From contig JAQXQU010000101.1 of NCBI GenBank assembly GCA_029101345.1, forward strand, positions 1-64,000: 64,000 nucleotides of DNA, given 5' to 3'. Below, in pieces: positions 1 to 64,000 of the stretch (its first letter is position 1; every line of letters begins with the position of its first letter). This DNA comes from Erysipelotrichaceae bacterium. Its GTDB lineage: Bacteria > Bacillota_I > Bacilli_A > Erysipelotrichales > Erysipelotrichaceae. A program made the translations under genes and the position numbers. Below the pieces are notes generated by a model. It was not told the DNA's origin and made no database searches. It worked only from the letters and a program-made list of their open reading frames with translations.

Positions 1-24
1 TGATAAGATCCCTCTAAAGTAGAC
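1..24 (+). repeat. Left terminal inverted repeat of the IS3 element
   Basis: Starts TGAT and ends AGTAGAC. It matches the reverse complement of 1790-1813 at 18 of 24 positions without gaps, as expected for imperfect IS3-family termini. Confidence 0.7.
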
Positions 25-70
25 AACTAAAATAAATAAAGTTGTTTACAGAAAGGAGGGATCTTTTCTT

Positions 71-784
71 ATGGGAAGAAAGAGTAAATATACAATAGAA
101 GAAAAAGTTCAAGCAGTATCAGATTATAAAAACGGAAAACGAGGAGTAGCGCAAATATGCAACGATTTAAATATGAATCATTCAAATTTGGTTGATTGGA
201 TATCCATATATGATAAGTATGGAGAATCTGGATTTGTCTATAGAGATGGAAACAGATCCTATATTAAAGAATTCAAGGAAATGGTAGTTAGAGAATATTT
301 GAATGGCAATAGTTCCACAAGAGGCTTATGCATAAAATATGGAATTCCTTCTCATCAAACCTTGCTAAAATGGGTTAATAGTTATAATGGTCATGAAGAA
401 TTAAAGGACTATGATCCTAAGGGAGATGTCTACATGGCTAAAAGAAGAAAAACAACAATAGAAGAAAGAAATGAAATCGTACAGTACTGCCTGGAACACA
501 ATAAGGAATACAAGCTGGCTGCAGAACATTTCGATGTATCCTATGCTCAGGTATATCAATGGGTACAGAAGTACTTGAAATCAGGTGAAGATGGTCTCAT
601 CGATAACAGAGGCAAAAGAAAAGATGAATCTCAGCTGAGTGAACTGGAACGCCTCAGACGTGAAAATGAACGTTTGAAACGTCAGCTTGAGTTCAAAGAA
701 AGAGAGGAAATCATCTTAAAAAAATTGCAGGAAGTCGAAAGGAGGCGATATTCGCCAAAGGGAAACAGGAACCGGAGTATATAG
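71..784 (+). CDS. IS3-family transposase OrfA (HTH protein)
   Basis: This is the DNA-binding subunit of an IS3/IS150-type transposase, 237 aa. It carries consecutive helix-turn-helix repeats near residues 8-50, 60-100 and 130-175, which are thought to bind the terminal repeats. A charged leucine-zipper-like coiled coil follows at about 188-225. The start has a strong AAGGAGG ribosome binding site just upstream. The reading frame runs over an A7 tract near its end, and OrfB lies in the -1 frame, so OrfA is also expected to be made as the N-terminal part of an OrfAB fusion transposase. OrfA alone usually acts as a regulator in this family. Confidence 0.92.
   Translation: MGRKSKYTIEEKVQAVSDYKNGKRGVAQICNDLNMNHSNLVDWISIYDKYGESGFVYRDGNRSYIKEFKEMVVREYLNGNSSTRGLCIKYGIPSHQTLLKWVNSYNGHEELKDYDPKGDVYMAKRRKTTIEERNEIVQYCLEHNKEYKLAAEHFDVSYAQVYQWVQKYLKSGEDGLIDNRGKRKDESQLSELERLRRENERLKRQLEFKEREEIILKKLQEVERRRYSPKGNRNRSI
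718..724 (+). other. Programmed -1 ribosomal frameshift site (A_AAA_AAA)
   Basis: A run of seven A's sits in phase with orfA as TTA AAA AAA TTG. Slipping back one base on the two AAA codons moves ribosomes into the orfB frame (AAA ATT GCA). This is the classic IS3-family slippery heptamer. OrfB is open in that frame from here to 1734, and the residues encoded between 721 and 900 look like a normal OrfB N-terminus. Confidence 0.8.
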
Positions 785-1734
785 TTATCAAAGAACTTCA
801 CGAAGCGCATCAGTGGAGTATCAGCTGTTTATGCAAAGTTCTTGAACTTCCAAGATGCAGCTATTACAAGTGGTTAAATAGGAAAGAAACGAAAGAGGAA
901 TTGGAAAACCACGAGCTAGCACAACTGATTCTTGAGTATGATGAAAGATTCAATCACATTCTTGGTTACAGAAGAATGACAAGATGGATCAACAAATTGA
1001 ATTCAAAGCATTACAATCGGAAGAGAGTCAGAAGACTCATGAAACTTCTCGGGGTAAAATCCATCATTCGCAAGAAACGAGAAAAATATGAAAGCACAGC
1101 ACCTGAGATCTCGGCAGAGAATGTATTATCAAGAAACTTCAATGCGACAAAGCCAAACGAAAAATGGACAACGGATGTCACTGAATTCAAGGTGGCTGGA
1201 ACAAAACAGAAATTGTATTTGAGCGCTATTCTTGATCTATATGACCGAAGTGTGGTCTCTTATGAAATCAGCACAAGAAACGACAATAGCCTGGTATTCA
1301 GGACTTACGAAGAAGCAGTCAAGTCAAATCCAGGAGCTACACCTCTTCTCCACAGCGATCGAGGATTCCAATATACAAGCAAAGTATTTCAGACGAAACT
1401 GGGCAAGGCAGGCATAAGACAAAGCATGTCTCGCGTAGGAAGATGCATCGATAATGGACCTACTGAAGGATTCTGGGGAATCATCAAATCAGAGATGTAT
1501 TACTTGAAGAAATATGACTCTTTAGAAGAACTCAGAGAAGATATCATTCAATACATCCATTTCTACAATTACGAACGATTGCAGGAACGTTTTGATGATA
1601 GAACACCTATGGCTGTACGCATCGCTGCGTTAACTGCAGAGAACGTTGCTCAATATCCAATCAAGGAAAACAAGCGTATCCAAAAGTATTATGCTAATTT
1701 GAAATCCAAACAAGAACAATATTCTATAGCATAA
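721..1734 (+). CDS. IS3-family transposase OrfB (DDE integrase domain), read by -1 frameshift
   Basis: Catalytic half of the transposase. The frame is open from the slippery site. The segment between 721 and 900 encodes the family N-terminus (ending SYYKWLNRK), and the nearest possible separate start is a TTG at 901 with no good ribosome binding site, so production by frameshift fusion to OrfA is favoured. The integrase core has the DDE triad: Asp in the TTDVTEF stretch, Asp in LHSDRGFQY, and Glu in the DNGPTEGFWGIIKSE stretch. The C-terminal YERLQ region with RTPMA is typical of IS3 OrfB. The gene looks intact. Confidence 0.9.
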   Translation, partial: KIAGSRKEAIFAKGKQEPEYIVIKELHEAHQWSISCLCKVLELPRCSYYKWLNRKETKEELENHELAQLILEYDERFNHILGYRRMTRWINKLNSKHYNRKRVRRLMKLLGVKSIIRKKREKYESTAPEISAENVLSRNFNATKPNEKWTTDVTEFKVAGTKQKLYLSAILDLYDRSVVSYEISTRNDNSLVFRTYEEAVKSNPGATPLLHSDRGFQYTSKVFQTKLGKAGIRQSMSRVGRCIDNGPTEGFWGIIKSEMYYLKKYDSLEELREDIIQYIHFYNYERLQERFDDRTPMAVRIAALTAENVAQYPIKENKRIQKYYANLKSKQEQYSIA

Positions 1735-1739
1735 TAAAA

Positions 1740-1765
1740 GATGCCTTACCATCAGGTAAAGCATC
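1740..1765 (+). terminator. Hairpin after the transposase gene
   Basis: An 11-nt arm starting GATGCC pairs with its partner after an ATCA loop, giving ten pairs and one C-A mismatch, just past the orfB stop. There is no immediate U-tract, so it may stabilise the mRNA end or be a weak terminator. Confidence 0.4.
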
Positions 1766-1789
1766 CATTGAATTTTATTTATTTGTCCT

Positions 1790-1813
1790 GTCTACTTGAC
1801 AGGGGACCGATCA
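1790..1813 (-). repeat. Right terminal inverted repeat of the IS3 element
   Basis: Read on the minus strand it starts TGAT and ends AAGTAGAC, mirroring the left end. It defines the right boundary of the element at about 1813. Confidence 0.7.
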
Positions 1814-1883
1814 TGACACAGCTTGGCTTTAACTGTTTTATGGACACCCGGCAAAACATCCAGGGCCTTTTTATTTTCTGATG

Positions 1884-2498
1884 CTAGATGATGTAGCTTA
1901 CTTTGGCTTCCTTGCCGTGAATAATCCGCTTGATGTTTGGCCAATGACGGTAGATGACAAATATAGTTATCAATAAGGTCATGATAGCAAACTTCATATT
2001 GCCATAAGTCAGAAAGCCAATGAGACTTGCAAAGACTAGAGATGTCATTGAAGCAAGACTGACCATCTTGAATAAGCCAAGCATCATGAAGAAGAACAGC
2101 AATGGGAAGAAAAAGGTAAAGACTACATCCTTGGTACTGAATAATCCAAGTGCCAGGAGATAGCCGAAGGTGCAAGCTACAGCCTTGCCCCCTTTGAATC
2201 CGGCAAAATAAGGGAAACAGTGCCCAACACAGACTGCCATGCCACAATATGGCGCAGCATCCGGAGTCAATTGGTAGCAGATGGTCATCATTGCAAATGC
2301 CTTCAAGGCATCAAGGATAGTGACTGCAATGCCTGCTTTCTTGCCAAGAACACGTCCAGCGTTGGTTCCACCGAGATTTCCTGAACCATATTCACGGATA
2401 TCAGTCTTGTAGAATACTTTGCCTATGATCAATCCCCATGGAATGGAACCAAAGAAATAGCCTATCAGAACCCAAACAATAGTCAATATAATGCTCAT
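1884..2498 (-). CDS. plsY: Glycerol-3-phosphate acyltransferase PlsY
   Basis: Integral membrane enzyme that transfers acyl groups from acyl-phosphate to glycerol-3-phosphate, the first step of phospholipid synthesis in Gram-positive bacteria. The protein is 204 aa, the usual PlsY length, with about five membrane segments. It shows the family signature near the N-terminus (GSIPWG followed by REYGSGNLGGTNAGR) and a later GFKGGKAVAC stretch. A good ribosome binding site (AAAGGAG) precedes the ATG. It is transcribed away from parE, and the IS3 element lies directly downstream of its stop. PlsY partners with PlsX, which is not in this window. Confidence 0.95.
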   Translation of the reverse strand: MSIILTIVWVLIGYFFGSIPWGLIIGKVFYKTDIREYGSGNLGGTNAGRVLGKKAGIAVTILDALKAFAMMTICYQLTPDAAPYCGMAVCVGHCFPYFAGFKGGKAVACTFGYLLALGLFSTKDVVFTFFFPLLFFFMMLGLFKMVSLASMTSLVFASLIGFLTYGNMKFAIMTLLITIFVIYRHWPNIKRIIHGKEAKVSYII

Positions 2499-2543
2499 TT
2501 TTATCTCTCCTTTTATATTCTAACATGGGTATATCAATTATGA

Positions 2544-2549
2544 TATAAT
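2544..2549 (+). promoter_or_regulatory. parE operon promoter, extended -10
   Basis: TATAAT preceded by TGA (extended -10), 22 nt before the parE ATG, with a GAGG ribosome binding site in between. No good -35 is visible at 17 bp. It likely drives the long run of overlapping genes to 11846. Confidence 0.6.
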
Positions 2550-2571
2550 TTATAAGTTGAAATGAGGTTCT

Positions 2572-4494
2572 ATGGTTAATAATTACGATGACAACAGTAT
2601 TGAAATATTGGAAGGTCTTGAAGCTGTACGCAAAAGACCAGGCATGTATATTGGATCTGTAGATAGCAGAGGTTTGCATCACTGTGTCTGGGAAATAGTC
2701 GACAATGCCGTTGATGAAGCCTTGAATGGCTATGGTAAGGAAATCACTATCCAGCTTAATAAGGACGGCTCATGTTCGGTTAGTGATAGTGGACGAGGCA
2801 TGCCTGTTGGCAAGCATAAGTCAGGCAAAAACACATTGGAAGTCATTTTTACTGTCCTGCATGCTGGTGGCAAGTTCTCAGAAGCAGGTGGCTATAAGAC
2901 TTCTGGTGGTTTGCATGGTGTCGGTGCCAGTGTTGTCAATGCGTTGAGTTCGTGGCTGGAAGTTGAAGTCTGCCGTGATAAGAAACGCTATCTCATGCGT
3001 TTTGAAAATGGTGGGAAAAAGACTTTTCCTTTACAGGAACTTGGTTCAACCAACAGAACTGGTTCCAAAGTAACTTTCCTTCCAGACAAGAAGATCTTTT
3101 CAACAATCCAGTTCAACTACGCAACAATCTGTGAAAGAGCTCAGGAACAGGCTTTTCTTCTCAATGGTGTCAAACTGACAGTCATCGATGAAAAGAACAA
3201 TGAAAAGAAGGAATTCGCTTACCATGATGGCTTAAGAGCCTTTATGGATTTCATTCATGAAGACGCTGATGTCTTGCATGATACAGTCTGCTTTTCAGGT
3301 TCAAGCAACGGAATCAATGTTGATATCGCCTTCCAATATTCCGATAGCTATCAGGAAAATACCTTTTCCTATGTCAATCTTGTCAGAACCAAGGATGGTG
3401 GCAGCCATGAAGTCGGTTATAAGAGTGCATTTACCAAGACGATTAATGATTTTGCCAGATCAATTGGTCTTATCAAGGACAAGGATAAGAATCTGGAAGG
3501 AGCTGATATCCGTGAAGGACTTACAAGCATTATAGCTGTTTCGATACCTGAATCCATTTTGCAATTTGAAGGCCAGACCAAGGGAAAGCTCGGTACACCA
3601 GAAGCCAAGAGTGCAGTAGAGGGTATTGTTAGTGAAAAGCTGATGTATTATCTGCAGGAAAACAAGGATATAGCTGTCAATCTGATCAAGAAGATGCAAA
3701 GGGCAGCTATCGCCAGAGAAGCTGCAAGAAAAGCTAAGGATGAGGCAAGAGCTGGGCGCAAGAATGTGACCAAGTCAAAACAGCTTTTGTCTGGAAAATT
3801 GGCAAATGCCCAATCCAAGGACTATTCAAAGCTCGAACTGTTTCTTGTAGAAGGTGATTCAGCCGGTGGTTCTGCCAAGAAATGCCGTGACTCCCGCTAT
3901 CAGGCCATTCTTCCGCTTAGAGGCAAGGTCCTTAATACCGAGAAGGCTTCAACCATTGATATCGAAAAGAATGAAGAACTGAACACCATTGTCCACTGCT
4001 TAGGGGCAGGTGTTGGTTCTCACTTCTCCATTGAAGATATCCATTATGACAAAGTCATCATCATGACCGATGCTGATACTGATGGTGCTCATATCCAGAT
4101 ACTCCTTTTGACCTTTTTCTATCGCTTCATGCGTGAACTGATAGAAACTGGCCATGTCTATTTGGCGATGCCACCGCTCTATCGGGTTATCAAGAACAAG
4201 GAAATGATTTATTGCTACTCCGATGAAGAGCTGAATGCCTTAAGGGAAGATGGTGTAAAGCTTGATATCCAACGCTATAAGGGCTTAGGTGAAATGGATG
4301 CTGACCAGCTGTGGGATACAACAATGGATCCGGAAAAGCGTACACTTATTAAGGTCTCAATTGAAGATGCTGCTCTATGTGAAAGAAGAATATCGGTTTT
4401 GATGGGCAATAAGGCAGATCTTCGCCGTGAATGGATTGAGAAGCATATAGATTTTACTTTGGAAGAAAACTATACGGTGGAAAGAAATGGCTAA
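2572..4494 (+). CDS. parE: DNA topoisomerase IV subunit B (ParE)
   Basis: ATPase subunit of topoisomerase IV, which decatenates daughter chromosomes. The 640-aa protein has the GHKL ATPase domain (EIVDNAVDEA and later GGLHGVGASVVNALS), a transducer domain, and the TOPRIM domain with EGDSAGGSA and the metal-binding DADTDGAHI. It is adjacent to parC with an 8-nt overlap, the usual parE-parC arrangement. The sequence QTKGKLGTPEA fits ParE rather than GyrB, although the two are close paralogues; pairing with a ParC-like downstream gene supports this. It is the first gene of a long co-directional operon. Confidence 0.93.
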   Translation: MVNNYDDNSIEILEGLEAVRKRPGMYIGSVDSRGLHHCVWEIVDNAVDEALNGYGKEITIQLNKDGSCSVSDSGRGMPVGKHKSGKNTLEVIFTVLHAGGKFSEAGGYKTSGGLHGVGASVVNALSSWLEVEVCRDKKRYLMRFENGGKKTFPLQELGSTNRTGSKVTFLPDKKIFSTIQFNYATICERAQEQAFLLNGVKLTVIDEKNNEKKEFAYHDGLRAFMDFIHEDADVLHDTVCFSGSSNGINVDIAFQYSDSYQENTFSYVNLVRTKDGGSHEVGYKSAFTKTINDFARSIGLIKDKDKNLEGADIREGLTSIIAVSIPESILQFEGQTKGKLGTPEAKSAVEGIVSEKLMYYLQENKDIAVNLIKKMQRAAIAREAARKAKDEARAGRKNVTKSKQLLSGKLANAQSKDYSKLELFLVEGDSAGGSAKKCRDSRYQAILPLRGKVLNTEKASTIDIEKNEELNTIVHCLGAGVGSHFSIEDIHYDKVIIMTDADTDGAHIQILLLTFFYRFMRELIETGHVYLAMPPLYRVIKNKEMIYCYSDEELNALREDGVKLDIQRYKGLGEMDADQLWDTTMDPEKRTLIKVSIEDAALCERRISVLMGNKADLRREWIEKHIDFTLEENYTVERNG

Positions 4495-6991
4495 GAAGAA
4501 AGTAAAGGAAATCATTGCCCACAATATTGAGGAAACCCTTGATGACATCATGTCTGATCGTTTTGGTCGTTATTCCAAATACATTATCCAGGAAAGAGCA
4601 CTTCCTGATGCCAGAGATGGTCTGAAACCTGTTCAAAGAAGAATCCTCTATTCCATGTGGGTTGATGGCAATACTGCTGAAAAACCCCATCGAAAATCAG
4701 CCAAGACGGTTGGTTCAGTCATGGGAACCTATCATCCTCATGGTGATTCATCGATTTATGAAGCGATGGTCAGAATGTCTCAGGATTGGAAGATCAACAT
4801 TCCGTTGATTGATATGCATGGCAACAATGGTTCCATTGATGATGATCCGCCAGCTGCTATGCGTTATACCGAGGCAAGGCTTTCCAAAAATGCTTCACTT
4901 CTTCTGGAAGATACTCGCAGGGAAATCGTACCTATGACCAACAACTACGATGATACTGAACTGGAACCAACGGTTCTTCCTGCAAGATATCCTTTATTGC
5001 TTGTCAACGGTTCAACAGGCATTGCTTCTGGCTATGCAACTAATATTGCTCCGCATAATCTTAATGAAGTAATTTCAGCTGCCATTTATCGCATCAATAA
5101 CCCTGATTGCACAATTGATGAACTGATGGAGATTGTCAAAGGTCCTGATTTCCCAACCGGAGGCATTGTCATGGGCAAGGATGCAATAAGGGAAGTCTTC
5201 AGAACTGGAAAGGGGAAGGTTATTCTTCGTTCCAAATGTGAAGTAGTAGAAGGCAAGACTGCCAATAGCATTATCATTACGGAAATACCATATGAAGTAG
5301 TCAAGTCACAGCTTGTCAAGCGTATCAGTGACCTTTATCTTGAAAAGGATCTCGAAGGTGTGCTCGATGTTCGTGATGAATCGGGAAGAAATGGCTTAAG
5401 AATAGTAGTTGATCTCAAGAAGGAAGCCAATGCTGATGTGATTCTCAACTATCTTTATAAGAACACTGACTTGCAAACCAACTATTCCTATAACTGCATT
5501 GCCATTGTCAATCATTCGCCAGTCCTCTTATCACTTGCTGGATTCCTGGACTGTTTCATTGACCATCGTCGTCAGGTTGTTCTGAATCGTTCCATCTATC
5601 TGCGTGACAGTAAAAAATCAAGGCTTCATATTATTGAAGGATTGATCAAGGCCATATCCATTCTTGATTCCGTCATTGAACTGATCAGAAAATCCAAGGA
5701 CAAGAAGGAATCAAAGAGACGCTTATGTGAAGCTTTTCTCTTTACAGAAGAACAGGCTGAAGCCATTGTCAATCTGCGCCTTTATCGTTTATCAAATACT
5801 GATATTGCTGAACTCAAAGAGGAATTTGCCAATCTAACCAAGGAGATATCGGAACTTGAATCAATCATCAATTCCAAAGCAGTCCTGGACAATCTCCTAT
5901 GCAAGGAACTAAGGCAGATCAATGAACTATATCCAATCAAACGCAAGACAGAGATTATTGATAAGGTTGAGGAAATAGTCATTGACAAGATGTCAATGAT
6001 TCCAAACGAGCCTTGTTACATCACTCTTTCAAGAGATGGCTATTTGAAGCGTTTCTCACCAAGAGCATTCAATGCCAATGAAAACCAGTTCCCATATGTC
6101 AAGGAAAACGATTCCTTGATTGGGATCAAGCCTTGTGATACAGTCGATACGCTTCTTGTCTTTACTAATAAGGGCAATTATGGCTATATCCCTGTCTATC
6201 GCATCGATGAAGCTAAATTCAAGGACTTGGGCAAGCATGTATCAGCTTATGTCAGATTTGATGGAAACGAAAAGATCGTTGGTGGCGTTGTCGTCAAGAA
6301 CTTCAATTCCTATGTCTATGTCGTGACATTAAGCAAGGGTGGCATGATTAAGAAGACGATGCTTCCAAGATTCAATCTGCAAAGATATAACAAGGCGGTT
6401 TCAGCTATGAAACTAAAGGACAATGATGAAATGGCAGCTATTGCTTTGTGCTATGAAGGCGACGATCTGCTGGTCATTTCCAGAAACGGCTTTTATAATC
6501 GCTATTCATCTTCAGTCCTAGCTGACTTGGCTCCTAAGGCTCAGGGCGTAGGTGCCATCAGTGTCAAGGGGGATGAGGCGGTTGCTCTTATAAGCTTCCA
6601 TCATGATGGGAATGAACTGGTATTATTCTCGGAAGCAGGCAATATGAAACGTATCCATCTCTCTGATGTTCCGCTTACAAATCGCAATGCAAAGGGAGGA
6701 AGGCTCTATAAGGCAGTCAAATCCAATCCACAATATGTCAAATATGCATTCCTTTCTGATTCCTATTCAACATTGATGTTCAATGTGGATGGAAAGGTGG
6801 AAATGCTTGATGTCAAAGATATTCCTTTTATGAGTACAGAAGCTGCTTTCTCATCACCGATCAAATTGTCAGCAGGCTACAATTTCATTCATCAGGACCA
6901 CAGTGATATTCCTGATGCCCTGATTGTCGATATTCCTGAGCAATTGAAGGAAAATGATGGTGAAAGCTATACAGAAACGAGTTTGTTTTAA
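4487..6991 (+). CDS. parC: DNA topoisomerase IV subunit A (ParC)
   Basis: DNA-breaking subunit of topoisomerase IV, 834 aa. The winged-helix/tower part contains the quinolone-resistance region HPHGDSSIYEAMVRM with the wild-type-like serine, and the catalytic tyrosine in AAMRYTEARLS. The last 330 residues form the beta-pinwheel DNA-wrapping domain. A GyrA-box of the canonical QRRGGKG type is not visible, which supports ParC over GyrA. It overlaps the end of parE by 8 nt and is followed directly by yqeH, so it is translated from the same mRNA. Confidence 0.93.
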   Translation: MAKKKVKEIIAHNIEETLDDIMSDRFGRYSKYIIQERALPDARDGLKPVQRRILYSMWVDGNTAEKPHRKSAKTVGSVMGTYHPHGDSSIYEAMVRMSQDWKINIPLIDMHGNNGSIDDDPPAAMRYTEARLSKNASLLLEDTRREIVPMTNNYDDTELEPTVLPARYPLLLVNGSTGIASGYATNIAPHNLNEVISAAIYRINNPDCTIDELMEIVKGPDFPTGGIVMGKDAIREVFRTGKGKVILRSKCEVVEGKTANSIIITEIPYEVVKSQLVKRISDLYLEKDLEGVLDVRDESGRNGLRIVVDLKKEANADVILNYLYKNTDLQTNYSYNCIAIVNHSPVLLSLAGFLDCFIDHRRQVVLNRSIYLRDSKKSRLHIIEGLIKAISILDSVIELIRKSKDKKESKRRLCEAFLFTEEQAEAIVNLRLYRLSNTDIAELKEEFANLTKEISELESIINSKAVLDNLLCKELRQINELYPIKRKTEIIDKVEEIVIDKMSMIPNEPCYITLSRDGYLKRFSPRAFNANENQFPYVKENDSLIGIKPCDTVDTLLVFTNKGNYGYIPVYRIDEAKFKDLGKHVSAYVRFDGNEKIVGGVVVKNFNSYVYVVTLSKGGMIKKTMLPRFNLQRYNKAVSAMKLKDNDEMAAIALCYEGDDLLVISRNGFYNRYSSSVLADLAPKAQGVGAISVKGDEAVALISFHHDGNELVLFSEAGNMKRIHLSDVPLTNRNAKGGRLYKAVKSNPQYVKYAFLSDSYSTLMFNVDGKVEMLDVKDIPFMSTEAAFSSPIKLSAGYNFIHQDHSDIPDALIVDIPEQLKENDGESYTETSLF

Positions 6992-6992
6992 T

Positions 6993-8036
6993 ATGATGAA
7001 ATGCAAAGGTTGTGGCGCTTTATTGCAAAATGAAGAGCCAGCAAAAGTCGGATATGTTTCAAAGCCTGGCCAGGAATACTGCCAGCGCTGTTTCAGATTA
7101 TCGCATTATGGCGATATTTCTTCTCTGCATACCGAAGCTGTCAATGATGAAATAGTCAAGGAAATCTATGGCAAATATGACCATCCATTGTTTGTTCTGA
7201 TAGTTGATGTCCTAGATGCCATCTATCTTTACGAGGATGATCTCTTGTCTATCTTCAAGGGAAGGGATGTTCTTCTATTGATCAACAAGATTGATCTGCT
7301 GCCTAGCAATATCAAGGATGATCGATTTGAAAGGCTTTTTGCTAAAATTGTATCCAAATGCACTAGCAAGGGTGCCAATATTGTTGATTGCCTTTTGACA
7401 TATAAGGATGATTACACTTTCAACGATTTTTTCCTAAGGACTCTTGATGCACTTGGCTATCAGAACATTGTCTTTGCTGGTCGGGCAAATGCCGGCAAAT
7501 CAACATTGCTCAATAAGCTCCTTGGAATGAATAATCTGACAACATCCATCTATCCAGGAACAACAATTAGTGATAATGTATTTGCATATGGCAAATATCA
7601 GTTTATTGATACACCGGGACTTAGCGATGGCAATTCATTGCTTTCCTATTTGCCTGAAGACAAAATCAAGCCTTTGATGATTGATCGGACAATTACTCCA
7701 ATGGTCTATCAGTTCTATGAACCACAGACCTATCTGCTGGATGGCATTTTCAAAATAGATGTCATGCCGGAAAAGAATGCATCAATCATTTTCTACATCA
7801 ACAACTCGCTGAAGATCCATCGCACCAGGACAGCAAATGTCAAACGCTATCTTGATAACAACAAGGATAGTTTTCTTCTTGATCTTTCACCGAAGAAGAC
7901 CTTCGAAGATAGGATAACGAATAGGAAAATGTATTATCTTAAGGGATTGGGACTATTCAAGATTGCTGGCCGCTGCAAGATCAGAATCAGCTATTATGCA
8001 AAACTAAGATTGTTTACAAATGAGGTATTATTATGA
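6993..8036 (+). CDS. yqeH: Ribosome-biogenesis GTPase YqeH
   Basis: Circularly permuted GTPase required for small-subunit assembly. The 347-aa protein opens with a zinc finger (CKGC at residues 3-6, then CQRC). The G motifs come in permuted order: NKIDLLP (G4) before GRANAGKSTLLN (G1/P-loop) and DTPGL (G3). The C-terminal domain probably binds RNA. I chose the ATG at 6993, one base after the parC stop, because it places the zinc finger at the N-terminus; an upstream in-frame ATG inside parC would add 13 unrelated residues. The cluster with yhbY, yqeK and rsfS is conserved in Bacillota, but the usual aroE and nadD genes are missing here. Confidence 0.93.
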   Translation: MMKCKGCGALLQNEEPAKVGYVSKPGQEYCQRCFRLSHYGDISSLHTEAVNDEIVKEIYGKYDHPLFVLIVDVLDAIYLYEDDLLSIFKGRDVLLLINKIDLLPSNIKDDRFERLFAKIVSKCTSKGANIVDCLLTYKDDYTFNDFFLRTLDALGYQNIVFAGRANAGKSTLLNKLLGMNNLTTSIYPGTTISDNVFAYGKYQFIDTPGLSDGNSLLSYLPEDKIKPLMIDRTITPMVYQFYEPQTYLLDGIFKIDVMPEKNASIIFYINNSLKIHRTRTANVKRYLDNNKDSFLLDLSPKKTFEDRITNRKMYYLKGLGLFKIAGRCKIRISYYAKLRLFTNEVLL

Positions 8037-8323
8037 AACTTGACGGCAAACAGAAAAGATTTCTGAGAGGACTGGCTTCAAAGGAAAAAGCTGTCTTTCA
8101 GATTGGCAAGGAAGGACTTAGCGACAATCTCTATAATGGCATCAGGACCTATCTTGATGCTCATGAACTGGCAAAGGTTTCAGTACTGAAGTCCTGTGAT
8201 CTTGATATGAATGAGATTGCGATTGAATTATCAGCTAGGACCAATTCAGAACTGGTCCAGATAATTGGCAAGACAGTTGTTCTTTATCGCCAATCCAAGG
8301 ACAGGATCATTGATCTTCCATGA
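8033..8323 (+). CDS. yhbY: CRM-domain RNA-binding protein YhbY (YqeI)
   Basis: Small 96-aa protein made of a single CRS1/YhbY (CRM) RNA-binding domain, which associates with pre-50S ribosomal particles. The family pattern is clear: L-x-G-K-Q-K-R-F-L-R-G-LA at the N-terminus and an IGKEGLS GxxG-like loop at about residues 26-32. It overlaps yqeH by 4 nt and has a GAGG ribosome binding site inside the yqeH end. It overlaps yqeK by 4 nt. The position between yqeH and yqeK is conserved. Confidence 0.93.
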   Translation: MKLDGKQKRFLRGLASKEKAVFQIGKEGLSDNLYNGIRTYLDAHELAKVSVLKSCDLDMNEIAIELSARTNSELVQIIGKTVVLYRQSKDRIIDLP

Positions 8324-9063
8324 TATTAATAACGGAAAAGCAGCTTCAGACCTTAAGAAAGATTTATCATCTTGACAAGAAGAAAACTTTTCTGGTCTAT
8401 GCAGATGACACAAGCCGAAAGTATTATGATAAATTGCTTAAGGACAATCCCTTTATCATCTTAAGTGATGATCATAATGCCATTAAGGGAGAAGAGCTGT
8501 CCTTTGACAGCTTCAGAAGCTTCCCTTCGACAATCAGAAGGCTATTGTTCCTGGATGATGATGCACTGAGCATAATGGTAGAAGCCATGATGTCAAAAAA
8601 GCGCTTTGAGCATTCGCTTTCAGTAGCAAAAACTTGCAAGATGCTGGCCAAATATCATCATGTTGATCAAAGAAAAGCTTATCTTGCTGGCTTATTGCAT
8701 GATGTCACCAAGGAATTGCCGGAAGAATTCCATGATTCATATTTACGCTATTATGATAAGGATAAGCTTTCCTATCCCTTGCCCATCAAGCATTCCTTTT
8801 CTGCTAGCTATTATCTCAAAGATAAGCTTGGCTTAAGTGATAGTGATGTCCTGCAAGCCATTTATAACCATACAATCTGTTCATCCAATGACCGTCTTTG
8901 CCGGATTATCTATATTGCAGATAAAAGGGAACCACTCAGGGGCATAGATGACGGAATAATGGAAACTGCCAAGAAGGACTTGCATGGTGCATATGAGAAA
9001 CTGCAACAGGATGTCAAAGCCTATTTGCAGAAAAGAGGTACAGATGGACACATTATTGAATAG
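8320..9063 (+). CDS. yqeK: HD-domain hydrolase YqeK with an N-terminal extension resembling degraded NadD
   Basis: The C-terminal part, from about residue 88, is a YqeK HD phosphohydrolase. It has FEHSLSVA, then the metal-binding HD in AGLLHDVTKEL, and a later IKHSFSASYYL and NHT. Family members hydrolyse diadenosine tetraphosphate to ADP. The first 85 residues are not part of normal YqeK. They read like the C-terminal half of a nicotinate-nucleotide adenylyltransferase: a KTFLVYADDTSRKYYDKLL stretch like the FIIGAD region, and SFPSTIRRL like the SSTxIR motif. The nucleotide-binding GTFDPxHxGH motif is absent, so it cannot be an active NadD. In related genomes nadD precedes yqeK. Start overlaps the yhbY stop by 4 nt. 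Confidence 0.85.
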   Translation: MILITEKQLQTLRKIYHLDKKKTFLVYADDTSRKYYDKLLKDNPFIILSDDHNAIKGEELSFDSFRSFPSTIRRLLFLDDDALSIMVEAMMSKKRFEHSLSVAKTCKMLAKYHHVDQRKAYLAGLLHDVTKELPEEFHDSYLRYYDKDKLSYPLPIKHSFSASYYLKDKLGLSDSDVLQAIYNHTICSSNDRLCRIIYIADKREPLRGIDDGIMETAKKDLHGAYEKLQQDVKAYLQKRGTDGHIIE

Positions 9064-9394
9064 AATTTTTCAGGCAGTTGATTACAAACAGGGTGATGAT
9101 ATAGTTATCATTGACTTAAGGGGCTTTAGTCCATTCGTTGACTATTTTCTTATTGCGACTGCTCGTAATGAACGTATGGCAGGAGCGATTGTGGATGAGA
9201 TTGAAAAAGTGGCAATTGAGAGTGGAGCTAAGGTCATTGGCATTGATAAATCCAAGGATTCTGGCTGGTTTTTGATTGATGCCGGTTCTGTTGTCTGCCA
9301 TTTGTTTACCAAGGAAAAAAGAGATTATTACAATCTGGAGGGCTTATGGAAGGATCTTCCACAAATAGAGATGCCAAAAACTACGAACTTTTAG
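9044..9394 (+). CDS. rsfS: Ribosomal silencing factor RsfS
   Basis: Binds L14 on the 50S subunit and blocks subunit joining when nutrients are low. The 116-aa length and core sequence (DIVIIDLRG, DYFLIATARNERMAGAI, then DSGWFLIDAGSVVCHLF) fit the RsfS/DUF143 family closely. I start it at 9044, which has an AGAGG ribosome binding site just upstream; the longer frame from 8984 would add 20 residues with no family match. It overlaps the yqeK end by 20 nt and the next gene by 49 nt, so all are translationally coupled. Confidence 0.94.
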   Translation: MDTLLNRIFQAVDYKQGDDIVIIDLRGFSPFVDYFLIATARNERMAGAIVDEIEKVAIESGAKVIGIDKSKDSGWFLIDAGSVVCHLFTKEKRDYYNLEGLWKDLPQIEMPKTTNF

Positions 9395-10050
9395 CCTATT
9401 ATTATGATTCCCTTTTATCAGATCGGGAGAGTTTTGGGTTGTGGCTGGCTTATATAGAAGAGAAGCCTTTTCGAACTGTTCTTGATCTAGGGGCAGGTTC
9501 AGCAATCATGGCTGCCATTTTGGCAAATAAGGGTTATGATGTTGTTGCTTCAGACATCTCAAGACAGATGAAGGAAGCTGCCACAAAGAACTTCAAGGGA
9601 GAATATCTGGTTCTCGATATGACAGATTATCACCTGGATAGGAAATTCGATCTTATTATCTGTCTTGTTGATTCCATTAACTATCTGCAGGAAGATGAAC
9701 TGGATTCCTTCTTCATATGTGCAAAGGAACATCTGAATCAGAATGGCCGTCTTCTCTTTGATATGCATCATCCCTGTCGCCTTGAAGAATTTGCCGATGA
9801 ATATCTCGAAGAAGGCCATATTGATGATATTGATTATCTATGGTCAATTGAATCTGACCCTTATGATAGGTTGATCAACACTCATTTCACTTTCTATACG
9901 CCTAATGGCATGGTCTTAGAAAACCATACCCAGCATGTCTTTGATTGTGAAATGATTCAGAATAAAATGGAAGAAGCTGGTTTTGCTGTTAGAATAATCG
10001 ACGATTTTGTCGAAGAAGAAAAGATATTAGTGATAGGAGAGAAAAGATGA
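9346..10050 (+). CDS. yqeM: SAM-dependent methyltransferase (YqeM-like)
   Basis: Class I methyltransferase of 234 aa, substrate unknown. The SAM-binding motif I is LDLGAGSAIMAAILA (about residue 46), followed by the acidic motif VVASDIS and the post-I region LVLDMTDYHL. It keeps the conserved N-terminal YDSLLSD of the family. A GGAGG ribosome binding site sits 6 nt before the ATG, inside rsfS, and confirms this start despite the 49-nt overlap. The gene occupies the position of B. subtilis yqeM, right after rsfS. It overlaps mtnN by 4 nt. Confidence 0.85.
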   Translation: MEGSSTNRDAKNYELLAYYYDSLLSDRESFGLWLAYIEEKPFRTVLDLGAGSAIMAAILANKGYDVVASDISRQMKEAATKNFKGEYLVLDMTDYHLDRKFDLIICLVDSINYLQEDELDSFFICAKEHLNQNGRLLFDMHHPCRLEEFADEYLEEGHIDDIDYLWSIESDPYDRLINTHFTFYTPNGMVLENHTQHVFDCEMIQNKMEEAGFAVRIIDDFVEEEKILVIGEKR

Positions 10051-10727
10051 TTGGTGTAGTAGCTGCAATGGATGAAGAAAGAGATGCATTTCTGGAATTC
10101 ATGACTGATGTTAAGGACATTGAGGAAGATAATATCATCTATCATGTCGGAAAGATTGCCGATAAGGATGTAGTCCTAGTCAAATCAGGCGTGGGCAAGG
10201 TTGCCTGTGCCGTTGTCCTAACTTGCTTTATCAAGAAGTTTAGACCAGAGCTTGTTATCAATACTGGTTCGGCAGGGTCCCTTAACCGGAATGTTCATGT
10301 TGGTGATGTTGTTCTTGCGACCAAGGTTGCCTATCATGATGTTGATGTCTTTGGTGATAGCTGGATTCCTTCATTTGATAATGAAAACAGCATCGTCTTC
10401 TTTGCTGATACGAAACTGACAAAGCTCTTTGATACAATCAAAGGTGACCATGTTCATGTTGGTGATATGGTTTCTGGTGACTCCTTTATCTATCGTGATG
10501 ACCAGATCAGAAACATCCTTGATCATTTTCCAACAACATTATGTGGAGAAATGGAATCAGGATCAGTTGCTCAGACTTGCCGTTTCTTCAATATTCCCTG
10601 GATGATTGTCAGATCCATATCTGATGACACCTTTGCCAAGAACAACGAGTCTGATTTTGCTTTGGGACTGGAAAATGCATCCAAGAATTCTGCATATATT
10701 TCCAAGCAGATCATTGAGGTCTATTGA
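10047..10727 (+). CDS. mtnN: 5'-methylthioadenosine/S-adenosylhomocysteine nucleosidase
   Basis: Cleaves MTA and SAH to adenine plus the thioribose or ribosyl-homocysteine product, clearing the by-product of SAM-dependent methylation. The 226-aa protein has the family start (IGVVAAMDEERDAF), the glycine-rich NTGSAG at about 75, the EMESG signature with the ribose-contacting Met-Glu, and a RSISDD motif with the catalytic Asp. Placement straight after a methyltransferase gene suits its role. Ribosome binding site AGGAGA. The stop overlaps the dnaD start (TGATG). Confidence 0.95.
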   Translation: MIGVVAAMDEERDAFLEFMTDVKDIEEDNIIYHVGKIADKDVVLVKSGVGKVACAVVLTCFIKKFRPELVINTGSAGSLNRNVHVGDVVLATKVAYHDVDVFGDSWIPSFDNENSIVFFADTKLTKLFDTIKGDHVHVGDMVSGDSFIYRDDQIRNILDHFPTTLCGEMESGSVAQTCRFFNIPWMIVRSISDDTFAKNNESDFALGLENASKNSAYISKQIIEVY

Positions 10728-11245
10728 TGAACAGCCTTTATCAGAAACCGTTTTTTGATCCTTTGAAATGGCTTGTGGACAATTATTCATCGCTGAAGAT
10801 CTCCGACAAGGAGTTTCTGTTGCTATTGAATATTGAATTTCTTCGGACTTGCCATCTTCCAATCAGCTATGATGAATTGCAAAAGCGCATGGGCATTGAC
10901 AGTGCTGAATTCGATCAGTTAATTGCCAGTCTTGTTGAAAGGAAATTTCTGAAGCTTGGTTCGGATATCAATGGGCTTGTTTTTGATATTTCTTCTGTTT
11001 ATGAATATCACGAAGATGAAATCAATCTGGATAATGCTGGCGATGTCTTTGATTTGCTTTCAGAGGTCTTCGGTCATCCTTTGTCTTCAATGGAAATGGT
11101 CAAGATTTCTGATCTGCTTAAGGAATTTGGCCAGCCCCAGCTGCTTGAAGCGGTCAGAGTAGCAGAAGCCAATAGGGTATTGAAGCTTGCCTATATTGAA
11201 AAGGTTCTAAGAAACAATGAAAGAGATCAACAGAAGAATAGCTAA
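10727..11245 (+). CDS. dnaD: Replication initiation protein DnaD
   Basis: Primosomal protein acting with DnaA, DnaB and DnaI to load the replicative helicase. The 172-aa protein has an N-terminal winged-helix domain (about residues 20-90) and the C-terminal DnaB_2-type domain ending in YIEKVLRNN, the family's DNA-binding YxxxIxxxW-like motif with Asn in place of the usual Trp. I use the ATG at 10727, with GAGGT 6 nt upstream, rather than a TTG one codon earlier. It is followed by nth with a 29-nt overlap, the classic dnaD-nth pair. dnaB and dnaI are elsewhere in the window at 42-44 kb. Confidence 0.87.
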   Translation: MNSLYQKPFFDPLKWLVDNYSSLKISDKEFLLLLNIEFLRTCHLPISYDELQKRMGIDSAEFDQLIASLVERKFLKLGSDINGLVFDISSVYEYHEDEINLDNAGDVFDLLSEVFGHPLSSMEMVKISDLLKEFGQPQLLEAVRVAEANRVLKLAYIEKVLRNNERDQQKNS

Positions 11246-11846
11246 GAAGCTGGAAGAACTGTTTCCAGACGCCCATTGTGAGCTCATTCATCATAATGCC
11301 TATGAATTGCTGATTGCTGTTGTTCTTAGTGCCCAGACTACTGACCAAAGAGTCAATTCAGTAACACCTGTCCTTTTTGGCAAATATCCTGATGCCAAAA
11401 GCCTGGCAGAAAGTGATCCTTCAATAGTTGAGGACATCATCAAGCCGATTGGGCTCTATCGCAATAAGACAAAATCCATCAGGGCATTGGCTGATGATCT
11501 TGTCAAACGTTTTGATGGGGAAGTTCCCTCTAGACGTGAAGATCTGGAATCGCTTCGTGGTGTAGGCCGAAAGAGCGCAAATGTGATTTTGTCAAATTGC
11601 TTTGATACAGATGCCTTTGCGGTTGATACCCATGTAGCAAGAGTCTCCAAGCGTTTAGGCCTAGCAGAAAATGATGATGATGTTCTGACAATAGAGAAAA
11701 AACTGATGAAGGCTTTCCCACAAGGCAGCTGGGGAAAACTGCATCATCAGTTCATCTTCTTTGGCCGTTACTTATGCAAGGCTCGTAATCCTGAATGTGA
11801 GCGCTGTCCATTTGGCGATATCTGTCGTAAGGATTACTTATTATGA
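11217..11846 (+). CDS. nth: Endonuclease III
   Basis: Base-excision DNA glycosylase/AP lyase that removes oxidised pyrimidines. The 209-aa protein has the helix-hairpin-helix LRGVGRKSANVIL with the catalytic Lys, the catalytic Asp in FAVDTHVARVS, and the C-terminal [4Fe-4S] cluster pattern C-x6-C-x2-C-x5-C (in CKARNPECERCPFGDIC). All catalytic features are present. It is the last gene of the operon that begins at parE. Its last 13 nt overlap the end of the convergent DUF1846 gene, and I see no terminator between them. Confidence 0.96.
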   Translation: MKEINRRIAKKLEELFPDAHCELIHHNAYELLIAVVLSAQTTDQRVNSVTPVLFGKYPDAKSLAESDPSIVEDIIKPIGLYRNKTKSIRALADDLVKRFDGEVPSRREDLESLRGVGRKSANVILSNCFDTDAFAVDTHVARVSKRLGLAENDDDVLTIEKKLMKAFPQGSWGKLHHQFIFFGRYLCKARNPECERCPFGDICRKDYLL

Positions 11847-13315
11847 TAGAGCTTCTTGGACTGATAGATTGGATCCATAGTTAGGTGCATGCCTAACTTT
11901 TTAAATGTCTTGACATCAATTTCTGAAAGAATGACACTGGAATGGGCTTCAGCTCCTGCCAATAGTGGCAGTGATTTCAAACAGAGATTGGAATATTCAG
12001 AGGTTCTTGAACCAATAGCTAAGGCAATCAGCACCTCATCAGTATGAAGACGCGGATTATTGCCATTGAGATATTTGGTTTTGAGTTCCTGAATTGGTTC
12101 AAGGACATATTCAGAAAGAATGCGGATATCTGGCACATCAGCTACAGTCTTAAGAGCATTGAGAATGGCTGCGGATGAAGCCCCCATCAGCTTTGAAGTC
12201 TTGCCGGTGACAATACGGCCATCACTCAATTTGATGGCAACAGCTGGTTCCTTGGTCTTGTTAGCTAATTCTGTAGCTTTGACATAGACTTCACGATCGC
12301 TCTTTTCAACCCCGGCCTTTTTCATCAGGGTTTCCAGTTTGTAAAGCATTTCGTCACTTGCTTCATCTTTTCTGACACTGACAGCAGTCTCGAAATAGCG
12401 TCTGACGATTTCTTCTTTGGCTGCCTGGCCACAGATATCAAAGTCCGTAATGCAATAGCCAATCATATTGACGCCCATATCTGTTGGTGATTTGTAGATT
12501 TCCTGACCAATAACTTCCTTTAGCAGGGAATTGAGAATAGGGAAGGCTTCGACATCACGGTTGTAGTTGACAGCAACTTCGTTATAGGCCTCAAGATGGA
12601 AGGGGTCAATCATATTAACGTCATTGAGATCAATGGTTGCGGCTTCATAAGCCAAATTGATTGGATCATTCAAGCCGATATTCCAGATGGGGAATGTTTC
12701 AAATTTGGCATAGCCAGCCTTGATGCCATTGATATTGTCATGGTACATCTGGGAAAGGCAGGTAGCCATCTTGCCAGAACCTGGTCCTGGGGCAGTTACA
12801 ACAATGATTTCGCTGTTTGTCTTGATATATTCATTCTTGCCAAAACCACTTTTGGAAAGAATATGAGGGATGTCATTAGGATAGTTGTCGATAGGATAAT
12901 GATAAGCAACCTGAATGCCACTCTTTTCCAGAATTCTTCTGAGCTTCTGGGCTTCGGCCTGCTTCTGGTAATGGGTGATGACAACTCCGCCAACCTTGAG
13001 TTCAACAACCCCAAAGGCATCGATTAGTCGCATCAGATCCTGGAAGTAGGTGATGCCTAAATCAGAGCGGGTCTTGTTTTTTTCGATGTGATTGGCATTG
13101 ATGACCAGGATGATTTCAACTTTTTCCTTAAGCTTTAAAAGCATTCTGATTTTGGAATCAGGATGAAAGCCTGGCAGAACTCTTGATGCATGATTGTCAT
13201 CAAAAAGCTTGCCACCAAATTCCAAGTAGAGTTTGCCAAATTTCGATACTCGGTCTGCAATCTTTTCGGACTGCAGTTTAAGGTATTTGTCGTTATCGAA
13301 TCCTAAATTACTCAT
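11834..13315 (-). CDS. DUF1846 (UPF0371) family protein
   Basis: A 493-aa protein of the DUF1846 family, conserved in Bacillota and some other anaerobes but without a firmly established function. It begins GFDNDKYL and has a glycine-rich TAPGPGSGKMATCLSQMYHDN stretch near residue 175 that resembles a nucleotide or phosphate-binding loop and is typical of the family. No signal peptide or membrane segment is seen, so it should be cytoplasmic. The ATG has a GAGGTG ribosome binding site. It is transcribed divergently from the gene at 13415, and its 3' end overlaps nth by 13 nt in convergent orientation. No catalytic role can be assigned from sequence alone. Confidence 0.85.
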   Translation of the reverse strand: MSNLGFDNDKYLKLQSEKIADRVSKFGKLYLEFGGKLFDDNHASRVLPGFHPDSKIRMLLKLKEKVEIILVINANHIEKNKTRSDLGITYFQDLMRLIDAFGVVELKVGGVVITHYQKQAEAQKLRRILEKSGIQVAYHYPIDNYPNDIPHILSKSGFGKNEYIKTNSEIIVVTAPGPGSGKMATCLSQMYHDNINGIKAGYAKFETFPIWNIGLNDPINLAYEAATIDLNDVNMIDPFHLEAYNEVAVNYNRDVEAFPILNSLLKEVIGQEIYKSPTDMGVNMIGYCITDFDICGQAAKEEIVRRYFETAVSVRKDEASDEMLYKLETLMKKAGVEKSDREVYVKATELANKTKEPAVAIKLSDGRIVTGKTSKLMGASSAAILNALKTVADVPDIRILSEYVLEPIQELKTKYLNGNNPRLHTDEVLIALAIGSRTSEYSNLCLKSLPLLAGAEAHSSVILSEIDVKTFKKLGMHLTMDPIYQSKKLYHNK

Positions 13316-13402
13316 GTTTCACCTCACGAACATACCTTATTAATTTACCATAAAAAGGCTCTATATCATACTGGATATTTGTATTCAGGGAAAAAAGTCT
13401 GC

Positions 13403-13408
13403 TAATAT
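13403..13408 (+). promoter_or_regulatory. -10 element 6 nt before an ATG (leaderless type)
   Basis: TAATAT, with a possible -35 TTGTAT at 13379-13384 (18-bp spacer). Only 6 nt separate it from the ATG at 13415 and there is no Shine-Dalgarno sequence, so the transcript should start at the A of the ATG. Confidence 0.55.
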
Positions 13409-13414
13409 TTGGAT

Positions 13415-14098
13415 ATGAATTATTATGATGAAATACTTGAAAAAATCCATGCATTGCTCGCCAATGGCAAGAGCATGCAGGCACTATTGATCCTTGACGA
13501 GGAACTGGGAATGCCATATGTTCCCAAGGACTTCGAGGAAAAGCTTCTTGAGCTGAAAAGCAGCATCCAGTTTGAAGAGGGACGCAAGTCCTATAGTGAT
13601 GAAGATCTCGAAAGAATGCTTAAAGGTTCAAATGATGAACAGTTGATTGCGATAAATGAACTCAATGCAAGGAATCTGAGAAATTATCACGATCTTATCA
13701 ATGATTATCTTTCTGCCGACGGCTTTATCAATGCTAAGGTTCTGCTGATTGATTCCATGATTGCTCAGGAACTTAATGAAGAATATCACATGGTACAGGA
13801 TGGAATGGAATATGATTTCATTCCCCGCTATCAGTTAAGGCCTGCTGAATCAGATGGTTTTTCAAGTGCAGTTTCCTATCTTGAGGACGCTTTGATGAAA
13901 GAACCAAGTCTCTTGAAGATGGCCAAGGAGATTGTTTATAAGGAATTGATGCTGATGCTGCCGATAAACGCTGATGAAGAGGAAGGCCTTTTGCTGGCAG
14001 ATCAGGCTATAATCTACCTCTATCAGGCTTTAGGTGATGAAAAAGGACTTGATGAATATCTGAAAAGTGCTAAAAGAGAGCTTATCTTGGGTACTTAA
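13415..14098 (+). CDS. Conserved protein of unknown function (DUF3196-like)
   Basis: A 227-aa acidic, mostly helical protein with repeated helical pairs (YYDEILEKIHALLANGKSMQALLILDEE, later SAVSYLEDALMKEP), somewhat TPR-like. From memory it resembles the DUF3196 family of Bacillota and Mollicutes; I cannot confirm this without a search. No catalytic motif, signal peptide or membrane segment is seen. I start it at the ATG at 13415, not the TTG two codons earlier, because a -10 hexamer ends exactly 6 nt before this ATG and no ribosome binding site exists; the mRNA is probably leaderless. It sits directly upstream of trigger factor, so a role in protein folding is possible but unproven. Confidence 0.75.
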   Translation: MNYYDEILEKIHALLANGKSMQALLILDEELGMPYVPKDFEEKLLELKSSIQFEEGRKSYSDEDLERMLKGSNDEQLIAINELNARNLRNYHDLINDYLSADGFINAKVLLIDSMIAQELNEEYHMVQDGMEYDFIPRYQLRPAESDGFSSAVSYLEDALMKEPSLLKMAKEIVYKELMLMLPINADEEEGLLLADQAIIYLYQALGDEKGLDEYLKSAKRELILGT

Positions 14099-14122
14099 CT
14101 AGTATTTGGAAAAGTCATTTGT

Positions 14123-14128
14123 TATAAT
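14123..14128 (+). promoter_or_regulatory. tig promoter -10
   Basis: TATAAT about 25 nt before the tig ATG, followed by the strong AAGGAGG ribosome binding site. No convincing -35 at 17 bp. Confidence 0.5.
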
Positions 14129-14153
14129 ATACTAGCGATTTAAGGAGGACTTT

Positions 14154-15416
14154 ATGTCAGAATTTAACAGAATTGAAAATGCCAAGGCTGAAGTCAAATG
14201 CACAATTGACTCAGATGTCTGGCAGAATGCACAGAAAAAGGCTTTTAATAAATTATCCAAGCAGCTTGAAGTAAAAGGTTTCCGCAAGGGCCATGTTCCT
14301 GAATCAGTCTGCCGCAAGATGATTTCCTCTCAGCAGATCATGATTGAAGCAGTTGATGCTGTCGCTCAGGAAGCATTGCTGTCAGCTGTCAATGAACATT
14401 CAATCCAGCTGATTGATAGACCAGAACTTGATATTGATACACTGACTCCTGAATCATGTATCCTCAAGTTCATCTGCCCAGTCAAGCCTGAAGCTAAATT
14501 AGGTGATTACAAATCACTTGAATACAAAGTTGAAGAAGTAACAGTATCCGATGAAGAAGTAATGGATGAAATCAACAAGCTTCTTGATCGCAAATCAGAT
14601 CTGGAAGTCAAGGAAGAAGGCACTGTTGAAGATGGTGATACAGCTGTCATTGATTTTGAAGGTTTCAAGGATGGCGTGCCATTTGAAGGCGGCAAGGGTG
14701 AAAACTATGATTTGACAATCGGTTCAAACACTTTCATTCCTGGCTTTGAGCCTCAGCTGATCGGTGTGGGTGTTGAAGAGACTAAGGAAATCAATGTCAC
14801 TTTCCCTGAATCCTATGGTGTTGAAGATCTCAATGGCAAGGAAGTTGTCTTCAAGGTTACAGTTCATGAAATCAAGACTAAGGTTGTTCCAGCACTTGAT
14901 GATGGATTTGCTGAAGGCTTAGGCTATGATGGTGTAAAAAATGTTGATGATCTGAAAAAGTACTATTCAGATATGATTACCAGAAGAAAGACTTCTGATG
15001 CTGAATCAAAGGCTAACAATGAATTGATGGATGCCTTATGCGATATGACTGATGTTGAGATTCCAGAAATCATGATCAAGTCGGAAGTTGATGAAATGCT
15101 CAACAGATATGCTTACCAGTTCAGCTCACAGGGCATGACCATGGAAATGTTCTATCAGTATACAGGCAATACTGAAGAGGGCATGCGTGAACAGTTAAGA
15201 GAAGGTGCTATCAGAAAGATCAAGATGAATTTGGCTCTTGAACAGGTCGCAAAGCTTGAAAATGTTGAAGTAAGCAGCGAAGAGATTGAAGCTGAATTCG
15301 CTAATATCGCACAGCACTATGGATTGACTGTTGAAGAAGTCAAGAAGAATCTGTTGCCTGGTGATGTTGCTTATGACATCGAACAAAAGAAGGCGTTGGA
15401 ACTTCTAAAGAAATAA
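14154..15416 (+). CDS. tig: Trigger factor (ribosome-associated chaperone)
   Basis: Peptidyl-prolyl isomerase chaperone that meets nascent chains at the ribosome exit. The 420-aa protein, near the usual 430, has the ribosome-binding domain with the signature KGFRKGHVP at about residues 40-48, the FKBP-type isomerase domain (DGDTAVIDFEGFKDGVPFEGG at about 160-185), and the helical C-terminal domain. It has its own promoter and AAGGAGG ribosome binding site, and a hairpin terminator follows. lon comes next, as in many Bacillota that group tig with ATP-dependent proteases; clpX is not present between them here. Confidence 0.96.
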   Translation: MSEFNRIENAKAEVKCTIDSDVWQNAQKKAFNKLSKQLEVKGFRKGHVPESVCRKMISSQQIMIEAVDAVAQEALLSAVNEHSIQLIDRPELDIDTLTPESCILKFICPVKPEAKLGDYKSLEYKVEEVTVSDEEVMDEINKLLDRKSDLEVKEEGTVEDGDTAVIDFEGFKDGVPFEGGKGENYDLTIGSNTFIPGFEPQLIGVGVEETKEINVTFPESYGVEDLNGKEVVFKVTVHEIKTKVVPALDDGFAEGLGYDGVKNVDDLKKYYSDMITRRKTSDAESKANNELMDALCDMTDVEIPEIMIKSEVDEMLNRYAYQFSSQGMTMEMFYQYTGNTEEGMREQLREGAIRKIKMNLALEQVAKLENVEVSSEEIEAEFANIAQHYGLTVEEVKKNLLPGDVAYDIEQKKALELLKK

Positions 15417-15421
15417 TCTCT

Positions 15422-15446
15422 GAAAAGACGCCTAGCGTCTTTTCAT
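15422..15446 (+). terminator. Intrinsic terminator after tig
   Basis: Perfect 9-bp stem GAAAAGACG / CGTCTTTTC with a 5-nt loop, just after the tig stop. The U-tract is inside the 3' arm, so termination may be partial and allow read-through into lon. Confidence 0.65.
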
Positions 15447-15463
15447 TTAATTAGGAGGTATTC

Positions 15464-17767
15464 ATGGAAAATACTAAAAAACTGCCACTATTGTGTACTA
15501 GAGGAGCTTTTGTCTTTCCACTTCAGACAATGGCTATTGAAGTTGGACGGCCATTATCTGTCGGAAGTGTAAATTTTGCTGCTGACAATAATGTCAACAT
15601 TGTCATCTCCTCTCAGATGGATTTGACAAAAGACAACCCTCCTTATGATGAAATCTACAAATACGGTGTAATCTGCCGCATTAAGTCATCTTCTTTCAAG
15701 ACTGACCATTTACGTGTGACCTTTTCCGGTTTGATGCGTTGCGAAATCCATAATATCCAAGAAGAGAATGGTGCATTATTCTGTGACTGCACTGCTTTAT
15801 CTGATGTTGTTGATGACTATCTGGAGATTGAGGTTTTGACTAAGAAGGCCATTTCTGAATTCAATATCATGGCTCAGAAGATGAGAAGACCAGTTTTCAA
15901 TCTGCCTAGTGACAATATTGATCTGACCGTTGCTTCATCCTTAGCTGACAGCTATGCTCAGGTCTTTGTCCAAGGCGTTGCTGAAAAACAGAAGTATGTT
16001 GAGGAAATCAATCTCAAGAACCGTCTGATGATGGTTATCCAGTCCGTCTATCGTGAACGCCAGTTTGAAACTGTTGAAAAGGAAATCAACGAAAAGGTCA
16101 AAACCCGTTTGGAAGAAAACCAGAAGGACTATTTCCTCAGAGAAAAGCTTCGGGCAATCAAGGAAGAGCTAGGCGATGGAGGAAGCTATTCTGATATTGA
16201 TGATCTCAAGGAGAAAGTTGAAAACGAGCCATTTCCGGCTAATGTCAAAGCCAAGGCCTATGAGGAATTCAAGCATTATGAGATGCTGCCACCAAATTCT
16301 GGTGAATCCGGTGTTGTTCGTTCATATCTTGAGTGGCTGCTAGGTGTTCCTTGGTATCAGCGCAGTATCGACAACGATGATTTGAACAAGGCTTCTGAAA
16401 TTCTTGATGAGGACCACTATGGTCTTGAAAAGGTCAAGGAGCGCATTTTGGAATACTTGGCAGTCAAGCAGATTACCAATTCTTTAAAGAGCCCAATCAT
16501 TTGTCTTGTTGGCCCACCTGGTGTTGGCAAGACTTCATTGGCTAAGTCAGTTGCGCGTGCTCTTGATAGAAAATTTGTCAAAGTGTCCTTAGGTGGTGTT
16601 CATGATGAGGCAGAAATCAGAGGACATCGTCGTACTTATCTAGGTTCAATGCCAGGCCGTATTATTCAGGGCATGAAAAAAGCCGGTACTTTGAATCCCG
16701 TATTCCTGATTGATGAAATCGATAAGATGGCATCAGATTACAAGGGTGATCCTTCAAGTGCTATGCTTGAAGTCCTCGACCCTGAACAAAACAGGGAATT
16801 CTCTGACCATTATTTGGAAGAACCTTATGATCTATCGGAAGTATTATTCATTGCTACAGCCAATTATGCCGAGAATATACCAGCTGCTTTATATGATCGT
16901 TTGGAAATCATCAATCTTTCTTCCTATACTGAGATTGAGAAGGTAAATATTGCCCGCAAACATCTCATTCGTAAACAGATGGAACTAAATGGCTTGAAGA
17001 AATCCCAGTTCTCTATCAGTGATGAAATGATTGCTTATCTGATCCAGTATTACACTAGAGAAGCTGGTGTTAGACAACTGGAAAGACTGATCGGTGCTCT
17101 TTGCCGCAAGTCGGTGTTAGCTATTGTCAAGGACGGCCGCAAGTCAATCAAAATCACCAGGAAAGTGATCAATGAATGGATAGGCCATGAAAAATATGAA
17201 TATGGTACCAAGGAAAGCAAAGACCAGGTCGGTGTCGTTACTGGACTGGCCTATACAGCTTTTGGTGGTGATATTCTGCCGATTGAAGTCAATTATTTTG
17301 ACGGCAAGGGCAAGCTGGTTGTCACTGGCCAGCTTGGTGATGTCATGCAGGAATCAACCAGGATTGCACTTGACTATATCAAAGCCAATGCCAAGCATTA
17401 TGGTATTGATATGGCATTCTTTGAAACCCATGATATTCATATTCATTGTCCAGAAGGAGCTGTCCCTAAAGATGGACCTTCCGCAGGCGTTACTTTAACT
17501 ACAGCTCTTCTTTCAGCTATCACCAATACGCCTGTTTCTTCTGATGTGGCTATGACAGGTGAAATTACCTTAAGAGGCAATGTCTTGCCAATTGGTGGTT
17601 TAAAGGAAAAATCAATGGCTGCCCATCGTTCTGGCATTCGCAAGATCATCATCCCTAAGAATAACGTCAAGGATCTTGATGATGTACCAAAGGAAGTCAA
17701 GGATGCGGTTGAATTTGTGCCGGTTGAAAAGATCGATAAAGTCATCAAAGAGGCATTTGTCAGATGA
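15464..17767 (+). CDS. lon: ATP-dependent protease Lon
   Basis: Hexameric AAA+ serine protease that degrades misfolded and regulatory proteins. The 767-aa protein has the N-terminal substrate-binding domain, the AAA+ domain with Walker A GPPGVGKTSLAKS (about 350) and Walker B FLIDEIDKM, and the C-terminal protease domain. The catalytic Ser is in KDGPSAGVTL and the Lys in GGLKEKSMAAHRSG, giving the Lon Ser-Lys dyad. Strong AGGAGG ribosome binding site. No CIRCE or other clear heat-shock operator is visible before it. engB overlaps its stop by 4 nt, the same lon-engB (ysxC) pairing as in B. subtilis. Confidence 0.97.
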   Translation: MENTKKLPLLCTRGAFVFPLQTMAIEVGRPLSVGSVNFAADNNVNIVISSQMDLTKDNPPYDEIYKYGVICRIKSSSFKTDHLRVTFSGLMRCEIHNIQEENGALFCDCTALSDVVDDYLEIEVLTKKAISEFNIMAQKMRRPVFNLPSDNIDLTVASSLADSYAQVFVQGVAEKQKYVEEINLKNRLMMVIQSVYRERQFETVEKEINEKVKTRLEENQKDYFLREKLRAIKEELGDGGSYSDIDDLKEKVENEPFPANVKAKAYEEFKHYEMLPPNSGESGVVRSYLEWLLGVPWYQRSIDNDDLNKASEILDEDHYGLEKVKERILEYLAVKQITNSLKSPIICLVGPPGVGKTSLAKSVARALDRKFVKVSLGGVHDEAEIRGHRRTYLGSMPGRIIQGMKKAGTLNPVFLIDEIDKMASDYKGDPSSAMLEVLDPEQNREFSDHYLEEPYDLSEVLFIATANYAENIPAALYDRLEIINLSSYTEIEKVNIARKHLIRKQMELNGLKKSQFSISDEMIAYLIQYYTREAGVRQLERLIGALCRKSVLAIVKDGRKSIKITRKVINEWIGHEKYEYGTKESKDQVGVVTGLAYTAFGGDILPIEVNYFDGKGKLVVTGQLGDVMQESTRIALDYIKANAKHYGIDMAFFETHDIHIHCPEGAVPKDGPSAGVTLTTALLSAITNTPVSSDVAMTGEITLRGNVLPIGGLKEKSMAAHRSGIRKIIIPKNNVKDLDDVPKEVKDAVEFVPVEKIDKVIKEAFVR

Positions 17768-18324
17768 TAGAGTTTATCAAAGGGGCATTTGAACCCAAGG
17801 ATTTTCCACCAAGCCAAAAGGAAGTGGTCTTTGTCGGACGTTCAAATGTCGGCAAGTCCTCGATGATCAATGCCTTATATAATCGCAGGATTGCCTATGT
17901 CGGCAAGAAACCCGGCAAGACAGTTATGCTGAACTTCTTCCAATGTGATGGAGGATATACAGCTTGCGATGTTCCGGGCTATGGTTTTGCAAATCGCTCC
18001 CAGGCCCAGATTGTCCAGTTTGGAAAAATGATGGACGCATATTTTACCCAAAGGGAAGCGTTGAAACTGTGCGTCATGATTATTGATGTCAGACATAAGC
18101 CAACAGCTGATGATATGGATATGCTTGATTATCTAAAAGAGAATAGAATTCCATTCCTGATTGTAGCTAACAAGTCTGACAAATTATCTAACAATCAGCT
18201 TGTCAAGGCTAAGAAGGAATTGATTGGTCATCTTAATATCAATGATGATGAACTTCTTTGCATATCTGCTAATACAGGCAAGAATATTGACAAATTGAAA
18301 GATCTGATTCTTGCGGCTATGTAA
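17764..18324 (+). CDS. engB: Ribosome-biogenesis GTPase EngB (YsxC/YihA)
   Basis: Small GTPase needed for 50S subunit assembly, 186 aa. G motifs are in normal order: GRSNVGKSSMINAL (G1), GKT (G2), DVPGYGFA (G3), NKSDK (G4) and a SANTGKN G5-like stretch. The N-terminal FIKGAFEPKDFP region is typical. It overlaps the lon stop by 4 nt and is the last gene before the valS T-box leader. Confidence 0.96.
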   Translation: MIEFIKGAFEPKDFPPSQKEVVFVGRSNVGKSSMINALYNRRIAYVGKKPGKTVMLNFFQCDGGYTACDVPGYGFANRSQAQIVQFGKMMDAYFTQREALKLCVMIIDVRHKPTADDMDMLDYLKENRIPFLIVANKSDKLSNNQLVKAKKELIGHLNINDDELLCISANTGKNIDKLKDLILAAM

Positions 18325-18325
18325 C

Positions 18326-18354
18326 TTGCTTTTTGCAAATCCATCATCTATAAT
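18326..18354 (+). promoter_or_regulatory. valS T-box promoter
   Basis: -35 TTGCTT at 18326-18331, 17-bp spacer, -10 TATAAT at 18349-18354. The expected start is near 18361, at the 5' edge of the T-box leader. The spacer contains TTTTGCAAAT and ATC before the -10, almost the same as in the thrS promoter. Confidence 0.7.
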
Positions 18355-18360
18355 TTATTA

Positions 18361-18572
18361 TGCGTTGACAAAGAGGAAGTACTTTAGTCCTTGGAAGATA
18401 GAGATGTCCTGGTCGGTGGAAAGGACACAAGGCTATAGGAAAATGTCGCTTTGGAGTATATCTGGTGAAACCAAGTAGCTGGATACGTTTCCTGCGTTAA
18501 AGGTTTGAGGCAGCCGATGGCTGTAAATTAAGGTGGTAACACGTACAAAGACGTCCTTATGGCGTCTTTTTT
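18361..18572 (+). promoter_or_regulatory. T-box riboswitch controlling valS
   Basis: Untranslated leader that senses uncharged tRNA-Val. The antiterminator T-box is AAGGTGGTAACACG at 18530-18543, whose TGGT pairs with the tRNA 3' end. Stem I can form from CAAAG with CTTTG and CCTTG with CAAGG, with a GATAGAGATG motif in between. In this fold the likely specifier codon is GTC (Val) at 18445-18447. The terminator hairpin (AAAGACG with CGTCTTT plus a U-run) sits at 18547-18572, just before the valS ribosome binding site. Confidence 0.9.
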
Positions 18573-18590
18573 ATTTAGGAGGGACTATTT

Positions 18591-21167
18591 ATGCTTGATC
18601 AGAAATATGAAGCAGCCAAAGTAGAAGATGGCAAATATCAGATGTGGCTTGATCGCAAGTATTTTGAGTGTGGGGACATGGCAAAGAAACCTTACTGCAT
18701 TGTCATTCCACCACCAAATGTCACAGGCAAACTCCATCTTGGGCATGCGATGGATAACACAATCCAGGATCTTCTTTCACGTTACAATCGTTTGAAAGGC
18801 TTTGATGTCTTATGGGTACCAGGCATGGACCATGCCGGCATTGCAACTCAGGCCAAGGTTGATGAAAGACTGAAGAAACAAGGTATTTCCCGTTATGACC
18901 TAGGAAGAGAGAAATTTCTGGATGTTGCTTGGGATTGGAAAAAGGAATATTCAGGCTTTATTCGTAACCAGTGGGCAAAGCTTGGCATTTCGGTTGATTA
19001 TCGCAAAGAAAGATTCACTCTTGATGAAGGCCTGTCAAGAGCTGTTCGTGAGGTTTTCGTCAAATACTATAAAGAAGGGCTGATTTATCAAGGACAGCGT
19101 GTAATCAACTGGGACCCAGTTGCCAAGACAGCTTTATCCAACATTGAAGTCATTCATAAGGATGTTGAAGGAAAGATGTACTATTTCCGTTATCATGTTG
19201 TTGATAGCGAGGAGACTTTTGATGTCGCTACAACAAGACCGGAAACCATGTTTGGTGATGTCTGCGTTGTTGTTCACCCTAAGGATGAAAAACTTAATCA
19301 TCTGATTGGCAAGAAGTGCATCAATCCTGCAAATGGTGATGTCTTACCTATTATTGGTGATGAATATATTGAAATGGGCTTTGGTACCGGTGCTATGAAA
19401 TGTACACCTGCTCATGACCCTAATGACTATCAGATTGCCTTAAGACATAATCTGAAAATGCCAATCTGCATGAATGAGGATGGCACTATGAATGAACTCT
19501 GTGGTGAATACAATGGACTTGATCGCTATGAGTGCCGTGAAAAGGTTGTGAAGGCAATTGAAGATGCCGGTCAGCTTGTGAAGATCGAAAAGATCAATCA
19601 CTCAGTAGGCCATTCAGAAAGAACTGGTGTTATGGTTGAACCATATCTCTCCAAGCAGTGGTTTGTTAAGATGAAGCCATTGGCTCAGGATGTTCTGGAT
19701 GCCCAGAAGAATGAAGACACCAAAATCAGCTTCTATCCAAAGAGATTTGAAAAGACCTTTAACCAATGGCTGGAAAATATCGAAGACTGGTGCATTTCCC
19801 GTCAGCTCTGGTGGGGTCATCGAATTCCAGTCTGGTATCACAATGAAACAGGGGAAATCTATTGTGAAGTAGATCCACCAGCAGATATTGAAAACTACCA
19901 TCAGGATGAAGATGTACTGGATACCTGGTTCTCATCAGCCTTGTGGCCATTCTCAACACTTGGCTGGCCAGAAGAAACCGAAGACTTCAAACGCTATTAC
20001 CCAACATCCTGCATGGTAACTGGTTATGATATCATTTTCTTCTGGGTCGCTAGAATGGCATTCTCAGCCCGTCATTTCACAAATAATGTTCCATTCCGTG
20101 ACTGCCTGATCCATGGCTTGATTCGTGATGAGAAGGGCAGAAAGATGTCAAAGTCTCTCGGCAATGGCATTGATCCAATCGATATCATCAACAAATACGG
20201 TTGCGATTCCTTAAGACTCTTCCTATCAACCAATTCAACACCAGGCCTTGATATGAACTTCTCAATGGAAAAGCTCGAAGCTGGTTGGAACTTCATCAAT
20301 AAGCTCTGGAATGCCTCAAGATTTGCCATGATGAATATCGATGAGGGCTACAGTTTCAAGGAACCTGTTGCCAAGACGGAAATAGATCATTGGATTCTTT
20401 CCAAGCTCAACAACATGATCAAGCAGGCAACAGTAAATCTTGATAAATATGAGTTCGCTATTGCCGGTAATGAAATTGAGAGCTTTGTCTGGAACGACTT
20501 CTGTTCCAGTTATATTGAATTTACAAAGCCAATCCTGATGGGTGATAACAAGGAAGCCAAGTATCAGACTCTTGATACACTGATTTATGTCTTAAGATCA
20601 ATTTTGATTGTTCTCCATCCATTCATCCCATTTGTCACTGAAGAAATCTACCAGGAACTCTTTGGCAAGGAAAAATCAATTGTCATTGAAAAATGGCCAG
20701 CAATCTTTGAAAAACTTGATGAAAAGAAGGCAACTGAAGTTGAAGTGCTGCTTGAAATCATCAAGATTACCCGTGAATTAAGATCAGAAAACAACCTAAA
20801 GCCTTCTAAGGAATTGAATATTGCCATTGAAGGCTATGACCTCAATGCCGACATGAAAGCGATTCTGAATCGCATGTGCAAGCTAAATGTTGTTGAGTCC
20901 ATTGATGGCGAAACCATTATTCGACCAATCACGGCAGGCAAGCTCAATTATCGCATGTCAGAAATTGTTGATAAAGCTGCTGAGCTGGCAAAGATTGAAA
21001 AGGAACTCGATCGCCTGGCTAGTGAAATCAAGCGTGGCGAGTCTATTCTTTCAAATCCGGGCTTCATTAGCAAAGCACCAGAAGCCAAGATCAATGCTGA
21101 AAAGGCAAAGCTTGACAAGAACAGGGCTTCATATGCGATGCTGTTAGAAAAAAAGAAGGAATTCTAA
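18591..21167 (+). CDS. valS: Valyl-tRNA synthetase
   Basis: Class I synthetase charging tRNA-Val. The 858-aa protein has the HIGH motif as HLGH in PNVTGKLHLGHAMD (about 45), the KMSKS motif in GRKMSKSLGN (about 520), the CP1 editing insertion between them (TTRPETMFGDV), the anticodon-binding domain, and a C-terminal coiled-coil arm ending in lysine-rich helices. Slightly short of the usual 880 but complete. It is preceded by a T-box leader and a strong AGGAGGG ribosome binding site, so its expression rises when uncharged tRNA-Val accumulates. Confidence 0.97.
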   Translation: MLDQKYEAAKVEDGKYQMWLDRKYFECGDMAKKPYCIVIPPPNVTGKLHLGHAMDNTIQDLLSRYNRLKGFDVLWVPGMDHAGIATQAKVDERLKKQGISRYDLGREKFLDVAWDWKKEYSGFIRNQWAKLGISVDYRKERFTLDEGLSRAVREVFVKYYKEGLIYQGQRVINWDPVAKTALSNIEVIHKDVEGKMYYFRYHVVDSEETFDVATTRPETMFGDVCVVVHPKDEKLNHLIGKKCINPANGDVLPIIGDEYIEMGFGTGAMKCTPAHDPNDYQIALRHNLKMPICMNEDGTMNELCGEYNGLDRYECREKVVKAIEDAGQLVKIEKINHSVGHSERTGVMVEPYLSKQWFVKMKPLAQDVLDAQKNEDTKISFYPKRFEKTFNQWLENIEDWCISRQLWWGHRIPVWYHNETGEIYCEVDPPADIENYHQDEDVLDTWFSSALWPFSTLGWPEETEDFKRYYPTSCMVTGYDIIFFWVARMAFSARHFTNNVPFRDCLIHGLIRDEKGRKMSKSLGNGIDPIDIINKYGCDSLRLFLSTNSTPGLDMNFSMEKLEAGWNFINKLWNASRFAMMNIDEGYSFKEPVAKTEIDHWILSKLNNMIKQATVNLDKYEFAIAGNEIESFVWNDFCSSYIEFTKPILMGDNKEAKYQTLDTLIYVLRSILIVLHPFIPFVTEEIYQELFGKEKSIVIEKWPAIFEKLDEKKATEVEVLLEIIKITRELRSENNLKPSKELNIAIEGYDLNADMKAILNRMCKLNVVESIDGETIIRPITAGKLNYRMSEIVDKAAELAKIEKELDRLASEIKRGESILSNPGFISKAPEAKINAEKAKLDKNRASYAMLLEKKKEF

Positions 21168-22096
21168 TGAAGAAAAAGGCTTTGTTGCTTGGAGCAGGAG
21201 CAGTTGCTCTTGCTTATGGCGGTGTCTTGGAATACTTCTTTGATTTTGCCTTTAAAAGGGATGATCAGTTCTATGATGATCCCCTTGACTTTTCCTATCA
21301 GGGTGAAGAACTAGCGGAAAAGAAAAAGGAACGGGCCGAACTTGAAAAATGGCTTGCTGAATCCAAAACTACCAATGGTTATATCAAGTCTTTTGATGGC
21401 CTTGATCTCTTTGGTGTCATTATTGAAAACAACGCTACCAAAAACTATCTCATCATTGTCCATGGCATGCGCTCAGATCATATGATGATGCTAAAAAGCG
21501 CATATGAGTTCTCCAATCTTGGTTATAATATTCTTTTGATTGATCAAAGGGCTAATGGCAAATCCCAAGGAGAGCATATGACCTATGGCTTTAAGGAAAG
21601 CATTGATATTGCCCAATGGATTGAGATGCTTGATAATCGGATAGCTGATTGCCGGATAGCTCTTTATGGTGTTTCCATGGGTGCTGCATCAGTTATGCTT
21701 AGCCTGCGAAACAAACTTCCACAATCAGTCAAATGTATTGTTGAAGATTGCGGCTATACTAGTGCCTATGATGCTTTTTCCCATATTCTGAAGAAGGATT
21801 TCAAACTCCCAAGTTGGCCGCTGCTTCCTAGTGTCCTGGCATTAGCCAAAAGACGAATTGGTGTTTCAATTGCTGAAGCTGCACCTATTGATGCCTTAAA
21901 GGACAATGAGATTCCTATTCTCTTTGTCCATGGAACCGCTGATGACTTTGTTCCATTTGAAATGGCCAAAAAGCTCTATCATGCCAACAAAGGCATCAAG
22001 AAGTTCTATCCAGTTGAAGGAAAGGGCCATTCAGTAGCTAGCGATGATCCTGATTACTATCAGAATATCAATTCATTTATCAGTGATTATCTGTAG
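21167..22096 (+). CDS. Alpha/beta hydrolase, membrane-anchored or exported
   Basis: A 309-aa serine hydrolase of unknown substrate. The N-terminus has a few lysines followed by a hydrophobic stretch (residues 4-22) that could be a signal anchor. The catalytic triad is readable: Ser in YGVSMGAAS (GxSxG), Asp in HGTADDFVP, and His in GKGHSVAS. An IIVHGMRSDHM oxyanion-hole motif precedes these. Similar proteins in Bacillota are annotated as YqkD/BEM46-like hydrolases. Its start overlaps the valS stop by one base, so it is co-transcribed with valS under T-box control, although no functional link is evident. Confidence 0.8.
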   Translation: MKKKALLLGAGAVALAYGGVLEYFFDFAFKRDDQFYDDPLDFSYQGEELAEKKKERAELEKWLAESKTTNGYIKSFDGLDLFGVIIENNATKNYLIIVHGMRSDHMMMLKSAYEFSNLGYNILLIDQRANGKSQGEHMTYGFKESIDIAQWIEMLDNRIADCRIALYGVSMGAASVMLSLRNKLPQSVKCIVEDCGYTSAYDAFSHILKKDFKLPSWPLLPSVLALAKRRIGVSIAEAAPIDALKDNEIPILFVHGTADDFVPFEMAKKLYHANKGIKKFYPVEGKGHSVASDDPDYYQNINSFISDYL

Positions 22097-22125
22097 TTTA
22101 CTTTTGCAAATACTTAATCTATAAT
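22097..22125 (+). promoter_or_regulatory. thrS T-box promoter
   Basis: -10 TATAAT at 22120-22125, weak -35 TTTACT at 22097-22102 with a 17-bp spacer. The spacer TTTTGCAAAT and the ATC before the -10 match the valS promoter. Confidence 0.6.
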
Positions 22126-22131
22126 GGTAAG

Positions 22132-22317
22132 GAACTGTGATTAGGACATGATCCTGATGACAAATGCCTAGAGAATCTGTGGCTGGTGTAAACAGATGTG
22201 ATGTCATCATGATTACTACCTATGAGTGTCTGCCAATAACAGACCGTTTACCGCGTTAAGGATAAGAGTTAAAAATAAGGTGGTACCGCGCATTAGCGCC
22301 CTTGGTAGCACCTTTTT
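22132..22317 (+). promoter_or_regulatory. T-box riboswitch controlling thrS
   Basis: Leader with a canonical T-box AAGGTGGTACCGCG at 22277-22290. The competing terminator is a long hairpin in which GGTG, TACC and GCG pair with CGC, GGTA and CACC, followed by a U-run ending near 22317. A GATGAC/GTCATC helix (stem I) leads to a loop containing ACTACC at 22215-22220, so the specifier is a Thr codon, ACT or ACC. It should switch on thrS when tRNA-Thr is uncharged. Confidence 0.9.
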
Positions 22318-22333
22318 ATTTGGGAGGAAGAAA

Positions 22334-24085
22334 ATGAATATCAAGGAAAATCTGGAACTGAATACGCTCAACCATTCCTGTGCCCATTTATTGGCACAGG
22401 CTGTATCCCATCTTTATCCAGGTGCCAAATTCTGGGTTGGTCCTGTCATTGATGATGGCTTCTATTATGATATTGATTTAGGTGATCAGGCAATCAAGGA
22501 AGAGGATTTAGCAAGAATCGAAAAGGAAATGAAGAAGATTGCCAAGGATGGCAAGCGGATTGTCCGTAAAGAACTTAGCCGTGAAGAAGCATTGGAGATG
22601 TTCAAGGATGATCCTTACAAGCTCGACCTTATTGATAGAATGCCTGATGATAATGTTATCAGCTGCTATAGCCAAGGCGATTTTACTGATTTATGTCGTG
22701 GTCCTCATGTTGAGTCAGTCAAGGAGCTCAAGCATTTTAAACTGATCAAACATTCAGGCGCATATTGGAAAGGTGATGCCAAGAACAAGATGCTGCAGAG
22801 AATCTATGGTGTCGCTTTCTATAATGAAGAAGATCTTGACCAGTATCTAAAGGAACTGCAGGAAGCCAAAGAACGTGATCACCGTAAGATAGGCAAGGAA
22901 CGGGAAATCTTCATGACTCACGAATATGTTGGTGCCGGCATGCCTATGTGGTTGCCAAATGGTGCAATTATTCGTAAGGAACTGGAAAACTATATCTACA
23001 ACAAGGAAAGAAAGATGGGTTACCAGCATGTCTATACACCTTGTGTTGGTACTGACAAGCTCTATAAGACCTCAGGCCATTGGGATCATTACCAGGCCAA
23101 TATGTTCCCAATTATGCAGGTTGATGATGAGACTTTTGTTCTAAGACCAATGAACTGTCCTCATCATATGCTTGTCTATAAGAATAAGCTGCATTCCTAT
23201 CGTGACTTGCCTATACGTATTGGTGAATTTGCGACCGATTTCCGTTATGAAGCTTCTGGTGCTGTCAAAGGTTTGGAAAGAGTCCGTTGCATGTGTCAGA
23301 ATGATGCACATCTCTTTGTAACTCCTGAACAGATTGGTGAAGAATTCAAGAAGGTTGTTTCTTTGATTCTTGAAGTCTATAAGGATTTTGGCATCAATAA
23401 CTATAAGTTCCGTCTTTCACTCAGAGATCCTGAAGACAAGGAAAAGTACTTTGATGATGACGAGATGTGGAATACAGCTGAAAATAAGCTAAGAGAAGTT
23501 CTTAATGAATTAGGTGTTGAATACTTTGAGGCTATTGGTGAAGCTGCATTCTATGGACCTAAGCTAGATGTTGAAGTAAAACCGGCAATTGGTCCAGAAA
23601 TCACTTTATCAACATGTCAGCTTGACTTCCTGCTTCCAAGAAGATTTGAATTGACATATATTGATAAAAATGGTGAAAAGGCAACACCGGTAGTCTTGCA
23701 CCGTGCAATCTTTGGAACTTTTGACCGCTTTACTGCTTTCATCATCGAAGAAACCAAGGGCGTCTTCCCATTATGGTTGGCACCAGAACAGGTAACAATA
23801 GTCCCAGTTCATCATGAAATGCATTTGGAATATGCTAAGAAGATTGAAGAATTGCTGCTTGAAAAGGACATTCGTGTAAATGTTGATGCCCGTAATGAAA
23901 AGCTTGGCTATCGCATCAGAGAAGCTCAGATCAAGAAAGTGCCTGTGGAAATTGTTGTTGGTGAAAACGAAGTAAGCAGTGGCACTGTTAATGTCAGAAG
24001 ATATGGCAAACAGGGTTCACAAACCATGACTATTGATGAACTGGTTGAAACCCTAGTATCAGAAATCAAGAATCGTGTTCATTAA
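22334..24085 (+). CDS. thrS: Threonyl-tRNA synthetase lacking the TGS domain
   Basis: Class II synthetase, 583 aa. I start at 22334, which has a GGAGG ribosome binding site; a longer frame from 22226 lies in the T-box RNA and encodes nothing conserved. The protein begins directly with the editing (SAD) domain, with HSCAH and DLCRGPH as zinc-type motifs. The catalytic core follows, with the zinc ligand Cys in RPMNCPHH and the motif 2 region FRYEASGAVKGLERVR, and then the anticodon-binding domain. The usual N-terminal 60-residue TGS domain is absent, which explains the length below 640. Confidence 0.95.
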   Translation: MNIKENLELNTLNHSCAHLLAQAVSHLYPGAKFWVGPVIDDGFYYDIDLGDQAIKEEDLARIEKEMKKIAKDGKRIVRKELSREEALEMFKDDPYKLDLIDRMPDDNVISCYSQGDFTDLCRGPHVESVKELKHFKLIKHSGAYWKGDAKNKMLQRIYGVAFYNEEDLDQYLKELQEAKERDHRKIGKEREIFMTHEYVGAGMPMWLPNGAIIRKELENYIYNKERKMGYQHVYTPCVGTDKLYKTSGHWDHYQANMFPIMQVDDETFVLRPMNCPHHMLVYKNKLHSYRDLPIRIGEFATDFRYEASGAVKGLERVRCMCQNDAHLFVTPEQIGEEFKKVVSLILEVYKDFGINNYKFRLSLRDPEDKEKYFDDDEMWNTAENKLREVLNELGVEYFEAIGEAAFYGPKLDVEVKPAIGPEITLSTCQLDFLLPRRFELTYIDKNGEKATPVVLHRAIFGTFDRFTAFIIEETKGVFPLWLAPEQVTIVPVHHEMHLEYAKKIEELLLEKDIRVNVDARNEKLGYRIREAQIKKVPVEIVVGENEVSSGTVNVRRYGKQGSQTMTIDELVETLVSEIKNRVH

Positions 24086-24091
24086 AAAAAT

Positions 24092-24119
24092 AACTGTCTA
24101 GCATAAGTGCTAGACAGTT
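24092..24119. terminator. Bidirectional terminator between thrS and mgtE
   Basis: Perfect 12-bp stem AACTGTCTAGCA / TGCTAGACAGTT with a TAAG loop. T-rich sequence follows on the plus side and an A7 run precedes it, so it can stop transcription from both thrS and mgtE. Confidence 0.85.
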
Positions 24120-24123
24120 TTCA

Positions 24124-25515
24124 TTAGACAATATGCAGTAAATTGATGAGCAATAGCCATGCTAAGCCATAATAGGTTACAACTGCCACCAGGTCGTTGA
24201 CTGTTGTAATCAATGGTCCTGAGGCAACAGCTGGATCTACCCCAAGTTTATGGAAGAACATAGGAATCAGGGTACCAGTAAGCGATGAAATGATCATTGA
24301 GCACATTAAGGCAATGCCAACACAGCCAGAAATCAGGAAAGCCTGATGAAGAGGGTTGCCTTTGAAAAGATGGATATATAGTCCGATAATAACAAAAGTC
24401 ACAAGTCCGAGCAGCATGCCATTGCATAAGCCGACTTTGACTTCCTTGCCAACAAGTTTCAGCTTTTCCTTGCCTTGCAGATTCTCATCCATCAGTACAC
24501 GGATTGTAACAGCCAGTGATTGGGTTCCGACATTGCCGGACATATCAAGAATCAGGGACTGGAAGCAGATGACAATCGGAAGTGTTGCGACAACAGCCTC
24601 AAAAATGCCAACGACACTCGATACAGCTATGCCCAATACCAGAAGGGCAATTAGCCATGGAAGACGCTTTTTCATGGATTCTCCTGTTGTTTCCTGCAGA
24701 TCTTCTTCAGCAGTCAAACCAGCCAGCTTGGCATAATCGTCACCCATTTCATCATCAACTGCTTCAATGATATCCTGGGATGTGATAACGCCAATGACAT
24801 TTAGATCTTCATTTAGAACTGGCAGGGAATCTTCGGCGTAGTCCTTGATTCTTTCAATTGATTCATTGATCTTTTCGTGATCATTTAGATAGGGATAGGA
24901 AGTCATGATGAGTTCATCGAGGTCAACGCCATCCCTTGCTCTAATCAGATCCTTTAAATCCATGGCTCCATAGAATTTGCCTTCGGCATCTTCTACATAG
25001 ATGGTTGAAATATTGTCATTGTCAGCTGCCTGATTGATCAGTTCACGCATTGCTTCCCTGACTGACAGACCTTTCTTGATCAGGATGAAGTTGGTAGTCA
25101 TATATGATCCGATTTCATCATCTTCATATGATTGGATCAGTTCAATATCTTCTACTGATTCCTCATCCATCAGATCAGTAATGGCTTCTGAAACTTCATC
25201 ATCCATTTCTTCCAGAACATCAACTGCATCATCAGAATCCATGAAAGACAGGACTTCTGCTGCTTGTTCGAGTTCGATTTCCAGGAAGTATTCATCAACA
25301 TTTTCAATATAGGAGAAGATTTCAGAAATCATCTCAGAACCAAGAATTGGATAGAGATGTTTTCTTTCTTCAGGTGTCAGATGCTCAAAAGCACCAGCTA
25401 TATCGTTCTCATGGTAATCAGAAAGCTTTTCCTTGATTTCTTCATTACTTAGGCCAGAACGGATGATACCGATGATTTCATCGATGAATTTGAATTCATT
25501 GTTTTCGTTTTCCAT
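24124..25515 (-). CDS. mgtE: Magnesium transporter MgtE
   Basis: Mg2+-gated channel/transporter of 463 aa. It has an acidic cytosolic N-domain (residues 1-135), two CBS domains (about 140-265, including ITSQDIIEAVDDEMG), a plug helix and five membrane segments at the C-terminus. The conserved pore-region motif SGNVGTQSL is present. In this family the cytosolic domains close the pore when Mg2+ is high. Its ribosome binding site AAAAGGAGG is strong but lies in a leader with a small upstream ORF and competing pairings, so translation is probably regulated. It forms its own transcription unit after the proS terminator. Confidence 0.95.
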   Translation of the reverse strand: MENENNEFKFIDEIIGIIRSGLSNEEIKEKLSDYHENDIAGAFEHLTPEERKHLYPILGSEMISEIFSYIENVDEYFLEIELEQAAEVLSFMDSDDAVDVLEEMDDEVSEAITDLMDEESVEDIELIQSYEDDEIGSYMTTNFILIKKGLSVREAMRELINQAADNDNISTIYVEDAEGKFYGAMDLKDLIRARDGVDLDELIMTSYPYLNDHEKINESIERIKDYAEDSLPVLNEDLNVIGVITSQDIIEAVDDEMGDDYAKLAGLTAEEDLQETTGESMKKRLPWLIALLVLGIAVSSVVGIFEAVVATLPIVICFQSLILDMSGNVGTQSLAVTIRVLMDENLQGKEKLKLVGKEVKVGLCNGMLLGLVTFVIIGLYIHLFKGNPLHQAFLISGCVGIALMCSMIISSLTGTLIPMFFHKLGVDPAVASGPLITTVNDLVAVVTYYGLAWLLLINLLHIV

Positions 25516-25516
25516 A

Positions 25517-25582
25517 TTTGCCTCCTTTTTTAATTTAAGCAGGCAAAACTATCATCAAAGGACAAAGGAGCCCTTTGATAGT
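25517..25582 (-). promoter_or_regulatory. mgtE leader: hairpin, anti-Shine-Dalgarno and SD-sequestering stem
   Basis: On the minus strand an 11-bp hairpin (ACTATCAAAGG with CCTTTGA-tga-TAGT, one 3-nt bulge, 25548-25582) carries CTCCTTT in its loop, the exact complement of AAAGGAG in the mgtE ribosome binding site (25521-25531). A second stem, TTTGCCT (25541-25547) with AGGCAAA (25517-25523), covers the 3' part of that site. These alternatives overlap the end of the leader ORF, as in translational attenuators. The pairings are visible in the sequence; the switching is inference. Confidence 0.55.
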
Positions 25583-25638
25583 GTCGTGTCTGCTTTAGAT
25601 GCTATGTATGTATCTGTACAACTATCCGGGTGTTCCAT
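25555..25638 (-). CDS. 27-codon leader peptide upstream of mgtE
   Basis: A short ORF starting MEHPDSCTD and ending SFVL, with its own strong ribosome binding site (AAAAGGAGG, 7 nt before the ATG) and a TGA stop 39 nt before the mgtE ATG. It occupies most of the mgtE leader, and its last codons (GGC TCC TTT GTC CTT) overlap a hairpin loop complementary to the mgtE ribosome binding site. The acidic/proline-rich N-terminus resembles the start of E. coli MgtL (MEPDP), where such residues destabilise ribosomes at low Mg2+. This suggests a regulatory peptide rather than a functional protein. Too short for standard gene callers. Confidence 0.6.
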   Translation of the reverse strand: MEHPDSCTDTYIASKADTTLSKGSFVL

Positions 25639-25660
25639 AAAGTCCTCCTTTTCCATGTCT

Positions 25661-25666
25661 ATTTTA
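25661..25666 (-). promoter_or_regulatory. mgtE leader promoter, extended -10
   Basis: TAAAAT preceded by TGC (extended -10) on the minus strand, about 23 nt before the leader-peptide ATG. The -35 region lies within the proS terminator and is poor. Confidence 0.55.
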
Positions 25667-25674
25667 GCATAAGA

Positions 25675-25696
25675 AAAAAGCGTAGATACGCTTTTT
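25675..25696 (-). terminator. proS terminator
   Basis: Perfect 9-bp stem AAAAAGCGT / ACGCTTTTT around an AGAT-type loop, ending in a T-run on the minus strand directly after the proS stop codon. It separates proS from the mgtE unit. Confidence 0.8.
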
Positions 25697-27385
25697 CTAA
25701 TGGCATTTTTCAACTAATTCAGCAATGGCTTCGTCAACACTGAGTTCTTTTGCTTCAGAGGCATTGCGTGGCTTGAGTTCAACAATGCCTTCCTTGGCCT
25801 TCCTGCCAACATTGATACGGTAAGGAATGCCAATCAGTTCAGAGTCATTGAATTTGACACCTGGCCTTTCATCACGGTCATCAAGAATGCACTCAACTCC
25901 CAAATCATTTAGACGATCATAGATTTCATTGCCAATTCGGACCTGTTCCTCATCCTTGGTGGCCATTATCAGGATGATGACCTTGTATGGAGCAATATTC
26001 AGTGGCCAGATAATGCCTTTTTCATCATGGTTCTGTTCAACAATGGCGGCCATTGTTCTTCCTAGACCAATGCCATATGATCCCATCCAGACATCCTGCA
26101 GCTTATTTGCTTCATCGGCATACTGCAGTTCCATTGCCTTAGCATATTTTGTACCCAGTTTGAAGGTATTGCCAATTTCAATGCCTTTTTCAAAGTAAAG
26201 CTTGCCACCACAGATAGGGCAAATATCACCTTCCTTGACATTGACAATATCACCACATAGATCATAGCTAAAGTCGGATAGATTGCAATTGATGTAGTGA
26301 TAGCCGTTTTCGTTGGCACCAACTATGAAGTTCTTCATATTGAGAACATCACGGTCAACAACAATTCTTGCGCCCTTTAGTCCAACTGGACCACAATAGC
26401 CAGGAACTGCATTGGAAGCAGCAATCAGTTCATCGCTGGCAAAGCCGATTTCCTTAGCTCCCAGGAGCTTGAGAACCTTGGTTTCATTGAGTTCACGATC
26501 ACCTCTGATAAAGAGGATGGTCAATTGGCCATCAACATCCATCAACAATGCCTTGACTGACTTGCTATAAGGCATCTTGAGGAAATCGCAGACTTCTTCA
26601 ATTGATTTCTGATGAGGTGTTTCAACCTTTGCAAGCTGCTTTGTCTCTTCATTTTCACAAGCAGACTCTACACATTCAGCAATCTCAATATTTGATGAGA
26701 AAGCACATCTGTCACATTTGACAACCGTATCTTCGCCAATAGGGGAGATAGCCTGGAATTCTTCTGATAAAAGGCCACCCATGATGCCAGTATCAGCTTT
26801 GACAATGGAATATTTGATGCCCATTTCATCAAAAGAAGCCTTATAGGCATTGAACATCTTCTGATAGGATACATCAAGTCCTGCTTCATCCTTGTCAAAG
26901 GAATAAGCATCCTTCATGACAAATTCCTTTACTCTGATCAGACCATAGCGGGCACGAGGTTCATCGCGGTATTTGGTTTGGAACTGATAGAGGTTGAATG
27001 GCATGTTCTTATAGGACTTGATCATGGACTTGGCTGCAAAAGCAAAGAGCTCTTCATGGGTAGGCCCAAGACAGAAGTCCTTGCAGTTACGGTCTTTCAA
27101 GGAAAAGACCGAGGGGCCGAAACCTGCTAGTCTTCCCGATTTATCGTAATATTCACTGGCAATAAGTGCCGGCATTTTCAGCTCCTGGGCACCCGCCTTG
27201 TTCATATGCTTGCGTATGATGTTCTCAATGTTGTTTTGGACCTTTAGTCCCATTGGGAGCATCATATAGACACCTGCTGAAGTCTTTTTGATATAGCCAG
27301 CCTTGACAAGAAGATTGCCACTATCTGAATCTTCGTCTCTGACATCTTCACGCAATGTGAAGAAATAGGATTCCTTTAACTTCAT
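25697..27385 (-). CDS. proS: Prolyl-tRNA synthetase (bacterial type)
   Basis: Class II synthetase of 562 aa. Motif 2 (RDEPRARYGLIRVKEFVMKDAYSF) and motif 3 (GSYGIGLGRTMAAI) are clear. The bacterial-type insertion (editing) domain lies between them at about 225-385, including HQKSIEEV and KVLKLLG, so mischarged Ala-tRNA-Pro can be hydrolysed in cis. An additional CPICGGKLYFEKG stretch is typical of the type. A strong AAGGAGG ribosome binding site and an extended -10 (TGATATAAT, 27409-27417) precede it. Unlike valS and thrS it has no T-box: only about 24 nt lie between promoter and start. Confidence 0.96.
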   Translation of the reverse strand: MKLKESYFFTLREDVRDEDSDSGNLLVKAGYIKKTSAGVYMMLPMGLKVQNNIENIIRKHMNKAGAQELKMPALIASEYYDKSGRLAGFGPSVFSLKDRNCKDFCLGPTHEELFAFAAKSMIKSYKNMPFNLYQFQTKYRDEPRARYGLIRVKEFVMKDAYSFDKDEAGLDVSYQKMFNAYKASFDEMGIKYSIVKADTGIMGGLLSEEFQAISPIGEDTVVKCDRCAFSSNIEIAECVESACENEETKQLAKVETPHQKSIEEVCDFLKMPYSKSVKALLMDVDGQLTILFIRGDRELNETKVLKLLGAKEIGFASDELIAASNAVPGYCGPVGLKGARIVVDRDVLNMKNFIVGANENGYHYINCNLSDFSYDLCGDIVNVKEGDICPICGGKLYFEKGIEIGNTFKLGTKYAKAMELQYADEANKLQDVWMGSYGIGLGRTMAAIVEQNHDEKGIIWPLNIAPYKVIILIMATKDEEQVRIGNEIYDRLNDLGVECILDDRDERPGVKFNDSELIGIPYRINVGRKAKEGIVELKPRNASEAKELSVDEAIAELVEKCH

Positions 27386-27408
27386 AAGCTTCCTCCTTAA
27401 ACTACTTG

Positions 27409-27414
27409 ATTATA
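27409..27414 (-). promoter_or_regulatory. proS promoter, extended -10
   Basis: TATAAT preceded by TGA on the minus strand, 24 nt before the proS ATG, with a strong ribosome binding site in between. No clear -35. Confidence 0.55.
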
Positions 27415-27455
27415 TCATATTAAACTTTTTTTATCCCTTTAGGATGTTTGTATGA

Positions 27456-27461
27456 TAAGAT
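27456..27461 (+). promoter_or_regulatory. guaB promoter, extended -10
   Basis: TAAGAT preceded by TGA. The predicted start leaves only about 14 nt of leader, holding the AAGAGG ribosome binding site for the ATG at 27482. Confidence 0.5.
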
Positions 27462-27481
27462 ATCTGCAATAAGAGGTGAAT

Positions 27482-28993
27482 ATGGCAAAGTTTTTTGAAG
27501 AAGTTTCTCGTACATTTAATGAATACCTGATTGTTCCTGGCTATTCTTCAGCAGAACATACACCAGACAAGGTTTCCCTAAAGACGCCTTTGGTCAAGTT
27601 CAAAAAAGGCGAAGAGCCAGCAATCGCATTAAAGATACCGATGGTTTCAGCAATTATGCAATCAGTTTCCAATGATACTATGGCTGTTGCTTTGGCCAAG
27701 GAAGGCGGTGTCAGTTTCATTTATGGTTCCCAGACTATTGAAGAAGAAGCGGAAATGGTCAAAAGAGCCAAGAACTACAAAGCTGGCTTTGTACTATCTG
27801 ATTCCAATGTCCAGCCTGATACAACAATCACTGAGCTGATTGAACTTGTTAAAAGAACCGGTCATTCAACAGTTGCGGTTACAGCTGATGGCAGTCCGCA
27901 TGGTAAATTGCTAGGCCTGATTACCAGCCGTGACTACCGCATTAGCCGCGTTGATATGTTATCAAAGGTCTCTGAACATATGACATCGATTGAACATCTG
28001 ATCTGCGGTCATGTTTCAATGTCCTTAGGTGAATGCAATGACATGATCTGGGATAATAAGCTCAATACGCTTCCTATCCTTGATGATGATGGCAACTTGC
28101 AGTATATGGTCTTTAGAAAAGACTATGATTCCCATAAGGAATATCCAAATGAAATGCTTGACAAGTACAAGAGATATGTGGTTGGTGCCGGCATCAATAC
28201 CAGAGACTATGCACAACGCGTTCCTGCGCTTGTCAATGCGGGTGCAGATGTCTTGTGCATCGATTCATCGGAAGGCTTCTCACAGTTCCAGGCTGATACC
28301 ATCAAGTGGATCAGAGAACACTATGGCGATAATGTCAAGGTTGGCGCTGGTAATATCGTTGACCGTGATGGCTTCCGTTTCCTTGCCGAAGCAGGCGCTG
28401 ACTTTATCAAGATTGGCATTGGTGGCGGTTCTATCTGCATTACCAGAGAAACCAAAGGCATTGGCCGTGGTCAGGCAACGGCAGTTATTGAAGTTGCCAA
28501 GGCCCGTGACGAATATTTCGAAGAGACGGGAATCTATGTTCCAATCTGCTCGGATGGTGGCATTGTCTATGACCATCACATCACATTGGCATTGGCTATG
28601 GGTGCTGACTTTGTCATGCTGGGCCGTTATTTCTCAAGGTTTGAGGAATCACCAACTAATAAGATCATGATCAAGGGATCATATTATAAGGAATACTGGG
28701 GCGAAGGCTCCAACCGTGCTCGCAACTGGCAAAGATATGACCATGGTGGCAAGAAGACTTATCTGGCATTTGAAGAGGGCGTTGATTCCTATGTACCTTA
28801 TGCTGGTACCTTGAAGGATAATGTCAATACAACACTTTTGAAGGTCAAGTCAACCATGTGCAATTGCGGTGCTCTGACAATTTCTGAACTAAGGGAAAAG
28901 GCAAGGCTGACTGTTGTATCATCGACTTCCATTGTTGAAGGCGGTGCACATGATGTCATTATCAAAAACAGAAACGACTCATTCGAAAACTAG
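27482..28993 (+). CDS. guaB: IMP dehydrogenase
   Basis: Oxidises IMP to XMP, the committed step of guanine nucleotide synthesis. The 503-aa protein is a TIM barrel with a CBS-pair insertion (about residues 95-215, with GLITSRDYR). The catalytic cysteine loop is [21 protein letters not shown], and the IMP-binding [12 protein letters not shown] and MLGRYFSR loops follow. The start at 27482 follows an AAGAGG ribosome binding site; a GTG two codons upstream is less likely. This sequence has the longer loop and flap seen in a divergent bacterial IMPDH subgroup. It stands alone between its promoter and a strong terminator. Confidence 0.95.
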
Positions 28994-29000
28994 CTTTACT

Positions 29001-29028
29001 AGCATTGGCAAATTGCCAATGCTTTTTT
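29001..29028 (+). terminator. guaB terminator
   Basis: AGCATTGGCA pairs with TGCCAATGCT across a 3-nt or larger loop, followed by TTTTTT. Confidence 0.85.
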
Positions 29029-29043
29029 AATAAGCAATAAAAA

Positions 29044-29064
29044 AAGAAGTTCTGAGAACTTCTT
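29044..29064 (-). terminator. rpsT terminator
   Basis: AAGAAGTTC / GAACTTCTT stem with a 3-nt loop, followed by a T-run on the minus strand after the rpsT stop. Confidence 0.8.
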
Positions 29065-29073
29065 GGCTCTTTA

Positions 29074-29334
29074 TTATAAGCTTGCGACAGCTTTAGCTAA
29101 ACGTGACTTCTGTCTAGCAACAAAGTTCTTTGACTTCAGATTATCAGCTTGTGCCTTATCTAAAAGAGAGTTGCATGTATTGAATGCATTAACAGCGTCT
29201 TCCTTATTGCCAGCTTCTACAGCAGCATTGACTTTCTTGATAGCAGTCTTTAAGCGGCTCTTAGCTGAATTGTTAGCAAGGTTTTTCTTAGCATTTGTTA
29301 ATGTTCTCTTCTTCTGAGACTTGATATTTGCCAT
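29074..29334 (-). CDS. rpsT: 30S ribosomal protein S20
   Basis: Small basic 16S rRNA-binding protein of the 30S body, 86 aa. The start MANIKSQKKR, the TAIKK stretch and the C-terminal NFVARQKSRLAKAV are typical of bS20. I begin at 29334 with an AGGAGG ribosome binding site; a longer frame to 29436 would run through the promoter and add 34 non-family residues. It is monocistronic, with its own promoter and terminator, and convergent with guaB. Confidence 0.97.
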   Translation of the reverse strand: MANIKSQKKRTLTNAKKNLANNSAKSRLKTAIKKVNAAVEAGNKEDAVNAFNTCNSLLDKAQADNLKSKNFVARQKSRLAKAVASL

Positions 29335-29365
29335 AGTTCCTCCTTTTATACCAATACGCTTTAAT

Positions 29366-29394
29366 ATTGTAGCAAACCGATTTTTAAAATGCAA
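29366..29394 (-). promoter_or_regulatory. rpsT promoter
   Basis: -35 TTGCAT (29389-29394), exact 17-bp spacer, -10 TACAAT (29366-29371) on the minus strand, with TTGC before the -10 (extended element). One of the best promoters in the window, fitting a ribosomal protein gene. Confidence 0.75.
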
Positions 29395-29444
29395 TATCAA
29401 GCCCAATTTATCGCCTGATTCTTTTTGTTTTGCCAAAGATAGGT

Positions 29445-29450
29445 TATAAT
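29445..29450 (+). promoter_or_regulatory. fmt promoter -10, near-leaderless
   Basis: TATAAT ends 9 nt before the fmt ATG, with no ribosome binding site. The mRNA would have a 0-3 nt leader. Confidence 0.6.
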
Positions 29451-29459
29451 CTTACTGTT

Positions 29460-30413
29460 ATGAATAGCAAGAGAATTGTATTTATGGGTACGCCTTTGTT
29501 TGCGGCTACCGTTTTAGAAGGACTGTTGAATGCCAATTACAATATTGTTGGCGTTGTTACACAAACTGATAAGAAAGTCGGAAGAAAGCAACAGCTTTCC
29601 TATTCCAAAGTCAAGGAAGTAGCTATTGCCCATGGCATTGATGTCTTCCAGCCGGAAAGGATCAAGGATGACTATGCTTTTGTCATTGATAAGAAGCCTG
29701 ATCTCATTATTACCAGCGCCTATGGCCAATTCATTCCCAAGGCCTTGCTTGATTGCCCGCCATATGGCTGCATCAATACTCATGCTTCACTTCTTCCAAG
29801 GTATCGTGGTGGTGCACCGATCCAACGTTCAATTATCAATGGTGAAAAGGAAAGCGGTGTTTCCATCATTTATATGACTGAGAAGATGGATGAAGGTGAT
29901 ATCCTGCTTCAAAAAGCATTGCCTATTGCAATAGATGATACAAATGAAACCCTCTTTGAAAAGCTTTCCGATTTGGCAAAGGACATGTTGCTGGAACTGT
30001 TGCCTGATCTTTTTGCTGGCAATATCCATCCTGTTGCACAAAACAATAACGAAGCCAGCTATGCCTATAATCTTAAGAAAGAAGAGGAATTCATAAGCTT
30101 TGATGATGATGTCAGAAGAGTCTATGATCATATCCGAGGCTTATTGAAGAATCCTGGTGCTTATGGCATTCTTGACGGCAAGAAGTTCAAGTTTATGGAA
30201 GTTGGATATCAAGCATGTGATAAAGAACTGATGCCGGGAACACTAGCATCTAATAAAGATAATCCGGTCTTAATAGCTTGCAGAAACGGCTATATCATAG
30301 TCAAGAGAATCCAGCCTGAAGGAAAAAAGGAGATGGATAGCAAGTCCTTCTATAATGGCCAGGGCCGAAATCTAGTAGGACATCAATTTGAAAGGAAGAT
30401 TGCCAATGGATAA
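29460..30413 (+). CDS. fmt: Methionyl-tRNA formyltransferase
   Basis: Formylates initiator Met-tRNA with 10-formyl-THF. The 317-aa protein has the formyltransferase domain with [11 protein letters not shown] at the start, the catalytic region [24 protein letters not shown] (Asn and His of the active site) and the C-terminal OB-like domain. The ATG at 29460 is chosen because the family motif starts a few residues later; the longer frame from 29430 spans the -10 box. No ribosome binding site is present, so the transcript is probably leaderless or nearly so. Overlaps lepA by 8 nt. Deformylase (def), the opposing enzyme, is at 47.0 kb. Confidence 0.95.
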
Positions 30414-32211
30414 AAGCAAAATCAGAAACTTTTCCATCATTGCCCATATTGATCATGGCAAGTCAACATTGGCTGACCGCATTCTTGAACTGACGGAAAC
30501 CATAACCAAAAGAGAGATGGAGGACCAGATTCTGGATTCCTTGGATCTTGAAAGGGAAAGAGGCATTACCATTAAACTCAATGTTGTTCAATTGAAATAC
30601 CGGAGCAAGGACGGAGAAGACTACATCTTCCATCTGATTGATACACCGGGCCATGTTGACTTTACCTATGAAGTATCAAGATCATTAGCAGCTTGCGATG
30701 GTGCAGTTTTGGTTGTGGATGCGGCTCAGGGGGTGGAAGCCCAAACATTGGCTAATGTCTATCTGGCTCTTGATAATGATCTGGAAATCCTGCCAGTTAT
30801 CAATAAGATTGATCTGCCTAGTGCTGATGTTGAAAGAGTCAAGAAGGAAATTGAAGACATTATTGGCATTGACTGTTCGGATGCTCCATGCATTTCTGCC
30901 AAGACAGGTCTTAATGTTGAGGATGTTCTTGAAGGCATTGTCAAATATCTGCCTAGTCCAAAAGGTGAAAAGGAGAAGCCTTTGAAAGCTCTGGTCTTTG
31001 ACTCATATTATGACTCCTACCGTGGTGTAGTTGTCTTCATCTGCGTCAAGGATGGTGAAGTCAAAACCGGTGACAAAATCAGATTCTTTGAATCTGATGC
31101 CATCTATGAAGTGACGGAAGTTGGTGTGAAGGTGCCAAAGGAAATCAGAAAGGAAAGTCTCCAAGCTGGTGAAGTTGGCTATTTATGTGCTTCCATCAAG
31201 TCAATTCAGGATGTTCATGTTGGTGATACTTTGACAAATGCCGAAAAGCCTTGCGCTCAGGCATTGCCTGGTTACCGTAAGATGAATCCAATGGTCTATT
31301 GTGGTCTTTATCCAACTGATAATGCCAAATACAATGACTTGCGTGATGCATTGGAAAAGCTGCAGCTCAATGACTCTTCACTGACTTTTGAGGCTGAATC
31401 ATCAAAGGCTTTGGGCTTTGGCTTCAGGTTAGGCTTCCTGGGTCTTCTTCATATGGAAGTCATTCAGGAAAGACTGGAAAGGGAATATGGACTAAGTCTT
31501 ATTGCTACAGCGCCATCGGTTATCTACAAGGTTGTTCTTACCAATGGTGAAGAAATGATGATTGACAACCCATCCATGTTGCCTGACCAGACTACCATTC
31601 ATCACATTGAGGAACCTTATGTCAAAGCTTCAATCATGGTGCCAAATGAATATATTGGCCCAATTATGGAATTGTCCCAGCAGAAAAGGGGCATCTATCA
31701 GGAAATGGTCTATCTTGATGATAATCGCAATCAGATCATTTATGAAATGCCTTTGTCTGAAGTAATCTTTGAATACTTTGACAAGCTTAAATCTGTCTCC
31801 AAGGGTTATGCATCCCTGGATTATGAGATGATAGGCTATCGTGAATCAAAGCTTGTCAAGATGGATATTCTGCTTAATGGTGAAATCGTCGATGCTTTGA
31901 GCATTATTGTTCATAAGGACTTTGCCTATAGCCGAGGCCAGGCCATTACTTCCAAATTGAAGGAACTGATTCCTTCTCATCAATTTGAAATACCAGTTCA
32001 GGCCGCTGTCAACAACAAGGTCATTGCCCGTACCAATATCAAAGCAGTACGAAAGAATGTCTTAGCCAAGTGCTATGGTGGTGACATTTCCCGTAAGAAG
32101 AAGCTTTTGGAAAAGCAAAAGGAAGGCAAGAAGCGAATGAAGGCAGTTGGCAGTGTTGAAATACCTCAGGAAGCTTTTATGGCTGTCCTGTCAATGGATG
32201 ATGACAAATAG
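30406..32211 (+). CDS. lepA: Elongation factor 4 (LepA)
   Basis: Ribosomal back-translocase/assembly-linked GTPase, 601 aa. G1 is [13 protein letters not shown], followed by the switch [16 protein letters not shown] (G3) and NKIDLP (G4). EF-G-like domains II, III and V follow, then the LepA-specific C-terminal domain (about 490-601, rich in Lys/Arg: [16 protein letters not shown]). The start at 30406 follows an AAGGAAG ribosome binding site within the fmt end. The end overlaps hemW by 11 nt; lepA-hemW adjacency is conserved in Bacillota. Confidence 0.97.
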
Positions 32212-33289
32212 GATACCACATTTATATCTCCATATCCCTTTCTGTTCAAGCATTTGCCATTATTGCGATTTTTGCCATGTCGTCTATGATCGAAAACTGG
32301 CATTGGATTATCTTGAAAAAATCAAAGCTGAATTAGCCGAATATGATGGCAATGCCTTTGATACCATCTATATTGGCGGAGGAACACCAACAGCTCTTGA
32401 CCATGATCTTTTTGCTTGCTTGCTTGATCTGATCAAGCCTTTTGCGGATAGTGCCAAAGAGATAACAATAGAGGCCAATCCTGAAAATCTTGATGATGAA
32501 AAGATTGATATGATTGTTGGCAGCGGCATCAACCGGATTTCTCTGGGCCTGCAATCGATCAATAATGAACTTCTGAAACTGATGAACCGCAAGCATCAGG
32601 CATTCGATTTTGCAAATACTGTCTATAAGCTGAAACAAAAAGGCTTAGGCAACATTTCTGTTGATCTCATGTATTCATTGCCTAAGCAGACGATGGAAAT
32701 GCTAAAGGAAAGCCTTGAATTTGTCGTTGGCCTGGATGTTCCCCATATCTCCATCTATTCCTTGACTATTGAAGAAAACTCGGTATTTGGCAAGCTTGGC
32801 TATCAGAGCCTTGATGAAGATATGGAAGCTGATATGTACGAATACATCATCAGTTACTTGCAAAACGAGGGCTATGACCATTATGAAACATCCAATTTTG
32901 CTAGAAATGGCCACTATTCCTTACATAACATTGGTTATTGGGACTATGATGATTTTTTAGGCATCGGCGCAGGAGCGGCATCCAAGATCAAAAGCCATCG
33001 CTATTGCAATACCCGAAATATCAGAAAATACATTGCTGAAGAAAAAGCTTATGATGAAGAGCTGACCTTAAGTGTTGAAGATCAGGAATTTGAAAACATC
33101 ATGATGTCCTTGCGCATGAAAAGGGGACTTGATCTAAAGCTTTTTTATGAACGCTATAACTGCAATTTCCTTGAAAAATACAAAGAGGAGATAGCAATGG
33201 ATGATCTTCTTGCATGCAAAGATGGCCATCTATTCTGTACCAATGGCAATATTCTCAATGAAGTGCTATTAAGATTCATCAAAGACTGA
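32201..33289 (+). CDS. hemW: Radical SAM heme chaperone HemW
   Basis: Member of the coproporphyrinogen III oxidase-like radical SAM family; HemW binds heme and is not a true HemN. The 362-aa protein begins with [19 protein letters not shown], giving the CxxxCxxC [4Fe-4S] motif plus the extra Cys. Next come [11 protein letters not shown] and the EANPENL and NRISLGLQS stretches. The C-terminal HemN domain ends with the NEVLLRF segment. The extended N-terminus of HemN is missing, supporting HemW. Start taken at 32201 (32198 also possible), overlapping lepA by 11 nt. Confidence 0.93.
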
Positions 33290-33296
33290 TTTATCC

Positions 33297-33325
33297 TTGT
33301 AATTGGCATTTCTTATTGGTAAAAT
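33297..33325 (+). promoter_or_regulatory. rpsO promoter
   Basis: -35 TTGTAA (33297-33302), 17-bp spacer, -10 TAAAAT (33320-33325). Predicted start near 33332. Confidence 0.6.
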
Positions 33326-33331
33326 ATTAAT

Positions 33332-33406
33332 GCATTTCACCTGGGTTTTAGAAGATCTCCGATCTATTGCTCGGATGAAATCAAATAAGAGAAGGAGAAA
33401 TTTAAA
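33332..33406 (+). promoter_or_regulatory. rpsO 5' leader, possible S15 autoregulatory element
   Basis: A 75-nt leader with a small hairpin (TCCGA / TCGGA around 33358-33375) and flanking GATCT and GAAATC that could extend it, then an AGAAGGAG ribosome binding site. S15 is known to bind structured rpsO leaders in several phyla. This one cannot be matched by eye to a known class. Confidence 0.35.
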
Positions 33407-33673
33407 ATGTTATCAAAGGCTGAAAAGCAGGCCATCATCCAGAAGTACGCTAGATTTGAAGGCGATACTGGTTCTGTAGAAGTGCAGGTTGCAATCCTGA
33501 CTGAACAGATCAATCGTTTGACTGCCCATATGCAGGCAAACAAGAAGGACTTCCATTCCAATAGAGGTCTATTGATGATGGTTGGCAAGAGAAGAAGCTT
33601 TCTTGAGTATCTGAAGAGAACTGATGTCAACAGATATCGTGAACTTGTCAAGAACTTAGGTTTAAGAAAGTAG
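33407..33673 (+). CDS. rpsO: 30S ribosomal protein S15
   Basis: uS15, 88 aa, a primary 16S rRNA binder in the central domain of the 30S subunit. The signatures [38 protein letters not shown] and [10 protein letters not shown] are as expected, and the length is exactly that of the family. It begins [11 protein letters not shown] with an AAGGAG ribosome binding site. A strong terminator follows. pnp is usually the next gene, but here a TetR gene lies between them. Confidence 0.98.
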
Positions 33674-33684
33674 TTCTCAAAATT

Positions 33685-33707
33685 AGCTGCAGATGCAGCT
33701 TTTTTTA
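33685..33707 (+). terminator. rpsO terminator
   Basis: AGCTGC / GCAGCT stem with AGAT loop followed by TTTTTT. Confidence 0.8.
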
Positions 33708-33716
33708 TCCTAACTG

Positions 33717-33734
33717 AATAAACAAATGTTTATT
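33717..33734 (+). promoter_or_regulatory. Perfect palindrome upstream of the TetR gene, likely operator
   Basis: AATAAACA-AA-TGTTTATT: 8-bp arms with a 2-bp centre, ending 20 nt before the TetR ATG and abutting its ribosome binding site and likely -10 region. Short perfect palindromes in this position are typical autoregulatory TetR operators. Confidence 0.6.
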
Positions 33735-33753
33735 ATTTTATAGAGGAGTTAAT

Positions 33754-34389
33754 ATGGCACAAACGCTAAAAGAAGAAGTCAAGAGGAGAATCATCGAGGC
33801 TGCTAAGGCTGAATTCTATGATAAAGGCTATGAAAAGGCATCGATGCGAACTATTGCCAAAAGAGCAGAAATGACAGTTGGCAATATCTACCGCTATTTT
33901 GAAAACAAGGAAGCAGTCCATGCCTATATTACTGGCAGTACAAGTGAAGATATCGAAAATGCCATCAAGAAACTGGCAAGCCATAAGATCAGCTTTGAAA
34001 CATCGGTTTATGGTGTCAAACCCAATATCAAGGATATAAGCCAGATGCTTGATGAATTCGCTGATGATCTTGTTGGAATCTATGTTTCAAATAAAGAGGA
34101 ATTCGTCATTCTTTTTACTGATGAAAAGTCAAAAGAGATGCTGACAAGCTTCTTTTGGAAGATCTTCAAGTATATTATCATGACCTGCTACCCATTGAAG
34201 AAGTTTGAAAAGCAGGTTGGTATCATCACCTTGTCTTTTGCCAACAGCATTTTTGCTGGTCTGCCTGTATATTTTAAGGAAGAGCAGGAATCCGCCCATT
34301 CCTTAGCCAATATGCTCAAGATCTATTTCAGAATCTATGCATCAATGCTGGACTTTGATATTAGAATGATACTAAATTCCCTTAATTAG
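33754..34389 (+). CDS. TetR/AcrR-family transcriptional regulator
   Basis: A 211-aa one-component regulator. The N-terminal helix-turn-helix is canonical for TetR: RRIIEAAKAEFYDKGYEKASMRTIAKRAEMTVGNIYRYFENKEAV (residues 11-55, written here only by its ends RRIIEAA and YRYFENKEAV). The C-terminal helical ligand domain has no recognisable specificity. A perfect palindrome sits in its promoter region, suggesting autorepression, and an imperfect one lies downstream before pnp. It interrupts the usual rpsO-pnp pair. No transporter or enzyme gene is adjacent, so its ligand and targets are unknown. Confidence 0.9.
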   Translation: MAQTLKEEVKRRIIEAAKAEFYDKGYEKASMRTIAKRAEMTVGNIYRYFENKEAVHAYITGSTSEDIENAIKKLASHKISFETSVYGVKPNIKDISQMLDEFADDLVGIYVSNKEEFVILFTDEKSKEMLTSFFWKIFKYIIMTCYPLKKFEKQVGIITLSFANSIFAGLPVYFKEEQESAHSLANMLKIYFRIYASMLDFDIRMILNSLN

Positions 34390-34405
34390 CATTATTTTAT
34401 GCTAA
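34386..34405 (+). promoter_or_regulatory. Palindrome overlapping the pnp promoter
   Basis: TTAGCAT-TATTTT-ATGCTAA, 7-bp arms. Its right arm overlaps an extended -10 (TGC TAAAAT at 34402-34407). It could be an operator or a weak terminator hairpin for the TetR gene. Confidence 0.4.
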
Positions 34406-34441
34406 AATAAATAAGTTAAAAATAAGAAAAGAGAGAGAAAG

Positions 34442-36634
34442 ATGAAAGAAGTATTTACTTTGGATTTCTACGGTCGTACTTTAACTGTCGAGACTGGTGA
34501 AATCGCTAAGCAGGCTGGTGGGTCTGCTCTGGTCAGATATGATGATACCGTCATCCTATCAACCGCTACTGCTTCAAGTGTTGCTAAAGATACAGATTTT
34601 TTCCCATTAACAGTATCATTTGAAGAAAAGCTTTATTCAGTTGGCAAGATTCCTGGTGGTTTTTTACGAAGAGAGGGACGTCCATCTGAACATGCTACAC
34701 TTACTGCCCGTCTGATTGATAGGCCAATCCGTCCGTTATTTGCAGAAGGCTTCAGAAATGAAGTCCAGGTTGTCAATACCTGCTTGTCTGTTGATACTGA
34801 CAAGACTTCAGAAATGACAGCCTTATTTGGTGCCTCACTTGCTCTATGCATATCCAATATCCCATTCAATGGCCCAGTTGCCGGTGTCAAGGTTGGTTAT
34901 GTTGATGGGGAATTTGTAGTCAATCCAACTGTTGAACAGATGTCTAATTCACTGATTGATTTGACTGTTGCTGGTACAAAATATGCTTTGAACATGGTTG
35001 AAGCAGGTGCTAAGCAAGTCAGTGAGGAACTGATGCTTGATGCCTTGATGTTTGGTCATGAAAAGATCAAGGAATTATGTGCTTTTGAAGAGGAAATCAT
35101 TGCCAAAGTCGGAAAAGAAAAGATGGAGGTTGTCCTCTATGAAATCAATCCACTTGTTAAGGAATATGTTGATGCTAATGGCAAGGAACGTCTTGAAAAG
35201 GCTGTTTCCATTAAGCTGAAGCTTGAAAGATATGGTGCCATTGATGATATCACTGCTGAAATGCAGGCTCATTTTGATGAAGTTGAAGGATTAAGTGATA
35301 ATGAAATTGCCAAGCTGAAGAAGCAAGCTGGCGAATACTGTACAGAAATAGTTGCTAATGAAGTTAGAAGACTGATCAGTGTTGAACATATCAGACCTGA
35401 TGGCCGTGCTCTTGATGAATTAAGACCTCTGGATTCACAGGTTGATCTCTTGCCAAGAGTCCATGGTTCAGCGATGTTTACAAGAGGCGAGACACAGGTA
35501 CTTTCGGTAACTACTCTTGGTCCTCTAGGTGATAACCAGATAATTGATGATCTGACTGCTGTTGAAGAAAAGCGATTCATGCATCATTACAACTTCCCAC
35601 CATATTCGGTAGGTGAAGTAGGCAGAATGGGCAATCCTGGCCGTCGTGAAATTGGCCATGGTGCCTTAGGTGAAAGAGCTCTATTGCAGGTTCTGCCTAC
35701 TGAAGAGGAATTCCCTTATGCAATCAGAACAGTTGCTGAAGTTCTGGAATCCAATGGTTCTTCCTCCCAGGCATCAATCTGTGCTGGTACAATGTCCCTG
35801 ATGGCTGCTGGTGTACCAATCAAGGCTCCGGTTGCCGGCGTTGCAATGGGTCTTATTACTACTGGTGACCATTATGCAATCCTAACTGATATTCAAGGCA
35901 TGGAAGACCATTATGGTGATATGGACTTCAAAGTAGCCGGTACCAAGGATGGCATTACTGCGCTGCAGATGGATATCAAGATAGATGGCATTACAAAGGA
36001 AATCTTTGCTGAAGCATTAGCACAGGCTCATAAGGGCAGAATGGAAATCCTTGAAAACATGATGGGCGCTATTTCTGAACCTCGTGCAGATGTTTCTGAA
36101 TATGCTCCAAAGATGGATACATTTACTATTCCTACTGACAAGATCAGAGAAGTCATTGGTACTGGTGGCAAGACTATCAATCAGATCATTGAAGACTGTG
36201 ATGGTGTCAAGATTGATATTGATGATGATGGCAAGGTAGTCATTTACCATCAGAACCGTGCTGCTATCAACAAGGCCAAGGAAACAATTCAGCTTATCTG
36301 CAAGGTGGCTGAAGTTGGCGAAGTCTATGATGCCAAGGTTGTCAGAATTGAAAAATATGGTGCGTTTGTTGAACTGTTCAAGGGTCAGGATGCACTTCTT
36401 CATGTTTCCAAGATCAGAAATGAACGTGTAGAAAAGGTTGAAGATGTCCTCAAGCTTGGTGACCATATCAAAGTCAAGGTCATGGAAATTGATGACAAGG
36501 GCAAAGTCAATGTCTCTGCTAAGGCTCTTTTGCCAAAACCAGAAAAACAGCCAAAGGAAGAAGCTAAGGTTGAACCAGAGGCAGAGGAAAAGAAGCCTGT
36601 TGGTGAAAAGCGTTTCTTCGGCAAGAAAAGCTAA
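34442..36634 (+). CDS. pnp: Polyribonucleotide nucleotidyltransferase (PNPase)
   Basis: Trimeric 3'-5' phosphorolytic exoribonuclease, 730 aa. Two RNase PH-like domains are visible: the first ends near residue 225 and the second contains [25 protein letters not shown] and the catalytic [19 protein letters not shown]. They are followed by a KH domain ([15 protein letters not shown]) and an S1 domain ([19 protein letters not shown]). The C-terminal tail is Lys/Glu rich. Ribosome binding site AGAGAGAG-type. Overlaps trmB by one base (TAATG). Confidence 0.97.
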
Positions 36635-37254
36635 TGCGTATGCGTAAGAAGAAATGGGTTGCACCATTTCTTGAAAGCGAAAACCGCTATCTGTTAAGAA
36701 ATCCCAAGTCTTTGGCCACAAAGCTTCCGGTTTATCTTGAAATTGGCATGGGCATGGGTGATTTCATTACCAAAAGTGCAAATGCAAACAAGGATGTCTT
36801 CTATTTGGGTCTTGAAAGAGACGAAACCTGTGTAGCTCGGGCTATTCAAAAAGCTGAAGAACTTGAACTTGAAAATTTCCAAGTGATCTTAGGCAATGCT
36901 ATGATGATTGGCGAGATGTTTGATGAGTCTTCAATCGATCGGATTTATCTGCATTTTTCTGATCCCTGGCCAAAGAAAGGGCACCACAAGCGCAGACTTA
37001 CTTATGGTTCCTTCTTGGAAATGTATGCAAGAATACTGAAGCCTCATGGTGATCTGGTCTTCAAAACTGATAACCGGCCTTTCTTTGATGATTCCTTGGA
37101 ATACTTTGCCAACTCAGAATTCAAGACCGATGTGGTAGATTATGACTATCACAGGATATCAAGAAGTGAACCTATGACCGGTTATGAGGCGAAGTTTTCC
37201 GCTTTGGGCGAAAAGATCAATTATGCTCATTTCCTATTAGATAAAGACAACTAA
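36634..37254 (+). CDS. trmB: tRNA (guanine-N7-)-methyltransferase TrmB
   Basis: Methylates G46 in the tRNA variable loop. The 206-aa protein has the family N-terminus RKKKWVAPFLES, SAM motif I EIGMGMGDFI, the FSDPWPKKGHHKRRLT signature with the catalytic Asp/Pro-Trp-Pro, and the C-terminal TGYEAKFSALGEKINYA. Its ATG overlaps the pnp stop. A terminator overlapping its stop codon closes the unit. Confidence 0.97.
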   Translation: MRMRKKKWVAPFLESENRYLLRNPKSLATKLPVYLEIGMGMGDFITKSANANKDVFYLGLERDETCVARAIQKAEELELENFQVILGNAMMIGEMFDESSIDRIYLHFSDPWPKKGHHKRRLTYGSFLEMYARILKPHGDLVFKTDNRPFFDDSLEYFANSEFKTDVVDYDYHRISRSEPMTGYEAKFSALGEKINYAHFLLDKDN

Positions 37255-37270
37255 CCAAGTTGTCTTTTCT
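37243..37270 (+). terminator. trmB terminator
   Basis: 10-bp stem AAAGACAACT / AGTTGTCTTT with a 5-nt loop, then TCTTTTT. It includes the trmB stop codon. Confidence 0.8.
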
Positions 37271-37294
37271 TTTTCCTAGGTATTTGCTTTGATG

Positions 37295-37300
37295 TATAAT
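37295..37300 (+). promoter_or_regulatory. -10 element 6 nt before an ATG (leaderless type)
   Basis: TATAAT followed by six bases (AAAGAC) and the ATG of the lipoprotein gene at 37307; no ribosome binding site. Confidence 0.65.
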
Positions 37301-37306
37301 AAAGAC

Positions 37307-38302
37307 ATGAAATTTTTAAGAAAAATACTGCTGACAGCTCTAGCCTGTTTTATTCTTTGCGGATGTTCAGCATCTTCAAAGACATATGTTGCTTATACTA
37401 TCTATCCTTTGGGCTTTCTTCTTGACCGTATTGCTGGTGACCGTGTCGATACCATTTCCATTCAGGATGATACAAATCATGTCACTAATGCCCAGATTCT
37501 AGAAAACTATCAGGAAATAATTGATAATTCATCATATTTCTTCCATATTGGTACTCTTGAACCCTATTATGGCATCTATGAAGAAGACTTCATCAATTCG
37601 GATGTGAAGTCCATTGACTTATCTACTCTTAATGCCATCTATAAGTTTCAACGCTATACTTTGGCTTATGTTGATGGCAAGGAAACCTATGTTGAAGGAC
37701 CATATTATGAAAGCGATATCTTCAATGATGTAGATATTGATGATCTTGATCTCTACTTATGGCTAGATCCAATTGGCATGTTGTCAATGGCTAATGATAT
37801 CTGCAATACCCTTAGTGCCAATTATGTTGAACAGTCTGCCTTTTTTACTGCTAACAAGAAGGAATTGGAAACTGAGCTGATAAATCTTGATGCTTCCTAT
37901 CAGAATCTGGCAACTAAAGTCAAGAAAGAAAACAAGACAATTCGTTTTGTCTCCATGACTGCTTCCTTTGGCACTTGGCAAAAGGCCTATGGTTTCCAAA
38001 TCTATCCTATCTGCCTTTCAAAGTATGGTGCTCTGCCATCTGAACAACAGCTTGATTTCATCAAGCAGAGAATCATTGCAGATGGAGTCCAATATATAGC
38101 TTATGAACCAAACATGAGCGAAGATATGCTTGCTCTTTTCAACCAACTGGAAAATGAATTGGGGCTCAAACGCATCAATCTGAATAACATCTCTTCACTT
38201 ACTCCTTCCCAGAAAGCTGATGGCAAGGATTACTTTGCATTGATGTATGAGAACCTAACTGTCCTTGAAAACATTGCGACTGGTGAAATAACTGCTGAAT
38301 AG
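37307..38302 (+). CDS. Orphan metal ABC transporter-type substrate-binding lipoprotein (ZnuA/TroA-like)
   Basis: A 331-aa lipoprotein: signal peptide KFLRKILLTALACFILCGC with a lipobox LCGC (Cys at residue 22), so anchored outside the membrane. The fold looks like a cluster-9 metal-binding protein: VAYTIYPLGFLLDRIAGDRV at the start, an NHVTNAQILENYQEII segment, and LYLWLDPIGMLSMANDI. The usual metal histidines are partly missing: the DPHxWLDP position reads DLYLWLDP, and the later HxAF position reads MTASFG. No ATPase or permease genes are nearby. The start at 37307 sits 6 nt after a TATAAT, so translation is probably leaderless. Confidence 0.8.
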   Translation: MKFLRKILLTALACFILCGCSASSKTYVAYTIYPLGFLLDRIAGDRVDTISIQDDTNHVTNAQILENYQEIIDNSSYFFHIGTLEPYYGIYEEDFINSDVKSIDLSTLNAIYKFQRYTLAYVDGKETYVEGPYYESDIFNDVDIDDLDLYLWLDPIGMLSMANDICNTLSANYVEQSAFFTANKKELETELINLDASYQNLATKVKKENKTIRFVSMTASFGTWQKAYGFQIYPICLSKYGALPSEQQLDFIKQRIIADGVQYIAYEPNMSEDMLALFNQLENELGLKRINLNNISSLTPSQKADGKDYFALMYENLTVLENIATGEITAE

Positions 38303-38316
38303 TCAGGACCTGAAAT

Positions 38317-40887
38317 ATGAAACTATTATTGATAGATGGAAACTCCATGCTCTTTAGGGCATTTTATGCAACGATCTATGGCAAAGCCATGACAACTTCC
38401 TCAGGCCTTTACACCAATGCTGTCTATGGATTTGCGGTTATGCTCAATAAGGCTTTGTCTTTGATCAAACCCGAATACTGTGCGGTAGCCTTCGATAAGG
38501 GCAAACATACTTTTAGACATGAAATCGATCCTGAATACAAGGCTGGTCGCAAGCAGACGCCAGCAGAACTTGTTGGCCAATTCCCTCTGATCAGGGAAAT
38601 GCTTACTGCCTACAATATCAAATGGTTTGAATATGATGATATTGAGGCCGATGATGTTGTTGGTACACTAGCCAAAAGATACCCAGTTGAAACATGCATA
38701 CTGACATCTGATAGAGATATGCTGCAACTGATTGATGATACTACTTCCATTTATCTGATGAAAAAGGGCATTACTGAAATGGCAATAATGGATGAGAAAG
38801 CCTTGTTTGAAGAGTGGACTTTGAAACCATATCAGATCATTGACTATAAAGGTCTGGCTGGTGATGCTTCCGATAATATTAAGGGAGTACCTGGCATTGG
38901 TGATAAGACTGCTGTCAAACTGCTCAATCAATATGATACTTGTGAAGGAATTTATGAACACCTTGATGAAATCAAAGGCAAGCTCAGGGATAAGCTGAAT
39001 GATGGCAAAGAGTCTTGTTTCATCTCCAAACAACTTGCTAGAATCAAGACAGATGTTGATATTGACATTGATCTTGCTGACCTTAAGCTTTCAATTGATG
39101 ATAAGACTCGCAATGACTTCTTCCACCAATATGAGATGAAGTCATTGGTAACAAAAGAAGAAAAGCCCGTTTTAGCAAAAAAAGAAGCAAATATCGTTAA
39201 AACCGTTTCTGCATCCTTGCTAAAGAAGCCTTTTATCTATTTTGTTTCAAATGAACAGTCCTATTATGAAAGGGACTTTGAAGCTGTTGGCATTTATAAT
39301 GAGGAAGGCTTTGAATATATCAAAAAGGAAGACTTCCTATTAGATCATGATTTGCTTTCCTTTCTATCATCATCCAAGGAAAAGATAGTCTATGACTTAA
39401 AGGCTGTCTTGCATCTTGCTGATTATTGGAATTTAAAGATTGGTGGGCATATTGATGATGTGATGCTAATGGGGTTTTTGGTTAACAATAATAACAATAC
39501 CCCTGAGCTTCTGGCAAATGCCTATGGCCATCGCTTAGGCAATGATCTAAAAGGCCTATTTGGAACCGAAAAGAAGCCACTGCTGCCTAAAGATGAAGAT
39601 CTTGCTTCCTATGCCTATGACTTCTGCTCCTTTATGCATGATATCTACCTTAAGACTAAGGATGAGCTAAGGGATAAGGGGATGGAAGCACTATATGAAG
39701 ATGTTGAACTGAAATTATCCTATGTCCTTTATGATATGGAAAAGGAAGGCATCTATTGTGATATCACTGAACTTGATAAGATAGCAGAAGCGACACTTTT
39801 GAAGATGCAGGGCTATGAAAGAAACATCTATGCCTGTGCAGGCCATGAATTCAATATCAATTCACCAAAACAGCTCAAGGAAGTCCTCTTCAATGAGCTT
39901 GATTTGCCTGATTATAAGAAGGGATCAACCAATGCTGAAGCCTTGCAGAAGATCTCCTCCTATCATCCAATCATTGACCACATACTCAATTTCCGCAAGT
40001 ATTCAAAGCTCTATTCAACTTATGCTGAAGGCTTGAAAAAGTATATTGGCAATGATAATCGCATCCATACTATTTTCTCCCAAAACATTACTGCAACTGG
40101 CCGTCTTTCTTCTTATGATCCAAATCTTCAGAATATCTCCGTTCGTGATGATGAAGGTCGGGAAATAAGAAAGGCATTCAAGCCAGGAAATGACTCAGTG
40201 CTCATCTCATCGGATTATTCTCAGGTTGAACTCCGTGTGCTGGCTAGCTTGGCAGATGAAGAAAAGATGATTGAGGCTTTCAATAGTGGGATTGATATCC
40301 ATACCAAGACTGCAATGGATATCTTCAATGTTAAAAAGGAAGATGTTACAGCTAATGTCAGAAGAAATGCCAAGGCTGTTAATTTCGGTGTCGTCTATGG
40401 CATCTCTGATTTTGGCTTGGCAAACCAGACCCAACTATCCTTTTCTGATGCCAAGAATTTCATAGAAGACTACTTCCGTACTTATCCTAATATCAAGAAA
40501 TATCTGGATGAGCAGGTCAGCTTCTGCAAAGAGAATGGGTATGTGACAACAATTCTTGGAAGAAGGCGCTATATTAGGGAAATCAATGACAAGAACTTCA
40601 TGGTCAGGGAATTTGGCAAAAGAGCAGCTATGAATTCAACTATCCAAGGATCAGCTGCCGATATTATCAAATTGGCAATGATCAAGGCAACAGAAGAGAT
40701 CAAGGCTCGAGGGCTAAAGTCCAAACTGCTATTGCAGGTCCATGATGAATTGATATTCGAAGTAAGAAACGAGGAACTGAAGATAATGAAAGAACTGATC
40801 GCTAATTGCATGTCTTCGGCTTATCAGCTGAAAGCTAGACTCGATTGTTCAATGGCAATCGGCCAGACATGGTATGAGGCTAAATAA
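38317..40887 (+). CDS. polA: DNA polymerase I
   Basis: Repair and Okazaki-fragment polymerase, 856 aa. The 5'-3' exonuclease domain (1-290) is intact: LLIDGNSMLFRAFYA, DDIEADDVVGTLA and the helix-hairpin-helix GVPGIGDKTAVKLL. The central 3'-5' proofreading domain lacks the usual acidic residues, as in Bacillus and Taq. The polymerase domain has motif A SDYSQVELRVLA, motif B RRNAKAVNFGVVYGIS and motif C LQVHDELIFEV. The ribosome binding site is weak. polA-mutM-coaE order is conserved in Bacillota. Confidence 0.97.
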   Translation: MKLLLIDGNSMLFRAFYATIYGKAMTTSSGLYTNAVYGFAVMLNKALSLIKPEYCAVAFDKGKHTFRHEIDPEYKAGRKQTPAELVGQFPLIREMLTAYNIKWFEYDDIEADDVVGTLAKRYPVETCILTSDRDMLQLIDDTTSIYLMKKGITEMAIMDEKALFEEWTLKPYQIIDYKGLAGDASDNIKGVPGIGDKTAVKLLNQYDTCEGIYEHLDEIKGKLRDKLNDGKESCFISKQLARIKTDVDIDIDLADLKLSIDDKTRNDFFHQYEMKSLVTKEEKPVLAKKEANIVKTVSASLLKKPFIYFVSNEQSYYERDFEAVGIYNEEGFEYIKKEDFLLDHDLLSFLSSSKEKIVYDLKAVLHLADYWNLKIGGHIDDVMLMGFLVNNNNNTPELLANAYGHRLGNDLKGLFGTEKKPLLPKDEDLASYAYDFCSFMHDIYLKTKDELRDKGMEALYEDVELKLSYVLYDMEKEGIYCDITELDKIAEATLLKMQGYERNIYACAGHEFNINSPKQLKEVLFNELDLPDYKKGSTNAEALQKISSYHPIIDHILNFRKYSKLYSTYAEGLKKYIGNDNRIHTIFSQNITATGRLSSYDPNLQNISVRDDEGREIRKAFKPGNDSVLISSDYSQVELRVLASLADEEKMIEAFNSGIDIHTKTAMDIFNVKKEDVTANVRRNAKAVNFGVVYGISDFGLANQTQLSFSDAKNFIEDYFRTYPNIKKYLDEQVSFCKENGYVTTILGRRRYIREINDKNFMVREFGKRAAMNSTIQGSAADIIKLAMIKATEEIKARGLKSKLLLQVHDELIFEVRNEELKIMKELIANCMSSAYQLKARLDCSMAIGQTWYEAK

Positions 40888-42260
40888 TGCCAGAACTTCC
40901 TGAAGTTGAAACGGTTGTCAGAACATTACAGAACCTGATTTCTGGCAAGACAATCGCTGGCATCGATATTCTTTATCCCAATATCATCAGTGGCGATCCT
41001 GATGATTTTCAACGACTGGTTGGCCAAAGCTTTATAGGCTTTAAAAGAAGGGGCAAGTATCTGCTTTTTGAAATGGATGATTGTCTTCTTGTTTCCCATT
41101 TGCGAATGGAAGGCAAATACTTCTACTATCCAAGAAAAACTGTTCCTAATAAGCATACGCATCTCATCTTTGCGTTCACTGATGGTTCAGAACTTCATTA
41201 CAATGATGTCCGCAAGTTTGGAAGAATGGAACTTGTTGAAAAGGACATCGATTTAAGTGACTTCCATGGCTTAGGTGTTGAACCATTTTCTGCTGAATTC
41301 AACTTCGACTATTGCAAAGGCTTTTTAAAAGACAATCATAAGACTATTAAGGAAATTCTTCTTGAGCAGAAGCTGGTAGCTGGGGCTGGCAATATCTATG
41401 CTGATGAAATATGCTATGCCATCAAGGTCCATCCCGCGGTTTCTGGAAATAAGCTTGATGATTATGAAATCAAGGCTCTTATCAAGGAAACCAACCGCAT
41501 CTTGTCAGAAGCTATCGAAGCTGGCGGTACTACCATCCGTTCCTATACTTCGTCTTTAGGTGTGACAGGACGCTTCCAGTTATCCTTAAAATGCCATACA
41601 ATGGATAAATGCCAGGCTTGTGGTTCAGATATCATCAAAACCAGAATTGGCGGAAGAGGCACCTATTATTGCCCAAGATGCCAAGCCATGAAGAACAGGA
41701 AAATTGCCATAACTGGTACCATTGGTTCTGGCAAAAGCACTTTGTCCAATTATCTAAGGGGAAAGGGCTATTATGTCTTTGATTGCGATCGATGCAATGC
41801 CCAATTGCTTGAAAATGGCAAAGCTGGCTACCGTGGTGTCAAAAAGGCTTTTCCTGATTGCTTCGATGCTAATGGCTTGGACAAGACCAAGCTTTCAGCT
41901 ATTGTCTTTAATGACAAGAAAAGCAGAACTATTCTTGAATCAATACTTCATCCTTTGATCATTGCTGAAATGATGAACGAAGCTTATGGTCATGAACTGT
42001 TCTTTGCAGAAGTCCCGCTCTTATTTGAAAATGGCCTGCAGGATCTTTTTGATGAAAGCATAGTTGTGGCAGTTGATGAAGATCTTGCCATCAGGAGGCT
42101 TATTGACCGCGGCCTTGATGAAAAGTCTGCCAAGGAGCGGATTGCCAATCAGCTTAGTGTTAAGGACAAGCTTCAGAAATGCAATCATGCCATTTTCAAC
42201 AATAAAGACAAGAATACATTTTATACCGAAATTGATGAACTGCTTGAAAGGATAATATGA
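40887..42260 (+). CDS. mutM-coaE: MutM-CoaE fusion: formamidopyrimidine-DNA glycosylase + dephospho-CoA kinase
   Basis: One 457-aa frame holds two normally separate enzymes. Residues 1-267 are MutM (Fpg), removing 8-oxoguanine: N-terminal catalytic PELPEVETVVR, a helix-two-turn-helix region, and the C-terminal zinc finger CQACG...YYCPRCQ. Residues 268-457 are CoaE, the last step of CoA synthesis: P-loop GTIGSGKSTLSNYL, then VFDCDRCN and VPLLFENG. The CoaE part begins at an internal Met (41688) directly after the MutM zinc finger, with no linker, no stop and no ribosome binding site. mutM and coaE are neighbouring genes in other Bacillota. It overlaps polA by one base and the next gene by 4. 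Confidence 0.93.
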   Translation: MPELPEVETVVRTLQNLISGKTIAGIDILYPNIISGDPDDFQRLVGQSFIGFKRRGKYLLFEMDDCLLVSHLRMEGKYFYYPRKTVPNKHTHLIFAFTDGSELHYNDVRKFGRMELVEKDIDLSDFHGLGVEPFSAEFNFDYCKGFLKDNHKTIKEILLEQKLVAGAGNIYADEICYAIKVHPAVSGNKLDDYEIKALIKETNRILSEAIEAGGTTIRSYTSSLGVTGRFQLSLKCHTMDKCQACGSDIIKTRIGGRGTYYCPRCQAMKNRKIAITGTIGSGKSTLSNYLRGKGYYVFDCDRCNAQLLENGKAGYRGVKKAFPDCFDANGLDKTKLSAIVFNDKKSRTILESILHPLIIAEMMNEAYGHELFFAEVPLLFENGLQDLFDESIVVAVDEDLAIRRLIDRGLDEKSAKERIANQLSVKDKLQKCNHAIFNNKDKNTFYTEIDELLERII

Positions 42261-43384
42261 TAGGCCAGGATTTATACCGGATTGATTGTAATTTTGAAAT
42301 GGATAGGGAAATGGCAAAAAGCCTTGTCTTATTCTATAAGCCTTTGATTACTGACAAAGGCTTTTTCCTCTATCATCTTCTTTCCAATCTGCCAAATAAT
42401 CCCAATTTCCTTCTCTTAAATGATCTGCTTGTCAAAACCAATATGTCCATTAGTGAATTTGAGGATGGTCTTTCCTATCTTAACCAATATAATCTGGTCA
42501 GAACCTTTAAGCATCAGAAAGAAGAAAAATACATCCTTTTGATAAAGAAGCCCTTAGATCGTCTGTCATTTATGAATGATTCTCTGCTTTCCCGTGAGTT
42601 GATTCTGAAGATTGGCGGTCCTTCTTATCAGTCACTAGCAGCTGATGTTGTTGTGATGGAAAATGATCTTAGCAAATATAATGATGTTTCCATTATTAGG
42701 GACTCTTCTGCACTTTCATCCTGGAAGAGCAATGATGAGGCATATCATAAAGCTGCCTCCACTGCAAAAAGCCATTCTTTCTTTGATACTGGCAAATTCC
42801 TTGCGGATATCTCAGTTCTCCTTTTCCCAATGAAATTTCGCACCCAGGAAAATCTAAACGAGATTGCCTTGCTTGCTGATTTATATTCCATATCCTATGA
42901 TCAGATGCGCAAGTTCATTACCAATCGGAAGGTCTGCACCTATGATAGTGAAACAATGGATCTTGGATATTTATCATATCTTTGCCAAAAGGCCAGCCTT
43001 AGCTATCAGGATACTGGCAGCCATTATGATAGTCCCTGTACCTTGTTTTTGGCTAATCTTCAGGATGGCAAGGAAGCAACCCCTTATGACAAGAAAGTCA
43101 TTTTCAAATTGGCTCATGATTATGTCTTGCCTCCAGCTGTCATCAATGTTCTTTTGGAACATAGCCTTTCAGCCTGTGGTGGGCGGCTTATTGAAAAATA
43201 TGTCTATGGCGTAGCTTCTGATCTTCATCGAATGAATATCAATAGCTATGAAGAAGCATTGGCAATGCTAAAGGGTCAAAGCAAGAAAAGAAATGAAGAT
43301 AAATTGCCGGAATATGACAATAGCACAAATCCGGATATTGATATCAATCGACTGGATGATATCTTGAAACAAAGAGGTGAATAG
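42257..43384 (+). CDS. dnaB: Replication initiation/helicase loader protein DnaB (Bacillota type)
   Basis: Membrane-associated primosomal protein that works with DnaD and DnaI; not the replicative helicase. The 375-aa protein has the N-terminal winged-helix region (FEMDREMAKSLVLFYKPLITDKGFFLYHLL) and a DnaD/DnaB_2-type domain in the second half, ending in NINSYEEALAML. The C-terminal tail is charged. It lies between coaE and dnaI, as in the conserved Bacillota order. Ribosome binding site AAAGGA. It overlaps the mutM-coaE stop by 4 nt. Confidence 0.85.
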   Translation: MIGQDLYRIDCNFEMDREMAKSLVLFYKPLITDKGFFLYHLLSNLPNNPNFLLLNDLLVKTNMSISEFEDGLSYLNQYNLVRTFKHQKEEKYILLIKKPLDRLSFMNDSLLSRELILKIGGPSYQSLAADVVVMENDLSKYNDVSIIRDSSALSSWKSNDEAYHKAASTAKSHSFFDTGKFLADISVLLFPMKFRTQENLNEIALLADLYSISYDQMRKFITNRKVCTYDSETMDLGYLSYLCQKASLSYQDTGSHYDSPCTLFLANLQDGKEATPYDKKVIFKLAHDYVLPPAVINVLLEHSLSACGGRLIEKYVYGVASDLHRMNINSYEEALAMLKGQSKKRNEDKLPEYDNSTNPDIDINRLDDILKQRGE

Positions 43385-43385
43385 G

Positions 43386-44267
43386 ATGGATAGAGTTGAA
43401 AAATACAATAGAAACCTCTATGAAAGACTAAGCAAGGACAGTGAAATCAAAGATTTTATAAATAAACATGGTCTTAGTGAAGACTATGTTATAGGACATA
43501 TCAATCTTTTCAATGCCTGTTATGAATCACTTGCTCTTTGCAGGGATTGTGATGGTCTGGCTTCCTGCAAACAGAAGAGAAAAGGGGAAGTAATGAGTCT
43601 TGCTTATGATGGCACTGTTTATCAGGAATTGTCTTATTGTGATAAGAAGCTGAAACAAATGGATGATAGCAGGATTTTAAACCACTTTATCTATTCTGAT
43701 ATTCCAAAGGAATTTGAAAAGCTGAGTCTAGATAATATCCCATTGCCTGATGACGAAATCAAAAAACTCTTTCTGCTATGCTTTGACATTCTCAGTGGCC
43801 AGCGAAACAAAGGTCTCTATATTCTAGGTGATCTAGGAGTAGGAAAGACCTATATGTGCATGGCACTTGCCAATTCGCTAAATCTCAAGGGCGAAAGTAC
43901 AGCATTTGTCAAATGCACATCATTCATCAACAATATGAGAAGACTAGTTGTGAATGACAGTGCTTCCTATGATAGGACCATGGCAAAAATAAAGGAATGC
44001 AAATACCTTATCCTTGATGATCTAGGTTCTGAATCAGTATCATCATTCTCGCGTGATGATGTGCTCTTTGACCTTCTGGATTATCGCATGGAGCATAAGC
44101 TTTGCACTGTTTTTACAACAAATCTTCCAAAGAAGGACTTGTATCTTCATTATGTCTATGATAAGAATGATAACAGTTCGAAAATGCGAGCTAAGAGATT
44201 AATTGAAAGGATTGGTGTGCTTAGTGACGAATATGTCCTAAGCGGAAACAATAAAAGGTTAGTTTAG
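43386..44267 (+). CDS. dnaI: Primosomal protein / helicase loader DnaI
   Basis: AAA+ ATPase that loads the replicative helicase. The 293-aa protein has an N-terminal domain with cysteines (CRDCDGLASC and later CDKK) that fit the DnaI zinc domain, followed by the ATPase: Walker A GDLGVGKTYMCMAL, Walker B YLILDDLGSE and sensor VFTTNLP. I use the ATG at 43386, which has AAGAGG at the right distance, in place of the GTG at 43377. It follows dnaB by one base and is followed by pfkA with no gap, so dnaB-dnaI-pfkA are co-transcribed. Confidence 0.88.
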   Translation: MDRVEKYNRNLYERLSKDSEIKDFINKHGLSEDYVIGHINLFNACYESLALCRDCDGLASCKQKRKGEVMSLAYDGTVYQELSYCDKKLKQMDDSRILNHFIYSDIPKEFEKLSLDNIPLPDDEIKKLFLLCFDILSGQRNKGLYILGDLGVGKTYMCMALANSLNLKGESTAFVKCTSFINNMRRLVVNDSASYDRTMAKIKECKYLILDDLGSESVSSFSRDDVLFDLLDYRMEHKLCTVFTTNLPKKDLYLHYVYDKNDNSSKMRAKRLIERIGVLSDEYVLSGNNKRLV

Positions 44268-45227
44268 ATGATTAAGAGAATTGCAATACTGACATCTGGT
44301 GGTGATGCACCAGGCATGAATGCAGCCATCAGATCCATTACAAGAACGGCGATCAATCGTGGACTCGAAGTATTTGGCATCTATGATGGCTATAAAGGAC
44401 TGGTTGAGGACCGATTGGAACTCTTCGATACTAAATCAGTATCAGAAACCCTATTTAAGGGTGGAACTATTCTAGGAACTGCCAGACTTCCGGAATTCAA
44501 GGAAGAGGATTACCAACAAAAGGCTATTGAAACACTGAAGAAACATCAAATTGATGGCTTATGTGTCATTGGTGGTGATGGTTCCTATCGTGGGGCATTG
44601 GCATTGCATAAGCTTGGCGTCAATGTTGTAGGTCTTCCAGGAACTATCGATAATGATCTGGCTGGCACTGATTATACTATTGGTTTTCATACTGCACTAG
44701 AAACTGTTGTTGAATGCATCGATAAGCTCAGAGATACATCATCATCCCACCATCGCTGTTCAGTTGTAGAAGTAATGGGCAATCGCTGTGGTGATTTGGC
44801 TCTTTATTCAGGACTGGCAACAGGTGCTGAAATTGTTGTAACGGCTGATCGTCCTCTTGATTTGCCAGCTCTCTATGAGAAACTCAATTACTACAATGCC
44901 CATAAGAAGAATCATGCCATTGTTGTAGTTAATGAGAAGATAACTGATGTTAGCCATTTAGCTGAACTGATATCTGAAAACACAGGTTTTTCTGGCAGAG
45001 CATCAGTTCTGGGACATATTCAAAGAGGCGGTTCACCTTGCCCGTTTGATCGTATTCTGGCTTCCCGAATGGGCAACAAGGCTGTTGAAATACTGATGAA
45101 TGGTGATTCTGGCAAATGTGTATGCATCCAGGATGATCATATCATTGCACTTCCAATTGAAACAGTGCTAACAATGCCAAAGGAAAACAAGTCAAGACTC
45201 TACGAACTATTTGATTCACTTGTTTAA
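44268..45227 (+). CDS. pfkA: 6-phosphofructokinase
   Basis: ATP-dependent glycolytic kinase, 319 aa, the standard bacterial length. It shows the ATP-binding TSGGDAPGMNAAIR, GGDGSYRGA, the catalytic Asp region GTIDNDLAGTDYTIGF, and the substrate loop VEVMGNRCGDLA. The Gly after GGD (GGDGS) fits ATP rather than pyrophosphate use. Starts immediately after dnaI and ends in a strong bidirectional terminator. Confidence 0.97.
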   Translation: MIKRIAILTSGGDAPGMNAAIRSITRTAINRGLEVFGIYDGYKGLVEDRLELFDTKSVSETLFKGGTILGTARLPEFKEEDYQQKAIETLKKHQIDGLCVIGGDGSYRGALALHKLGVNVVGLPGTIDNDLAGTDYTIGFHTALETVVECIDKLRDTSSSHHRCSVVEVMGNRCGDLALYSGLATGAEIVVTADRPLDLPALYEKLNYYNAHKKNHAIVVVNEKITDVSHLAELISENTGFSGRASVLGHIQRGGSPCPFDRILASRMGNKAVEILMNGDSGKCVCIQDDHIIALPIETVLTMPKENKSRLYELFDSLV

Positions 45228-45234
45228 TAGCATA

Positions 45235-45260
45235 AAAAAGGAATCTGACGATTCCTTTTT
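45235..45260. terminator. Bidirectional terminator between pfkA and RNase J
   Basis: Perfect 11-bp stem AAAAAGGAATC / GATTCCTTTTT with a TGAC loop; A and T runs in the arms serve both strands. Confidence 0.85.
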
Positions 45261-45277
45261 GTTATGCTTGACATATG

Positions 45278-47014
45278 CTACTTAGGATAGCGCTTGTTGA
45301 GAATGACTGGAATGACAATCGGGTTGCGATTGGTCTTTTCATAAAGGAATGGCTCCAGAGAGTTTCTGATGCAGTTTTTCAGATCACCGAAAGTGACTTT
45401 CTGTTTCATTGTCTGTTTAAGAGCCTCATAGGTAATGGTTTCAGCTTCCTTGATAATAGTCTGATTGTCTTTGAGATAGACAAAGCCTCTAGAGAGAATG
45501 CCTGGTTTGCAAAGAATCTTGTTGGAACGGGAATCAATGCAGACAATAACTGCAACCATGCCATTATCAGCCAGAATCTTCCTGTCCTTCAATACTGAAG
45601 TGGAAACACCGGAGAAGTCATTGCCATCAACATAGATTGCATCAGTCTGGATACGTGTATTGGCTCTGAATACTTTGCCATCACGCATGACTAGTGCATC
45701 GCCATTAGCGCAAATGAAGCAGTTTTCCTTTGGAATTCCGGTTTCCATTGCACTTTGGGCATGCAGCTTAAGCATCTTATATTCACCGTGGACTGGCATG
45801 AAGTATTGAGGTTTGATAAGCTGGATCATCAGCTTCTGTTCTTCCTTAGATGCATGTCCGGTTGTATGAAGGGAAGTAAGTGGAGTATTGACAAGGACTT
45901 TGGCTCCATTTCTGACAAGTTGGTTGATTGTCCCGGAAACAGAGATGGCATTGCCAGGAATTGGTGATGATGAAAAGACGACAGTATCACCAGGTTTGAT
46001 TCTTACATACTTATGGGTGCCATTGGCGATTCTTGATAAGGCCGCCAGCATCTCGCCTTGGGAACCGGTGCAGACAATAGTCAGCTCGTTATTGGGAATG
46101 GTATTGATGATGTCGGGAGAAACAAAAGTATCTTCCGGTACATCGATAACACCAATGCGAACACCGATTTCTACGACATTTTCCATTGAACGGCCAAAGA
46201 CACAGACTTTTCTGCCAAATCTTCGAGATGCCTTGATAATCTGGGCCAGGCGTAGGACATTGGAGGCAAATGTAGATACAATCAAGCGGCCAGAAGTCTT
46301 GTGCGCTATTTCATTGATGGATTCAGCAACCTTCTTTTCAGAGATGGAGAAGCCTTCAATTTCCGAATTGGTGGAATCAGACATCAAGAGGCTGACACCA
46401 GAGGCGCCAATATAGGCCATCTTCTGATAATCGGAGTTTTGTCCTAATGGTGTCAAGTCGAATTTGAAGTCGCCAGTGACAACAGCACGGCCGTTTGGCG
46501 TATTGACAAGAATGCCTAAGGAATCAGGAATGGAATGGACTGTATTGAAGAAACCGACAGTAAAATGCTCGGTCTTGATTCTTGATTCAGAATTGATGGC
46601 AGTAACCTGATAATTGGAGAGTCTGCGCTTTTCCATAAGCTTCTTTTCAATTAGAGCTTTAGCAAATGGAGGGGCATAGATTTTCTTAATTGGACATGCC
46701 AATAACAAAAAGGGAATGCCACCAATATGGTCTTCATGGCCATGGGTAATGATAAGCGCTTTGATTTTGTCCTTGTTCTTGATGAGATGGGTGTAATCCG
46801 GGATTACATAATCAACGCCCAGAAGTCCTTCATCAGGAAATTTGACACCTGCATCAATGATGATGATTTCATCATCATGTTCAAAGCAGTACATGTTCTT
46901 TCCAATTTCACCAAGACCACCAAGAGCATAAACGAGTGTGTCTTTTTTCAAATCGTAGTTTGTGCCACTATAAAGAGATAATGGGCGACCACTACTGTAG
47001 TTGGAATTGCTCAT
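45278..47014 (-). CDS. rnj: Ribonuclease J
   Basis: Metallo-beta-lactamase/beta-CASP 5'-3' exo- and endoribonuclease, 578 aa. The zinc motif is THGHEDHIGGIPFLL (HxHxDH), preceded by IIDAGVKFPDEGLLGVDYVIPD. The beta-CASP region has CTGSQGEMLAALSRIA, and a PVHGEYKML stretch holds a later His. It is followed by the RNase J C-terminal domain. Whether it corresponds to J1 or J2 is not decided here. Ribosome binding site AAAGGA. With pnp it supplies major mRNA decay activity. The def gene lies 13 nt upstream in the same direction. Confidence 0.95.
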   Translation of the reverse strand: MSNSNYSSGRPLSLYSGTNYDLKKDTLVYALGGLGEIGKNMYCFEHDDEIIIIDAGVKFPDEGLLGVDYVIPDYTHLIKNKDKIKALIITHGHEDHIGGIPFLLLACPIKKIYAPPFAKALIEKKLMEKRRLSNYQVTAINSESRIKTEHFTVGFFNTVHSIPDSLGILVNTPNGRAVVTGDFKFDLTPLGQNSDYQKMAYIGASGVSLLMSDSTNSEIEGFSISEKKVAESINEIAHKTSGRLIVSTFASNVLRLAQIIKASRRFGRKVCVFGRSMENVVEIGVRIGVIDVPEDTFVSPDIINTIPNNELTIVCTGSQGEMLAALSRIANGTHKYVRIKPGDTVVFSSSPIPGNAISVSGTINQLVRNGAKVLVNTPLTSLHTTGHASKEEQKLMIQLIKPQYFMPVHGEYKMLKLHAQSAMETGIPKENCFICANGDALVMRDGKVFRANTRIQTDAIYVDGNDFSGVSTSVLKDRKILADNGMVAVIVCIDSRSNKILCKPGILSRGFVYLKDNQTIIKEAETITYEALKQTMKQKVTFGDLKNCIRNSLEPFLYEKTNRNPIVIPVILNKRYPK

Positions 47015-47027
47015 AAATGATCCTTTC

Positions 47028-47588
47028 CTATTCTATGCAAATAGCATTTTCATCAAGATAAAACGGATTCTCTTTGTTGATATGGTCGTAGAAGAGAATG
47101 CCTTTGAAATGATCAAATTCATGCTGAAGAACAATAGCCAGATAGTCATCAGCAACAATGGTAATGTTCTTTTGCTGCAAAAGGTCATAGGCTTTGACTT
47201 TGATGCGAGCAGGACGATAAATATAGCCGCTATGGTTTTCTTCAACTGAAAGGCAGCCTTCACCTGTTGGCAAGTAGGCCTTTTCCATTGAGTAGGAGAC
47301 AATTTTAGGATTGACGAGGGCATATTCGACTTCGATTTCACCATTTTCATCCTTGAGGACAACAGCTGTCATCTTCTTCTTGACACCTACTTGGATAGCA
47401 GAAATGCCTACAGCCGGTCTTAGATTGTCTCTTTGGGCTATTTCGGGGATTGTTGAATTTTTGACATAGTTTAACATATCCCATAAAAGATTTTCATCTT
47501 CTTTGGAAAGAGGAATATTTACATCCTCTGATTTCTCTCTGATCAGAGAATCGTTATCTTTGATAATTGTGTCATTGTTTATAATCAT
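47028..47588 (-). CDS. def: Peptide deformylase
   Basis: Removes the N-formyl group from nascent proteins. The 186-aa enzyme has the three motifs: GISAIQVG (I), EGCLSV (II, metal Cys) and QHEFDHFKG (III, HExxH with both His ligands). This is the longer type 2-like form with an insertion before motif II. The start at 47588 is chosen because a TATAAT ends exactly 6 nt before this ATG and no ribosome binding site exists; an ATG two codons upstream would lie within the expected 5' edge and the longest frame spans the promoter. Divergent from ftsW. Confidence 0.93.
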   Translation of the reverse strand: MIINNDTIIKDNDSLIREKSEDVNIPLSKEDENLLWDMLNYVKNSTIPEIAQRDNLRPAVGISAIQVGVKKKMTAVVLKDENGEIEVEYALVNPKIVSYSMEKAYLPTGEGCLSVEENHSGYIYRPARIKVKAYDLLQQKNITIVADDYLAIVLQHEFDHFKGILFYDHINKENPFYLDENAICIE

Positions 47589-47594
47589 ATCCAT

Positions 47595-47600
47595 ATTATA
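47595..47600 (-). promoter_or_regulatory. def -10 element, leaderless type
   Basis: TATAAT on the minus strand, six bases (ATGGAT), then the def ATG at 47588. No ribosome binding site. Confidence 0.65.
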
Positions 47601-47631
47601 CAAGATTGATTTGTTATTTGGTGATATATGA

Positions 47632-47637
47632 TAAAAT
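47632..47637 (+). promoter_or_regulatory. ftsW -10 element, leaderless type
   Basis: TAAAAT with an upstream TGA (extended -10), six bases (ATTTTC), then ATG at 47644. No ribosome binding site. Confidence 0.65.
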
Positions 47638-47643
47638 ATTTTC

Positions 47644-48822
47644 ATGGCGACTGTGGCAAAAAGAAGATTTCATCTCTTTTCTTCAAATATTGACAAGTCC
47701 TTGTTACTATCGATGCTTGTCTTATATATCTTTGGTTCATTTATGATCATTTCGGCAGAGATGGGCAATAACGCTGGTTCAACAGCCATTATCATTTCAA
47801 CTGCCATAAAACAGATTCTGTTTTTTATCCTCGGACTAATCGGATTTGTTTTTACATCAAGGCTCAATCTTCTTTCCATACGCAGGGAATTATATGAAAT
47901 AGTCTATTGGATCATGCTGGTTCTTTTGCTGATACCACGTTTATTCTTCCGAGCTTCCAATGGTGCCTATGGCTGGATCTATATTTTCGGCTTCTCCTTT
48001 CAGCCATCAGAATTGGCCAAGGTATTCATTATCCTCTATGGAGCAAGGCTTTTGGGAAGAGATATGGGCAAGAAGAATTATGAGAATCTTGTCACCTTTG
48101 CTAAAAAGGCCTTCTATTACTTCCTGATCATTCTGTTTATCCAGCATGATCTTGGTTCAGCAGCAGTACTATTTCTGATTGCCTATTGCATTGCCCTGAT
48201 TCCACCATATCCACAATTAAGCAAGATCCAGGGCATCATGCGAAAGCTTGTGATTTTTGCAATTCCTCTGATTCTCCTGGTTCTTTCGCCAATAGGTACA
48301 TCCTTTTTAAAGAAACTGTCCGGTGACTATCGTATTGCCCGTTTCCTTTCTTCAGCAAATCCTTTTGAATATATCTATGATGATGGCTATCATCTGGTCA
48401 TGTCCCTGATATCGATTGCGACCGGAGGCTGGTTTGGCCTAGGCTATGGCAATTCCATCCATAAGTATATGAACTTCCCAAATCCATCCAATGACTTCAT
48501 TCTTCCGGTCATCATTGAGGAAATGGGCATTGTTTTTGGCCTTTTGCCAGTCGTCATCCTTTATATCATCATGCTGGTCACTTTATTCAGATATGGTTTA
48601 AAAGTCAAATATGCTTCCCATAAGATGGTCTTATTGGGTTCATTCATGTATCTTGTTGTCCACTTCATTCTGAATGTTGGTGGTGTTTCGGGGCTTATTC
48701 CTCTGACAGGTGTTCCACTATTGCTTGTATCATCGGGCGGTACTTCAGCAATTGCAACATTTTTGGCTATTGGCCTATCAGAATATGTCATCAGTTCTTA
48801 CAAAAAGGAAACAGATATATGA
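47644..48822 (+). CDS. ftsW: SEDS-family peptidoglycan polymerase (FtsW-like)
   Basis: Multi-pass membrane glycosyltransferase of the FtsW/RodA/SpoVE group, 392 aa, about ten membrane segments. The conserved FQPSELAK and HDLGSAAVLF (catalytic Asp) are present, as is the C-terminal PLLLVSSGGTSAIATF typical of FtsW. RodA usually has GGSS at this place, which is why FtsW is preferred. In operon with rsmD and coaD (4-nt and 8-nt overlaps). No ribosome binding site; the -10 box is 6 nt before the ATG. Confidence 0.88.
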   Translation: MATVAKRRFHLFSSNIDKSLLLSMLVLYIFGSFMIISAEMGNNAGSTAIIISTAIKQILFFILGLIGFVFTSRLNLLSIRRELYEIVYWIMLVLLLIPRLFFRASNGAYGWIYIFGFSFQPSELAKVFIILYGARLLGRDMGKKNYENLVTFAKKAFYYFLIILFIQHDLGSAAVLFLIAYCIALIPPYPQLSKIQGIMRKLVIFAIPLILLVLSPIGTSFLKKLSGDYRIARFLSSANPFEYIYDDGYHLVMSLISIATGGWFGLGYGNSIHKYMNFPNPSNDFILPVIIEEMGIVFGLLPVVILYIIMLVTLFRYGLKVKYASHKMVLLGSFMYLVVHFILNVGGVSGLIPLTGVPLLLVSSGGTSAIATFLAIGLSEYVISSYKKETDI

Positions 48823-49370
48823 GAATAATTGCTGGCAAATACAAGAAATCAACCCTCAATACTCTCGAGGGTGATGATATTACAAGGCCTACCCGTGATA
48901 TGGTCAAGGAAGCACTCTTTTCCTCAATCACCATTCACAACGAGACAGTCTTTCTTGATCTATTCTCTGGTTCAGGTGCCATTGGCCTTGAAGCTTTGTC
49001 AAGAGGATGCAGGGATGTAATCTTCAATGATGCCAATCGAAAGGCCTATGGCATTATCAAATCCAATCTTCGGAAGTTCAATGAAGAGCGAACTGTCTAT
49101 AATGATGATTATGCAATATGTTTGAAAAAGCTTAAGGGCTATCGGTTTGACTATGTCTTTCTTGATCCTCCTTATGCTTTCAGGGAATATGACAGCATTT
49201 TTCAGCTGCTTGAAGAATTTGGACTGCTAAAGGATGATGGCATCATCATTGCTGAAACCAGAAAAGACACAATCTTAGCTGATGCTTATGGTATCTATGG
49301 CTTGTATAAGGAAAAGAAGTACGGCATTAGCAAACTGCTTTATTATAGAAAGAAGGAAGAAAATGACTAA
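48819..49370 (+). CDS. rsmD: 16S rRNA (guanine(966)-N2)-methyltransferase RsmD
   Basis: Methylates G966 of 16S rRNA. The 183-aa protein starts MRIIAGKYKKSTL, has SAM motif I FLDLFSGSGAIGLEALSRG and the catalytic DPPY (VFLDPPYAF). rsmD-coaD adjacency is conserved in Bacillota. It overlaps ftsW by 4 nt and coaD by 8 nt. Confidence 0.95.
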   Translation: MRIIAGKYKKSTLNTLEGDDITRPTRDMVKEALFSSITIHNETVFLDLFSGSGAIGLEALSRGCRDVIFNDANRKAYGIIKSNLRKFNEERTVYNDDYAICLKKLKGYRFDYVFLDPPYAFREYDSIFQLLEEFGLLKDDGIIIAETRKDTILADAYGIYGLYKEKKYGISKLLYYRKKEEND

Positions 49371-49845
49371 AGCAATGTATCCAGGGAGCTTTGACCCTAT
49401 TACCTTAGGACATATGGATCTTATCAAAAGAAGCTCCTTGCTGTTTGACGAAGTATATGTAGCCTTGCAAGTAAATCCGTCTAAGAAATCGGCTTTTTCC
49501 GTAATGGAAAGAATTGACATGATCAGAAAATCAACGGCAGGTCTTAAGAATGTCAAGGTTGTCGTAGCTGAAGGACTCACAGTCCAATATGCCAAGCAAA
49601 TTGGTTGCAAAGTCATTATCCGTGGTGTCAGATCCAATAGTGATTATGAATATGAGATGGCTCAGGCTTCTACCAACAAACTGATTGAAAATGAAGTGGA
49701 AACGCTTTTCATGGTAGCTGATCCTGCCTTAAGCCTGCTATCAAGTTCAATGGTCAAGGAAGTTGCGGCTTTCAGAGGAACAATTGATTCCTACATTCCT
49801 GAAGAAATCAGGGGCTTTGTCAAGAATCGCCTTGATCGCAAATGA
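49363..49845 (+). CDS. coaD: Phosphopantetheine adenylyltransferase
   Basis: Fourth step of CoA biosynthesis; the final step (CoaE) is part of the fusion at 40.9 kb. The 160-aa protein, exactly family length, has MYPGSFDPITLGHMDL (nucleotide-binding GSFDPxTxGH) and the C-terminal LSSSMVKEVA (SSxVKE). I start at 49363 with a GAAGGAAG ribosome binding site; the longer frame from 49282 reads through the end of rsmD. A terminator follows. Confidence 0.97.
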   Translation: MTKAMYPGSFDPITLGHMDLIKRSSLLFDEVYVALQVNPSKKSAFSVMERIDMIRKSTAGLKNVKVVVAEGLTVQYAKQIGCKVIIRGVRSNSDYEYEMAQASTNKLIENEVETLFMVADPALSLLSSSMVKEVAAFRGTIDSYIPEEIRGFVKNRLDRK

Positions 49846-49870
49846 ATCCTCTTAGGAGGATTTTTATTTT
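49845..49870 (+). terminator. coaD terminator
   Basis: AATCCTC / GAGGATT, 7-bp stem with a 4-nt loop, followed by TTTATTTT. It partly abuts the upstream CIRCE-like site of hrcA. Confidence 0.75.
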
Positions 49871-49896
49871 TAGCAATTAAGTATTGACATTGCTAA
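49870..49896 (+). promoter_or_regulatory. Second, degenerate CIRCE-like site upstream of hrcA
   Basis: TTAGCAATT, 9-nt spacer, CATTGCTAA: the outer six bases of both CIRCE arms and the 27-bp total length are preserved. It covers the -35 TTGACA of the hrcA promoter, where a bound repressor would block RNA polymerase. Confidence 0.5.
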
Positions 49897-49912
49897 ACAA
49901 TAGATATAATAT
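49884..49912 (+). promoter_or_regulatory. hrcA-grpE-dnaK-dnaJ promoter
   Basis: Consensus -35 TTGACA (49884-49889) and overlapping -10 choices TATAAT (49905-49910, 15-bp spacer) or TAATAT (49907-49912, 17-bp spacer). Confidence 0.8.
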
Positions 49913-49915
49913 GAA

Positions 49916-49942
49916 TTAGCAGTAAGATAAATGGAGTGCTAA
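49916..49942 (+). promoter_or_regulatory. CIRCE operator upstream of hrcA
   Basis: TTAGCAGTA, 9-nt spacer, GAGTGCTAA. The right arm is a perfect CIRCE half; the left has two mismatches. It lies downstream of the -10 and before the hrcA ribosome binding site. Confidence 0.85.
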
Positions 49943-49955
49943 AAAGGAGGTTTGG

Positions 49956-50972
49956 ATGCTAACACAAAGAATGGTAGAAATACTGAAGGCAATAGTCGAT
50001 GAATTTGTTGCGACAGCAGAACCTGTTGGTTCCAAGACTCTGGTAGATAAATACCGTCTGCCTTATTCAAGTGCAACAATACGAAACGATATGGCCGCTC
50101 TAGAGGCTATGGGTTATCTTGAAAAGCCCCATACTTCAGCTGGAAGAATTCCTTCCAATGCCGGTTATCAATACTATTGTGAAAATCTGCTAAGCAAGGA
50201 TCTCAATGATGAAGTAAAACATGCATTATCCAATATCTTTGCTGGTGAATCAATGAATATTGACGATACCATCAAAGAAAGCTGCAAAATGATTTCAGAA
50301 ATGACCAATCTTGCAACCGGTATGCTCGGACCTTCATCCAAGAGTCAGACTCTTGAACATATCAAGGTCTTCCCGATTGATAAAAAGACCGCAGTTTGTG
50401 TCTTTATTACCAATACTGGTCATACTGAGAACAAGATCTTCCATTTCAAGGACGATGTCAGTGTTGAAGATATTCAGACCTGTACTGATATTCTTAACGA
50501 ACATCTAAGAGGAACGGCTCTTGCCAATCTTGCCGATAAGATGGAGGCAATCAGGCCAATTCTAACAAAATCAGTTCAACGTTATGAAATGCTATTCAAT
50601 GCATTTGCCGGAGCATTTGTCAAATTTGCTTCCGAGACCTTCTATTTCTCTGGAACATCAAATATCATGTACCAGCCAGAATATGCTGATATAGAAAAGC
50701 TCAAGGAGCTGACCAGATATTTCAATGATTCCAAGATGTTCAGGTCGCTGGTTGAAAATCATTCCGGCAGCGATGAATTGATTTCTATTTCACCAAATGG
50801 TACTGAGCTGATGTGGAAAGATGATATGGCTATCATTTCTTCCAAGATCAAACTGGGAAATGATTCGGATGATGCCCGCTTGATGGTAGTTGGTCCAAGA
50901 AGAATGGAATATGGACGTGTTGTCACTTTGATGGAGTTCATCACCAAGGAAATCGAGGACATGTTCAAATAG
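49956..50972 (+). CDS. hrcA: Heat-inducible transcription repressor HrcA
   Basis: Represses chaperone operons by binding CIRCE; its folding depends on chaperonins, giving thermal feedback. The 338-aa protein has the N-terminal winged helix (LTQRMVEILKAIVDEFVATAEPVGSKTLV, then SSATIRNDMAALE), the characteristic GYLEKPHTSAGRIPS, and the C-terminal GAF-like domain. It is the first gene of hrcA-grpE-dnaK-dnaJ and is preceded by CIRCE, so it is autoregulated. Strong AAGGAGG ribosome binding site. Confidence 0.97.
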   Translation: MLTQRMVEILKAIVDEFVATAEPVGSKTLVDKYRLPYSSATIRNDMAALEAMGYLEKPHTSAGRIPSNAGYQYYCENLLSKDLNDEVKHALSNIFAGESMNIDDTIKESCKMISEMTNLATGMLGPSSKSQTLEHIKVFPIDKKTAVCVFITNTGHTENKIFHFKDDVSVEDIQTCTDILNEHLRGTALANLADKMEAIRPILTKSVQRYEMLFNAFAGAFVKFASETFYFSGTSNIMYQPEYADIEKLKELTRYFNDSKMFRSLVENHSGSDELISISPNGTELMWKDDMAIISSKIKLGNDSDDARLMVVGPRRMEYGRVVTLMEFITKEIEDMFK

Positions 50973-50982
50973 AAAGGCAGTT

Positions 50983-53401
<2,419 letters not shown>

Positions 53402-53421
53402 GGGGAAGTTAGGGTGGATTT

Positions 53422-54534
53422 ATGGCAAAAAGAGACTATTATGAGGTGCTAGGCCTCCAAAAAGGTGCATCTGTTGATGAGATCAAGAAGGCTTATCGCA
53501 AGATGGCCAAAAAATATCACCCTGATATCAATAAAGATCCTGGCGCAGAAGAAAGATTCAAGGAAATAAACGAAGCTAACGAAATACTCAGTGACCCTGA
53601 AAAGAAAGCACTTTATGACCAATATGGTTTTGCTGGACTTGAACAGGGCGCTGGTGGTGGCTTTAGTGGATTTAGTGGCATGGATGACCTCAGTGATATC
53701 TTTTCTTCCTTTATGGGTGGCTTTGGCGGTTTTGGCGGCAGTTCAAGATCACGTGCCAACAGTCCGATCAAAGGTGATGACATCTATAAGGAATTGGATA
53801 TTGAATTCATGGAGGCTATTCATGGCACTTCAAAAAAGATTGCTTTTGCCTATGACAAAATCTGTGATCATTGTCATGGCAGTGGTGCAGAATCACCAGC
53901 TGATATTGAAACCTGTTCAACCTGTGGCGGAAGCGGACGTGTAAACAAACAGATGCGCACTGCATTTGGCATTATGCAACAGGTAGTATCATGCCCTGAT
54001 TGTGGAGGCACTGGCAAGAAGATCAGAAAGAAGTGCCACAATTGCGGTGGTGAAGGCTATACAAGGATCAAGGAAGTCAAGGAAGTCAACATTCAGCCGG
54101 GTATCAATTCAGGTCAGAAGATCCGATTGATGGGCTTTGGTGAACGTGGCTATAATGGCGGTCCTAATGGTGATTTATACATCATCATCAACGTCAAGGA
54201 GCATCCACATTTTGAAAGGGAAGGAAGAAACCTCTTCATTCGAATTCCTATTTCATCACTTGATGCAACTCTGGGAACCGATATTGATGTTCCTACTCCT
54301 TATGGTGATTACAAGCTGAATATTCCTGCTGGTACACAGCCAAATCAGCAATTTGTCATTAAAGGCTATGGTGTCAAGGATCTTAGATCTGCCCAAAAGG
54401 GTGATGAATATGTCCAGGTAGAGGTTACTATTCCAACCAAACTAACTAGAGAACAGAAGGAACTGTATCAGAAACTGGCCAAAGCCAAGAATTCTGAATC
54501 AGTTTTTGAAAGATTCAAAAAGAATTTTAAGTAA
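53422..54534 (+). CDS. dnaJ: Chaperone DnaJ (Hsp40)
   Basis: Co-chaperone that stimulates DnaK ATPase. The 370-aa protein has the J-domain with HPD ([16 protein letters not shown]), a Gly/Phe-rich region (about 75-110), four zinc-finger repeats ([32 protein letters not shown]) and two C-terminal beta domains. All features of a full type I DnaJ are present. Last gene of the hrcA operon; its stop codon lies in the terminator stem. Confidence 0.98.
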
Positions 54535-54558
54535 GGATTTCCTTACTTAAAATTTTGC
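54523..54558 (+). terminator. dnaJ terminator
   Basis: Perfect 14-bp stem AATTTTAAGTAAGG / CCTTACTTAAAATT with a 4-nt loop, overlapping the stop codon. Confidence 0.8.
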
Positions 54559-54565
54559 AAATCAA

Positions 54566-54592
54566 TTAGCACTCTTTATTTTAAAGTGCTAA
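54566..54592 (+). promoter_or_regulatory. CIRCE operator upstream of clpB
   Basis: TTAGCACTC, 9-nt spacer, AAGTGCTAA: one mismatch from consensus. It overlaps the start of the clpB AAGGAGG ribosome binding site, so clpB should be repressed by HrcA. Confidence 0.9.
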
Positions 54593-54603
54593 GGAGGTAT
54601 GAC

Positions 54604-57150
54604 ATGAATATTGAAAATATGACACAAAAACTGCAGGAAGCATTACTCAATGCCCTTAATCTTTGCAAGGATAATAACAATCCTGAATTATGCTCTGAAC
54701 ATATGCTTTCGGCGCTTATTGACGATCCTGATATCAATGGGCTTTTGGTTTCAATGAAAGCTGATGTCAACAGAGTGAGAAACGAAGTAGACAATTATCT
54801 AAAGAAGCTTCCAATAAGCAATAGTGCAAGTGAACCTAATCTTAATCGCTATTTGAATGATGCTTATAATGAAGCGTTGAAACTCTCAAAGAAGAAAGGT
54901 GATAGTTTCATCTCCATCTTTGATATGTTTGTTGCAGTTATGTATAATGGTTCAACTGTATCAAAAGCTGTTGCTTCTATGATGCCTTTTGCCAAGGAAG
55001 ATCTTATCAATAAGGCTAAATCTGTATCAGCAGGAAAAATCAATTCCAGAGAGGACGAGAACAATCTTAATGCTCTGAACAAATACGGAAGAAATCTTGT
55101 TGAAGATGTCAGAGCCGGCAAGATTGATCCAGTTATTGGTCGTGATGATGAAATCCGAAGAGTTGTTGAAATACTATCCCGCAAGACCAAGAACAACCCC
55201 GTACTTATTGGAGAACCGGGCGTGGGCAAGACAGCAATTGCCGAAGGTCTGGCTTGGCGTATCTGCAATGGTGATGTGCCTTCATCTTTGCAAAACAAGG
55301 ATCTGATTGAACTTGATATGGGTTCCTTGATTGCTGGTGCCAAGTACCGTGGCGAATTTGAGGAGAGACTGAAAGCAGTTTTGAATGAGGTCAAGGAAAG
55401 GGATGGCCAGGTTGTCCTGTTCATTGATGAAATCCATAATCTGGTTGGTGCTGGTAAAACCGAAGGTTCAATGGATGCAGCCAATCTCTTAAAACCAATG
55501 CTGGCAAGAGGCGAACTGCGTTGCATTGGTGCTACAACCTTCGATGAATACCGCAAGTATATTGAAAAGGATGCTGCATTGGAAAGAAGATTCCAGAAGG
55601 TAATTGTTGATGAACCGACAATTGAGGAAACAGTATCCATACTTCGTGGCCTGAAATCAAGATTTGAATCCCATCATGGTGTCAAGATTCTTGATGAAGC
55701 TATCATTTCAGCAGCTGTCTTATCTGACCGCTATATCACTGACCGTTATTTGCCAGATAAGGCCATTGACCTTATAGATGAAGCCTGTGCTTCCATTCGT
55801 GTGGAAATTGATTCCATGCCAGCTGAACTAGATGAACTGATCAGAAGAATCCGTCAGATTGAAATCGAACTTGTTTCTCTTAATAAGGAATCGGACGAAA
55901 GAGCCATCAAGCGAGTAGCTGAACTGAATGAAGAGCTGGCTAGACTTAAGGAAAAGGAACAGCTATTGCATAGTCGCTGGTCCAAGGAAAAAGAAGATCT
56001 TGATAAGTCCAAGAGCCTCAAGATTGAACTTGACAAAGCTCAAACAGCTTTGAACAATGCTATCAATGACAATCAGCTTGTTGAGGCATCTAAACTCAAA
56101 TATGAAACCATCCCAAATCTTGAAGCTAGGATCAAAGAACTCGCCAATACTGATGGCAATCGTATGATTGTTGAGGAAGTATCTGATGAATCCATTGCCA
56201 AGGTTGTTTCAAAGTGGACCCATATTGAGGTTTCCAAACTGATGTCATCTGAGAGGGAAAAGCTTTTAAATCTAAAGGATACATTAGCCAAAAGGGTAGT
56301 TGGCCAGGATGAAGCATTGGAACTCGTATCTGATGCCATTCTTAGATCAAAGGCCAGAATTGCTGATATCAATAGGCCAATCGGTTCCTTCATGTTCCTA
56401 GGTCCAACAGGTGTGGGCAAGACAGAAGTTGCCAAGGCTCTTGCTGAACAGCTCTTTGATGACGAATCCAAGATTGTCAGAATTGATATGTCTGAATATA
56501 TGGAGAAGTTCTCAGTGAGCCGATTGATTGGTGCTCCTCCAGGATATGTTGGCTATGAGGAAGGTGGCCAGTTGACAGAAGCAGTCAGAAGAAAGCCTTA
56601 TTCCATTGTTCTGCTTGATGAGATTGAAAAGGCTCATCCCGATGTCTTTAATATCCTATTGCAGATTCTAGATGATGGTCGTATTACTGACTCCAAGGGT
56701 GTTACAGTTGATTTCAAGAATACCATAATCATTATGACTTCCAATTTGGGTTCTGAATTCGCCTTTGAAGAAGATGAAAACAAGAAGAAAGCTCTTTATG
56801 ATGAAGCAATCAAAGCAAAATTCAAGCCTGAATTCATCAATCGTATCGATGAAATTGTCATCTTCAATCCTCTTGATGCCACTATTATTGCCAAAGTTGC
56901 CGATAAGTTCCTTAATCTTCTTAAGAAAAAACTGGAAGAAGAGGAAATTGAACTTTCAATATCCAAAGAGGCAATGGATAAGATTGCAAGTGAAGGCTAT
57001 GACCAGCACTATGGAGCTCGGCCAATGAAGAGATATATTCAGCGTAATATTGAAAATGGCTTGGCAAGATTCATCATAGAGAATCCTGATGTTAAGAAAA
57101 TCGATGTTTTGCTTGAAAATGATCAGTTTGCAATTAGAAGACATGATTAA
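54604..57150 (+). CDS. clpB: ATP-dependent disaggregase ClpB
   Basis: Hsp100 that works with DnaK/DnaJ to rescue aggregated proteins, 848 aa. It has the Clp N-domain, AAA-1 with [15 protein letters not shown], the ClpB-specific middle coiled coil (about 400-520), and AAA-2 with [17 protein letters not shown] and Walker [16 protein letters not shown]. The long middle domain separates it from ClpC. No ClpP-binding loop is needed. I start at 54604 (GGAGG at 6 nt); the frame from 54586 would begin within CIRCE. In this genome it is placed right after dnaJ and has its own CIRCE, linking disaggregation to HrcA. Confidence 0.97.
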
Positions 57151-57166
57151 CATGTCTTCTTTTTTG
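57136..57166 (+). terminator. clpB terminator
   Basis: Perfect 10-bp stem AGAAGACATG / CATGTCTTCT with the stop codon in the ATTAA loop, followed by TTTTTT. Confidence 0.85.
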
Positions 57167-57167
57167 C

Positions 57168-57173
57168 TAGAAT
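57168..57173 (+). promoter_or_regulatory. -10 element 6 nt before an ATG (leaderless type)
   Basis: TAGAAT with an upstream TGC (extended -10), then GGACTT and the ATG at 57180. No ribosome binding site; starts directly after the clpB terminator. Confidence 0.6.
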
Positions 57174-57179
57174 GGACTT

Positions 57180-57896
57180 ATGAAAAGATTTGAAGCAAAT
57201 GATAATTGTTCCTATGCTTTAGGAACATCCCTTGCTGTCGAGCTTCTGATGCATCAGGGAGAACATGCCAGAATAGTCTACCTATCAAGCAAAGCTCTTG
57301 AAAATGACCAATTGCAGCTTTTAAGAAGGCTCTGCAAGGAGAACAAAGTTCCAATTAAAGTTGATGACAATGTCATTAACAGGCTTTCGGTTAAGGAAAA
57401 TTGCTTTGCCATTGGAGTTTTTGACAAATATCATCATGAACTTGAATCAAAAAGGCATATTGTCCTTTATGGCTTTGATGATTATGGCGAATTAGGAACT
57501 ATCATGCGTTCTGCTGTCTGCTTTGACTTTAAGGATGTGGTGCTTGTTTCCAGCAATATCGATTGTTTTGACCCGAGGACCATTCGCTCATCAATGGGTG
57601 GCTTCTTTCATTTGAACATCAGGAAATATGATGATTTTGATGCTTATTATCAAGACTATCAAGACTATAACATCTATCCAATTGTAAAAAATCAGGGGTC
57701 TAAATTGACTGATATTGATTTCAAGGAGCCTTACTCGCTAATTATCCCGCAAAGAAGCGGTGAGGTGGATAATCTAAAGGGCAATGGCATTTTGATTGAA
57801 CATAAAAAGGGCATGTTCGACATGTCCCTTTCTGCCATATCTTCAATTCTTTTCAATTATTGTTACCATCAAAACGCAGCCGATAGGAACATCTAG
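57180..57896 (+). CDS. TrmH/SpoU-family RNA 2'-O-methyltransferase
   Basis: A 238-aa SPOUT methyltransferase that likely modifies tRNA or rRNA ribose; target unknown. Motif 1 is DYGELGTIMRSA (usually GNxGxIxRtA) and motif 2 is DPRTIRSSMGGFFHL. Motif 3 is diverged: IPQRSGEVDNLKGNGILIEHKKG where the family has IPM...ESLNVS, although the C-terminal FDMSLSAISSILF helix keeps the SLxxS-type residues. The start at 57180 is 6 nt after a -10 element with no ribosome binding site. The last 44 nt overlap the convergent radical SAM gene. Confidence 0.82.
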   Translation: MKRFEANDNCSYALGTSLAVELLMHQGEHARIVYLSSKALENDQLQLLRRLCKENKVPIKVDDNVINRLSVKENCFAIGVFDKYHHELESKRHIVLYGFDDYGELGTIMRSAVCFDFKDVVLVSSNIDCFDPRTIRSSMGGFFHLNIRKYDDFDAYYQDYQDYNIYPIVKNQGSKLTDIDFKEPYSLIIPQRSGEVDNLKGNGILIEHKKGMFDMSLSAISSILFNYCYHQNAADRNI

Positions 57897-58677
57897 TGCA
57901 AAGGTCGAAAATCAGCCTTCGTTTATTGATGCTTGCAAGATAGTCAAGATATCTCTTTTCATTCAATATTTCATCAAGTGATGTCTTAAAGATGTTGCCA
58001 ATGCTGTTATGCCCTTTAGGATCAAGACAGCACAGGGTGACATCGCCATTATGCAGGATGGCAATCATCTCCTTGCCACCCAGGCAATAGCCTTTATCGC
58101 CAATTGGTGGATCATTGATCATTGGCCAATCGAAGAATTCATTATGGAGGATGTAGGTGTTTTCCTTTAGAAAGAAACAGTTCTTCATTCTGGTTGGCTT
58201 AAGGCCATATTTTCCTGTTAATTCTTCATAATAGGCCTTAAGGTCAGCTGATAGATGATCATAATCATAAAAACGAAGTTCAAGGATGGAATTGCTGTTA
58301 TCTTCTATCAGCCTGTTTATTGTTTCAAAATAGCTCCTTTCAATCTCAAGATTCTTGATTGAATGAAGGGATATAGATATTTTTCTTAAGCAGGAATGCT
58401 TTAAGAGATCAGGATAACTTCCTAAAAGGGTGCCATTTGTCACTAATTGCAGCTTCATTTCCTCTTGGTCAAGAATTTCGAGAATTTCATTGAAATCAGG
58501 ATGAAGCAATGGTTCCCCTAAGACATGGAGATAGATATAGTTGCAATGCTTCTTAATCTGCTTGATGATATTTCTGATATCATCAATTGCCATAAAGCTG
58601 TGCCCTTTGGCATTGCTGCAAAAGGAACAGGATAGATTGCAGGCATCAGTTATTTCCAGATAGACTCTCTTCAACAT
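57853..58677 (-). CDS. Radical SAM/SPASM-type protein
   Basis: A 274-aa radical SAM enzyme of unknown substrate. The SAM cluster motif is CNLSCSFC (residues 13-20), followed by HVLGEPLLHP (GE motif). The C-terminus carries a SPASM-like cysteine set: GYCLGGKEM, then GDVTLCCLDPKGHNSIGNI and LCTRCSYRL. Such proteins often modify peptides or act on alcohols, but no precursor peptide or partner gene is adjacent. A TATAAT ends 6 nt before its ATG with no ribosome binding site, so the transcript is likely leaderless. Its 3' end overlaps the opposing methyltransferase by 44 nt. Confidence 0.85.
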   Translation of the reverse strand: MLKRVYLEITDACNLSCSFCSNAKGHSFMAIDDIRNIIKQIKKHCNYIYLHVLGEPLLHPDFNEILEILDQEEMKLQLVTNGTLLGSYPDLLKHSCLRKISISLHSIKNLEIERSYFETINRLIEDNSNSILELRFYDYDHLSADLKAYYEELTGKYGLKPTRMKNCFFLKENTYILHNEFFDWPMINDPPIGDKGYCLGGKEMIAILHNGDVTLCCLDPKGHNSIGNIFKTSLDEILNEKRYLDYLASINKRRLIFDLCTRCSYRLRFDGNNN

Positions 58678-58683
58678 GTCTTA

Positions 58684-58689
58684 ATTATA
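58684..58689 (-). promoter_or_regulatory. -10 element 6 nt before an ATG (leaderless type)
   Basis: TATAAT on the minus strand, then TAAGAC and the ATG at 58677; no ribosome binding site. Confidence 0.65.
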
Positions 58690-58718
58690 CTTGAACTTCA
58701 AAAGAAATAGGCATATTC

Positions 58719-58724
58719 TATAAT
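58719..58724 (+). promoter_or_regulatory. -10 for the cation exchanger gene
   Basis: TATAAT 20 nt before the chosen ATG at 58745, leaving a short leader with GGAGG. Confidence 0.55.
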
Positions 58725-58744
58725 CTGTAACAATGGAGGAAAAA

Positions 58745-59689
58745 ATGTTTATTAATATATTGCTGATAGTGTTGGGCTTTGCCATGTTGAAATATGGTGC
58801 TGAATTCCTGGTTGATGGTTCAAGCTCCATTGCCAGGAAATTCCGAATTCCCAGCATTGTCATTGGTTTGACTATTGTCTCAATTGGGACATCAATGCCT
58901 GAACTGATGGTATCAGCCAGTTCAGCCATGTCTGGCCATCCTGAATTGGCCTTAGGCAATGTTGTTGGCTCAAATCTTGCCAACATGTTGCTAATTCTTG
59001 GCATCTGTGCCATGATTGCACCACTGCCATTCCAAAGGCATACAGCTCATGTTGATTCACCAATCATGCTGTTTGTCACTATTCTTGTCTTTATCTTCTG
59101 CAACTATTTTGGCGGCAAATGCATTACCAGAATTGAAGGCATTGTTCTTCTTCTCTTTACTGCTGGCTATATCATCTACAATATCTTTGAAGCTCGCAAA
59201 TCAATTCAAAGTGATAATGAAAGCAATGAGGAATTCAATGCTATCAAGGCCATTGCTTTAGTGGTTCTGGGCATTGTCCTTCTGAAATATGGTGGCGATT
59301 TTGTCTGCGATAATGCAGTAGCCATTGCTTCGAAACTCGGTGTTTCCGAAAAGCTCATTGGCATTACGATTGTTTCAGTTGCAACTTCACTCCCTGAACT
59401 TGTAACATCACTGACTGCTACAAGAAAAGGCGACGTTGACATCGCCATAGGCAATATTCTGGGTTCCAATATTTTCAATATCTGTCTGATCATTGGTGCA
59501 GCAGCAGCTATTTCTCCAATGAGCTATGCATTGTCATACAATCTTGACTTCTATATTCTGATTGCTTCTTCAGCTATTCTCTGCATCTTCCCATTTATCA
59601 AGAAGAGATATGAGATGACTAGAATCCAGGGTCTATTGTTCTTTATCTGCTATCTTGGCTATATAGCCATTTCCATTTTCCGAGGCTAG
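58745..59689 (+). CDS. Sodium/calcium exchanger-family (CaCA) cation antiporter
   Basis: A 314-aa membrane protein with about ten segments and the two inverted alpha repeats of the CaCA family: VIGLTIVSIGTSMPELMVS followed by LALGNVVGSNLAN, and ITIVSVATSLPELVTSLTA followed by IAIGNILGSNIFN. The acidic Glu of each repeat is present. It probably exports Ca2+ for Na+ or H+. I prefer the ATG at 58745, with GGAGG 5-6 nt upstream, over the ATG at 58733. Its last 57 nt overlap the convergent ttcA-like gene. Confidence 0.9.
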   Translation: MFINILLIVLGFAMLKYGAEFLVDGSSSIARKFRIPSIVIGLTIVSIGTSMPELMVSASSAMSGHPELALGNVVGSNLANMLLILGICAMIAPLPFQRHTAHVDSPIMLFVTILVFIFCNYFGGKCITRIEGIVLLLFTAGYIIYNIFEARKSIQSDNESNEEFNAIKAIALVVLGIVLLKYGGDFVCDNAVAIASKLGVSEKLIGITIVSVATSLPELVTSLTATRKGDVDIAIGNILGSNIFNICLIIGAAAAISPMSYALSYNLDFYILIASSAILCIFPFIKKRYEMTRIQGLLFFICYLGYIAISIFRG

Positions 59690-60424
59690 CTTGTCAAAAA
59701 AGAGATTGAATTGTTTGCCATTAAGAAGGGCTAGAAGGAAATTGTCTTTGGCCATAGGATACTCATGGTAGATGCCCTTTAGAATTGCCTTGATTTCACT
59801 TCTTTTGGTAAAGCCATCATTTGGACATCCGCTTTTAACAACAGGAATCCCCAGTTTGATTCCTGTTTTTTTAATCTCGGATTCAAAGGAGAGACAGAAA
59901 GGTCTGATAAAATCGATATCAGAATTATCGAGATGCATTTTTGGATCAAAGGTGGCAATTCTTCCTCCATAGATCATATTCATAAACATGGTTTCAATGG
60001 CATCATCAGCATGATGGCCAAAGGCTACCTTGTTAAAACCAAGTTTCTTGGCAACATTGATAACTGCTCCTTTCTTGAATTTAGAACAAAGTGAGCATTG
60101 AATCTTGCCATTCTTCCTGTTTAAATCAAGCATTTCTGCAATTCTTGAATCTTCAATGCAGTATTCGATGCAATGCATATTAAGGAATTCCCATAATGGT
60201 TCCATGTCTTCTTCACCAAAACCCAGATTGATATGAATGCCTATAATGTCAAAATCAATGCCATAGACATTCTGGCAAAGCTTTTGAAATAGGCTTAAAC
60301 AGTATAGCAACAAGGTTGAATCCTTGCCTCCTGATAGTCCAACAGCAATTCTATCCCCATCTTCAATAAGGCCAAAGGCCTCATTGGCTTTTCGCATATC
60401 ACTTAAAAGTTTCTTTACTGACAT
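59633..60424 (-). CDS. ttcA: TtcA-family tRNA 2-thiocytidine synthetase
   Basis: PP-loop ATPase that thiolates cytidine 32 in tRNA in the characterised family members. The 263-aa protein has the PP-loop GLSGGKDSTLLLY (SGGKDS), the CxxC of CSLCSKFKKG, a GHHADDAIETMFMN stretch and a later SGCPND cysteine that would complete the iron-sulfur set. It is shorter than E. coli TtcA (311). A TAAAAT box ends exactly 6 nt before the ATG, and it shares a 44-bp promoter region with divergent truB. Its 3' end overlaps the exchanger gene by 57 nt. Confidence 0.86.
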   Translation of the reverse strand: MSVKKLLSDMRKANEAFGLIEDGDRIAVGLSGGKDSTLLLYCLSLFQKLCQNVYGIDFDIIGIHINLGFGEEDMEPLWEFLNMHCIEYCIEDSRIAEMLDLNRKNGKIQCSLCSKFKKGAVINVAKKLGFNKVAFGHHADDAIETMFMNMIYGGRIATFDPKMHLDNSDIDFIRPFCLSFESEIKKTGIKLGIPVVKSGCPNDGFTKRSEIKAILKGIYHEYPMAKDNFLLALLNGKQFNLFFDKLASENGNGYIAKIADKEQ

Positions 60425-60430
60425 GAATAT

Positions 60431-60436
60431 ATTTTA
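60431..60436 (-). promoter_or_regulatory. ttcA -10 element, leaderless type
   Basis: TAAAAT on the minus strand, then ATATTC and the ATG at 60424; no ribosome binding site. Confidence 0.6.
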
Positions 60437-60456
60437 ATATGCAAAATGGTTTTTGT

Positions 60457-60462
60457 TATAAT
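60457..60462 (+). promoter_or_regulatory. truB -10 element, leaderless type
   Basis: TATAAT, then CAAAAC and the truB ATG at 60469; no ribosome binding site. Confidence 0.65.
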
Positions 60463-60468
60463 CAAAAC

Positions 60469-61308
60469 ATGGGAATTTTATATATTGATAAGCCAAAGGG
60501 CATGACGTCCTTTGATGTCTGCTTCAAGCTTAGGAAGATTCTTAATACAAAGAAGATTGGACATACCGGCACTCTTGATCCCAATGCTACTGGCGTGATG
60601 GTCATTCTTTATGATAATGCTACCAAAGCCAATCAGTTTCTGGTGTCTTCACGCAAGGAATATGTGGCTACTGTTCGCCTTGGCATTTTGACTGACACTC
60701 TTGATATTGACGGCAAGATCATTAAACAAAAGGAAGAGAAGATGCCTGATGCAGAATTGATTCACAATACTCTTGCCAAGTATCTAGGAAAATCCAAACA
60801 GCTTCCACCTTTGACATCAGCTATCAAGGTCAATGGCAAGAAGCTTTATGAATACCAAAGACAAGGCATCGAAGTACAGATTCCCTTAAGGGATATAGAA
60901 GTCAAGGATATTGAACTTCTTGATGTCAGGGATGATGAATTTGTGATCAGATGCAATGTTTCTTCTGGTACTTATATCAGAGCACTGACCAGGGATATTC
61001 TTGATGATCTTGGTGTCATTGGCACTTTAAGTGAGCTAAGAAGAACTTCTATTGATGGCATTGATGTCAAGGACTGTCAGAAACTTGAAGAACTGACAGG
61101 TGATAATCTAGTTGTCCATAGCCTTTATGATGTCATCAGCCTTTATTATGAAGTCTATGAAACAGACGATCGCAAGCATATTATAGATGGCAAAAGAATA
61201 ACTATCGAAGGATATCCTGATCAGGTTGCTATCTGTTGCAACAAGGAAGTATTGGCGATATATGGAAGGGAAGGCAATGAGTACCGTTGCCTAAGAGGTT
61301 TATTTTGA
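60469..61308 (+). CDS. truB: tRNA pseudouridine(55) synthase TruB
   Basis: Makes pseudouridine 55 in the T-loop of tRNAs. The 279-aa protein starts MGILYIDKPKGMTSFDVC and has the catalytic Asp in GHTGTLDPNATGVMV. A C-terminal PUA-like domain follows. The start is the ATG at 60469, confirmed by the family N-terminus and by the -10 box 6 nt upstream; the longer frame to 60439 spans the promoter. truB-ribF is a conserved pair (usually after rbfA, absent here). Overlaps ribF by 1 base. Confidence 0.96.
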   Translation: MGILYIDKPKGMTSFDVCFKLRKILNTKKIGHTGTLDPNATGVMVILYDNATKANQFLVSSRKEYVATVRLGILTDTLDIDGKIIKQKEEKMPDAELIHNTLAKYLGKSKQLPPLTSAIKVNGKKLYEYQRQGIEVQIPLRDIEVKDIELLDVRDDEFVIRCNVSSGTYIRALTRDILDDLGVIGTLSELRRTSIDGIDVKDCQKLEELTGDNLVVHSLYDVISLYYEVYETDDRKHIIDGKRITIEGYPDQVAICCNKEVLAIYGREGNEYRCLRGLF

Positions 61309-62117
61309 TGAAAGTCTATGATATTCATAAATACGACTGTCCGGATGTACCAAAAAATGTCTCATGCATTGGCTTCTTTGATGGTGTTCATAAAGGACAT
61401 AAGGCATTAATTGAGCTAACAGTCAAAAAGGCAAAAGAGGCAGATGCCAAACCATTTGTCATCACATTTTATCCTGATCCCAGTGATGTCATTGACATCA
61501 AGCATTCAGGCAGGGTAGAAAACAAGAAACACGCTTTAAGATCAAAACACATCATGTCACTGAAAGAAAGGCTTGATGCTTTTGAAAAGCTGGGAATTGA
61601 GGGAGTCATGGTCATCAGGTTCAATAAGGAGATCATGGTAACAGAACCCAAGGACTTTGTGGACTCTTATCTTTGCAATCTCAACCTTGCAGGTCTTGTC
61701 TGTGGTTATGACTTTACTTTTGGCATCTATGGTTCTGGCAACTGCCAGACATTATTAAGGGATGCGGAAGGAAAGTTTGCTGTTTATCTTGTTCCCCAGG
61801 TTTCCTATTACCATAAGAAAATTTCATCTTCCACCATCAAGATCGATATCAATGAAGGCAATATCAAAAAAGTCAATCGCCTCTTATCATTTGATTACAG
61901 CATTCTGCTCGATGTCCTGTCAGCAGATGAAAACAGGATTGTCGCTATTAATCGCAAACCAAAGACCATTTGTCCTAAGAAAGGACATTATCAGGGCTAC
62001 CTTCTGCATAAAGGCAAAAGATATGATGTAGATATCAATATTGATGAAGCAATTGAAATCGTGGGATATTCCAATTCCTATAAGCAAAAGAGCATACGCC
62101 TGTTTTTTACTAAATGA
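61308..62117 (+). CDS. ribF: RibF-like FAD synthetase, riboflavin kinase domain diverged
   Basis: The N-terminal FMN adenylyltransferase domain is clear: GFFDGVHKGHKALI, then VCGYDFTFGIYGSGN and SSSTIKIDI. A normal RibF has a C-terminal riboflavin kinase domain with a G-x-PTAN motif and runs to about 310 aa. Here the protein is 269 aa, and the C-terminal 80 residues (FDYSILLDV to RLFFTK) keep a possible barrel but no PTAN signature. It may only adenylylate FMN, or be a strongly diverged kinase. Starts at 61308 overlapping the truB stop, and ends overlapping rsmF by 4 nt. Confidence 0.85.
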   Translation: MKVYDIHKYDCPDVPKNVSCIGFFDGVHKGHKALIELTVKKAKEADAKPFVITFYPDPSDVIDIKHSGRVENKKHALRSKHIMSLKERLDAFEKLGIEGVMVIRFNKEIMVTEPKDFVDSYLCNLNLAGLVCGYDFTFGIYGSGNCQTLLRDAEGKFAVYLVPQVSYYHKKISSSTIKIDINEGNIKKVNRLLSFDYSILLDVLSADENRIVAINRKPKTICPKKGHYQGYLLHKGKRYDVDINIDEAIEIVGYSNSYKQKSIRLFFTK

Positions 62118-63439
62118 TGAATGAACTGTTTGTAAAAAGATTCAAGGAGTACTTTGGTGACTACTATGATGATTTCATCAAGGTCATAAACGAGCCTTCC
62201 AGCAAGGCTCTTTATCTAAATGCGGAAAAGGCTGATCCTGAGCTGATCATAAAGGAAATTGATTTTCCATTAGTTCAGACTGGCTTCAATGATTTATCCC
62301 GTTGCTATGAATATGATGGTATCGGGCATCATCCGTCTTATGAATTGGGACTGGTCTATCCTCAAGAGCCATCAGCGGCCTTTACTGCTTCTTTTGCCAA
62401 TACAGATAATATCAGGCTTTGCGTAGACATGTGCGCTGCGCCCGGTGGCAAATCAATCAATATCAAGCATCGTTTGCCTGGTGATTGCCTCCTTGTATCC
62501 AATGAGATCAATTACAAAAGAGCTACCATTCTCTCGCAGAATCTTGAAAGATGTGGAATCAATGACAATGTCATTATTACCAATAAGGATGGCAAAGGAC
62601 TAGCCAAACAGTTTAAAAACCTTGCTGACCTTGTCATTCTTGATGCGCCTTGTTCTGGTGAAGGAATGATCAGAAAGTATCAGGAAATCATTGATGACTA
62701 CAGTCTTGAAAAGATCAATGAGTGTGCAAAGATCCAGAAAGAGCTTTTGGAAAATGCCTATGAAATGCTAAAGAAGGGCGGAGAACTGCTTTATTCAACC
62801 TGCACCTATGCCTTTGAGGAAGATGAAGAGCAGATTCTTTCCTTCCTTATGACTCATCAGGATATGAAACTTGTTGAACTTCCTTTTTCAGGCATCAACC
62901 CATCTAGGCTTCAAGGAACAATCAAGCTTAGTCCTTTGAATAAGACAGAAGGACAGTTCATCGCTCTTTTGAAGAAGGATGGCGAATTGGCTGCTTCTTC
63001 CTATAAATATGAAAAAAGCATTGCCAATAAGCTGGCAGATGACTTCATCAAGGAGAATCTAGCCATTGATGACTATTATTTATATCTTCTTGATGATACC
63101 TATTATCTATCGCTTATGCCACTATTGAAGATCGATCGCAATGTCCTGAAATATGGCATTGAAGTCGGCAAGATCACTAAAGGACGCTTTGAACCATCAC
63201 ATGGCTTTTATCGGAGCAATATCCTTGCAAAGCTTTTTAAAAGATGCATTGAATTAAATGCAAAGGATTATCATGATTATGTTGCTGGACTGGAACTTCC
63301 ATTTGATGTTGAAAATGGCTACTATCTTGTCAAATATCATGGTTATTCCGTTGGCTTTGGCAAGTGCACTGGGGGTCGCCTTAAAAACAAGTATCCAAAG
63401 GGATTAAGACAGGTTTATAATAGCAATAAGGGAGAATAG
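62114..63439 (+). CDS. rsmF: RsmF-type 16S rRNA (cytosine-C5)-methyltransferase
   Basis: NOL1/NOP2/Sun-family m5C methyltransferase, 441 aa. SAM motif I is CVDMCAAPGGKS, and the two catalytic cysteines lie in DAPCSGEGM and STCTYAFEEDE. The C-terminal part (about 290-441) resembles the RsmF PUA-type RNA-binding domain, with GRLKNKYPKGLRQ at the end. The initial MM leaves two adjacent start choices (62114 or 62117). Placed after ribF, overlapping it by 4 nt. The exact target nucleotide is not proven. Confidence 0.92.
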   Translation: MMNELFVKRFKEYFGDYYDDFIKVINEPSSKALYLNAEKADPELIIKEIDFPLVQTGFNDLSRCYEYDGIGHHPSYELGLVYPQEPSAAFTASFANTDNIRLCVDMCAAPGGKSINIKHRLPGDCLLVSNEINYKRATILSQNLERCGINDNVIITNKDGKGLAKQFKNLADLVILDAPCSGEGMIRKYQEIIDDYSLEKINECAKIQKELLENAYEMLKKGGELLYSTCTYAFEEDEEQILSFLMTHQDMKLVELPFSGINPSRLQGTIKLSPLNKTEGQFIALLKKDGELAASSYKYEKSIANKLADDFIKENLAIDDYYLYLLDDTYYLSLMPLLKIDRNVLKYGIEVGKITKGRFEPSHGFYRSNILAKLFKRCIELNAKDYHDYVAGLELPFDVENGYYLVKYHGYSVGFGKCTGGRLKNKYPKGLRQVYNSNKGE

Positions 63440-63441
63440 AA

Positions 63442-63753
63442 ATGAGTATTATTACATTAAATGAAAATGGTCAGCAGGTCATTGCTGATCGTGTATTTGA
63501 AAATATTGCAAGAATAGCTGTTTCAAAGATCAAAGGAGTCTTTCCACCTAAGAAGGATAATGATTTCATCAGTCTGACTATCAAGGATGATGAAATCAGC
63601 ATTCTGGTAACTGCCAGGCTACTAGCTGGTGTTGATGTAGTCAAGACCTGTACAAAAATTCAGAATGCCATCAAAGAAGCAATTGCAGAACAAACCAATA
63701 TTGAATGCAAGATAATCAATATTGAAGTCCAGGGCTTCATGATCAATGAATAG
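63442..63753 (+). CDS. Asp23/Gls24 family envelope stress protein
   Basis: A 103-aa member of the Asp23/Gls24 (YloU/AmaP-linked) family. It has IADRVFENIARIAVSKIKGVF near the start and the family core ITIKDDEISILVTARLLAGVDV. The C-terminal segment reads IECKIINIEVQGF. Such proteins often sit near nusB in this position, in Bacillota, and some associate with the cell envelope. It starts 2 nt after rsmF with a GGGAG ribosome binding site and is followed by a terminator, so the unit ends here because of the IS30 element or naturally. Confidence 0.88.
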   Translation: MSIITLNENGQQVIADRVFENIARIAVSKIKGVFPPKKDNDFISLTIKDDEISILVTARLLAGVDVVKTCTKIQNAIKEAIAEQTNIECKIINIEVQGFMINE

Positions 63754-63754
63754 C

Positions 63755-63777
63755 AAGGCCAACAATGGCCTTTTTAT
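63755..63777 (+). terminator. Terminator after the Asp23-family gene
   Basis: AAGGCC / GGCCTT stem with AACAAT loop, then TTTTTATTT. Confidence 0.75.
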
Positions 63778-63789
63778 TTGGAGATAAAT

Positions 63790-64000
63790 TATCATTTTAA
63801 GTGCAACACTAATCAAAAATAAAAGCTCATGGGCTCTTTGATAAAATGTGAGTGACCAAACAAACATCTTATAAGGAGAGCACATGAACTATACTCATCT
63901 TAACATGGAAGAGCGCACCGTTATATCCCAGATGCATGTTTCCGGATTTTCCATCAGGGAAATTGCAAGACAGATTGACAGGAATCCAAGCACCATTTCA
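63790..64000 (+). mobile_element. IS30-family insertion sequence, left end, cut by the window
   Basis: The region before the transposase start contains a TTTTAAGTGCAACACT-type end sequence (63795-63812), characteristic of IS30-family termini, and an untranslated leader of about 80 nt. The right end is outside the window, so the exact boundary is estimated. Confidence 0.65.
63884..64000 (+). CDS. IS30-family transposase, N-terminal fragment (truncated by the window edge)
   Basis: 39 codons are visible, starting MNYTHLNMEER, then VISQMHVSGFSIREIARQ and ending SIREIARQIDRNPSTIS. This is the helix-turn-helix domain of IS30-type transposases, which binds the element ends; the DDE catalytic domain would lie beyond 64000. 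AAGGAGAG ribosome binding site at 63873-63880. The truncation is only due to the window. Confidence 0.9.
   Translation, partial: MNYTHLNMEERTVISQMHVSGFSIREIARQIDRNPSTIS

Follow-up and report, generated by a model that had tools for sequence, protein, structure and literature searches.

A YqeK hydrolase with a probable, worn remnant of NadD in an Erysipelotrichaceae bacterium

Introduction

What is the N-terminal extension of YqeK in an Erysipelotrichaceae genome that has no nadD beside yqeK, and where does such an organism encode its NadD? The question is raised by a yqeK gene in a stretch of 64,000 nucleotides (referred to here as the window), in which no nadD lies between yqeK and its upstream neighbour yhbY (8033..8323, + strand), the start codon of the one overlapping the stop codon of the other (ATGA at 8320-8323). 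YqeK is cited as a family of Ap4A hydrolases, and hydrolysis activity is known for relatives of the protein discussed here (PMC9426524). In most mycoplasmas YqeK is fused to NadD. In JCVI-Syn3A this YqeK domain acts as a hydrolase on 8-oxo-GTP and on NaAD analogues, and its breakdown of faulty NaAD analogues has been proposed as a form of proofreading (PMC9426524). An initial annotation of the window suggested that nadD had been fused to yqeK and had then lost its N-terminal half, so that the organism would need another NaMN adenylyltransferase.

An ordinary YqeK domain

The yqeK frame (8320..9063, + strand) encodes 247 residues, comprising a putative NadD-derived stub (residues 1-93) and the YqeK HD hydrolase domain (residues 94-239; 8599..9036, + strand), the latter identified by profile match, alignment, AF2 model and structure matches. 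TIGR00488, the YqeK profile, matches residues 88-239 with 101.9 bits (curated cut-off 70.15). NF005519, NCBIfam's model for NadD-YqeK fusions, covers residues 85-239 only (profile positions 187-344) and scores 113.7 bits, below its cut-off of 315. As these matches begin at residues 88 and 85, about 85-90 residues lie ahead of the HD domain, close to the 85 first reported. R95, H98, H127-D128, H158, H184 and D201 are invariant in a 26-sequence alignment, the domain is modelled by AF2 with a pLDDT of about 98, and its PDB relatives include 2ogi, 2o08 and 8wmy. Judged from its sequence, it is an ordinary YqeK with all catalytic residues present. The protein shares its fold and invariant HD residues with the stand-alone YqeK, a symmetrical Ap4A hydrolase (TIGR00488; PDB 2o08, 2ogi, 3ccg, 8wmy, 8jja), but adds the N-terminal stub.

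Two other reading frames of the window (23-1734) look, by eye, like the transposase of an insertion element. In one relative (G047, contig C1, L066) yqeK continues in frame into a methyltransferase-like domain (415 aa) that lies downstream and is similar to the window frame at 9346-10050.

Anatomy of the extension

Three segments can be recognised in the extension. Residues 1-50 (8320..8469, + strand) appear to be a worn NadD N-terminal half, on the evidence of alignment, HMM shuffles and AF2, with the choice of half inferred from relatives. Residues 51-60 (8470..8499, + strand) form a low-confidence linker in the AF2 model and fall at an alignment gap, where the middle and C-terminal half of NadD would be missing. 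Residues 61-93 (8500..8598, + strand) correspond to the NadD C-terminal helices (SFDSFRSFPSTIRRLLFLDDDALSIMVEAMMSK), contiguous with the HD domain, as indicated by a spacing test, genus sequences and AF2; this is the part of NadD still present in most congeners. The two stretches singled out in the initial annotation are FLVYADDTSRKYYDKLL (residues 24-40) and SFPSTIRRL (residues 67-75). Residues 2-5 (ILIT) stand in place of the FDPxH loop and NadD strand 1 is absent; MAFFT sets ILITEKQL under FDPxHxGHL and FLVY under NadD strand 2. From an input alignment that contained no intact NadD, AF2 predicts a helix (6-18), strand (24-27), helix (33-42) and strand (46-49) with pLDDT 68-76, drops below 50 at residues 54-57, and resumes with helices at 70-78 and 80-88.

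Direct searches with the window protein return little of NadD. The GTFDPxHxGH motif is absent, as had been noted, and so is an SSTxIR motif 33-35 residues before the HD arginine. A Pfam scan gives no CTP_transf_like match and nothing relevant on residues 1-91, and an NCBIfam scan gives no NadD match within the extension. An hmmsearch with the intact NadD N-half finds no significant match to residues 1-58, hhalign restricted to the window clade gives a probability of about 2 with NadD, Foldseek with the window model gives significant E-values for HD proteins only, and a scan of genome contigs with the window protein as sole query found no relative.

Intact fusions and remnants across the family

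Within a sample of 58 genomes of the family, 37 encode an intact NadD-YqeK fusion (in G014 it spans two contigs), YqeK is shortened in 18, and three give no yqeK match. In the sister family, open frames are about 365-394 aa long in the members with frames listed; two of these members were checked and carry NadD, and five members of the family served as an intact outgroup. Among relatives that have names, Erysipelotrichaceae MAGs predominate, and many of these come from ruminant guts. The window protein has the same domain order, YqeK HD domain and joining C-terminal NadD helices as the known fusion (NF005519/PRK07152; JCVISYN3A_0380 of Mycoplasma JCVI-Syn3A, PMC9426524), but lacks HxGH and SSTxIR and has about 90 rather than about 190 residues before the HD domain.

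The shortened proteins form a ladder of intermediates, with about 116-128 residues before the HD domain in G053, G026, G279 and G046, about 104-115 in G057, G171, G198 and G033, and 93 in the window. Most other members of the window genus are far shorter, their frames beginning with a sequence resembling MNFDDLNFDHFMSLPSKIRR, near residues 55-60 in the numbering of the window protein, and in G037, G045 and G047 residues 1-50 are wholly lost. Remnants from outside the window clade are homologous to NadD (hhalign against intact NadD, probability 99.8, E 1.6e-27), and their alignment consists of a degenerate N-half, a gap over SYTIDT..IGADQ..SS, and then xIRxG with the C-terminal helices. None of the 31 remnants examined retains the first histidine of HxGH, six keep the second, and FDP[ILV][TS] is common. 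The AF2 model of the Solobacterium sp. RGIG5699 remnant (L294) has a pLDDT of 93.6 and a pTM of 0.89, from an input alignment that included intact fusions and is thus not independent, with strands at 3-9, 33-38 and 72-78 and helices at 16-28 and 46-56. Foldseek matches this model to NadD structures (probability 1.00, E 0.005 or worse, ranked below the YqeK ones), with the local alignments covering 65-79 columns, so that the extension of a relative, at least, is predicted to fold like NadD. Compared with stand-alone NadD (TIGR00482; PDB 1kam, 3dv2, 5db4), the window stub would be of NadD descent, and the stub of a relative folds like part of it in the model, but the catalytic motif and about half of the domain are missing.

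That nadD was fused to yqeK and that the NadD part then decayed is thus borne out by the intact fusions, the shortened proteins and the ladder between them. The LepA tree calls for 7 changes of fusion state (bootstrap 5-7, two forced by supported branches) and the HD tree for 10 (9-11, two forced), and repeated decay of the fused NadD in the family is likely. A single loss of the fused NadD, with later regain by transfer, is the less likely course, but just two of the changes that the trees need are forced. Two genomes rated as 98-99% complete (G016, G056) have no match to yqeK, NadD, NadE or the near-universal CTP_transf_like; their sequence may be unusual.

Selection on the stub

In pairs of related genomes, none including that of the window, dN/dS of the remnant is 0.08-0.24, or 0.35 in the fast pair G057/G171, compared with 0.02-0.16 for the HD part, with dS near saturation in several pairs and not computable in one. 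Because of these values (0.08-0.35), the remnants of relatives appear constrained, in most cases more loosely than the HD domain. Purifying selection in relatives, together with one confident prediction of a half-NadD fold, makes a structural role within YqeK a possible reason for the stub's retention. That it can be lost is evident in the window genus. Tentatively, and with some doubt on our part, the Erysipelotrichaceae could be keeping a dead half-NadD under selection as a pseudoenzyme domain of YqeK after repeated NadD replacement, still with a job such as stability, dimerisation or docking to the new NadD for proofreading.

A rival on function, rather than on origin, is that the stub is NadD-derived but neutral debris under removal, with no role, which we consider rather unlikely. 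The loss of residues 1-50 from most congeners and from the three genomes named above is in keeping with debris, as is the low AF2 confidence of the window stub (68-76). However, in relatives, if not in the window's own stub, frames are open across genera, dN/dS is low and the L294 fold is confident.

The probable NadD half at the N-terminus

The initial annotation equated the first of its two stretches with FIIGAD and SFPSTIRRL with SSTxIR, and concluded that the N-terminal half of NadD had been lost. The two equations prove wrong, and the conclusion is not supported. Arg73 of STIRR sits 22 residues before Arg95 of the HD domain, the position of LPxxV(R/L)xYI in intact fusions, whereas the arginine of SSTxIR lies 33-35 residues before the HD arginine in 35 intact fusions. 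By this spacing, FLVYADD most likely corresponds to NadD strand 2 (VWFLP) and not to FIIGAD. Moreover, the remnants of relatives keep a degenerate N-half and the C-terminal helices, and lack FIIGAD and SST.

That the extension is real is indicated by residues 1-58, which outscore all 1000 shuffles against the remnant of G018 (a sister genus), 999 of them against six near remnants, and 997 when the profile is built from remnants that lie outside the window clade. In the remnant profile matches, ITEKQLQTLRKI aligns to the segment directly after FDP. When G018 is left out, a profile built from the other five near remnants fails to detect the window (188 of 1000 shuffles score as high), and a profile of the window genome (G000) and G018 scores remnants and NadD C-halves alike (p 0.19). 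Against intact NadD itself, 569 of 1000 shuffles score as high with the N-half. Since such statistics do not separate the halves, the assignment to the N-half rests on the remnants of relatives. The window clade comprises 10 taxa on the LepA tree (96/88) and 11 on the HD tree (97/99). Its members G057, G171, G198, G217, G235 and G033 (the last on the LepA tree only) are all already without the NadD C-half, and G057 matches the intact N-half itself (0 of 1000 shuffles as high). We therefore think it very probable that residues 1-50 of the window YqeK stem from NadD's N-terminal half and that the middle and C-terminal half were lost.

The opposite assignment, in which the N-half was deleted and residues 1-75 are the C-half with FLVYADD as FIIGAD and STIRR as SSTxIR, is improbable. 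FLVYADD..DKLLKDNPFIILSDD does resemble FxxxIGADQ..LLxxxxFIVxxR, residues 1-58 show a weak match to the intact C-half (993 of 1000 shuffles score lower, 7 as high), and a single-sequence hhalign picked template positions 112-193 with a probability of 49, tail included. However, the automatic C-half alignments adopt a register unlike that of the initial annotation, with FLVY under strand 5 rather than FIIGAD, the spacing of STIRR fits LPxxVR, and the better-kept remnants, including the six just named, already lack the C-half. Less probable still is that residues 1-50 did not come from NadD and are instead a newly arisen short alpha/beta segment, or intergenic DNA that became translated, replacing a stub lost in congeners: the congeners examined have no counterpart, leaving the window nearly alone, and a direct comparison with the intact N-half gives no significant match, but the same extension occurs in another genus (G018, 0 of 1000 shuffles as high), remnants from outside the clade match it (3 of 1000 as high), and its place is unchanged, after the yhbY stop and ahead of the NadD C-terminal helices. 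Matches of residues 9-50 upstream of the yqeK of congeners were discarded, as they cross stops; they were read as out-of-frame yhbY sequence.

A stand-alone NadD elsewhere in the genome

The expectation that the organism would have another NaMN adenylyltransferase was confirmed by a genome search, which found a complete NadD of 190 aa elsewhere in the window genome (G000:C162), beside nadE and pncB. It scores 113.4 bits against TIGR00482, just above the cut-off of 112.45, and its motifs are intact (GSFAPVHLGH, LLIGGDN and SSSYIR, as ISSSYIR). A homologue of this nadD is found in 31 of 36 genus members, the window genome included, with two weak matches (E 4e-17 and 7e-13), and nadE and/or pncB adjoins it in 29 of the 30 genus loci examined, the exception being G058. 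One of the weak matches (G058:C61) lies just upstream of a divergent yqeK; the contig is probably foreign, and the genome has 6% contamination. Among genomes with the extension, none was seen to carry an intact nadD beside yqeK.

Across the family, a separate nadD occurs in 14 of the 18 remnant genomes and in none of the 37 with an intact fusion (Fisher p 7e-10, in a test that ignores kinship). Phylogenetic pairs of remnant and separate nadD number two on supported branches and seven on the best tree, none contradictory, and because they are so few the sign test is not significant. In the NadD tree the fused and stand-alone domains separate completely (27 and 27, support 100/99), which rules out that the stand-alone NadD was copied from the fused domain.

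The four remnant genomes without nadD (G004, G019, G047, G057) lack a nadE match above the cut-off too, G004 having a short 42-bit nadE match in a 52-residue frame. G171 likewise combines a short or remnant YqeK with the lack of any nadD or nadE match above the cut-off. The NAD supply of these five may come from import or other salvage. In G053, whose NadD-YqeK is decayed, an 859-residue frame (contig C20, L094 2999-5576) has both NadD and NadE matches and is a possible NadD-NadE fusion.

Proposed history and significance

Taken together, the best explanation, which we regard as probable by a good margin, is that the window yqeK descends from a NadD-YqeK fusion whose NadD was worn to a non-catalytic stub after a stand-alone NadD took over. 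A bifunctional fusion was probably ancestral in the order, as represented by Erysipelotrichaceae MAGs and the sister family. The window lineage would then have become dependent on another NadD, a stand-alone enzyme from a different NadD lineage whose gene lies with pncB and nadE. Next, the fused domain would have lost catalysis, with the HxGH motif and the middle and C-terminal half bearing FIIGAD and SSTxIR, and in the window species strand 1 as well. What is left would be the helix-strand-helix-strand of the N-half and the last NadD helices on the YqeK domain, presumably non-catalytic and now at most a structural part of YqeK.

The case is clearly one of enzyme replacement that leaves a fossil domain, and not a new system. 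The NadD-YqeK fusion is already known; what is new here is its decayed form, and a literature search, mainly outside subscription journals, found no description of degenerate NadD-YqeK fusions. For those annotating genomes, a nadD missing from the yhbY-yqeK locus does not mean that the NAD pathway is missing. In this family the partnership of NadD and YqeK has been dissolved, probably several times, with YqeK surviving alongside a fossil of its partner, and these genomes offer natural test cases of whether YqeK needs physical contact with NadD.
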